A DNA stretch of 37,101 nt from Methylophaga sp. GTDB lineage: Bacteria; Pseudomonadota; Gammaproteobacteria; Nitrosococcales; Methylophagaceae. The notes beneath the pieces were generated by a model. That model had not been told where the DNA came from, did not search any database, and saw nothing but the letters and a program-made list of their open reading frames with translations. Position numbers and translations under genes: made by a program. The DNA lies in the NCBI GenBank assembly GCA_030148085.1, contig JASBUF010000043.1, forward strand, positions 1 to 37,101, read 5' to 3'. Shown in pieces: positions 1-37,101 of the stretch. Every line of letters starts with the position of its first letter. Position 1 is the first letter of the stretch.

Positions 1-44
1 AGTAAAAAATAACTACATAAATCAATGCGGAGTTGTTAAATACA

Positions 45-242
45 ATGCCTAAGTTAAAAAACCATAGTGGTGCCGCCAAGCGTTTCAAACGTACTGGTAG
101 CGGAAAATTCAAGCGTTCACAAGCTTTCACTAGTCACATCCTGACCAAGAAAAGCACCAAACGTAAACGTCAGCTGCGTTCTACCCTGACTGTCTGCAAA
201 GCAGATCATATGTCAGTGCGTAAGATGCTGCCTAACCTGTAA
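45..242 (+). CDS. rpmI: 50S ribosomal protein L35
   Basis: Ribosomal protein L35, 65 aa, a small, very basic component of the large subunit. The N-terminus [15 protein letters not shown] and the Lys/Arg-rich body are typical of the family. The reading frame is open from a TTG at 33, but the ATG at 45 gives the standard MPK start and length and has a GGAG at 29-32 at workable spacing, so I start it there. rplT follows 15 nt later, the usual infC-rpmI-rplT arrangement; infC would lie just upstream of the window. In this family L20 represses its own operon through the leader, which cannot be judged here because the leader is outside the window. Confidence 0.97.
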
Positions 243-257
243 TTAAGGAGTTTTCCG

Positions 258-1747
<1,490 letters not shown>

Positions 1748-1764
1748 TCGGCGGGATAATAACA

Positions 1765-4140
1765 ATGAAGTTTAGTGAAAAGTGGTTACGCGAGTGGGTT
1801 AACCCAAACCTGGATACCGAGGCACTGGTAGAAAAACTGACCAATGCCGGTCTGGAAGTGGATGCTGTTGAACCGGTTGCCGGTGAGTTCAGTGGCGTCA
1901 AAGTTGGTCAGGTCAAAACCGTTGTGCCTCACCCTGATGCCGATAAACTGCGTTTAACCACCGTTGATGTCGGCGAAGCTGAGTTACTGAGCATCGTTTG
2001 TGGTGCGAGTAATGTCCGTGAAGGCTTAAAAATCCCTGTCGCGGTTATTGGTTCCGTTCTGCCAGGTAACTTTAAGATTAAACAAGCCAAACTGCGTGGC
2101 GTACCTTCTTTCGGCATGCTCTGCTCGGCGAAAGAATTGGGCTTAGCTGAATCAGCGGATGGCCTGATGGAGCTTGCTGAAGAAGCGCCTGTCGGTGCGG
2201 ATTTCCGTGACTACCTGAATCTGGATGATGTCTCCATTGATATTGACCTGACACCCAATCGCAGTGACTGCCTAGGTGTTGCTGGTGTGGCACGTGAAGT
2301 AGGTGTATTAACGTCGACAGATGTCACTGCCGTTGATTGCTCTGAAGTTAAGGCAACTAGTGATAAAACCTTTGCTGTCACTGTTAGTGCTTCAGCTGCC
2401 TGTCCACGTTATCTGGGCCGCGTCATCGAAGGCATCAACCCTGAAGCAGAAACGCCAGTCTGGATGCAGGAAAAACTGCGTCGTAGCGGTCTGCGTAGTC
2501 TTGGTCCAGTAGTCGATGTCACCAACTATGTGATGTTGGAATGGGGACAACCGATGCATGCCTTTGATCTGGATACCCTTAATGGTGGCATTCAGGTTCG
2601 TATGGGTAAAGCTGGTGAGAAACTGACGCTGCTTGATGGTCAGGAAATCGATATTAACCCTGAGACCTTGCTTATTTGCGATGAAAACGCACCGTTGGCC
2701 TTAGCTGGCATTATGGGCGGCGAGGGTTCTGGTGTAACTGATTCAACGAAGAACCTGTTCCTTGAAGCGGCTTTTTTCAGCCCAGATGCGATTGCGGGTA
2801 AAGCGCGTAGTTATGGTCTGCATACCGATTCATCACACCGTTTCGAACGTGGTGTCGACCCAGAGTTGGCACAACAAGCCATGCAACGTGCTACAGCACT
2901 GCTGCTCGAGATCGTCGGTGGGCAGGCTGGTCCGGTTACTGAGATTGTGAGTGCTGATGATTTACCTCAGCCTGCAATCATTACTTTGCGTGAAGAAAGA
3001 ATTAAACGAGTACTGGGGCTTGCACTTGAAGCAGAAGAAGTCAGTGAGCAATTAACGCGTTTGGGTTTAGATCTCAAGCGTGAAAATGCCAGCTGGCAAG
3101 TCACGGTACCAAGCTTTCGCTTCGATCTATCAATTGAAGTTGATTTGATTGAGGAGTTGGGTCGCCTCTACGGTTATGACAAGCTGCCGCAAACACGTCC
3201 TCAAGGGACTGTTCTGACCAGTAACATTACAGAGACAGAAACTCAGTTGGAGCGCCTGCAAAATCTGCTGGTCGACCGCGGTTTTTATGAAGCGGTGACC
3301 TACAGTTTTGTTGAGCCAAAACTACACGCGTTGCTGGCTGAAACAGAGCTGGCTCCCATTAAACTGGCTAATCCGATTTCGGCTGACTTATCAGTCATGC
3401 GTACATCACTGTGGCCTGGCCTTATGCAGGCGTTGGTCTATAATGCCAATCGTCAGCACGACCGTGTCAGACTGTTCGAAGTTGGCCGTGTGTTCAAAGG
3501 CACACTGGATAATATTGAGCAGCATCGCCAGATCGGCGGTGTGGTGTATGGTAGCCGTCAACCTGAACAGTGGTCAGAGAAAGAGCGTACAGTGGATTTC
3601 TTTGACGCCAAAGCCGATGTCGAAGCATTACTGGCAGTGGCCGGTGGTGATATTCGCTTTGAAGCTGAGGCTCACGCAGCCTTGCATCCGGGCCAATCAG
3701 CCCGTATCTATAAAGACGGTAAAGCTATTGGTTGGCTGGGTGCATTACACCCTAAACTGAATAAACCGGTGGATATTGAAGGCCGTGTTTATTTATTCGA
3801 AATCAGCCTGTCTGCCGTGTTGCAGTCAGAGATTCCGGCATTTACACCGTTATCAAAATTCCCGGCAATTCGTCGTGATCTGGCCCTGCTGGTTGATGAT
3901 TCGATCAAGGCGGGTCAAATTGAAGATTGCCTGAGCAAAGTTGATTCTGATATTCTTAAGGCATTTCAACTGTTTGACGTCTATTCTGGAGATGGAGTCG
4001 AGGTCGGTAAGAAGAGCTTGGCCGTGGCATTCCAACTTCAGCACGGTGAGCGCACGCTGACGGATGAGGAAGTAGACGCCCTGATCAAAACTGTGACTGA
4101 GACATTGGAACAGTCAGTTGGTGCAACGATAAGATCGTAA
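1765..4140 (+). CDS. pheT: Phenylalanyl-tRNA synthetase beta subunit
   Basis: Beta subunit of phenylalanyl-tRNA synthetase, 791 aa, the full family length. From N to C: MKFSEKWLREWVNP start, a tRNA-binding OB fold (about 40-150), B3/B4 editing domain (about 210-390, with the RRSGLRSLGPVVDVTNYVML stretch), B5 domain (about 400-475), a catalytic-like core, and a C-terminal anticodon-binding FDX-ACB domain (FPAIRRDLALLVDD onward). The beta subunit binds tRNA and removes mis-charged Tyr. It lies 17 nt after pheS and 33 nt before ihfA, the usual gammaproteobacterial order. Confidence 0.98.
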   Translation: MKFSEKWLREWVNPNLDTEALVEKLTNAGLEVDAVEPVAGEFSGVKVGQVKTVVPHPDADKLRLTTVDVGEAELLSIVCGASNVREGLKIPVAVIGSVLPGNFKIKQAKLRGVPSFGMLCSAKELGLAESADGLMELAEEAPVGADFRDYLNLDDVSIDIDLTPNRSDCLGVAGVAREVGVLTSTDVTAVDCSEVKATSDKTFAVTVSASAACPRYLGRVIEGINPEAETPVWMQEKLRRSGLRSLGPVVDVTNYVMLEWGQPMHAFDLDTLNGGIQVRMGKAGEKLTLLDGQEIDINPETLLICDENAPLALAGIMGGEGSGVTDSTKNLFLEAAFFSPDAIAGKARSYGLHTDSSHRFERGVDPELAQQAMQRATALLLEIVGGQAGPVTEIVSADDLPQPAIITLREERIKRVLGLALEAEEVSEQLTRLGLDLKRENASWQVTVPSFRFDLSIEVDLIEELGRLYGYDKLPQTRPQGTVLTSNITETETQLERLQNLLVDRGFYEAVTYSFVEPKLHALLAETELAPIKLANPISADLSVMRTSLWPGLMQALVYNANRQHDRVRLFEVGRVFKGTLDNIEQHRQIGGVVYGSRQPEQWSEKERTVDFFDAKADVEALLAVAGGDIRFEAEAHAALHPGQSARIYKDGKAIGWLGALHPKLNKPVDIEGRVYLFEISLSAVLQSEIPAFTPLSKFPAIRRDLALLVDDSIKAGQIEDCLSKVDSDILKAFQLFDVYSGDGVEVGKKSLAVAFQLQHGERTLTDEEVDALIKTVTETLEQSVGATIRS

Positions 4141-4173
4141 GCAGTTAATTTATTTAGAAATATAGAGGTATAC

Positions 4174-4470
4174 ATGGCACTGACTAAGGCCGATATGACG
4201 GAACAGCTTTATGATGAGCTCGGTTTTAACAAGCGTGAAGCCAAAGAACTGGTAGAGATGTTTTTCGAGGAAATTCGTACTGCCTTGGAAAAAGGAGAAC
4301 AAGTTAAACTCTCCGGTTTTGGTAACTTCGAGCTCAGAGATAAAAGTGAACGGCCTGGTCGTAATCCGAAGACCGGTGAGGAAATTCCAATCTCAGCCAG
4401 ACGAGTGGTGACTTTCAGACCCGGACAAAAACTGAAAGCGAGGGTGGACAGTTATGCTGGAAGCAAGTAA
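4174..4470 (+). CDS. ihfA: Integration host factor alpha subunit
   Basis: Alpha subunit of the IHF heterodimer, 98 aa, a nucleoid protein that bends DNA sharply at specific sites. It starts [17 protein letters not shown] and contains the DNA-intercalating beta-arm [14 protein letters not shown] followed by [13 protein letters not shown], all as in known IhfA. A GAGG ribosome site precedes the ATG. Its 3' end overlaps the next gene by 17 nt, so the two are translationally linked. Confidence 0.97.
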
Positions 4471-4825
4471 CAACAACGAATTACCGCCAATTCCAGGGAA
4501 GCGTTACTTTACCATTGGTGAAGTCAGTGAACTGTGTGGTGTGAAACCACACGTGTTGCGTTACTGGGAACAGGAGTTCTCACAACTCAAACCGGTCAAA
4601 CGTCGTGGTAACCGCCGCTACTATCAGCGACATGATGTGGTGCTGATTCGCGAGATCCGCGGCTTGCTCTACGAACAAGGTTTTACTATCGGTGGTGCTC
4701 GTCAGCAACTCGGCACAGCAACCACAGAAGTAAAAACAACTAGCGCAGTACCAAGCAACGACCAAAAAGATTTGGTTCGTGAATTACTCAAAGAACTTGA
4801 AGATTTGCGCACATTACTGAATTAG
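4454..4825 (+). CDS. Small MerR-family transcriptional regulator downstream of ihfA
   Basis: A 123-aa regulator with an N-terminal MerR winged helix-turn-helix (about residues 17-85: [41 protein letters not shown]) and only a short C-terminal helix, with no effector domain. It is the conserved 'MerR after ihfA' protein of many gammaproteobacteria; its targets are unknown. It begins inside ihfA (17-nt overlap) and is closed by a strong terminator at 4846-4882, marking the end of the pheST-ihfA transcription unit. Confidence 0.93.
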
Positions 4826-4845
4826 TGATGTTGAAAATGCTCACG

Positions 4846-4882
4846 AAAAAAGCCATTCAAACATAGTCTGAATGGCTTTTTT
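4846..4882 (+). terminator. Rho-independent terminator after merR-like gene
   Basis: A 14-bp stem, AAAAAAGCCATTCA (4846-4859) against TGAATGGCTTTTTT (4869-4882), with a 9-nt loop. It sits 20 nt after the merR-like stop codon and ends the rpmI-to-merR block. Confidence 0.93.
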
Positions 4883-5052
4883 ATTGCCATCAAAAATAGG
4901 CCCGTATATTCACAATAATTTTAAATATTTCAAACAGACTGCCTATTCTATGTTGGTAAGCTAGTACATCGAGGATTGCATAATTTGTTCTAGCCCCCTA
5001 GTATCAGTCTGAAGTATATAAACGAGCAAGCATATTTAATAACGAGAGCATT

Positions 5053-5715
5053 ATGCCAAGATCACTTCGAATCCCACTCATAGTGATCATGTCCTTGTTC
5101 GGCACGACAGCAATAGCGGCGGAAAGCTATTCTTTTGTGTTCATGGATGAGCAGGGTGTGCCGCTCGAAGATGTGGTTGTTGAGCCAGTAGAGAATACAG
5201 GCCAGACCAAGACTAATCAGGTTGCCATTATTGACCAGGTCAATAAACGATTCAAACCAGCACAGATAGTCATCACTGAAGGCCAATCGGTCGACTTCCC
5301 GAACAGTGACAACATTCGGCACCACGTATACTCATTCTCCAAAGCTAAAGCCTTCGAACTGAAACTATACGCGGATACCCCCGAGCACCCTATTAAGTTT
5401 TCTCAGCATGGTGTTGTTGTGCTCGGCTGTAATATCCATGACACGATGATTGGCTTTATTTTCATCTCAACATCGACAGATACGGTGACGTCTGATCAGA
5501 AAGGAAATGCAGTTTTAACTACATCTCAGGCTGTAAATGAAGTCAATATTTGGCACAGAAATCAGACCACTGGACCAGAGAATCTTCGTACGCTATCCCT
5601 CATTGATCTACAAAAAAACAGCAGTGGTAGCTACGTGATTGAAATTGCCACTTTACCACCAGAGCCAACTAACAGCTTTGAGGATACCTTTGGTGGATAT
5701 TCTGCGGCGAATTAA
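5053..5715 (+). CDS. Exported cupredoxin-like (type-1 copper) protein
   Basis: A 220-aa protein with a signal peptide (residues 1-23, cleavage after IAA). Its cupredoxin domain is of the kind often labelled 'methylamine utilization protein'. The type-1 copper ligand pattern is visible: His90 or His91 in NIRHHVYSF, then Cys126-x2-His129-x2-Met132 in GCNIHDTMIGF. It probably acts in the periplasm as an electron carrier or copper/redox sensor; its partner is not known. It is the first gene of a run of four on the + strand and overlaps the following phosphodiesterase by 23 nt, so it is likely part of the same sensory unit. A possible promoter lies in 4883-5052 (TATATAA around 5016-5022), but this is weak. 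Confidence 0.82.
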   Translation: MPRSLRIPLIVIMSLFGTTAIAAESYSFVFMDEQGVPLEDVVVEPVENTGQTKTNQVAIIDQVNKRFKPAQIVITEGQSVDFPNSDNIRHHVYSFSKAKAFELKLYADTPEHPIKFSQHGVVVLGCNIHDTMIGFIFISTSTDTVTSDQKGNAVLTTSQAVNEVNIWHRNQTTGPENLRTLSLIDLQKNSSGSYVIEIATLPPEPTNSFEDTFGGYSAAN

Positions 5716-8065
5716 ACTTCGCAATAAGATCTTTTTACTCTGTGCGGTTCTGGTTCTCGTTACAACTGTCCTCATTCAAGCCAGTTCCTGGTGGACAAGT
5801 AACCGTTTTAATCAGAAGCAGCTGCAACAACAAATCGATAATGCCGAAGCGGTTCTAAAGCAATATCTTTCTGCACAGGAATCGTTGTTGGTAACCACGG
5901 CAAAGGTGCTGGCTGCCGATTTTGGTTTTATAAGGGCCGTAGCTACCTCAGAATCACAGACTATTCAAAGTGCCCTTGAGAATCACGGTAACCGGATTTC
6001 AGCGGATGTGATGGCTTTGACGGATATGTCCGGCAAAGTTCTAAGTTCAACAACGGATGATCTGTCACTGGAGACGGAGTTAGGTGCGTCATCCGTACAG
6101 AAACTTATCGCTAATCCCGCGAAAGCCATGTTCGTTACACTGGGCAGTCGGATATATCAATTGATTTTGATTCCGGTGAAAGCCCCTCATACCATTGCCT
6201 ACACGATCATGGGGTTTGAGATAGCGCAGCATAATGTGTCTGATTTGAAAACGCTTACCGGGCTAGATATCAGCTTTTTTCAGAGCGACAAACATTTACT
6301 TAGCACTACAATTCGTTCACAAAGCTTTGATGAGTTTCGCAGTGCCTTGAATCAGCAGCGAACCGATTGGTTTTTTATCAATCGTCCTGCTTACTTAACT
6401 CAGGATGTGGCCCTAGATTCAGCAACGGAGCAGCCTGTTTCTGTATTACTTATCAGTAGTCTTGCTCCTTTGTATAAGCAATACGATGACATTTTGTTGA
6501 ATAACTCCAGCCTCGCTTTGATTGTGGCATTGATGGCTTCATTTTTAAGTGTGTTTTTTGCGCGTAGCTTAACTATCCCGCTACATAAACTCGCCAAAAT
6601 AGCGGATGCCTATGCGAAAGGGCATTACCTTAAAAATGTGGAAATTTATGGCGGTGAAGAGGTCAGTAATCTGCAGCGCGCATTCCGTGATATGGGGCAG
6701 GAGATCAGGCAGCGTGAGGATGAGATAAGTTATCAGGCCAAGCACGATATCCGCACTGGCTTGCCTAATTTGCAAACCATCAGGGCTATTCTGACGGAAC
6801 ACCTTAACCCTGGTGTCAGGGTCATTTTGATTGCAATTAACATCCATAATTTTCGTCAGATAAACGACCGCTTAGGTTCGGACATTGCTGATGCCTGTTT
6901 AAGAACACTGGCCAATAGGCTCAGGGGTATGAAGCTGGATATGCTCTGCTCTGGTCGACTTGAAGGTGCTGAGTTTTTCTCTGCAATTTATGCGGATGAG
7001 ACACGATCACCGATGTTAATTGTGGACGAGTATCTATCTGAACTGGAAAATGCGTTTACCGTTGCCGACCTAAGAATTAAGCTGGATATCTCTGCAGGCG
7101 TCACCCTTTATCCAGAGAATGGGATTCACGCTGATACGATGCTCAGAAGAACCTCTATCGCCCTGGATGCGGCGAGAAAGGAAAAACAACGCATTCATTG
7201 CTATGAAGATGGTGAAGACGAGATGCATATGCAGCGTCTGGCAATGATGGAGTCGTTGCGTAAGATTATTCTTTCTGATGGTGGTGATGGTGAGCTGTTT
7301 ATGGTTTACCAGCCTAAAGTGCACCTGGATGGTTATGAAGATATCCGTACCGAGGCCCTGATCCGTTGGCGTCGAGAAAACAATAGTTTTGTCTCACCCG
7401 AGCTGTTTGTGAACTTAGCTGAGGAAGCATCACTTATCGTTGATCTGACGCGTTGGGTCTTTGAAACTGTCTTTAAGCAACTCAAACAGTGGCATAGCGA
7501 AGGAAACATGTTTGGCGCTGCTATTAATGTTTCCGCTCAGGATCTGGCACAACCAGGGTTTGAAGAGTTCGCTATGGAGTGTTGTCAGCGATACGGGGTC
7601 GCACCGAAATACGTCACAATTGAAATTACCGAACGCGACATCATGCACGATGAAGCGACCGTGGTAATGGCTCTGCGTAGTCTCAAGCAGTTTGGATTCA
7701 CCATAGCGATTGATGACTATGGTATTGGTCAGTCTTCACTGGCTAAGCTGAAAGGGCTTCCAGTAGATGAAATCAAGCTCGATAAGAGTTTTATCATGCA
7801 CCTTAATCAATCCCCCAAAGATCAACTTATCGTGCGTTCTACTATCGAGATGGCGCATGGTCTTGGTTTTGATGTGGTGGCAGAAGGCGTGGAAAACAGC
7901 GAAAGCCTGGACTTACTCAAGCAGTTCCAGTGTAACCAGGTACAGGGTTATTACATCAGTAAACCAATCGCGGCAGATGCCGTAGCAGAGTGGCGGAAGA
8001 ATTATGTGGAAGAACCTTCTCAGATGCGCACTATTACTGGTTCCCAGTATAGCAAGCGGAGCTGA
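5693..8065 (+). CDS. Membrane c-di-GMP phosphodiesterase (sensor-HAMP-degenerate GGDEF-EAL)
   Basis: About 790 aa. An N-terminal membrane helix (about 9-29) is followed by a periplasmic sensor region (about 30-270), a second helix with HAMP (about 273-325), a GGDEF domain and a C-terminal EAL domain. The GGDEF signature is degraded to EGAEF (about residue 424), so this half is probably not a cyclase and may bind GTP. The EAL half keeps TEALIRW, INVSAQDL, EITERD, IDDYGIGQSSL, KLDKSF, AEGVE and QGY, so c-di-GMP hydrolysis is expected. The GTG at 5693 has GAGGA at 5680-5684 and lies inside the cupredoxin gene; a TTG at 5639 is also open but lacks support. The next gene starts 62 nt before this one ends. 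Confidence 0.87.
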   Translation: MDILRRIKLRNKIFLLCAVLVLVTTVLIQASSWWTSNRFNQKQLQQQIDNAEAVLKQYLSAQESLLVTTAKVLAADFGFIRAVATSESQTIQSALENHGNRISADVMALTDMSGKVLSSTTDDLSLETELGASSVQKLIANPAKAMFVTLGSRIYQLILIPVKAPHTIAYTIMGFEIAQHNVSDLKTLTGLDISFFQSDKHLLSTTIRSQSFDEFRSALNQQRTDWFFINRPAYLTQDVALDSATEQPVSVLLISSLAPLYKQYDDILLNNSSLALIVALMASFLSVFFARSLTIPLHKLAKIADAYAKGHYLKNVEIYGGEEVSNLQRAFRDMGQEIRQREDEISYQAKHDIRTGLPNLQTIRAILTEHLNPGVRVILIAINIHNFRQINDRLGSDIADACLRTLANRLRGMKLDMLCSGRLEGAEFFSAIYADETRSPMLIVDEYLSELENAFTVADLRIKLDISAGVTLYPENGIHADTMLRRTSIALDAARKEKQRIHCYEDGEDEMHMQRLAMMESLRKIILSDGGDGELFMVYQPKVHLDGYEDIRTEALIRWRRENNSFVSPELFVNLAEEASLIVDLTRWVFETVFKQLKQWHSEGNMFGAAINVSAQDLAQPGFEEFAMECCQRYGVAPKYVTIEITERDIMHDEATVVMALRSLKQFGFTIAIDDYGIGQSSLAKLKGLPVDEIKLDKSFIMHLNQSPKDQLIVRSTIEMAHGLGFDVVAEGVENSESLDLLKQFQCNQVQGYYISKPIAADAVAEWRKNYVEEPSQMRTITGSQYSKRS

Positions 8066-8831
8066 TGGTAAATTAATCGCCACGCCCGGTGTATCTCAGA
8101 TTGAAGGGGCCGCCGGAGGGGGATTGGTGCCATGGGCACAGCTTGCGGGGTATGCCAGCCGTGATGAGATTGCGGTCAATGCATTCGCGAGCCGTGGAAC
8201 ATTGGATGATTACAGCCTTGATGTGTTTGGGGCGCAAATCAATCTTTATGACCGTCTGGAGTTTTCAATTGCCGAGCAGGAGTTTCACGTCGATGCTCTG
8301 GATCTCAATATTCGTCAGCGTGTTTTAGGCACTAAGTTCCGCCTGTATGGCGATATTGTTTACAGTCGCTGGCCGCAACTCAGCGTCGGCATGCAATATA
8401 AAAAGCTGGATGACCCACTGGTTGCGAACCTGTTGGGAGCCGATGACGATTCGGGTACGGATTACTACATTGCAGCCAGTAAATTACATCTCGGTGCCAT
8501 TGCTGGGCTTAACTGGCTATGGAATGTGACTGGACGCTATACCGAAGCGAACCAGATTGGTTTGTTGGGTTTCGGTGCTGATGGCGAAGGCTATGAATGG
8601 ATGTTTGAAGCATCCACCGCGATATTATTTGGCCGACATATCGCCGTCGGTGTGGAGTACAGACAAAAGCCAGATAATCTAGGTCCGAAAGAGGACGACT
8701 GGAAAAGCGCGTTTATTGCCTGGGTACCAAATAAATACGTCAGTCTGACTGCCGGTTATATCGATCTTGGTGAAATAGTAGGGGCCGATGATCAAGATGG
8801 CCTCTACCTTTCAATCATGGGGACTTTCTGA
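8004..8831 (+). CDS. DUF3034 family outer-membrane-type protein
   Basis: A 275-aa protein beginning with a clear signal peptide (about residues 1-20, ending ASGA). The rest is rich in alternating polar/hydrophobic strands and closes with a C-terminal Phe (LSIMGTF), as in outer-membrane beta-barrels. The opening VSQIEGAAGGGLVPWAQLAG and the repeated YIDLG/GADDQDG end are features of the DUF3034 family, whose role is not established. It may be a porin or outer-membrane platform for the neighbouring copper and haem proteins (inference). It overlaps the phosphodiesterase by 62 nt in another frame; GGAAG upstream supports the ATG at 8004. Confidence 0.84.
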   Translation: MWKNLLRCALLLVPSIASGADGKLIATPGVSQIEGAAGGGLVPWAQLAGYASRDEIAVNAFASRGTLDDYSLDVFGAQINLYDRLEFSIAEQEFHVDALDLNIRQRVLGTKFRLYGDIVYSRWPQLSVGMQYKKLDDPLVANLLGADDDSGTDYYIAASKLHLGAIAGLNWLWNVTGRYTEANQIGLLGFGADGEGYEWMFEASTAILFGRHIAVGVEYRQKPDNLGPKEDDWKSAFIAWVPNKYVSLTAGYIDLGEIVGADDQDGLYLSIMGTF

Positions 8832-9253
8832 TGCGGTTACTAAAAACGGCTTTGTTGATGAGTTCCATTACCTTGTCAGCCTGTGCCATAACATCTCAAC
8901 AGAGTTTGTATGACAAGTTAGGCGGGGAAGCGGGCATTGACAGTATTGTCAGTCATTTGGTGCAAAACATCGGTCAGGACAAACAGGTGTTTCATTATTT
9001 TGCCGAAGCCAATGTCAACCGTTTCAAGAAGCACTTAGCCTTGCATTTATGTGATATCAGTGACGGTCCATGTCATTACGACGGCGACAGCATGCAGCAA
9101 ATTCATGATGGTATGGAAATCAATGAACGTGACTTTAACCACTTAGTGGATCTGCTGATTGATGCCATGTACAAATCAGACGTGCCACATCCAATTCAAA
9201 ATCAATTACTGGCGCGGTTGGCTCCACTGAGAACCAATATTATCTATCGCTAG
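8831..9253 (+). CDS. Truncated haemoglobin (group 1-like) lipoprotein
   Basis: A 140-aa protein with a lipoprotein signal (LSAC, lipidated Cys18), followed by a small globin of the truncated type: SLYDKLGGEAGIDSIV start and a distal half with MQQIHDGMEINERDFNHLV, where the His is the expected haem-binding proximal residue. A membrane-anchored globin outside the cytoplasm would suit binding of O2 or NO as a signal or for detoxification (inference). Its ATG overlaps the DUF3034 stop (TGATG), so translation is coupled. It ends 3 nt from the end of the convergent diguanylate cyclase gene. Confidence 0.85.
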   Translation: MRLLKTALLMSSITLSACAITSQQSLYDKLGGEAGIDSIVSHLVQNIGQDKQVFHYFAEANVNRFKKHLALHLCDISDGPCHYDGDSMQQIHDGMEINERDFNHLVDLLIDAMYKSDVPHPIQNQLLARLAPLRTNIIYR

Positions 9254-9256
9254 TTT

Positions 9257-10690
9257 TTAGCAAAGTGTTTTGTGTTCGAATCGTGTGCCATCATGGTGTT
9301 TGAGCACAACCCGGTTACGTCCCTGCGCCTTGGCTTCATAGAGGGCTTTATCAGCCAGTTCAATCAGTGTTTCCGGCGATAATGGTGCCTGGAAATGGCT
9401 GAAATCGATAAAACAGGCACCGATACTGATCGTTAGATTGATGCTGTGCTGTTTATAGTTAAACTCTTCTTTGGAGATGGCTTGCTTGAGACGAAGCAGG
9501 CGAGCTTCACAGCCTGCCAGCTGTTCGTTGGCAGAGACAATAAATTCCTCGCCACCATAGCGTCCTAAAAGATCGTACTCACGTAAAGTAGCCTTGAGTC
9601 GCGATGCCACCGCAGTCAGGATGCCATCGCCGGCACTGTGACCATAACTATCATTGATTTGTTTAAAGTGGTCGATATCGAGTAAAGCCACAAAAAAGCA
9701 GCTTTTATTACGCTGGGCTTCGGCCAATTGCATGGTTAGTAATTCAAGGACCGTGACACGGTTCTGTAGGCTTGTCAGATCATCGTGACTGGCTCGGTAG
9801 AGTAAATTTTTATGCAGGCGTTCTAAAGGCATAAACATTTGTCTGGAAAGCAGCAGGCTGAACAGAGTGATGAGGCCCACCAAAACAGCACTCACGACCA
9901 AGAGTGTGTGACTAAAGCGATCAAACTGCTGATGAAAGGCAGAAAGATCAGCACTCATGTACAGTGACACGTCACCGGTAGGTAAGGCATCAACATGTTG
10001 TAGCTTGCTATTAAATGTTTGCCTGTGCCACGGAGCTAACGTCGGCGTTAGTGGTTTAAACGTCGAATCAGTTTCCACCTCATTATCTGGATTATTAGCA
10101 AGTGAGTAAGGCCTCGACTTTGATTTGATGGTGATATCCAAGCCGGTAATAGCGTGAGCATGCTCAAGTTTTTCGTTATCAATAGCTAAGCCAGCAATAG
10201 CGATACCAACAGGGTGTGGTGCCTTGATTTGAGAGACGACTAACCAGTAGAAACCGCCATTCAACGCCACCACCTTAGGCTCATTTGTCATATTCTCGAG
10301 CAAAAGTCTTAGTCTGGCGTAGGTATACTCAGGTGTCAGGGGGTGCAGACTGGCCAGCTTCTGACCAGTCATATCACTGATGACTAAAAAATCCAGACCG
10401 ACGCGTCGAGCATGATTCTCAACCATGCTATCAATGGTGTCTGGGTCACCATCGGCTATCGTTTGTCGAAAGCCATAATCAGTGACGATCCCTTGAACTG
10501 AAGTTTTAAGTAACGCCGCTTGTGACTGGAGATAACTGTGAAGGAAATAATCAGCTCGCTCAAACTGCTGCTCGGCCACAGTCAGACTATAGCGTTGCCC
10601 GACCCACCATGCACTGATAAGAATCGTGCAGCTGGTGATGCTGATCATGGCAACGCATAGCCAATATATGAGGCGGGTGAGTGATGTCAC
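9257..10690 (-). CDS. Membrane diguanylate cyclase (sensor-GGDEF)
   Basis: A 477-aa c-di-GMP synthase with a membrane helix (about 8-28), a periplasmic sensor region (about 30-260), a second helix (about 262-287) and a C-terminal GGDEF domain. The active-site motif YGGEEF (about 378) is intact, and REYD five residues earlier fits an RxxD inhibitory site. The sensor region (QSQAALLKTSVQGIVTDYGF..) resembles that of the facing phosphodiesterase at 5693-8065. The start is a GTG at 10690 with a weak ribosome site. The two enzymes probably answer related signals with opposite outputs (inference). Confidence 0.9.
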   Translation of the reverse strand: MTSLTRLIYWLCVAMISITSCTILISAWWVGQRYSLTVAEQQFERADYFLHSYLQSQAALLKTSVQGIVTDYGFRQTIADGDPDTIDSMVENHARRVGLDFLVISDMTGQKLASLHPLTPEYTYARLRLLLENMTNEPKVVALNGGFYWLVVSQIKAPHPVGIAIAGLAIDNEKLEHAHAITGLDITIKSKSRPYSLANNPDNEVETDSTFKPLTPTLAPWHRQTFNSKLQHVDALPTGDVSLYMSADLSAFHQQFDRFSHTLLVVSAVLVGLITLFSLLLSRQMFMPLERLHKNLLYRASHDDLTSLQNRVTVLELLTMQLAEAQRNKSCFFVALLDIDHFKQINDSYGHSAGDGILTAVASRLKATLREYDLLGRYGGEEFIVSANEQLAGCEARLLRLKQAISKEEFNYKQHSINLTISIGACFIDFSHFQAPLSPETLIELADKALYEAKAQGRNRVVLKHHDGTRFEHKTLC

Positions 10691-10775
10691 TCTAGTGCGG
10701 AATTTTTATCAGTATCACAAGCTGATGCTAATACGAGACAAGCTTTCTGACAATAATTACCTTCACAAAAAATGT

Positions 10776-12236
10776 TTAAATCACAAACAAATCTACAAAT
10801 TCATGTACCGGCATTTCCGATAAACGTGCTTCATCGTTGCAGACCTCAAGTATGGCTTTCTGCTGACGTTCAGGGAAGCGACGTGCCAGATTGGTTTTGA
10901 ATTTTCTGACCAGTTCAGGAATGCCTTCACCACGACGACGACGGTGACCAATCGGATATTCCACGACAACCTGTTCGGATTGCGAACCATCCTTGAAGAA
11001 CACTTGTATGGCATTGGCGATGGAGCGTTTTTCAGGATCCAGATAATCGTGGGTGAACTCGGTTTTTTCCACACACTGCATCTTGTCACGCAGGGCATCG
11101 ATACGTGGATCGGCAGCCACTGCATCTTCATAGTCAGCAGCAGTCAGGCTGCCTTTGAGTAGACCAACGGCGGTCATGTATTGAATGCAGTGATCACGGT
11201 CAGCCGGGTTATTCAACGGGCCTTGCTTATCGATAATACGGATCGCGGATTCATGGGTGGTGATAACGATTTTGTCGATTTGTTCGATTTTTTTCAGGCA
11301 ATCCAGCTTGTCTTTCACTTGTGGGTGTAACTGGAAGGCACACTCGACTGCGGTTTGGGCGTGGAATTCAGCCGGGAAGGAAATCTTGAACAGGACATTT
11401 TCCATCACGTAGCTGCCATAAGTTCGCTGGAACTTGAATGGCTGACCTTTGAAGAACACGTCATAAAAGCCCCAGGTCGTGGCTGTCAGCGCGGTAGGGT
11501 AGCCCATCTCACCTTTCATCGTCATCAAGGCAAGACGAACAGCACGACTGGTTGCATCACCGGCGGCCCAGGATTTACGTGAACCGGTATTCGGGCTGTG
11601 ACGGTAGGTACGCAGGCTTTGACCATCCACCCAGGCATTGGAAACGGCATTGATAATGTCATCTTTGCTGCCACCTAGCATGCCAGTGACCACAGCCGTC
11701 GAGGCAATTTTTACCAACACCACATGATCCAGACCGACACGATTAAAGCTGTTTTCCAGTGCCAAAACGCCCTGAATTTCATGCGCTTTAATCATTGCAA
11801 TCAGCACATCACGCATGGTGATAACTGGTTGGTCTTCATTTTTACGGTTGCGAGACAGAAAATCCGCCATGGCCAGAATACCGCCGAGGTTATCTGACGG
11901 ATGACCCCATTCAGCAGCCAGCCAGGTGTCATTGAAATCCAACCAGCGCACCATGGCGCCGATATTGAACGCGGCCTGAATAGGATCTAATTGGAATTGG
12001 GTGCCTGGCACTTTACTGCCGTTAGGAACCACTGTGCCCGGTACGACGGGACCGAGCAGTTTGGTACAGGCAGGGTATGACAAGGCTTCTAGACCACAGC
12101 CCAGCGTGTCCATCAAGCAGTACCGGGCAGTATCAATGGCTTCTTTACTGGTGACCAGATAGTCGCTCACGTAGTCGGCGATATCAACCAGTACCTTATC
12201 CGGCGCAGGACGGACATTGGAAATTGCAGAAGTCAT
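10776..12236 (-). CDS. prpD: 2-methylcitrate dehydratase (MmgE/PrpD family)
   Basis: About 486 aa, PrpD-type dehydratase converting 2-methylcitrate to 2-methyl-cis-aconitate in the methylcitrate cycle of propionyl-CoA breakdown. Family features include [10 protein letters not shown] near the N-terminus, [40 protein letters not shown], and [15 protein letters not shown]. The start is the ATG at 12236 with GAGGA 8 nt upstream, rather than the TTG five codons earlier. It is the last gene of the minus operon, 33 nt after prpC. No acnD or prpF is in the window, so the following hydration step must use a housekeeping aconitase. Confidence 0.92.
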
Positions 12237-12269
12237 AATGTTTTTCCTCAAAAGATAAACGAACGTGGT

Positions 12270-13412
12270 CTAGCCGCGTTCAGCAAGTGGAACGTAAGGA
12301 CGATTCTCTGGGCCGGTGTATTCGGCATTGGGGCGAATGATCTTGTTATCGATGCGCTGCTCAATGATATGCGCGGCCCAGCCGGTAACACGGGATATCA
12401 CGAAAATCGGGGTAAAGAAGGCGGTGGGAATGCCCATCATGTGGTAGCTGGATGCGCTATACCAATCCAAGTTTGGGAACATATTCTTTTCACGCCACAT
12501 GACCTGCTCGATACGCTCTGAAATATTAAACAGATTCATGTTGTTACCATCTTCACACAGACGGCGTGATACCTCTTTGATGGCGACGTTACGAGGGTCA
12601 GAAATGGTGTAAACTGGATGACCGAAACCAATGATGATTTCCTTATTGGCCATGCGGCGCATGATATCGGCTTCGGCCTCATCCGGGTTGACATAACGCT
12701 GAATGATTTCCATCGCTGCTTCATTAGCACCACCGTGTTTAGGGCCGCTCAACGCACCAATCGCACCACTGATAGACGAATAGAAATCTGCCAAGGTGCC
12801 TGCAATAACACGGGCGGTGAAGGTCGAAGCATTAAATTCATGTTCAGCGTAGAGCACTAAAGACTCGTGCATCGCGGCTGTGTGCAGGTCAGACGGTGAT
12901 TGACCGTGTAACAGATGCAGGAAATGTGCGGCAATGGAGTCTTCATCGGTATCCAGATCAATGCGTTTGCCGTTGACACTAAAGTGATGCCAGTAAATAA
13001 GGGCAGAACCGAGGCAGGAAATCAGACGATCAGCAATATCACGAGCACCGTCGGCAGAATGATCCGCCGCTTCTGGCTCCAGTGTCCCCAATACAGAGGT
13101 GGCAGTGCGCATTACATCCATTGGGTGTGAACTGGCAGGAAGTTGTTCCAGAACCAGTTTCAGGGCATCTGGAATATCGCGCAGCTGTTTGAGTTTGGCA
13201 TGATAGGCTGCAAGTTCAGCCTGATTCGGCAGATGGCCATGGATTAGCAGAAAAGCCACTTCTTCAAAGGTGGCATTGGCCGCGAGTTCCAGAATATCGT
13301 AGCCACGATAATGCAGATCATTGCCACTGTGACCGACGGTGCAGACTTCAGTCGTGCCAGCAGCAACACCGGCCAGGGCTACGCCTTTTTTCTTTTTCTG
13401 TACTTGTGTCAT
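12270..13412 (-). CDS. prpC: 2-methylcitrate synthase
   Basis: A 380-aa citrate-synthase-family enzyme, the short type that condenses propionyl-CoA with oxaloacetate. Catalytic residues are visible: His in [12 protein letters not shown], His in GFGHPVY followed by DPR, and Asp in [16 protein letters not shown]. The N-terminal [15 protein letters not shown] is typical of PrpC. The gene neighbours prpB and prpD, which favours methylcitrate over citrate synthase; some activity with acetyl-CoA cannot be excluded. A GGGAGA ribosome site precedes the ATG. Confidence 0.93.
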
Positions 13413-13423
13413 GGTTCTCTCCC

Positions 13424-13439
13424 AGCAGCTTTAGCTGCT
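13424..13439. other. Short perfect inverted repeat in the prpB-prpC gap
   Basis: AGCAGCT-TT-AGCTGCT, 7 bp on each side, next to the prpC ribosome site (complement at 13418-13423). As RNA it would form a small hairpin just 5' of prpC and could tune its translation or act as an mRNA processing or stability element. There is no T-run, so it is not a terminator. Confidence 0.4.
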
Positions 13440-13455
13440 TGTTAAATATCCAAGC

Positions 13456-14346
13456 TCATTCGTTCTCATTGTTATCGTTGAATAAGGCATCGAGCTTTTG
13501 CTCATAGGCGTGGTAGTCGAGGTAGTCATAGAGCTCGTTACGCGTTTGCATCAAATCGACAACATGTTTTTGGGTGCCATGCTCACGCACGGACTGGTAG
13601 ACCTTCAGCGCCGCTGCATTCATCGCGCGGAATGCCGAGAGGGGATACAGCACTAGGCTTACATCGTGTGCAGCGAGTTCATCAACGGTATATAACGGTG
13701 TGCTACCAAACTCAGTGATATTGGCCAGCACTGGCACGTTGACGGCTTCAGCAAACTGTTTGTACATGGCCAGATCGGTCATCGCCTCAGGGAAAATCAT
13801 GTCTGCACCGGCCTCAACGCAGGCACAAGCACGATCAATGGCAGACTCTAAACCTTCCACTGCCAGTGCATCGGTGCGCGCCATAATGACGAAGTCATCA
13901 TCGGTTTTGGCATCAACGGCCGCTTTGATTCTGTCGACCATTTCAGACTGACTGACGATGGCTTTATTGGGACGGTGGCCACAACGTTTGTTTTGAACCT
14001 GGTCTTCAATATGCACAGCGCCGGCGCCGGCGCGAATCATCGCTTTAATGGTGCGGGCAATATTGAATGCACCGCCAAAGCCGGTATCAATATCAACCAG
14101 AATCGGTAAATCGGTGACATTAGTGATGCGTTCGACATCAGTGACCACATCATCCAACGTGGAAATACCGAGATCGGGCAGCCCTAGAGAACCGGCAGCG
14201 ACACCACCGCCAGATACGTAGAGGGCTTTATAGCCAACACGATCGGCCATACGGGCGTGATAGGCATTAATGGCACCGATAATTTGTAAAGGATGTTCTT
14301 CCTGAACGGCTTGCCGGAAGCGTTTTCCTGCTGACATTACACTCAT
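13456..14346 (-). CDS. prpB: 2-methylisocitrate lyase
   Basis: A 296-aa member of the isocitrate lyase/PEP mutase superfamily, which splits 2-methylisocitrate to succinate and pyruvate. The catalytic loop KRCGHRPNK and the metal-binding DIDTGFGG and EDQ stretches are present. Length and the start [14 protein letters not shown] fit PrpB. AAGAGGA precedes the ATG. It lies 43 nt before prpC and 11 nt after the CitE-like lyase gene, so it is part of one minus-strand operon. Confidence 0.95.
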
Positions 14347-14357
14347 GCGAATTCCTC

Positions 14358-15353
14358 TTAGAAAAAGGCCTTGTCGGCATCTTCAGGCACGTCAACACCG
14401 GTTTGCTTAGCGCGTTGCAACAGTTCCCAGAAATAACGATAAGTGGCACGATCATGCAATTCGCCGTCGAACTGGATCGGCCCCCAGTCGGCTTGTTGTG
14501 CTGCCATCAGAATGCTGGCAGCGGCAATCACTTCGCTGTAATCGGGTTTCATGGCATCAACAATCGCTTGAATCTGTGTTGGGTAAATACTCCACATGCG
14601 TAAGAAGCCAAACTCATTACGGGCACGGGAAGCATCGGAGTGGGTGACTTCCTGATTCTTTAGATCGAGCGTCACGTTATGGGCAGGCACGACCCCGTTG
14701 GCTAAGGCGGCAGCCACGACATCGGCTTTAGCACGCGCCAAGAGACGGTGGTCAAACTGACCTGGGCTGCGCATAGCAGAGGCAGAAATAGCACCATGAT
14801 GCGCACTGACAAAGTCCATTAAGCCAAAGTCGAGCACCTGTACCCAGTCGAGGGCTGCAATTTGATGCACTTCTCGCAAAGCGCCATGGGTTTCGATCAA
14901 TACATGAATCGGAATTTCACGTTCGATGTGGTTATCCTGAGCGACTTTCTTGATATAGCCGATCATTTCGGCCACCTGATCAACACTGGTTGCTTTCGGA
15001 ATGGTGATGTAGCTCAGCAGGTTGCCAGCGCCAGCGACCAGGATATCGACATCCTGCTGCCAGCAGTCATGGGTATAGTCATGAATACGGGCCCCGGCCA
15101 TTTTGTGTTTGTTCAAATCCGAGTTCAAAACTCGCACAATCATTTCAGCATGTTCCTGCTCGGTGCCAGCAGCGGCACCATCTTCACAGTCACAGGTGAT
15201 ATCGAATACCGCACCAATCGTGTCCTGTAATCCCAGTGCTTTGCTGATCAGTTTTTCACTACCGGCAAAGTGTTCACAGCTGGGAATAATCGGAAACGCC
15301 TGTTCGCCTTCAAACAACGCTTCGCTTGGGTGGGTGAGCTTATTCATATTCAT
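14358..15353 (-). CDS. CitE-like CoA-ester lyase, 331-aa subfamily
   Basis: A HpcH/HpaI/CitE-superfamily TIM barrel of 331 aa. Key residues of the family are visible: CDCEDGAA, the substrate-binding Arg in AGARIHD, the Mg-binding Glu in [10 protein letters not shown], and the Asp in [15 protein letters not shown]. Members cleave or form acyl-CoA esters such as malyl-CoA, beta-methylmalyl-CoA or citramalyl-CoA. This subfamily (FITCDCEDG, then [16 protein letters not shown]) also occurs near TCA genes in beta-proteobacteria, and its exact substrate is unclear to me. Its place between prpB and a mesaconyl-CoA-hydratase-like gene suggests a beta-methylmalyl-CoA or malyl-CoA lyase role (inference). 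GAAGGA precedes the ATG. Confidence 0.85.
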
Positions 15354-15366
15354 AGTCCGTCCTTCT

Positions 15367-16440
15367 TTATGCCTGACGTGGCATCAATACGGTGTAATCG
15401 AGATCGAGCACCACATTCGGGTGATACTGGCTTTTGCCATCAATATCAATATGGGTGGATTCAAGACTGTCGGCAGTCTGGTTTTTCAAACCGACCAGTC
15501 GTAAACGAAGCGCGCCGAGATTATCACGGCCGGGGAGGGCCCATTTTTCGAGCACTTCGCTCCAGCAATAAAAAGTATCGCCGCCAAAACTGGGGTTGGC
15601 ATGGCTCCCAGCATTGATAGCGGCGATAAACAGAGCATTCTCTAAACCGTCATAACTCAGGGCGCGGCATACGGAAATCACATGGCCGCCATACATCAGA
15701 CGTTTACCAAACGACGTGGACTGCATAGCGAGTCCATCAAAGTGCAGCTTGGCGTTATTCTGATACAGTTTGGTGGCCAGCGTATGATCGCTGTCATCGA
15801 CGGTCATGCCGGCAGGGTGATTCAGGCGTTCACCTACTTCAAAGTCTTCCCATAAGCGGTTTGAACCGGTGACGGCAGTATCAAAACCGTGAGCATCGAG
15901 TTCGGCAGGCACAGGTAAGTCTTCAACGGCAACGACTTTAGCGAGTTCAGGCACAACCGTTTCAGGTGCCGGAGCGTCCAGGTTCTTTTTATGGACCATG
16001 ACCCAACGAACCCATGAAATCACGGCCTTATGGTTCTGATTGAAGCTAGTGGAGCGAACAAAAACGATGCCGTTTTTGCCACTTGAGTTCTGCTTCAAGC
16101 CAATGACTTCAGTCTGTGTGGTCAATGTGTCACCGGCATAGACCGGATGTTCAAATTTAACCTCGGCATAGCCCAAATTGGCGACAGCATTGACGGAGAT
16201 ATCCGGCACACTTTTGCCAAAGGCAATATGAAAAGCGAGGAGATCATCGACCGTTTTGTCAGCAAAACCAAGTGAGTGAGCAACCGGTTGCGCGCAATGT
16301 GCAATGTGACGTGATCCGGTTAAAGCAATATAGAGGGCGGCATCACCTTCGGTTACTGTACGTGGTGTGGCATGAACGATGATTTCCCCTAAAGTGAAAT
16401 CTTCGAAATAACGACCTTCATTGAACTGTGGCTTACTCAT
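15367..16440 (-). CDS. MaoC-family hydratase, probably mesaconyl-CoA hydratase type
   Basis: A 357-aa protein with two hot-dog domains. The first half (about 1-155) contains RTVTEGDAALYIALTG and the second (about 190-340) DDSDHTLATKLYQNNAKLHF, where the Asp and His are the hydratase residues. The length and double-domain layout match mesaconyl-C1-CoA hydratase (beta-methylmalyl-CoA dehydratase) of the ethylmalonyl-CoA pathway better than the shorter itaconyl-CoA hydratase. It would interconvert mesaconyl-CoA and beta-methylmalyl-CoA. The upstream CitE-like gene overlaps it by 8 nt and another lies 13 nt downstream, fitting a hydratase plus lyase pair. The substrate is inferred, not shown. Confidence 0.78.
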   Translation of the reverse strand: MSKPQFNEGRYFEDFTLGEIIVHATPRTVTEGDAALYIALTGSRHIAHCAQPVAHSLGFADKTVDDLLAFHIAFGKSVPDISVNAVANLGYAEVKFEHPVYAGDTLTTQTEVIGLKQNSSGKNGIVFVRSTSFNQNHKAVISWVRWVMVHKKNLDAPAPETVVPELAKVVAVEDLPVPAELDAHGFDTAVTGSNRLWEDFEVGERLNHPAGMTVDDSDHTLATKLYQNNAKLHFDGLAMQSTSFGKRLMYGGHVISVCRALSYDGLENALFIAAINAGSHANPSFGGDTFYCWSEVLEKWALPGRDNLGALRLRLVGLKNQTADSLESTHIDIDGKSQYHPNVVLDLDYTVLMPRQA

Positions 16441-17314
16441 TGGCGAGCTCCAGATCGTGGATCATCTCACTGAGCAACAGGAAACGTTTAGCTGCAGTGA
16501 CATGATGGTGTTCAACCAGTTTGCCGTTCACCAGTACAGTCCCTCGTCCGGCTTTATTAGCTTGGCTAAGCGCCTCGATAATTTCTTTGGCATTTTCAAC
16601 TTCAGCCGGTTTAGGTGTGTAGGCATCGTTAGCGTAAGGTAGCTGGAAAGGGTGGACCAATGATTTACCGTCAAAACCCATATCACGACCAATACGACAG
16701 GCATATTCGAAAGCCTGCATGTCTTTTAAGTCACTATGGATGCCGTCAATAACGGCACGGCCATACGCACGCGCTGCCAGGACAACCCATGACAGACTGG
16801 TGCGTATGGCGGTACGTTCAAGCGTGGGTCTGGCATGCAGGTCCGAAATCAAATCCGATGTTGCCATAACCATACAAGCGATACGATCAGAAGCGCGGGC
16901 AATTTCTTCGGCATGTAATACTGCCAGCGGGCTTTCAATCATCACCATAATGGGTGTCTCAGAATTACCGGCTTTTTCCATCGCCTCAATGGCGGCCATC
17001 ACATCGTCATGGCTTTCTATATTAGAGAAGAGAATGGCGTCAGCACCGAGATTCGCCACAGCATTCACATCGTCGTAGCCCCATTCAGAATCGAGGTCGT
17101 TCACACGAACCACGACTTCACGGTTGCCGTAACCACCTTGTTTTAAGGCATTAACGACATTGTCACGTGACTCTTCTTTGGCAGACAGCAGGATAGGGGC
17201 ACCCAAATCAAGAATGATTGAGTCCACGTCCAGGCTGCGTGCCTTATTTAGATACTGCTGATTGCACCCTGGTACGTACAGCATGGAACGTCTTGGCCGG
17301 AAATAATTATTCAT
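16433..17314 (-). CDS. CitE-like protein with altered LDLED motif
   Basis: A 293-aa CitE/malyl-CoA-lyase-like protein, first gene of the minus operon. It has RRSMLYVPGCN at the N-terminus, Arg in VVVRVND, the Mg-binding Glu in MVMIESPLAV, Asp in ATSDLISDLH, and the C-terminal DGKSLVHPFQ. The usual LDLEDAV is replaced by LDLGAPI (about residues 36-42), so the acidic pair is lost while spacing to AKEESR is kept. It may be an enzyme with changed chemistry (for example a thioesterase or non-hydrolysing lyase) or a regulatory partner of the other lyase. GAGGAAG precedes the ATG. A sigma-70-like promoter lies about 50 nt upstream. Confidence 0.82.
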   Translation of the reverse strand: MNNYFRPRRSMLYVPGCNQQYLNKARSLDVDSIILDLGAPILLSAKEESRDNVVNALKQGGYGNREVVVRVNDLDSEWGYDDVNAVANLGADAILFSNIESHDDVMAAIEAMEKAGNSETPIMVMIESPLAVLHAEEIARASDRIACMVMATSDLISDLHARPTLERTAIRTSLSWVVLAARAYGRAVIDGIHSDLKDMQAFEYACRIGRDMGFDGKSLVHPFQLPYANDAYTPKPAEVENAKEIIEALSQANKAGRGTVLVNGKLVEHHHVTAAKRFLLLSEMIHDLELANE

Positions 17315-17362
17315 TCCGCTTCCTCATCTTTTTCATCAGACCACGTCTGACCTTTGATATCG

Positions 17363-17392
17363 ATTCTATTCCAGTTAATTTGATAGTGTCAA
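17363..17392 (-). promoter_or_regulatory. Sigma-70-like promoter of the minus operon
   Basis: On the minus strand TTGACA (complement of 17387-17392) and TAGAAT (complement of 17363-17368) are separated by 18 nt, about 50 nt upstream of the first CitE-like gene. A palindrome (17406-17417) lies 13 nt upstream of the -35 box. Confidence 0.6.
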
Positions 17393-17405
17393 TATTTATC
17401 TTATG

Positions 17406-17417
17406 TCTTATATAAGA
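17406..17417. promoter_or_regulatory. Candidate GntR operator 1 (perfect palindrome)
   Basis: TCTTATATAAGA, a perfect 12-bp palindrome in the intergenic region between the divergent CitE-like and gntR genes. The core ATATAAG recurs at 17488-17494 (half site) and at 17572-17578 (operator 2). Repetition beside a GntR-family gene suggests binding of that regulator; this is inference. Confidence 0.5.
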
Positions 17418-17548
17418 TATAAAATACTGGACAATAAAAAAATAGGGGTGTAGATTGGTAGTCAAGCTAAAACAGTGCCTTATGGATATATAAGGAAAAG
17501 CAACGTAAAGCTCTCTGTTATTGATTAGATATAAAAAGGCAGTAATGG

Positions 17549-17579
17549 GTGACACATTTAATATGTGTTTTATATAAGA
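17549..17579 (+). promoter_or_regulatory. Likely gntR promoter overlapped by operator 2
   Basis: GTGACA (17549-17554) and TATATA (17571-17576) with a 16-nt spacer form a plausible promoter ahead of gntR. TTTTATATAAGA (17568-17579) matches the upstream palindrome at 11 of 12 positions and covers the -10 box, which would suit autorepression. An ACACAT/ATGTGT inverted repeat (17552-17568) lies directly upstream of it. Confidence 0.45.
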
Positions 17580-17601
17580 GTGGTTTGGTAGGCTATTAAC
17601 T

Positions 17602-18363
17602 ATGTTCGATAACCAAACAGGTATGACAATGAGTAAATCATCGAGTGCACCGGTGTTTAAACCGCTCTATGAACAGATCAAGGTATTTCTGACCCAGAGT
17701 CTGATTGCAGGCGAGTGGAAGCCGGGTGAGAGTATCCCCAGTGAGATTGATCTGGCTGCCCGTTTCAATGTGAGCCAAGGCACAGTCCGTAAAGCGATTG
17801 ATGCGCTGGCGATGGAAAATATTCTGATCCGCCGTCAAGGCAAAGGCACCTTCGTCGCCACCCATAAAGAAGAGCAGAGCAAACTGCGCTTTTTACGCCT
17901 GACAGCGGCAGATGGTTATAAGCAGCCATTGAATAACCGCATGCTGGAATGTAAGCGGCTCAAGGCTGATAACGAAATTTCGCAGCTGACCGGCCTGAAA
18001 AAAGGCACAGCCGTTATCGAAGTACAGCGGCTGCTGATGTTTTCCGATGCGCCCAAGATCCTCGATTACATCATTGTTCAATCCAAGTATTTCCGTGGCT
18101 TGAACAGTGCTCGTATCAGTGAACATAACGGCTCGCTCTACAGCATGTACGAAACGGTGTATGGCATTCCTATGGTACGGGCGGAAGAAAAACTGACTGC
18201 CGTAGCCGCGACGCCAGAACAAGCACGCATGCTCAATGTAGCACCGGGTTTTCCACTGCTCAGAGTTGAGCGTGTGGCCTACACCTATGGCGATAAACCG
18301 ATGGAGTGGCGTGTGGGTCTGTGTGTGACCGATCAGCACCACTATATGAACGAACTGGAGTAA
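17602..18363 (+). CDS. GntR/HutC-family transcriptional regulator
   Basis: About 253 aa from the ATG at 17602; in-frame ATGs at 17623 and 17629 are equally possible because no ribosome site is clear. An N-terminal winged helix (KPLYEQIKVFL, GESIPSEIDLAARFNVSQGTVRKAIDAL, GKGTFVA) is followed by a UTRA effector domain (about 95-240), as in HutC-type regulators that sense small metabolites. It stands between the two divergent operons of CoA-ester and methylcitrate genes and 3 nt ahead of malic enzyme. It therefore probably controls both, responding to a pathway intermediate (inference). Candidate operators lie at 17406-17417 and 17568-17579. Confidence 0.92.
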   Translation: MFDNQTGMTMSKSSSAPVFKPLYEQIKVFLTQSLIAGEWKPGESIPSEIDLAARFNVSQGTVRKAIDALAMENILIRRQGKGTFVATHKEEQSKLRFLRLTAADGYKQPLNNRMLECKRLKADNEISQLTGLKKGTAVIEVQRLLMFSDAPKILDYIIVQSKYFRGLNSARISEHNGSLYSMYETVYGIPMVRAEEKLTAVAATPEQARMLNVAPGFPLLRVERVAYTYGDKPMEWRVGLCVTDQHHYMNELE

Positions 18364-18366
18364 AGC

Positions 18367-19605
18367 ATGACCGAAGAACAATTCAGTTATAAACAGCGTG
18401 CATTGGACTATCACGCCTATCCCAAGCCAGGGAAGCTTAGCGTTGAATCCAGCAAACCCTGTGCAACAGGGGCTGAGTTGTCTCTGGCCTATACTCCGGG
18501 TGTCGCTGAACCCGTGCGTGAAATTCACCGCGATCCGGAAACCGCATATCGCTACACCAATAAAGGCAATCTTGTTGCCGTGATCACCGATGGTACTGCT
18601 GTACTGGGTTTGGGCAATGTGGGCCCACTGGCGAGTAAGCCGGTGATGGAAGGCAAGGCCGTTTTGTTTAAACGCTTCGCTGATATTGATGTGTTTGATA
18701 TTGAAGTCGATGCACCGTCAGTTGATGCTTTTATTGAAACTGTCGTGAATATCGCACCGACCTTTGGTGGCATTAATCTGGAAGATATCGCAGCACCGCA
18801 TTGTTTCTATATAGAGCGTGAACTGCGTCGTCGCCTGTCCATACCTGTATTTCACGATGACCAGCACGGTACTGCTGTCGTGATTTGTGCTGGCTTGCTC
18901 AACGCTCTGGAAATTCAAGGTAAACAACTGTCGCTGGTAAAAATCGTGTTCCTAGGCGCGGGAGCTGCTGGCATGGCCACCGCGCGCTTATTAAAAGCAA
19001 TGGGTGCAACCGATATCACACTGGTCAATAAAACGGGTGTTTTACATAAAGGCTACGCCAATGCCAGTCCGGAAGTAGAAGACTTACTGGCAGAAACTGA
19101 GGCGCGAACCTTAGCTGATGCAATGCACGATGCTGATGTGTTTATCGGGGTGTCAGCAGCGAATGCCTTGCCTGCCGAATTAGTAAAAACGATGGCTCCG
19201 CGCCCGGTGGTATTTGCCTTGGCAAACCCCGATCCTGAAATCTTGCCTTCTCAAGCGATGGCGGTGCGTGATGACTTGTTGATGGCAACCGGCCGTTCCG
19301 ATTTCCCGAACCAAGTCAATAATGCCCTGTGTTTCCCATATTTATTCCGCGGTGCATTGGATGCGAAGGCTCCTCAGGTCAGTCAGAACATGCAGATTGC
19401 AGCAGCACATGCCTTGGCGCAATTAGCCAGAAAGCCAGTGCCAGAATCCGTATTGAAAGCCTATGACTTGGACCGTTTAGAGTTTGGTAAGGACTACATC
19501 ATTCCTAAACCCTTTGATCCACGGTTGAAAGAATTTGTGTCTGAAGCCGTTCGTCAGGCCAGTCTGGCTGAACAGACGGAATTAACTCAAAAGACAGGTT
19601 CTTAG
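18367..19605 (+). CDS. Malic enzyme, short form without phosphotransacetylase domain
   Basis: A 412-aa oxidative malate decarboxylase giving pyruvate, CO2 and NAD(P)H. It has [42 protein letters not shown], a Rossmann motif [13 protein letters not shown] and a C-terminal domain ending with IPKPFDPRL. The roughly 330-residue phosphotransacetylase-like tail found in MaeB-type enzymes is absent. It starts 3 nt after the regulator, with GGAG before the ATG, so the regulator and enzyme are co-translated. It would feed pyruvate from the pathway, which PEP synthase further downstream can convert to PEP. Cofactor preference cannot be read from the sequence. Confidence 0.92.
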
Positions 19606-19614
19606 CGAGACAAC

Positions 19615-19628
19615 AGATCAGCTGATCT
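19615..19628. other. Perfect 14-bp palindrome between malic enzyme and CitE-like gene
   Basis: AGATCAGCTGATCT lies 10 nt after the malic enzyme stop and 22 nt before the next gene. It could be a small mRNA hairpin or protein-binding site; there is no T-run. Function unknown. Confidence 0.3.
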
Positions 19629-19650
19629 AAATTGAGAGAGGGGAAAGCTG

Positions 19651-20808
19651 ATGGAACATCCCAATAAACAGTATGCCGAGCCCTATGCAGATGTGGACTT
19701 CTGCCGGGTATTCAATAATTCGGTTTTGGGTGATTTCTGGCCGGGTATCCAGCTTTATTACCCACCGGTGAAATACGCCCCATCGCTGGGGATCTACGAA
19801 GATCTGGAAGCCGCCTCACAGCGCATGAAAAGACATGCCTATGAGACCCGGGCCCACACCCTGATCTTTGACTTGGAAGATGGCTGCCGGCAGAAAGAAA
19901 TGAGTCGAACGCTGCTGCGTCAGGAACTGCAGGGGCTGCGTCAACATAATAAAGAAGTCACCATCGCCGTACGGGTTAATCCATTTCGTACTTATGAATA
20001 TGAAATGGATATGGAACTGGTGCGTGATATGGGCGACTGCATTGATGTCGTCATGCTGGCCAAGGCGGGTGAAGCCTATGGTGCGGCGGAAGTACGTGAT
20101 TTATCGAATCTGTTGGTCAGCATCAATAATAAGATCACCATCCAGCCGATTATCGAGCATCCCAAGTCACTGAAGATTGCTCCGGATTTGATGCAATACA
20201 ACACGGTTAAGCACGTGGTGTTCGGTATTCATGACTTTTCTAAAGCGATGGGTATTCACATCACTCCTGAGCACTGGACCGAAGAGCTCAAACACTTCCT
20301 TTATCAGATCATGTTCGAAGCACGCATCGCCGGTAAGGGCGTTATTGGTGGGGTGGAAACACTGATTGGATCGTCCAGCATGCCGGAGAAATTCGTTGAG
20401 CCGAATGATGTACGCCGCTGGTTGGATCTGCATGGTGAGGATGAGTCCCGTATCGTCTACAAGCATGCCTGTGAAGAATCCGCGATGGGCTTGACCGGTA
20501 AACAAGTCATCCATCCAGGCCATATTCATCTGTGCAAGGTGGCCTATACGCCGTCACCGACCGATATCAGTCAGAAAATTGCCATCCTAAAAGCCGCTAT
20601 CGAAGCCGATGCTTTATTGGGTGGTGCTATCAAGTTTGAAGGGGAAATGCTCGACCCACCCATGTTCGGTAAGGCCCTGCAAACCCTGTTACGTGCCAAT
20701 GCGCTACGTGCCTTGAAGCCTGAAGATCGCGAATTTGCGATGGAGGTACTACGCATGATGCCGGCACAAGTGATTCGTGAAAACTGGCCATACGGAGCGA
20801 TTTTATGA
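19651..20808 (+). CDS. CitE-like CoA-ester lyase, 385-aa form
   Basis: A third HpcH/HpaI/CitE-superfamily member, longer than usual (385 aa). It retains LIFDLEDGCRQKE, Arg in TIAVRVNPFRT, the Mg-binding Glu in IQPIIEHPKSL, Asp in VVFGIHDFSKAMGI, and a C-terminal TGKQVIHPGHIHLC. This suggests an active acyl-CoA lyase. Its stop overlaps the start of an acyl-CoA synthetase (ATGA), so the pair may act on the same compound: ligation to CoA, then cleavage. The substrate is not readable; malyl-CoA, citramalyl-CoA and beta-methylmalyl-CoA are candidates. GAGAGGGG upstream is the ribosome site. Confidence 0.83.
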   Translation: MEHPNKQYAEPYADVDFCRVFNNSVLGDFWPGIQLYYPPVKYAPSLGIYEDLEAASQRMKRHAYETRAHTLIFDLEDGCRQKEMSRTLLRQELQGLRQHNKEVTIAVRVNPFRTYEYEMDMELVRDMGDCIDVVMLAKAGEAYGAAEVRDLSNLLVSINNKITIQPIIEHPKSLKIAPDLMQYNTVKHVVFGIHDFSKAMGIHITPEHWTEELKHFLYQIMFEARIAGKGVIGGVETLIGSSSMPEKFVEPNDVRRWLDLHGEDESRIVYKHACEESAMGLTGKQVIHPGHIHLCKVAYTPSPTDISQKIAILKAAIEADALLGGAIKFEGEMLDPPMFGKALQTLLRANALRALKPEDREFAMEVLRMMPAQVIRENWPYGAIL

Positions 20809-22439
20809 GAAACCTTCCTCCATTCCCGCACTGGCACTGGCAGGTGCCAACCCACTTTAATATTGGTGTGGCGTGTAGCGACAGGCATCTGGCCACAATC
20901 ACCGGCAAGACGATTGCCATGATTGTGGAAGATGACGAACTCGGCACAGATCAAATCACGTATGCCCAATTATCACGTCGCACCAATCAGTTTGCACAGT
21001 TACTGCGTAATCAAGGCATAGAGTCTGGTGAACGAGTGTTGATCCGCTTGCCTAACTCCTTGGATTATCCAACAGCCTTCTTGGGGGCAATGAAACTAGG
21101 CGCGATTTCGGTACCGACATCGACCTTGCTGACAGTGGAAGAAGTAATCTACCTGGCAAAAGATTCTGGTGCTCGCGTGTTGGTCACTGATAAAGCCTTC
21201 TGGCAGCAGTTGAAACAGGAAATCCACCAATGCCCGGAGATCCAACTGGTGTTATTGTCAGGGCAGGGTGAGTTAGATGATGTTAAACAGACAGTCACCG
21301 TGCTTGACCTGAATACGTCGATTAGCCAAATCGAGAGCTGGTTACCACCAAAAGAAACATTGGCGGATGATCCTGCCTATCTGGTTTATACCTCAGGTAC
21401 TACCGGTTATCCTAAAGGAGTTTTGCATGCCCATCGTGCGATGATTGGGCGCACGCCAGCCTCTACCTACTGGTTTGATTTTGCCAGTGATAAGCAGGAT
21501 CGCATCCTGCATTCTGGCAAATTCAACTGGACCTATGTTTTGGGTTCGGGATTGATGGATCCTTTGTATCTGGGTAAGACCGTGATTGTGCATGAGGGAA
21601 AGAATGACGCCAATCTGTGGACGCGCCTGATTGCTAAGCATGAAGCGACTATCTTTATCGGTGTACCCACGATTTATCGTCAACTCTTACAGAAAACGGA
21701 AGCTGGCAAGTCTGATGTGCCTAGTTTGAGACACTGTATGAGTGCTGGCGAGCATCTTTCAGATGAAGTGCTGACGCAGTGGAAGGAACGTTTTGGCATT
21801 GATATCTACGAAGCTGTCGGTATGTCTGAGTTTTCCTATTACTTATGTGAGACCAAGTCGCGTCCAATTCGTCCTGGTTCTGCCGGTTTTCCTCAGCCGG
21901 GTCACAATATCAAGTTGCTTAACCCTGACACGCTGAAAGAAGTAAAAGTCGGTGAAGAGGGGATGATTTGTGTGCCTGACAGCGATCCTGGTTTGTTTAT
22001 CGAGTATTGGAATCTGCCAGAGGAAACCGCTAAATTACGCCATGATGGCTGGTTTTTTACAGGTGATTACGCGCGCTACGATAAAGATGGTTATCTTTGG
22101 TTTTTGGGCCGTAAGGACGATATTATTAAAAGCTTCGGCTACCGCGTGTCACCCTATGAAATCGAGCGAGTGTTCAAATCTCACCCCGCGGTCAGTGATT
22201 GTGCAGCGATCGGTGAAGAGATCGGCAAGGATAAAATTCTGGTTGTGGCTTATGTCATTTTGCATGACGGAGAGGCCATTACCGCCGATGAGCTACACAG
22301 TTTCGGTAAACAGCATTTAGCTGCCTATAAAGCGCCGAAAGTGGTGTACATCGCCCGTGATTTTCCTCGAACTAAGAATGGAAAGATACTGCGCCGTGAG
22401 GTCAGCCCGCAAATCGCGCTGGAGCGGTCCGATACGTAA
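20805..22439 (+). CDS. AMP-forming acyl-CoA synthetase
   Basis: A 544-aa member of the ANL (acyl/aryl-CoA ligase) superfamily. The ATP-binding P-loop YTSGTTGYPKGVLHAH, the YEAVGMSEFSYY region, GWFFTGDYARYDKDGY, GRKDDIIKSFGYRVSPYEIE and the catalytic Lys in KNGKILRREV are all present, so it should activate a carboxylic acid through an acyl-adenylate. The nearest resemblance I see is to benzoate/medium-chain type ligases, but the acid is unknown. The operon context suggests propionate or a C4-C5 dicarboxylic acid. It overlaps the previous CitE-like gene by 4 nt and ends the plus operon. Confidence 0.88.
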   Translation: MRNLPPFPHWHWQVPTHFNIGVACSDRHLATITGKTIAMIVEDDELGTDQITYAQLSRRTNQFAQLLRNQGIESGERVLIRLPNSLDYPTAFLGAMKLGAISVPTSTLLTVEEVIYLAKDSGARVLVTDKAFWQQLKQEIHQCPEIQLVLLSGQGELDDVKQTVTVLDLNTSISQIESWLPPKETLADDPAYLVYTSGTTGYPKGVLHAHRAMIGRTPASTYWFDFASDKQDRILHSGKFNWTYVLGSGLMDPLYLGKTVIVHEGKNDANLWTRLIAKHEATIFIGVPTIYRQLLQKTEAGKSDVPSLRHCMSAGEHLSDEVLTQWKERFGIDIYEAVGMSEFSYYLCETKSRPIRPGSAGFPQPGHNIKLLNPDTLKEVKVGEEGMICVPDSDPGLFIEYWNLPEETAKLRHDGWFFTGDYARYDKDGYLWFLGRKDDIIKSFGYRVSPYEIERVFKSHPAVSDCAAIGEEIGKDKILVVAYVILHDGEAITADELHSFGKQHLAAYKAPKVVYIARDFPRTKNGKILRREVSPQIALERSDT

Positions 22440-22482
22440 ATTTTTGTTGATCAATCGATGCTTTTCAGCACATGATTAGCGC

Positions 22483-23373
22483 ATGGCAGATATTGAAAAG
22501 CATCAATCCGATCAGTTACGCAAAGTCTTTTTTGTTTCTGATCGCACCGGACTCACCGCTGAATCCTATGGCAAGTGCCTGCTCGCGCAGTTTCCTGACC
22601 TCGAGTTTGAAACCGTCACGCTGGCCTTTGTAGACACGGTAGAGAAAGCGCAACATGCACTGGAACAGATCAACACAGCCAGTCAGGAGTCAAAGCTTGA
22701 ACCGGTGGTGTTCAGCACCCTGGTCAATGATGACGAGCAAAGCATTATTGAAAGTGCTGATGCCTGCGTGATCAGTCTTTTTCACAGCTTTATAGGCTCC
22801 CTTGAAAGCTTTTTTGGTGTAGAATCCTCACACAAACAGGGCGTCTCTCGAATTTCGTTCAGCGATACGACATACCAGAGACGTCTTGATGCGATTGATT
22901 TTTCGCTCGTTCATGACGACGGTGTTCGTATCGACCACTATGCTGAGGCCGATGTGATTCTTGCTGGCGTGTCGCGTTGCGGCAAAACGCCCACCAGTCT
23001 GTATCTGGCGATGAACTTCTCGCTCAAAGTGGCTAACTACCCGCTGACCCCGGAAGATATGGAGTCAGATGAGTTGCCACAATGCCTGCAGGATAATGTG
23101 CATAAACTCGTCGGACTGACTATCAAGCCAGTGCCGCTGAGCCGTATCAGGCGACAGCGTCGGCCGGATAGTGATTATTCGTCGTTGGAAATCTGCCAGG
23201 CAGAGCTACAGAAAGCGCAATCCATGTTTGATAAAGCGGATATTCCCGTTTTTGAGACGACGGATACTTCGATCGAAGAAATCTCCAGCCGTGTGGTACG
23301 TGCCCTTGGGCTCGGCCGGGAGCGGGTGAGAGAATCAGTACTCATGTTTAATAAAACGATAAAAGCAAGGTAG
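22483..23373 (+). CDS. ppsR: PEP synthase regulatory protein (kinase/pyrophosphorylase)
   Basis: A 296-aa bifunctional enzyme (DUF299 family) that phosphorylates PEP synthase on a Thr with ADP to switch it off and removes the phosphate with Pi to switch it on. [13 protein letters not shown] at the N-terminus, the P-loop [16 protein letters not shown] (about residue 165) and [13 protein letters not shown] are typical. It is followed 8 nt later by ppsA on the same strand, whereas in enterobacteria the two are divergent. The ribosome site is weak. Confidence 0.95.
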
Positions 23374-23381
23374 TTATTACT

Positions 23382-25751
23382 ATGACGGAATACGTTGTCT
23401 CTCTGGATAAGCTGTGCATGGAGGATGTCGGCAGAGTTGGTGGCAAGAACGCCTCATTAGGCGAAATGCTGCAAAATCTGGCCCCCCTCGGCGTGGCGGT
23501 TCCAAGTGGTTTTGCCACCACGGCTGATGCCTACAGAGAGTTCCTCGCCCACGACGGCCTGCAGGACAAAATTAACGATCGTTTACGTGATCTGGATGTG
23601 GATGACGTCAACGCCTTGCAACAAACCGGTCGCGAAATTCGTGACTGGATTATGACCATTCCTTACCCGGCAGCGATGGAAAAAGCCATCGATGAAGCCT
23701 ATGCCGGTCTGGAAAAAGAATACGGTTCAGAAACCAGCTACGCCGTGCGCTCATCTGCTACAGCAGAAGATCTGCCAGACGCGTCGTTTGCTGGCCAACA
23801 GGAAACCTTCCTGAATGTTTCTGGCCTCGACAACATCAAAAAACAAATTCGTGAAGTATTCGCATCGCTGTTCAATGACCGTGCGATTGCTTACCGCGAC
23901 CACCAGGGCTTCGATCATTCAGAAGTTGCTCTGTCTGCCGGTGTGCAGAAAATGGTGCGTTCTGATATCGCCAGTGCCGGTGTGGCATTCTCACTCGATA
24001 CCGAAAGCGGCTTCCGCGACGTAGTTTTCGTTACCGGTAGCTACGGACTGGGTGAAATGGTCGTACAAGGTGCGGTTAACCCTGACGAATTTTACGTTCA
24101 CAAACAAACATTGGCTGCGGGCCGTCCGGCTGTTTTACGCCGCACCGTCGGTCAAAAAGCTATCAAAATGGTCTACTCTGGTGAGTCTAAATCACCTGTA
24201 AAAACCATTGACGTCGAAGGAAACGACCGCCTGCACTTCTGTCTGACAGACAAAGAAGTAGAAGCGCTGGCAGAAATGGTTGTGACCATTGAAAAACACT
24301 ACCAGCGTCCAATGGACGTTGAATGGGCTAAAGATGGTAACGATGGCCGTATCTACATCGTTCAGGCACGTCCTGAAACCGTTCAAAGCCGCACTAAGAA
24401 AAACCTCCGTGAATCTTACGCGCTGAAACAAGAGGGCAATTTGCTGGCTGTTGGTCGTGCCATTGGTAGCAAGATTGGTCAAGGTAAAGTGCGTTTGCTG
24501 AACAGCCTGGATCAAATGGACAAATTTGAAGTGGGCGACGTGCTGCTGACTGATATGACCGATCCTGACTGGGAACCGATCATGAAGCGTGCTTCTGCGA
24601 TTATCACCAACCGTGGTGGTCGTACCTGTCACGCAGCGATCATAGCACGTGAGCTGGGTATTCCTGCGGTTGTCGGTTGTGGTGATGCCACTGAGAAAGT
24701 CCTTGAAGGCAGCAATGTCACCGTGTCTTGTGCTCAAGGTGACGAAGGTAACATCTACGAAGGCCTGCTTGAGTTCGAACACAAAGTCGAAGAACTCGAC
24801 AATATGCCAGAACTGCCAGTCAAGATCATGATGAACGTCGGTAACCCTGATCGTGCATTCAGTTTTGCCCAATTGCCGAATAAAGGCGTGGGTCTGGCCC
24901 GTCTGGAATTCATCATCAACAACATGATCGGTATTCACCCGAAAGCGTTGATGAATGCTGGTCAAATGGAAGGTGACGTCAAACAAGCGATTGTTGAACG
25001 TACTACCGCCTACGGTGACCCGGTTGAGTTTTACATCAGCCGTATCGCAGAAGGTGTTGCAACGATTGCTGCTGCTTTCTACCCAGAAACCGTTATTGTT
25101 CGTATGTCGGACTTCAAATCAAACGAGTACGCTAACCTGATCGGTGGCCCGCTGTTTGAACCGCATGAAGAAAACCCGATGATTGGTTTCCGAGGTGCGT
25201 CGCGTTACAGCTCTGACGACTTTGCCGAATGCTTCAAACTCGAACTTGAAGCGATGAAACGCGTTCGTGACGAAATGGGCCTGACCAACGTGGAACTGAT
25301 GATCCCGTTTGTTCGCACCACCAAAGAAGCGGACTCCGTCGTTAAGATCATGAAAGAGAACGGTCTGGAACGTGGCAAAAATGGTCTGCGTTTGATCATG
25401 ATGTGCGAACTGCCATCTAACGCTGTTCTGGCTGAAGACTTCCTCGAATACTTCGATGGTTTCTCTATCGGCTCTAACGACATGACACAGCTGACGCTTG
25501 GTCTGGACCGTGACTCGGCACTGGTAGCTGAATCGTTCGATGAACGTAACCCTGCGGTTCTGAAGATGCTGGATATGGCAATTAAAGCCTGCCGTGATGC
25601 TGGCAAATACGTTGGTATCTGTGGCCAGGGCCCATCGGATCACCCAGATCTGGCGGAGTGGTTGTTGGAACGTGGTATCAGCAGTATCTCGCTGAACCCA
25701 GATACCGTAGTCAGCACTTGGCAGCGACTGTCAGAAATCAACGCTAAATAA
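23382..25751 (+). CDS. ppsA: Phosphoenolpyruvate synthase
   Basis: A 789-aa enzyme, full length, converting pyruvate and ATP to PEP, AMP and Pi, the entry to gluconeogenesis. The N-terminal ATP-grasp domain has [10 protein letters not shown] and [25 protein letters not shown]. The central swivelling domain has [21 protein letters not shown] with the phosphoryl-carrying His. The C-terminal PEP/pyruvate barrel ends with [28 protein letters not shown]. The regulatory Thr lies next to the catalytic His (RTCHA). It is co-transcribed with ppsR and lies downstream of genes that generate pyruvate and malate. A hairpin at 25770-25795 closes it. Confidence 0.98.
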
Positions 25752-25769
25752 AACGCGATTATTGCTATT

Positions 25770-25795
25770 CCCCGACCTATTCAAGTAGGTCGGGG
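25770..25795 (+). terminator. Rho-independent terminator after ppsA
   Basis: A perfect 10-bp stem CCCCGACCTA (25770-25779) with TAGGTCGGGG (25786-25795), loop TTCAAG, followed by only three T. It is strong in stem and weak in tail. Confidence 0.78.
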
Positions 25796-25864
25796 TTTGC
25801 TAATATACTCGCCGTCGTTAACTTGGTCCGCTTCTGGACAGCACACAGTTAATACAATATTCGT

Positions 25865-25941
25865 CGGGGCATGGCGCAGCCTGGTAGCGCACTTGCATGG
25901 GGTGCAAGGGGTCGTAGGTTCAAATCCTACTGTCCCGACCA
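25865..25941 (+). tRNA. tRNA-Pro (anticodon GGG)
   Basis: A 77-nt cloverleaf with encoded CCA. The acceptor stem is CGGGGCA paired with TGTCCCG (one G-U). The anticodon stem is CTTGC/GCAAG with loop ATGGGGT, giving anticodon GGG. The T loop is GGTTCAAATCC. The 3' part of the gene is the left copy of a 29-bp direct repeat bounding the inserted island, so the gene is rebuilt and functional after insertion. Confidence 0.96.
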
Positions 25942-25947
25942 AATTTC
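25919..25947. repeat. Left attachment-site repeat (attL) in tRNA-Pro 3' end
   Basis: A 29-bp exact match to 28669-28697. It spans the T-arm, acceptor 3' strand, CCA and the next few bases. Weaker similarity continues for about 50 bp on each copy and includes the tRNA terminator. This is the usual mark of site-specific insertion into a tRNA gene. Confidence 0.9.
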
Positions 25948-25954
25948 CAAAATT

Positions 25955-26001
25955 AAAAAAGCCTGTAAAGCCGCATTTTTAAAGGTTTTACAGGCTTTTT
26001 T
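25955..26001 (+). terminator. Terminator of tRNA-Pro
   Basis: AAAAAAGCCTGTAAA (25955-25969) pairs with TTTACAGGCTTTTTT (25987-26001). A decayed copy of the same hairpin, with a mismatch and no T-run, is found at 28711-28745 beyond the right repeat. Confidence 0.88.
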
Positions 26002-26034
26002 GTTTCCTAATTCCGAACCAACAAAATTCAAAAA

Positions 26035-26085
26035 TTGGCACCAAATTGGCACCATTTGGCACTTTTGGTGCCAATTAAGTGCCAC
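26035..26085. repeat. Left cluster of TGGCAC/GTGCCA repeats (candidate integrase arm sites)
   Basis: TTGGCACC at 26035-26042 and 26046-26053, TTGGCAC at 26056-26062, then inverted GGTGCCAA at 26067-26074 and AGTGCCAC at 26078-26085. The last 23 bp (26063-26085) match 28585-28607 at 21 of 23 positions in the same orientation. Confidence 0.72.
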
Positions 26086-26396
26086 TTAAAATACGACTTT
26101 TCCTCTGACGTATTTGTGGCTCTAATTGCATACACTTGGCCATAAAACTCAAAGTGACTATGTGCTGATATTTTTCAGCCGTTTACTGCTTTTGGTTGTT
26201 TGTGTCTTGTTGTTAAATATGAAATGACTTATGGTGAGGCAGGCACAAGCTAGGGCTTAGGTGTTTACAAAACTGCTAACCTAGCAGTCTCAGAAATTAG
26301 CAATCACTTGTCTATCAGTCATCACACAATATATTTCTGGAATCATTACTGAGCTGAAAAATCCAATCTCTGAAAACAACACTGGGAACTGAAGAA
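26086..26396 (+). promoter_or_regulatory. Leader region of the island genes
   Basis: There is no coding potential in this 311-nt AT-rich stretch, which presumably holds the promoter for the three island genes. The only clear structure is CTGCTA-ACC-TAGCAG (26273-26287), a short inverted repeat about 110 nt before the first gene that could be an operator. I see no convincing -35/-10 pair. Confidence 0.35.
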
Positions 26397-26891
26397 ATGG
26401 ATATCGAGAGTTATTTAGAGAGTAAAGGAATAGGCTATGAGGAGTTGAGTGAGCCTGAAAGGAGAGCAATATCTAACTTTGCCGTTATCTGGACACTTTT
26501 TGAGGCCAAGTTGTTAGATGAAAATGCTTCAGCATTAAAGATCCATGAGAAAGCAAAAGAATGGATTGATAACTATGGAACAGATGAACACTTTATAGAC
26601 ACTCACCTGGATTATTTCAGAAACAGATATGTCGATGGTGTTGAGTTGAATTATAGGTATGGGCGTCTTTATTTAAGAAAAAATGACCTAGCTCCTTTAG
26701 TCACGGGAGTGTTGCTGAAACAAATAGATGATCCAATCAGTAAATTAACTTCTTGCCTTATTATTATCCTGCGCTATAGAAATAATTACTTTCATGGAAT
26801 CAAATGGGCTTATCAATTTAGAGACCAGCAAGACAACTTTGAGACAGCTAGCAGTATCCTTACTTGGTGTATTGATAGATATGACCATTAG
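26397..26891 (+). CDS. Hypothetical protein with HEPN-like Rx4H motif
   Basis: A 164-aa, mostly helical protein, first gene of the island. Near the C-terminus LRYRNNYFHG contains Arg128-Asn129-x3-His133, the R-N-x3-H signature of HEPN domains, which are often RNases in toxin-antitoxin and phage-defence systems. The surrounding long hydrophobic helix (PISKLTSCLIIILRYRNNYFHG) and the C-terminal helix fit a HEPN four-helix bundle, but I do not recognise a named family. A GAAGAA run precedes the ATG. AT-rich codon use suggests transfer. It is followed by the membrane protein gene after 60 nt. Confidence 0.68.
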   Translation: MDIESYLESKGIGYEELSEPERRAISNFAVIWTLFEAKLLDENASALKIHEKAKEWIDNYGTDEHFIDTHLDYFRNRYVDGVELNYRYGRLYLRKNDLAPLVTGVLLKQIDDPISKLTSCLIIILRYRNNYFHGIKWAYQFRDQQDNFETASSILTWCIDRYDH

Positions 26892-26951
26892 CTTGTCTTG
26901 TAAATTAATGTCTTGCCTCACTCGAAATGAAAACTTGGATTTGTTATAAGG

Positions 26952-27509
26952 ATGTTCGAAATAAATATGGAATACATCTCAATTGCTGTTTCAATAATGG
27001 CTCTTTCACTAAGTGCATTTACATTTTATTGGGTTCAATTGAGAGTCAAAAACAAACTCCATTTAGTACGAATAGATAAAATCGCTGAATTCAAAGAACC
27101 ATTATTTGCCTTAGTCAATAGCGGCACTAAAGATATTCTCATCACTTCTGTTCTTGGTCATTTCATTGATAAAGATGAACTAGGTGGCACATATCCAGCC
27201 CAACGTGTGGAAATAGGTGAGGGCGCGTCTATGCTTCTTAAAGCTGGAAGCGCCGTAGAGTGTAAGATTAGCTTTTTAGAAGATTTTACTAATGCATTTA
27301 TAAAGCAAGGTAAGTTGATTGAAAGTACATTACCTGAGATTTATGAATATGTTTTCGAGATAGAAGTCAGTTGGGTTGACTCAAAGGCACAGAGTCATAG
27401 TGGAAAAGCCCAAATTGCGAAATATGGATTCAGTGAAAATATGGGAGCCAGGATGTTTTCCCCATTACAGGCTAAGCATGACTTATACAAAAAGACAGGG
27501 AAAGTTTAG
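26952..27509 (+). CDS. Hypothetical single-pass membrane protein
   Basis: A 185-aa protein with one membrane helix near the N-terminus (about residues 8-28, ISIAVSIMALSLSAFTFYW), a short basic stretch (RVKNK) and a soluble remainder that looks beta-rich (LHLVRIDKIAEFKEPLFALVNSG, EIGEGASMLLKAGS). The basic stretch after the helix suggests the soluble part is cytoplasmic. The start is uncertain: AAGGA overlaps the ATG at 26952, so the ATG at 26967 (MEYISIAV) may be used. No family recognised. Its stop overlaps the GTG of the nuclease gene by 1 nt, so the two are translationally coupled; it may act as membrane sensor or anchor for the nuclease (inference). Confidence 0.72.
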   Translation: MFEINMEYISIAVSIMALSLSAFTFYWVQLRVKNKLHLVRIDKIAEFKEPLFALVNSGTKDILITSVLGHFIDKDELGGTYPAQRVEIGEGASMLLKAGSAVECKISFLEDFTNAFIKQGKLIESTLPEIYEYVFEIEVSWVDSKAQSHSGKAQIAKYGFSENMGARMFSPLQAKHDLYKKTGKV

Positions 27510-28429
27510 TGAAGAATAAAAGGTTATCCCCTGCAGCAATAATTGCTCTAAAAGAAGCTCTCTGCAGTATTTATTGGTACAAAAATGAATTGAGGAGTTT
27601 TTTAAGTAACTGTCTGAATGACAGAGGACTTGTTGCCTCACTGGATTGGAATGCTTATAAGCGTCAAATAGTCTCTGATTTGGTAGATATTCTATGTGAT
27701 GATCAAGAGAGATACTTATCAGCATTGACTAAGTTGTGCTACGAAACTATCAACCTAAAGAGCTTTTCTCATCTAAAACAACTTGATGGTGGGGAGCAAA
27801 AAGCAAGAAGAGCTGAAGAGGCCGTATCTCAGTTACGCGAGTTAGTTGAGCCTCACCAAGAAATAGTTAAAGAACAAGAAAATATTGAGAAGAGAAAAAA
27901 AGAGTTCAGTGAAAAGCTAAAATCCAATAAAGCTGTAAGGGAAAAACTTTCTGAACTTAATAAGCATTTTTTGTCAGTTGCTACTTCATCCGATCCACAG
28001 CGAAAAGGCTATGATTTGGAAAAGTTAATGTATGACATATTCGAACTCTTTGACTTGGATCCGAAAGCCTCTTTCAGAAATCTTGGTGAGCAAATAGATG
28101 GTGCATTTAATTTGGAAAGCACTGAATATCTATTCGAAGCAAAGTGGAAAAGTGGTTTGATTGGAGTTCAAGAGCTGGATGCTTTTTCAGCTAAAGTAGC
28201 AAGGAAGCTTGATAATACTCTGGGCGTATTTCTGGCAATGAATGGGTATTCTCAAGATGGCATAAATGCACACTCAGTCGGGCGACCTAATATTATCCTG
28301 ATGGATGGCTCTGATTTGATGGCAGTATTGGAGGAGAGAATCGACCTTGTGACATTGTTGATCAGGAAGAAGCGTCATGCTGCACAGACTGGAGAAATTT
28401 TCCTACCCGCTTACAGATTAGAACTCTGA
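27509..28429 (+). CDS. Mrr-like restriction endonuclease-fold protein
   Basis: A 306-aa protein: N-terminal helical domain (about 1-95), charged coiled coil (about 95-150) and a C-terminal PD-(D/E)xK nuclease domain of the Mrr/restriction-endonuclease-like type (about 165-290). The catalytic pattern is visible as Asp197 (EQIDGAF) with Glu210-x-Lys212 (FEAKW), preceded by KGYDLEKLMYDIFELF and followed by a GVQELDAF helix. It probably cuts DNA, but modification dependence or specificity cannot be told. No methyltransferase is nearby. GTG start with AGGGAAAG upstream, overlapping the previous stop (TAGTG). Third and last gene of the island. Confidence 0.85.
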   Translation: MKNKRLSPAAIIALKEALCSIYWYKNELRSFLSNCLNDRGLVASLDWNAYKRQIVSDLVDILCDDQERYLSALTKLCYETINLKSFSHLKQLDGGEQKARRAEEAVSQLRELVEPHQEIVKEQENIEKRKKEFSEKLKSNKAVREKLSELNKHFLSVATSSDPQRKGYDLEKLMYDIFELFDLDPKASFRNLGEQIDGAFNLESTEYLFEAKWKSGLIGVQELDAFSAKVARKLDNTLGVFLAMNGYSQDGINAHSVGRPNIILMDGSDLMAVLEERIDLVTLLIRKKRHAAQTGEIFLPAYRLEL

Positions 28430-28584
28430 ATAAGGATATGCCTCAGCAGCCTTCCTTAAAATGATTCATTGAATTAGTACTTGGACTAGATAGTATTTAA
28501 TCAAATGAATGTTGAAGTTTTCTTTTTATTGCTTGTGAATTTGAGCTTTTTTTATGAGAACAATAGGTTTTTATGTAGGTTAAT

Positions 28585-28607
28585 TTTTGGTGCCATTTTA
28601 GTGCCAC
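28585..28607. repeat. Right GTGCCA repeat (candidate integrase arm sites)
   Basis: GGTGCCAT (28589-28596) and AGTGCCAC (28600-28607) preceded by TTTT. It matches 26063-26085 at 21 of 23 positions in direct orientation, about 62 nt inside the right att repeat. Confidence 0.7.
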
Positions 28608-28668
28608 ACCTGATTTAAGGTGTTGATAAATAATTGAAATTTAAAAATTTAGCAATCGAGGATAAAGT

Positions 28669-28697
28669 TTCAAATCCTACTGTCCCGACCAAATTTC
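28669..28697. repeat. Right attachment-site repeat (attR), partial tRNA-Pro copy
   Basis: The second copy of the 29-bp repeat. It covers only the T-arm and acceptor 3' part of tRNA-Pro, so it is not a functional tRNA. The bases beyond it resemble the tRNA downstream region with many changes. Confidence 0.9.
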
Positions 28698-28771
28698 TCA
28701 AATTAAGAAAGACTGTAAAGCGAGATTTTTAATGTTTTTACAGGCAAATTTCTTTTAACAAAAAACTTCTG

Positions 28772-29482
28772 TTACCTGACATCAATCTCTACTCGACGGT
28801 TTTTAGGTTCTGGTGTGTTGTCAGGTGTATCGACAAGCAATTGATATTCACCTTTACCTTCGGTAGTGATGATCTCCGCAGCAATTCCCATCTCAATCAG
28901 CGCTTTTTGGACTTTCAATGCTCTTCGCAACGATAACTCTTCGTTGTAATGGTATGAAGCAGCAGTATCGGTGTGACCGATAATCGAAATTGCGGCAACC
29001 TGACGATTAGTAATTTCATCAAACACCGCCTTCGCTTTGATTTTCGACTCCGCAGTCAACTCATCTTTGTCCAATAGAAAATAGAGTTTTGCATGATAGG
29101 GAGCAGGGGGGAGTGCAGATACGGCGTCTCCAAAGAGTTCATTTAACGCATCAGCATCACCGGTAAAGGTCTGGAATTGATCACCAGAGACACTCATACC
29201 CTCGTAGTCCCCCTCAAGCACGTGTTCCGACCCGTCTATAAAAGTCACAACGACTGTACCTACGCGACCTTCTTCAGGCATCACGATATAAGTTTCTGAG
29301 GGAACGAAGCAAAACGGTGATTTAGCTTCACTGAGTTGGAGTGGTGCTTTTATACTCTGACGAAGATCAGACACACGTCTTTCAGGTCCAAGGCTGTTCA
29401 CCATGTCGCTGTATGTGGCACAGCCGGCCAGCGTGAACACAAAACTCCCGAGAGCCAGAGTTCGAATGCAATAGCTCCTCAT
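28772..29482 (-). CDS. OmpA-family outer-membrane lipoprotein
   Basis: A 236-aa protein with a lipoprotein signal (TLAGC, lipidated Cys21) and a C-terminal OmpA/peptidoglycan-binding domain (about 125-236: ISIIGHTDTAASYHYNEELSLRRA, and the closing EPKNRRVEIDVR). It should sit in the outer membrane and hold peptidoglycan. The middle part (VGTVVVTFIDGSEHVLEG) is unassigned. Its start overlaps the stop of the fecR-domain gene by 4 nt, so they form an operon. FecR, OmpA-lipoprotein and CHASE2 proteins often go together, which links it to the signalling genes at 31319-34302. Confidence 0.9.
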   Translation of the reverse strand: MRSYCIRTLALGSFVFTLAGCATYSDMVNSLGPERRVSDLRQSIKAPLQLSEAKSPFCFVPSETYIVMPEEGRVGTVVVTFIDGSEHVLEGDYEGMSVSGDQFQTFTGDADALNELFGDAVSALPPAPYHAKLYFLLDKDELTAESKIKAKAVFDEITNRQVAAISIIGHTDTAASYHYNEELSLRRALKVQKALIEMGIAAEIITTEGKGEYQLLVDTPDNTPEPKNRRVEIDVR

Positions 29483-29931
29483 GGCTTGGGATCGACTTTG
29501 ATTGAAAACTCAGTACCACGAACGGCAAGAATGGCTGCAGGCGTTTTCACTTTCAGTGCGCCCGGAGTCTTCTCAGTCATTTTCCCTGCAATAACAGATA
29601 AAGTGCCATGTTTGACTGAAATATCAGCAGAGCCCTTATGAGTCTGCGTATCAAAGTTGAACTGGTCTAATTTCATCACGGTGTTAGGGCCCATGGAAAC
29701 CCTCGCATCATCATGCATCAACATGCCAACGCTACTCTTATCAGCGGTAGTCACTTCATCCTGAGCAAACAATTCATCGCCCAATTTCGCATCAATAATC
29801 TCAGAGTCACGTTGAATGCTAACGCTACCGGTGAGGGTTTTAATCACACCAATAGAATCATCGGCAAATACATTTGGCAGGTAAAAAATGAACAGAAGTG
29901 GGGTTAGGTAGAATGTTTTTAATTTGGCCAT
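29479..29931 (-). CDS. Exported FecR-domain protein
   Basis: A 150-aa protein with a signal peptide (cleavage near VFA-DD, about residue 23) and a single FecR domain: IGVIKTLTGSVSIQRD, LGDELFAQDEVTTADKSSVGMLMHDDARVSMGPNT, GTLSVIAGKM, VKTPAAILAVRGTEFSI. There is no transmembrane anchor and no anti-sigma part, so this is the free periplasmic type, not the iron-citrate regulator. AAGAGGGA precedes the ATG. It lies 38 nt after glsA and overlaps the ompA-like gene by 4 nt. Confidence 0.9.
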   Translation of the reverse strand: MAKLKTFYLTPLLFIFYLPNVFADDSIGVIKTLTGSVSIQRDSEIIDAKLGDELFAQDEVTTADKSSVGMLMHDDARVSMGPNTVMKLDQFNFDTQTHKGSADISVKHGTLSVIAGKMTEKTPGALKVKTPAAILAVRGTEFSIKVDPKP

Positions 29932-29969
29932 TGTTGTTCCCTCTTGATTTATCTTTATAAAGAGTTACG

Positions 29970-30950
29970 TTAAAGCAGTGCTTTTAGATAACTCGAGCCT
30001 TCATTCATACAATCAAAAGCATGCAGACCTAGTTCATTGGCTAAATCTACACACACATCTATACCCCGGGAACTATTCCCTCTCGGGTCTAATCTCGGTG
30101 AGTAACTGGCAATACTGAGTTGGCGGTTGACCACAGCCACAACCCCTCCAGCAACGCCACTTTTAGCAGGTACACCGACCTTGTATGCCCACTGACCTGA
30201 ATAGTCGTACATACCGCATGTGAACATGATAGAGAGCATGTCTTTGACTCTGTTTATGTCGAACACTTCCATGCCAGTGATGGGGTTGCTGCCTAAGTTA
30301 GATAACGTCGCTCCCATAATTGCCAGGTCACGACAATTGACCAGAATCGAGCATTGCTTGAAATAAAGGTCCAGTGCCGCATCAATGTCTTCAGGCACCA
30401 TGCCAAAGTTGAGTAGCAAGTGCCCGATAGCCCTATTTCTATGTCCAGTTCGTGATTCTGATTCGTACACTGACTGATCGATAGACAGCGCTCTACCAGC
30501 AGCAGCACTGAAGCGCCCGAGTAATTGCTCAAAAGCCTCATCGCGGTAGTAGTCGTACAGAAGCGCTGAAACTGTGATCGCACCAGCATTAATCATTGGG
30601 TTAAACGGACGGTTAGTACCTGGCTCAAGCTCGATGGAGTTGAATGCGTCACCGCTTGGCTCAACACCAACATGCTTTGAAACTTCATCGGGACCATGTG
30701 CTTCAAGCGCCATACCGTAGGCGAAGGGTTTAGAGATAGATTGAATGGTGAAGGTCTTATCTGACTCACCGGTTTCATGAATTCGACCATCTGCCGTCAC
30801 GACGCAAATTCCGAAATCATCAGGGTTTGCTTTACCCAGTTCTGGAATATAAGTGGCGACTTCACCGGCGTTATTAGAAGCATGTTTTTCGTACATGCTT
30901 TCAACCAACTCTTGCAACCAATCACTTCGTTCTTGTCTTGCTTCAGTCAT
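29970..30950 (-). CDS. glsA: Glutaminase
   Basis: About 326 aa, of the serine-dependent glutaminase family (beta-lactamase-like fold), which hydrolyses glutamine to glutamate and ammonia. The catalytic Ser-x-x-Lys is seen in TIQSISKPFAYGMAL. Other family blocks are GTNRPFNPMINAGAI, ESRTGHRNRAIGHLLLNFG, and the C-terminal GVPAKSGVAGGVVAV. The frame is open 30 codons further upstream, but the ATG at 30950 (MTEARQERSDW) has GGAAG 9 nt before it and gives the usual length. A metabolic gene between two parts of a signalling cluster is odd; ammonia release may aid acid tolerance or nitrogen supply (inference). Confidence 0.93.
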   Translation of the reverse strand: MTEARQERSDWLQELVESMYEKHASNNAGEVATYIPELGKANPDDFGICVVTADGRIHETGESDKTFTIQSISKPFAYGMALEAHGPDEVSKHVGVEPSGDAFNSIELEPGTNRPFNPMINAGAITVSALLYDYYRDEAFEQLLGRFSAAAGRALSIDQSVYESESRTGHRNRAIGHLLLNFGMVPEDIDAALDLYFKQCSILVNCRDLAIMGATLSNLGSNPITGMEVFDINRVKDMLSIMFTCGMYDYSGQWAYKVGVPAKSGVAGGVVAVVNRQLSIASYSPRLDPRGNSSRGIDVCVDLANELGLHAFDCMNEGSSYLKALL

Positions 30951-31318
30951 TTGCACATGCTTCCTACTATTATTTTTATACCACCATTGGATTCCTAGAA
31001 TGGTGTCTTTAGCTAGTATCGAGCAACAATCGTGCCTCAAGATGAATTGGTTGTCTTGTCAGAATTGTGAAGTGGTTCACGCTCAGTGGGTGTGTCATTT
31101 TCATCGATTTTACAGTGACGAATTGACCGTGAGTAAATGAGTGGAAAGTGAATTAGCTGCACCAATTAAATGCGTTTAGTGTCTGAAATGCACCTATTTG
31201 GGTCTTTGAAAATGGTTATATTAAATACCTATTTATTCTTTTAACTCAATAAAATAGGCGTAATGCCGTTATTGTTTTATGGAGTGATTATTGCTTTAAA
31301 TAATTAAGACGAACCTCA
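30951..31318. promoter_or_regulatory. Divergent control region between glsA and the CHASE2 gene
   Basis: A stretch of 368 nt without a gene between divergent genes, so promoters for both should be here. It contains an AT-rich part (31211-31310) with an imperfect inverted repeat CCTATTT/AAATAGG around 31228-31258. I see no clear promoter pair or operator. Confidence 0.35.
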
Positions 31319-33478
31319 GTGAAAAGCGGCATACTCAGGTCAAACTCTGTGGCATTGATGCTTAATGTGAATAAAAATATCGAGTCACTCAAAGCGGTTT
31401 CTAACTTCACGAGGCAATGGGCTGCGCCTTTCGGGCTCTTGGTGTTGATCTCTTTCTATCTGCTAGAAACGATTCCATTTCAGCAAGTCATTCGTAACTA
31501 TACTTTCGACCTATATCAGAACGTATCCCCCAGAGAGCGAATTTCTGCACCAGTAGTGATTGCCGATATTGATGAGGCAAGCTTGGAGAGTTTTGGTCAG
31601 TGGCCATGGCCAAGAAGTCTACTGGCTAAACTTGTCGATAAAATCGGCGAGGCAGCTCCTGCAGCTATTGCACTTGATATCATCATGCCGGAGAAAGATC
31701 GTTCATCACCCTGCGAATTAACGCGTTTTATTCCGGACGTGGATGAGCAGCTCAGGACGCGTGTTTGTAACTTGCCAGGCAATGATGATCTACTTGCTTC
31801 CGCGCTTAGGGCTAACAATGCTGTTTTGGGTGTAGCGGGCATTCAGAGTACTGTTAAACCGGAGCTTAATCCGGCACCAATGATAGTCAATGGCAATGAT
31901 CCTAGTCCCTACCTGACAAAGTTCAGTTCAGCTCTAACAAACATAAAACAACTCCAGGATGCTGCTGCCGGACAGGCCATATTGAGTACAGAAGTTGAGC
32001 GTGGTGTTATTCGGCGAGTGCCATTGATCGCGGCTGTTTCAGATACGATCCTGCCTTCACTTTCACTGGAAATCTTGCGTATTGCCACAGGCCAATCCGC
32101 TTTTAGAATCTACAGTGAAGATTCAGGGATTGATGCTGTTTCGATTGCTGATCTTGTTATTCCAACTCAAAGTGATGGTTCAGTGTATGTGCACTACAGT
32201 CAGCATGAACCCGAACGTTTTGTCTCAGCTGCTGACATTCTGAATGACAACATCAATCCCGACCTCTTAAAGCAACGACTGGTGTTGATTGGGTTTTCAG
32301 GATTGGGATTGGTCGATTTCCCAACCACTGCAATAGGTGATCGTGTCCCGGGTGTTGAAATTCATGCCCAGATTTTAGAGTCGATTTTTGATGGCACCAC
32401 ATTACTGAGACCTGAGTGGGCTAAATGGCTCGAGGCAGTACTAATTTTATTAGCGGGACTTGCAGTTCTCATTTTCCTGCCTAGGCTCAGAGCAGGAGTG
32501 CAAGTAAGCCTAACATTAACCTTCTCTCTAATCGTAATCATTGTCGGCTTTAGCCTGTATCAACAGCAACAGTTATTGATTGACGTGGGTTCACCATTAC
32601 TGATGTTTGCCTTGCTCTATATCGCGATGCTTGCTGATTCTCTGATACGCGATGAAGATCAGATTGAAGTGCTCGAGGTTGACTTAAGGTTACAGCGTGA
32701 GGAAGCGGCCAAAGTACAAGGTGAAATGGAGGCGGCAAAACGTTTCCAGATGGGTATCCTTCCGAATCCAGCTACAGCCTTTGAGGGTGAGTCACGCTTG
32801 GATATTGCAGCAATAATGGAGCCTGCCAAGATGGTAGGTGGTGACCTGTATGACTTCTTCCGGCTAGATGAAAATCATATTTTCTTTTCGTTAGGTGATG
32901 TCTGTGGCAAAGGGGTGCCTGCCAGTTTGTTTATGGTTATCAGTAAAACCTTATGTAAGAGCGTAGCGCTCAGAGATGGTGCTGATTTTATGCAATTGGG
33001 TAAATTAATCAGTCAGGCAAACAAGGAAATTGCTCGAGATAATCCAGAAATGCTATTTGTGACTGCGTTTATGGGCATCATCAACCTCACAACCGGTGAG
33101 TTGATCTTCTGCAATGCCGGTCACGAGCGGCCTTTGCTTGTCGCACCTAAATGTAAACCCAGAGAGCTCACCGAGGCTAGTGGTCCTCCTATCAGCATCA
33201 TGGATGACACTGAGTACGAAACGTTTACATATAGGCTTTCTAGTGAAGAGTTCATCTGCATCTTCACTGATGGAGTGACCGAAGCAACGAATTCAGAGAA
33301 AGAGCTATTTGGTAAAGATCGGCTCACTGAAGGATTAAGTGAACTGCGTAAGACTGACACGGCACAAACCGTGCTTAACAAAGTTTGTGATCAGGTGCAT
33401 GCCTTTGTCGGTGATGAGGAACCGGCCGATGATCTCACGATGATGGTAGTGCGATGGCAGAATCATAAAAACTTATGA
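31319..33478 (+). CDS. CHASE2-domain PP2C/SpoIIE-type Ser/Thr phosphatase
   Basis: A 719-aa protein. An N-terminal membrane helix (about 36-56) is followed by a periplasmic CHASE2 sensor (about 60-350: PVVIADIDEASLESFGQWPWPRS, then AALDIIMPEKD-like text and GVEIHAQILESI). Three helices follow (about 360-440), then a short coiled coil and a C-terminal RsbU/SpoIIE phosphatase (about 490-715: MVGGDLYDFF, LGDVCGKGVPASLFM, CNAGHERPL, CIFTDGVTEATN, DDLTMMVVRW). The metal-binding Asp residues are present. It should dephosphorylate the STAS protein encoded 23 nt downstream. GTG 31319 is a weak start; an ATG at 31355 is also possible. Confidence 0.92.
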   Translation: MKSGILRSNSVALMLNVNKNIESLKAVSNFTRQWAAPFGLLVLISFYLLETIPFQQVIRNYTFDLYQNVSPRERISAPVVIADIDEASLESFGQWPWPRSLLAKLVDKIGEAAPAAIALDIIMPEKDRSSPCELTRFIPDVDEQLRTRVCNLPGNDDLLASALRANNAVLGVAGIQSTVKPELNPAPMIVNGNDPSPYLTKFSSALTNIKQLQDAAAGQAILSTEVERGVIRRVPLIAAVSDTILPSLSLEILRIATGQSAFRIYSEDSGIDAVSIADLVIPTQSDGSVYVHYSQHEPERFVSAADILNDNINPDLLKQRLVLIGFSGLGLVDFPTTAIGDRVPGVEIHAQILESIFDGTTLLRPEWAKWLEAVLILLAGLAVLIFLPRLRAGVQVSLTLTFSLIVIIVGFSLYQQQQLLIDVGSPLLMFALLYIAMLADSLIRDEDQIEVLEVDLRLQREEAAKVQGEMEAAKRFQMGILPNPATAFEGESRLDIAAIMEPAKMVGGDLYDFFRLDENHIFFSLGDVCGKGVPASLFMVISKTLCKSVALRDGADFMQLGKLISQANKEIARDNPEMLFVTAFMGIINLTTGELIFCNAGHERPLLVAPKCKPRELTEASGPPISIMDDTEYETFTYRLSSEEFICIFTDGVTEATNSEKELFGKDRLTEGLSELRKTDTAQTVLNKVCDQVHAFVGDEEPADDLTMMVVRWQNHKNL

Positions 33479-33501
33479 AAATAGACAACTAGGAGAAGTG
33501 G

Positions 33502-33840
33502 ATGGAAATCGGAGAAGAAATCCTCGAAGGGGATGTTGTAAAAATCAATCTATCAGGTCGAATGGATCTGGCGGGCGTCAATGCTATTGAGAGTGACTTT
33601 ACTAGCATGACTGCTGCACCAAGAATGTCCGTGATTGTTGACATGAGTGGTGTCCCATACATGTCCTCGATTGGAATTCGTTCGTTACTTATTCGCGCCA
33701 AGTCTGTAACTGGTCGAGGTGGAAAGTATGCTCTTACCGGCTTGCAGAGTGATGTCTTGAATGTGTTACACGTCTCAGGGATCGATAAGCTGATCAAGAT
33801 TTGTGATGATGTAACAGCCGCCCGTGAATGCGTTAAATAG
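33502..33840 (+). CDS. STAS-domain anti-sigma factor antagonist
   Basis: A 112-aa single STAS domain of the RsbV/SpoIIAA type. The phosphorylation region VDMSGVPYMSSIGIRSLL contains the conserved Ser after MS, and GRMDLAGVNAIESDF is the first strand-helix. It would be phosphorylated by the downstream kinase and dephosphorylated by the upstream phosphatase. AGGAGAAG precedes the ATG. Operon spacing is 23 nt upstream and 15 nt downstream. Confidence 0.93.
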   Translation: MEIGEEILEGDVVKINLSGRMDLAGVNAIESDFTSMTAAPRMSVIVDMSGVPYMSSIGIRSLLIRAKSVTGRGGKYALTGLQSDVLNVLHVSGIDKLIKICDDVTAARECVK

Positions 33841-33855
33841 CGCGCGGTAATTGCT

Positions 33856-34302
33856 TTGACACAACAGACTAGTCATCAACAATCGGTCTCACTGACAATC
33901 CAAAACCGTATAACTGAGATCGCACGAATGAGCCTGTGGCTGACTGGAAGTCTAGGTCGGTGCGGTTTGTCACGCGAACTTCAGTTCAAGTTTGATCTTT
34001 GTGCAAATGAGGCTGTGACGAATATCATTTCGTATGGATTCCCTGCAAAGGGTGACCATCAGATTTTACTTCACCTGTTGGTTGATCATGGTAAAGCCGT
34101 CTTAGAAATTGAGGACGATGGTATAGCCTTTAACCCACTGCAGGTTCCTGAACACGTCCAACCCAAAAGCTTAAGTGAGGCAAAAATTGGTGGTTTAGGA
34201 ATTGATTTGATTAGACACTATATGGACCGTGTGGACTATGTCAGAACTCAAAACATTAACAAGCTCTCAATGCAGGTTGATTTACCTGAAGCTGATGTCT
34301 GA
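33856..34302 (+). CDS. RsbW-like anti-sigma serine kinase (HATPase)
   Basis: A 148-aa GHKL-type ATPase with CANEAVTNIISYGF (N box), LEIEDDGIAFNPL (G1) and GGLGIDLIRHYMD (G2). In partner switches it phosphorylates the STAS antagonist and binds a target such as a sigma factor. The TTG at 33856 is favoured because the conserved SLTIQNRITEIAR stretch lies just after it; the first ATG would remove it. There is no sigma factor or other obvious target gene nearby, so the output is unknown. Confidence 0.88.
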   Translation: MTQQTSHQQSVSLTIQNRITEIARMSLWLTGSLGRCGLSRELQFKFDLCANEAVTNIISYGFPAKGDHQILLHLLVDHGKAVLEIEDDGIAFNPLQVPEHVQPKSLSEAKIGGLGIDLIRHYMDRVDYVRTQNINKLSMQVDLPEADV

Positions 34303-34418
34303 GGCATGAGAAAAACTGTGACTTGTTTCGCATTTTTCTTTGCTGTAACTTACATGTTAAATAAAGATCTCGCTCCATTGGTGGCAGGATCTCCCTAATT
34401 CATAAACTAGGATCTTGA

Positions 34419-34718
34419 ATGGAAGCAAGAGCTGAATCTGAATGTGGTCAATTGATAAGCTGGGGATTATTCGAGGTTATCGAAACCGGCGCGAAACATA
34501 TCATCGGTCATGCCAGTGCCTTCGGTTTTGATGTGATTACCCAGGAACTTGCACATATCGATTTTAATGCGAAAACCAAATCGGGTATTGCCGTGACCAA
34601 AACCGGCATCCTCTATCACCTTCACGGTAAACCCCTTAAATTTGGTGTGAAAGGTCACCATCAACTGCGTGATTTTGTCGACATTCACCAGTGCACAATT
34701 AAAGTGCTTAAAGTCTGA
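34419..34718 (+). CDS. Small ORF of unknown status
   Basis: A 99-aa open frame (starts MEARAESECGQLISWG) without a recognised domain. The opposite strand has an equally plausible frame (34467-34688, GTG start), and neither has a good ribosome site. Codon use on both strands looks coding-like, so this may be a gene, a remnant or coincidence. Low confidence. Confidence 0.25.
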   Translation: MEARAESECGQLISWGLFEVIETGAKHIIGHASAFGFDVITQELAHIDFNAKTKSGIAVTKTGILYHLHGKPLKFGVKGHHQLRDFVDIHQCTIKVLKV

Positions 34719-34958
34719 GTTCTGGATAGTTCAGGCAGGAATAGAAATCGCGAACGCTGTTCGCTGTCACTATTTCGTCTTACAAGATTAACCAGACTGC
34801 CATCAATCCATTGTATTAGCTTTTAAAGACTACAAGCAAAGGTCATGTTCCGCATAGTGGTAATTTAGTGGAATGGTTTGATTTATATAGTAAATCATCC
34901 AGCACTTTTTAAACTCTAATTTCAATGGATATATCTCACCATACGCCAGTCAATCTTA

Positions 34959-35053
34959 GTGCTGACGTTCACTGACCTGTCGTCAGCACCTATCTGCGCG
35001 TAATCTCCTCTCTGAGGAGGAAGGGTGTCACCGTTCTGGTGACACCCTTTTTT
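34959..35053 (+). ncRNA. Candidate small RNA: three hairpins ending in a terminator
   Basis: Hairpin 1 is GTGCTGACG (34959-34967) with CGTCAGCAC (34981-34989). Hairpin 2 is CTCCTC (35005-35010) with GAGGAG (35014-35019). Hairpin 3 is the terminator at 35023-35047. GGA motifs (GAGGAGGAAGG, 35014-35024) stand between the last two. This could be a small RNA, or simply the 3' end of an upstream transcript. No promoter is obvious, so the 5' end is unknown. Confidence 0.35.
35023..35053 (+). terminator. Strong Rho-independent terminator
   Basis: A perfect 10-bp stem GGGTGTCACC (35023-35032) with GGTGACACCC (35038-35047), loop GTTCT, followed by six T and a T-rich tract. Confidence 0.92.
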
Positions 35054-35079
35054 ATTTTATTTTATTTTATTTTATTTTG
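35050..35079. repeat. TTTTA pentanucleotide tandem repeat
   Basis: Five perfect TTTTA units (35050-35074) and one variant TTTTG. It is a simple-sequence tract directly after the terminator and upstream of the MocR gene. Copy number may vary by slippage. Confidence 0.85.
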
Positions 35080-35101
35080 TATGTATTTTAATTCCATACA
35101 A
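35077..35101. promoter_or_regulatory. Candidate MocR operator 1
   Basis: TTGTATG (35077-35083) and CATACAA (35095-35101), 7-bp inverted repeat with an 11-nt spacer. It shares TGTATG/CATACA with operator 2 near the MocR start. Confidence 0.42.
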
Positions 35102-35223
35102 TTCGGCTTAATCTAAGTAATTGATATCTATATCTAAGCTAATCCATTTCTATAAAAAATCTAGCCGATAACATCAGTTGAAGTGTTAAACCCTATTGCT
35201 TATTTTTATAACTTTTGTACACT

Positions 35224-35246
35224 TGTATGCAATATTAATGCATACA
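35224..35246. promoter_or_regulatory. Candidate MocR operator 2
   Basis: TGTATGCA (35224-35231) and TGCATACA (35239-35246), perfect 8-bp inverted repeat with a 7-nt spacer, ending 9 nt before the chosen MocR start. The position suits autoregulation. Confidence 0.45.
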
Positions 35247-35255
35247 TATTTCGCT

Positions 35256-36638
35256 ATGGCTTTATGGAATCCCCACCTGCATCGTGATGCAGGAAGTAAA
35301 TACCTCGCTATTGTTCAGGCTTTGGAGTCTGATATCTACGCTGGACGTGTTCGGCCAGGTGACCGGCTGCCATCACAGCGGGCGATAGCCGAAGAGTTAC
35401 AGGTTGACCTGACCACGGTGACACGTGCATTCAATGAGGCGAAACGGCGCGGCTTGCTGGAAGGCAATAAAGGTGGCGGTACCTACATCCGCGATTCTTT
35501 GCAGCAGCAATTGGCTGCAGAAAAATTGCTTAAGCTCGATCTGAGTATGAATAACCCGCCACAGCCCGCTGCTGCCAATCTTTCACAGCGTTTGTCTGAT
35601 GGAATTGCCGCGTTAATGACCGATCAGCGTCGGATGCTGCAATTGCAGTATCAGGATGCTGCTGGCAACCCGGCTGACCGTGATGCAGCGGTAAGTTGGC
35701 TGCAAAGCAAACAACTTGATGTCACGAGAGATCGGCTGCTGATAGCGTGCGGTGCACAAAGCGCCTTGTATGGTATTTGTAAGCAGTTGTTATCGCCAGG
35801 CAGTGAATTATTTACACCGGAATATACCTATCCGGGCCTGAAGGCGGTAGCGAAAGAACTGGATCTTACATTAACGGCCATAGCCTGTGACGAGGAGGGC
35901 ATTATACCTTCTGCATTCGAGCAGGCTTGTGAGCAGCATACAGCCAGAGCGTTGTACCTCATTCCTACAATTGATAACCCAACTGCATTGACGATGCCAC
36001 TGAATCGGCGTCAGGCGCTGACCGAGATCGCCAAGCGTTATCAAATCACTATTATTGAAGACGATCCGTACTCGTCCCTGAAACACGACGCACCAACGCC
36101 TTTTGTGGCCTTGCTCCCCGAATTGACCTGGCACATTGCCACCTTGTCAAAGTCTGCTACGCCAGCCTTGCGTGTTGCTTTTGTTATTACGCCGGACAGT
36201 GAATGTTGTCGCGCATTGGCCTCTGTGCTTCGAGCAAGCAGTCTGATGGCGCCACCACTGATGTGTGCGTTGGTCACGCGCTGGATTTATGATGGCACTT
36301 TAGGCGAGTTGGCAACGGCGATACGTGAAGAGAATAACCGGCGTCAACAACGCGTTGCATCTTTGCTTGTGGATTATGAGTTTAGTGCTGATCCGGATGG
36401 TCAGCATATCTGGCTGAAGCTCCCTGTACAGTGGCAGGCAGAGCAGTTTACACGTGAGGCTCAGAGCCATGGGGTCAGTATCGTACCGGTCAGCCAGTTT
36501 GCGATTACAAATACACCTATCCAGGCGGTCAGAGTGTCACTGGGGCTGGCTTTGGATATGGAGGTGCTCAACCGGGCCGTTGGCATCCTGAGCCAGTTAT
36601 TGGCTCAGACGCAGTCATCGGAACGCGCGGTCGTGTGA
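35256..36638 (+). CDS. MocR-type regulator (GntR HTH fused to aminotransferase-like domain)
   Basis: About 460 aa: an N-terminal GntR winged helix (YLAIVQALESDIYAGRVRPGDRLPSQRAIAEELQVDLTTVTRAF, GGGTYI) and a class I aminotransferase-like domain (about 95-450). The PLP-binding Lys lies in TLSKSATPALRVAF and the EDDPYS stretch is also present. Such proteins bind PLP and control vitamin B6, GABA, taurine or similar genes; the target here is unknown. I start at the ATG 35256 because upstream in-frame ATG/TTG codons fall in or before the operator-like repeat; there is no clear ribosome site. It lies 37 nt before ccoG on the same strand but probably regulates something else. Confidence 0.88.
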   Translation: MALWNPHLHRDAGSKYLAIVQALESDIYAGRVRPGDRLPSQRAIAEELQVDLTTVTRAFNEAKRRGLLEGNKGGGTYIRDSLQQQLAAEKLLKLDLSMNNPPQPAAANLSQRLSDGIAALMTDQRRMLQLQYQDAAGNPADRDAAVSWLQSKQLDVTRDRLLIACGAQSALYGICKQLLSPGSELFTPEYTYPGLKAVAKELDLTLTAIACDEEGIIPSAFEQACEQHTARALYLIPTIDNPTALTMPLNRRQALTEIAKRYQITIIEDDPYSSLKHDAPTPFVALLPELTWHIATLSKSATPALRVAFVITPDSECCRALASVLRASSLMAPPLMCALVTRWIYDGTLGELATAIREENNRRQQRVASLLVDYEFSADPDGQHIWLKLPVQWQAEQFTREAQSHGVSIVPVSQFAITNTPIQAVRVSLGLALDMEVLNRAVGILSQLLAQTQSSERAVV

Positions 36639-36675
36639 TGGTTTCAAATAGATATGTAACGAACAGGTAGAGACT

Positions 36676-37101
36676 ATGTCAGTAAAAGATATGCATGACA
36701 TTGAAGATGTCGCTCAGATTTATGAAGAAGTGTCAGACTGGCACGTCAACGCCGGCGGTGAAAAGGTCATTGCCAAGCGCTTAAAGGGCCGTTTCCGTCT
36801 GCGTAAATGGATGGGCATGTCCATCTGGTCTCTGTTTTTTCTTGTGCCGTACCTTCGCTGGGATGGTCAGCAAGCTATTCTGTTTAATATCCCTGACCGT
36901 CAGTTCCGCTTCTTTGAACTGACTGTGTTTCCCCAAGACATCTGGATGCTGTCCCTGACCCTGCTGTTTTTCGCCATTCTGCTGGCAGCGGTCACCAGTG
37001 TTGCGGGCAGGGTGTTTTGTGGTTACTTCTGCTTTCAGACTGTCTGGACCGACATCTACACCTTCATTGAAACCAAACTCGAAGGCGACACTCCGCAAAA
37101 A
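36676..37101 (+). CDS. ccoG: Cytochrome c oxidase accessory protein CcoG (partial, 5' part)
   Basis: The first 142 codons of CcoG (FixG/RdxA), a membrane ferredoxin-like protein for copper delivery in cbb3 oxidase assembly; the gene continues beyond the window. Visible are the GRFRLRKWMGMSIWSLFFLVPYLRW membrane entry, in which the first helix lies (about 44-62), a second helix (about 95-115) and the signature GRVFCGYFCFQTVWTDIYTFIE. The common CxxCPQT form is here CGYFCFQT. AGGTAGAGA precedes the ATG. The 4Fe-4S cysteine motifs and the C-terminal Ig-like domain would be further downstream. Confidence 0.92.
   Translation, partial: MSVKDMHDIEDVAQIYEEVSDWHVNAGGEKVIAKRLKGRFRLRKWMGMSIWSLFFLVPYLRWDGQQAILFNIPDRQFRFFELTVFPQDIWMLSLTLLFFAILLAAVTSVAGRVFCGYFCFQTVWTDIYTFIETKLEGDTPQK

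Follow-up and report, generated by a model that had tools for sequence, protein, structure and literature searches.

A 2.75-kb insert in a tRNA-Pro gene of a draft Methylophaga genome is probably (probability about 0.55) a non-autonomous mobile cassette of defence genes that is moved in trans by phage integrases. It lies in the window studied here, a 37,101-nt stretch of contig JASBUF010000043.1. Judged by their sequence, the ends of the island resemble the attP sites of phage integrases. Since the island encodes no recombinase, a phage integrase would be needed in trans. With no integrase of its own yet virus-type landing signals, the island may move with a borrowed viral enzyme. We infer both the mobilisation in trans and an anti-phage role from the DNA, the latter through guilt by association of the island genes.

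The architecture described in an earlier, sequence-only reading was confirmed throughout: 29-bp repeats of the tRNA-Pro 3′-end, an AT-rich insert (36.5% GC versus 47.9% in the rest of the window) and only three genes (Table 1). The repeat can be extended to 90 nt at 84%. The earlier reading had left unmentioned the GGTGCCA-type repeats near the two ends and the lack of an integrase. All three ORFs, which we call P1, P2 and P3, are on one strand, and each exceeds the longest ORF (150 aa) in 200 Markov-1 shuffles of the island. The tRNA-Pro locus was matched in all 24 of 24 genomes of the genus; the nearest genome by this locus (G034, 90%) lacks a second copy of the tRNA at this place, and the DNA that follows differs. 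The right flank of the window, with OmpA-like and FecR-like genes, was matched in only two other genomes of the genus, one of them (G048) in pieces of 77 and 35 nt, so that no clean empty site could be reconstructed.

Table 1. Features of the island and its target gene (positions in the window)
Feature	Position	Strand	Source
tRNA-Pro (GGG), target of the insertion, with its 3′ end as left core	25865..25941	+	ARAGORN
Left attachment core, exact 29-bp repeat	25919..25947	+	repeat comparison
Inverted repeat resembling a terminator, located between left arms and core	25955..26001	.	repeat search
Left arm cluster: a direct pair of TGGCAC units with one more, followed by a GTGCCA doublet in inverted orientation	26036..26085	.	
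P1, 164 aa, HEPN-like, R128-N129-x3-H133	26397..26891	+	ORF list, alignment
P2, 185 aa, orphan, one predicted N-terminal membrane segment	26952..27509	+	ORF list, homologue searches
P3, 306 aa: Mrr-type PD-(D/E)xK nuclease at the C-terminus, preceded by long helices and, at the N-terminus, a helical domain with a weak match to EAD8	27509..28429	+	
Right arm doublet TTTTGGTGCCATTTTAGTGCCAC	28585..28607	.	repeat search
Right attachment core, where the 29-bp repeat recurs	28669..28697	+	repeat comparison
Degenerate left-flank copy including the terminator-like stem	28698..28755	+	84% over 90 nt

Arm sites at the island ends and in phages

GGTGCCA doublets lie just inside both ends of the island and nowhere else in this draft genome. 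With at most one mismatch, GGTGCCANNTNAGTGCCAC had exactly two matches in the genome, which are the two island ends, and one match in the 56 other genomes of the family. The left and right arms agree at 21 of 23 positions, with a score of 19 that none of 60 shuffle pairs reached. In 369 genomes of the class, the doublet with one mismatch was found in five other genomes, once in each, against two control matches; no recognisable integrase was present within 3 kb of the three class-genome matches inspected (L139, L142 and L143; L140 and L144 were left out).

In phage contigs, GGTGCCA doublets flank tRNA-end cores next to tyrosine-integrase genes, with a spacing similar to that of the island. The motif TTGGCACCNNNTTGGCACC occurred in 68 stretches of 65 viral contigs. 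A second doublet in the same orientation, 100-260 nt away, was found in 23 of the 68; at three control distances the counts were 0, 0 and 0 of 68. Such same-orientation pairs are 167-227 nt apart in phages. Joining the island ends puts the right doublet at 196 nt from the first of the left doublets and at 228 nt from the one that shares its orientation.

A related integrase was present in 29 stretches, and 27 of these had the motif within 450 nt (8.6 expected); after removal of the four query loci and their close copies the count was 20 of 22 (6.3 expected). Three of the doublet-associated integrases matched PF00589 (Phage_integrase). A related integrase was absent from 39 of the 68 motif-bearing viral stretches.

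According to the mechanism we propose, the island ends would be attP half-sites, each consisting of the tRNA-Pro 3′-end core and putative arm-type binding sites (the GGTGCCA doublets). Arm sites of this kind occur at the attP of phages with Phage_integrase-family recombinases, and a phage integrase given in trans would carry out integration and excision. No excision or circular form of the island was observed. None of the viral contigs searched carried both the GGTGCCA arms and the tRNA-Pro core: a pattern of GTGCCAC plus the tRNA-Pro core had no match in them, and GTCCCGACCA had none in the 68 motif-bearing stretches. A stricter doublet pattern selected four stretches of viral contigs, all of them coding DNA and not attP-like, and was discarded.

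Integrase-less islands and the possibility of decay

Similar islands were found in other genomes. In G049, a genome of the same genus, tRNA-Leu holds another island without an integrase; its arms are laid out in the same way, with 25/25 identity over one arm block. In G033, an integrase-less island at tRNA-Pro carries a PDC-S06 gene (PADLOC, E 2.5e-226) as its only cargo. Its left arm block matches that of the integrase-bearing G054 element at 39 of 41 positions, and the integrases of G054 and of viral contig L253, which has an undivided attP, share 99.7% identity. Both the G054 element and L253 have a stem like the terminator-like one of our island at the same place. Another tRNA-Pro occupant, in G048, carries a DRT UG5-nitrilase reverse transcriptase (PADLOC, E 9.5e-303). 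Thus two other small islands at the same tRNA-Pro (G033 and G048) contain defence genes recognised by PADLOC. The end-repeat scores of the G048 and G051 islands were not significant, being reached by 4 of 60 and 13 of 60 shuffles, respectively.

The main rival to a trans-mobilised cassette is decay. The island might be what is left of a phage, satellite or integrative element after loss of the integrase and the other mobility genes: att sites with a few genes of the cargo, which would now move only by chance. CIMEs, which are decayed ICEs or IMEs with att sites at both ends and without genes for integration and transfer (PMC5704250), match the anatomy of the island exactly in the definition given there: attL and attR are kept as 29-bp cores with arms, and integration and transfer genes are absent, though neither an integrase remnant nor any trace of an earlier ICE or IME was seen. 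The degenerate left-flank copy, perhaps the trace of an earlier insertion, would indicate an old, layered site. In attP-bearing phage contigs the integrase gene is close to one doublet, so that its loss by deletion could leave the arms intact. The genome itself offered no resident helper: a search with integrase profiles gave a single match of only 24 bits, in an assembly that is about 90% complete.

Other observations argue against decay. The ORF list and tblastn with five integrases revealed no integrase or remnant in the island; tblastn of the window, G033, G048, G051 and G049 islands gave only noise (E 1.3 or worse). Unlike a CIME, the island has no detectable remnant; its arm sites are kept at both ends and match phage attP sites, and the islands measure 2.4-5.4 kb. 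The window, G033 and G049 islands have preserved both arm sets well, while their spacers have diverged. Moreover, there are four integrase-less islands with four different cargoes, for which a precise loss, repeated each time, is the less economical account. The missing remnants, kept arms and repeated absence of an integrase favour, without proving, selection on the ends, and we regard decay as a serious possibility that is not the favoured one.

The cassette reading may, tentatively, be extended to a minimal integrase-free class, in which attP half-sites surround one to three anti-phage genes. Such elements would parasitise the integrases of phages, whether resident or incoming, so as to move into and out of tRNA genes and be exchanged there. 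Different arm types (GGTGCCA, ACAGCCA) might then track different integrases, and phages would serve as carriers of anti-phage genes.

Phage satellites of the P4-like and PICI types encode an integrase as well as genes for replication or packaging. Our island shares with them a small size, insertion in a tRNA gene, defence cargo and a presumed dependence on phages, but its three ORFs include no integrase, replication or packaging gene. An integrase of their own is likewise reported for phage satellites in PMC13376191. Reliance on the recombination enzyme of a helper is common to the island and to hitcher genetic elements, MITEs and CALINs (PMC11389934); MITEs use transposases and CALINs integron integrases, whereas the portion of that article drawn on here does not describe an att-only cassette with a phage tyrosine integrase. 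In the open-licence literature, so far as its accessible text extends, we found no description of att-only defence cassettes moved by phage integrases.

Defence hotspots of E. coli without a detectable mobile element are comparable in having defence genes at variable sites and an unknown mode of transfer; at one hotspot these were 68.0% of cases (PMC10121019). According to the part of that study used here, at least ten genes were required per island and hotspots of three or fewer genes were treated as empty. Because of these thresholds, cassettes as small as ours would not have been counted. The island thus bears on the question of how defence genes move without a recognisable mobile element. 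If ends made of phage-integrase sites suffice, the search rule becomes matching arm doublets at both ends, not integrase genes. Very small islands and their cargo could then be delimited by their arms, and the arm type would pair an island with a candidate helper phage, as G033 with contig L253.

The three genes and their relation

P1, P2 and P3 might act together, an idea we hold tentatively. P3, in translational coupling with P2, would act as an endonuclease on DNA. P2, anchored in the membrane, would tether or gate P3 there, at the point of entry of phage DNA, and P1 would be a HEPN-like RNase-type effector that stops growth if cutting fails. The sequence-only reading had proposed that the three genes form one defence unit. 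A rival view is a conserved three-gene defence system of HEPN protein, membrane protein and Mrr nuclease, which by chance would sit in a tRNA island. All three genes have the same direction, the reading frames of P2 and P3 overlap by 1 nt, and in Pseudomonas avellanae (locus L036) a P3 homologue with 56% identity lies beside a P1 relative, divergent from it. P3-like genes were, however, present in only 3 of 81 P1 loci, of which this one is the closest. P1 has many other partners in these 81 loci (TrlF in 11, Lit-like in 9, GIY-YIG in 9 and PDC-S06 in 5, with the P1 relative immediately downstream of PDC-S06), and P3 relatives stand alone in phage and prophage contigs. Because the trio was seen together nowhere else searched, an outcome that the reading itself had named as refuting its proposal, a conserved system is not supported and appears unlikely.

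The P2-P3 pair and P1 could instead be unrelated defence or toxin genes stacked as independent cargo, each acting alone. This is a reasonable alternative, although we do not prefer it. The P1 and P3 families each occur independently, and a 61-nt gap separates P1 from P2; yet there are just three genes on one strand, and promoter-like sites between them were not above chance (4 found versus 9.3 expected in shuffles). A toxin-antitoxin-like or housekeeping gene set with no phage link would agree with the lack of a family annotation for P1. It is quite improbable, given the Mrr-type nuclease and the defence genes that adjoin P1 relatives in many genomes.

For P2, no relatives were detected in plasmids, phages, viral contigs, genome contigs, 63 genomes of the order and 369 of the class, the viral-contig and genome-contig searches being sensitive to close relatives only. 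None was present in the 82 loci surveyed, and P2 matched no family in Pfam, PADLOC, NCBIfam or PHROGs. Beyond one predicted membrane segment, nothing supports the role of membrane sensor that had been suggested for it.

The HEPN motif that had been noticed in P1 is present, conserved in the family and located where HEPN domains carry it. The sequence R128-N129-N130-Y131-F132-H133 is of the form Rx4-6H with N, D or H after R. In an alignment of 47 members (46 chosen from 73 loci, and the window), R was conserved in 46, N129 in 46 and H133 in all 47. In the HEPN superfamily, the motif sits on the last part of helix 3 and continues into the loop that leads to helix 4 (PMC3710099). The AlphaFold2 model of P1 (pLDDT 92.2) has helices at 113-132, 135-138 (short) and 145-163, which places R-N-x3-H similarly, at a helix end and the start of the following loop. 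A HEPN fold was nevertheless not confirmed for P1, which differs from HEPN superfamily RNases in that a Pfam HEPN model matched 0 of 47 members and no fold match was significant. Foldseek gave no PDB match at E 0.001 or better; among the 50 matches listed, 7 were named HEPN and 4 were MntA-HepT type entries, the best E being 0.84. BFVD gave no fold match, and hmmsearch of the PDB only a weak, unrelated one. P1 was named by none of Pfam, PADLOC and NCBIfam, and its PHROGs match was the unnamed phrog_27260 (E 3.9e-8). Relatives of P1 were absent from the other 56 family genomes, 62 order genomes, phage records and viral contigs; elsewhere they lie in defence loci of many genomes.

P3, which starts with GTG, is the sole one of the three proteins named by Pfam, PADLOC, NCBIfam or PHROGs. 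That it is an Mrr-type nuclease, as had been claimed, was borne out. It matched the Mrr_cat profile PF04471 at 24.1 bits (cut-off 21), its model (pLDDT 84.0, pTM 0.55) has a restriction-endonuclease fold, and its best Foldseek match was MspJI (E 9.7e-4, probability 1.00, with a TM of only 0.27 on the query). P3 shares the catalytic core and motif with Mrr-type type IV restriction endonucleases but its N-terminal domain is helical rather than a known DNA-recognition domain, and it is coupled to the orphan membrane protein P2. Of 368 other sampled class genomes, only 4 had P3-like genes, one of them at >50% identity. The catalytic D197...E210-x-K212 is intact and conserved in relatives: E171, E194, Q195, D197, E210, K212 and K233 were present in 8 of 8 sequences.

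The tRNA-Pro site and its occupants

We think that the island in the window may be a cassette of putative anti-phage genes that phage integrases would mobilise in trans, a reading to which we give a probability of roughly 0.55. On either side of it the tRNA-Pro 3′ end is repeated without mismatch over 29 bp, as part of a longer 90-nt repeat with 84% identity. The insert has a GC content of 36.5%, versus 47.9% for the window, and holds three co-directional ORFs, each exceeding the longest ORF from 200 shuffles. Neither an integrase nor an integrase remnant was found in the island by tblastn with five integrases as queries.

The main alternative, which we consider possible but less likely, is that the island is a decayed, once complete element (a CIME). 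Att-flanked elements without an integrase are already known under that name (PMC5704250); the missing remnant and the arm sites described below have to be set against decay. Helper-dependent elements are also known, as hitchers (PMC11389934). In the literature searched, we found no class of elements that keeps phage arm sites, lacks remnants and carries defence cargo whenever the cargo is recognisable. An E. coli survey (PMC10121019) required ten genes for an island and called hotspots with three or fewer genes empty, and would therefore miss such cassettes.

The tRNA-Pro locus was matched in all 24 genus genomes, five of which had a second tRNA 3′-end copy downstream on the same contig (Table). 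No integrase was detected by tblastn in the small islands (window, G033, G048 and G051). The 402-aa companion in G048 had no convincing match and is a possible partner gene; the insert in G051 is possibly an emptied island. The degenerate left-flank copy beyond the window island hints that this tRNA had taken up an insertion before. The flank to its right had a DNA-level match in only 2 of 23 other genus genomes, so it is variable too.

Table. Positions and contents of islands, flanks and related loci
Feature	Sequence	Position	Size	Content
tRNA-Pro 3′ end, left copy	window	starts at 25919	29 bp	
tRNA-Pro 3′ end, right copy	window	starts at 28669	29 bp	
tRNA-Pro occupant	window		2.75 kb	P1, P2, P3
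Degenerate copy of left-end sequence 3′ of tRNA	window	28698-28755		includes terminator-like stem
Right flank	window	28772-29931		OmpA-like and FecR-like ORFs (our reading)
tRNA-Pro occupant	G033		3.1 kb	single long gene, PDC-S06 (E 2.5e-226)
tRNA-Pro occupant	G048 (L115)	3746-8488	5.4 kb	DRT UG5-nitrilase reverse transcriptase (E 9.5e-303), 402-aa protein
tRNA-Pro occupant	G051 (L116)	about 1026-1528	0.5 kb	between two tRNA-Pro ends; no ORF of at least 80 aa
tRNA-Pro occupant	G054		38 kb	integrase at left end
tRNA-Leu(CAA) island with GGTGCCA arms	G049 (L132)	8381-10231 (ORFs)	2.4 kb	sole cargo three unannotated ORFs (196, 215, 197 aa)
P1 locus	L036	6822-9804		P3-like nuclease divergent from P1, then 406-aa protein with HEPN_Toprim_N and HEPN_RiboL-PSP
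P3-related locus	L149	4008-8758		distant P3 relative (Mrr-like), long ORF; reads like type I restriction-modification

Arm sites shared with phage contigs

The window island carries GTGCCA/TGGCAC units, spaced by about 11 nt, within each of its ends, and its left and right arms match at 21 of 23 positions. With at most one mismatch, the two island ends were the sole matches of the doublet pattern in their own genome; of the 56 other genomes of the family, only G049 had a match. Its doublet site is the tRNA-Leu island, where no integrase was found by tblastn; the three ORFs had no convincing family and are a candidate new defence locus. When the ends are joined, G049 and the window have a common doublet order, (-)(+)(+)(-), and one arm block of G049 is identical to the window's over 25 nt.

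The integrase-less G033 island and G054, which has an integrase, have a 41-nt left arm block in common (40 matches, 1 mismatch; score 39), and their right arms are similar. In a viral contig, L253, attP is undivided and shows the same arms around the same tRNA-Pro core; the integrase of this contig shares 99.7% identity with the one in G054. Once joined, the G033 ends match this attP at the core and the arms but differ from it in the spacers. Agreement in the core is expected from the tRNA itself, but agreement in the arms is not.

Among viral contigs, TTGGCACCNNNTTGGCACC occurred in 68 stretches of 65 contigs. A second doublet of the same orientation lay 100-260 nt away in 23 of the 68, versus none at each of three control distances, and a core resembling a tRNA 3′ end (by our expression) lay within 260 nt in 15. 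For 29 stretches with an integrase related to any of four found beside the motif, the motif was within 450 nt in 27 (8.6 expected); after removal of those four loci and three near copies, it was so in 20 of 22 (6.3 expected), some of the remainder being mutually related. The other 39 stretches, in which no related integrase was found, may represent truncated stretches, other integrases or chance. Same-orientation pairs in phage contigs were 167-227 nt apart; in the joined ends, doublets of opposite orientation were separated by 196 nt in the window and 163 nt in G049, and those of the same orientation by 228 and 195 nt, respectively. The tRNA-Pro end GTCCCGACCA was found in none of the 68 stretches, so the proper helper of the window island remains unseen.

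Cargo of the window island

From domains and gene order, the cargo might act as a nuclease, P3, held at the membrane through P2, with P1 as a HEPN-like effector alongside. Rival views of the cargo are compatible both with trans mobilisation and with decay.

P3 had been read from sequence as an Mrr-type nuclease, and this was borne out. Its C-terminal part matched Pfam Mrr_cat (24.1 bits, cut-off 21), and E171, E194, Q195, D197, E210, K212 and K233 were identical in all eight aligned relatives. The best structural match of its model (pLDDT 84.0, pTM 0.55) was MspJI (E 9.7e-4), with Cdn1, HindIII and FokI lower. The N-terminal helical part weakly resembled effector-associated domain 8 (E 0.013; 16.6 bits, cut-off 27). 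Of the 368 other class genomes sampled, one had a relative of 52% identity, and relatives of 41-58% identity were present in three viral-collection contigs (L004, L146 and L147), adjoining in L004 an ORF that we read as reverse-transcriptase-like.

P1 had 73 related loci in the genome scan and nine plasmid records. In an alignment of 47 sequences (46 of the 73 loci, picked for clean ORFs, and the window), H133 and N130 were invariant and R128 and N129 were each present in 46; the model (pLDDT 92.2) placed the R-N-x3-H motif where helix 113-132 ends, as in HEPN RNases, whose motif lies where a helix gives way to the next loop (PMC3710099). Fold and profile searches gave no significant match: among 50 Foldseek matches listed, seven were named HEPN and four were of MntA-HepT type, with a best E of 0.84. 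The HEPN assignment made in the sequence-only reading held for the motif; for the fold the searches gave no confirmation. Neighbours within 4.5 kb were surveyed at 81 loci (73 genome, 8 plasmid). A TrlF-like ATPase recurred at 11 and a GIY-YIG protein at nine (both names from plasmid annotation), a Lit-like protein at nine (PADLOC on one member, E 2.3e-14) and a PDC-S06 ATPase at five (L006, L028, L062, L068 and L069; the name tested on each of the five). At all five, the P1 match lay directly downstream of PDC-S06, the end of the ATPase gene falling between 3 nt into the match and 23 nt ahead of it; L006 and L028 resemble copies of a single locus. Such an arrangement suggests that a HEPN-like protein can serve as partner to PDC-S06. 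Because its recurrent neighbours are so varied, P1 looks like a defence protein whose partners change between loci.

P2 has one predicted membrane segment near its N-terminus. No relative was found in any collection searched, and a tblastn search of 82 loci gave no match either. P3-like genes were found by tblastn at 3 of the 81 P1 loci (L036, L034 and L005). The three genes, proposed earlier as one defence unit, thus lack demonstrated conservation as a set. In L036, from Pseudomonas avellanae, the P3-like gene (56%) adjoins P1 in divergent orientation. A parallel case of a membrane protein followed by an Mrr gene was seen in L149, where an unrelated DUF6680 protein of 178 aa, hydrophobic at its N-terminus, lies just upstream of the Mrr-like gene.
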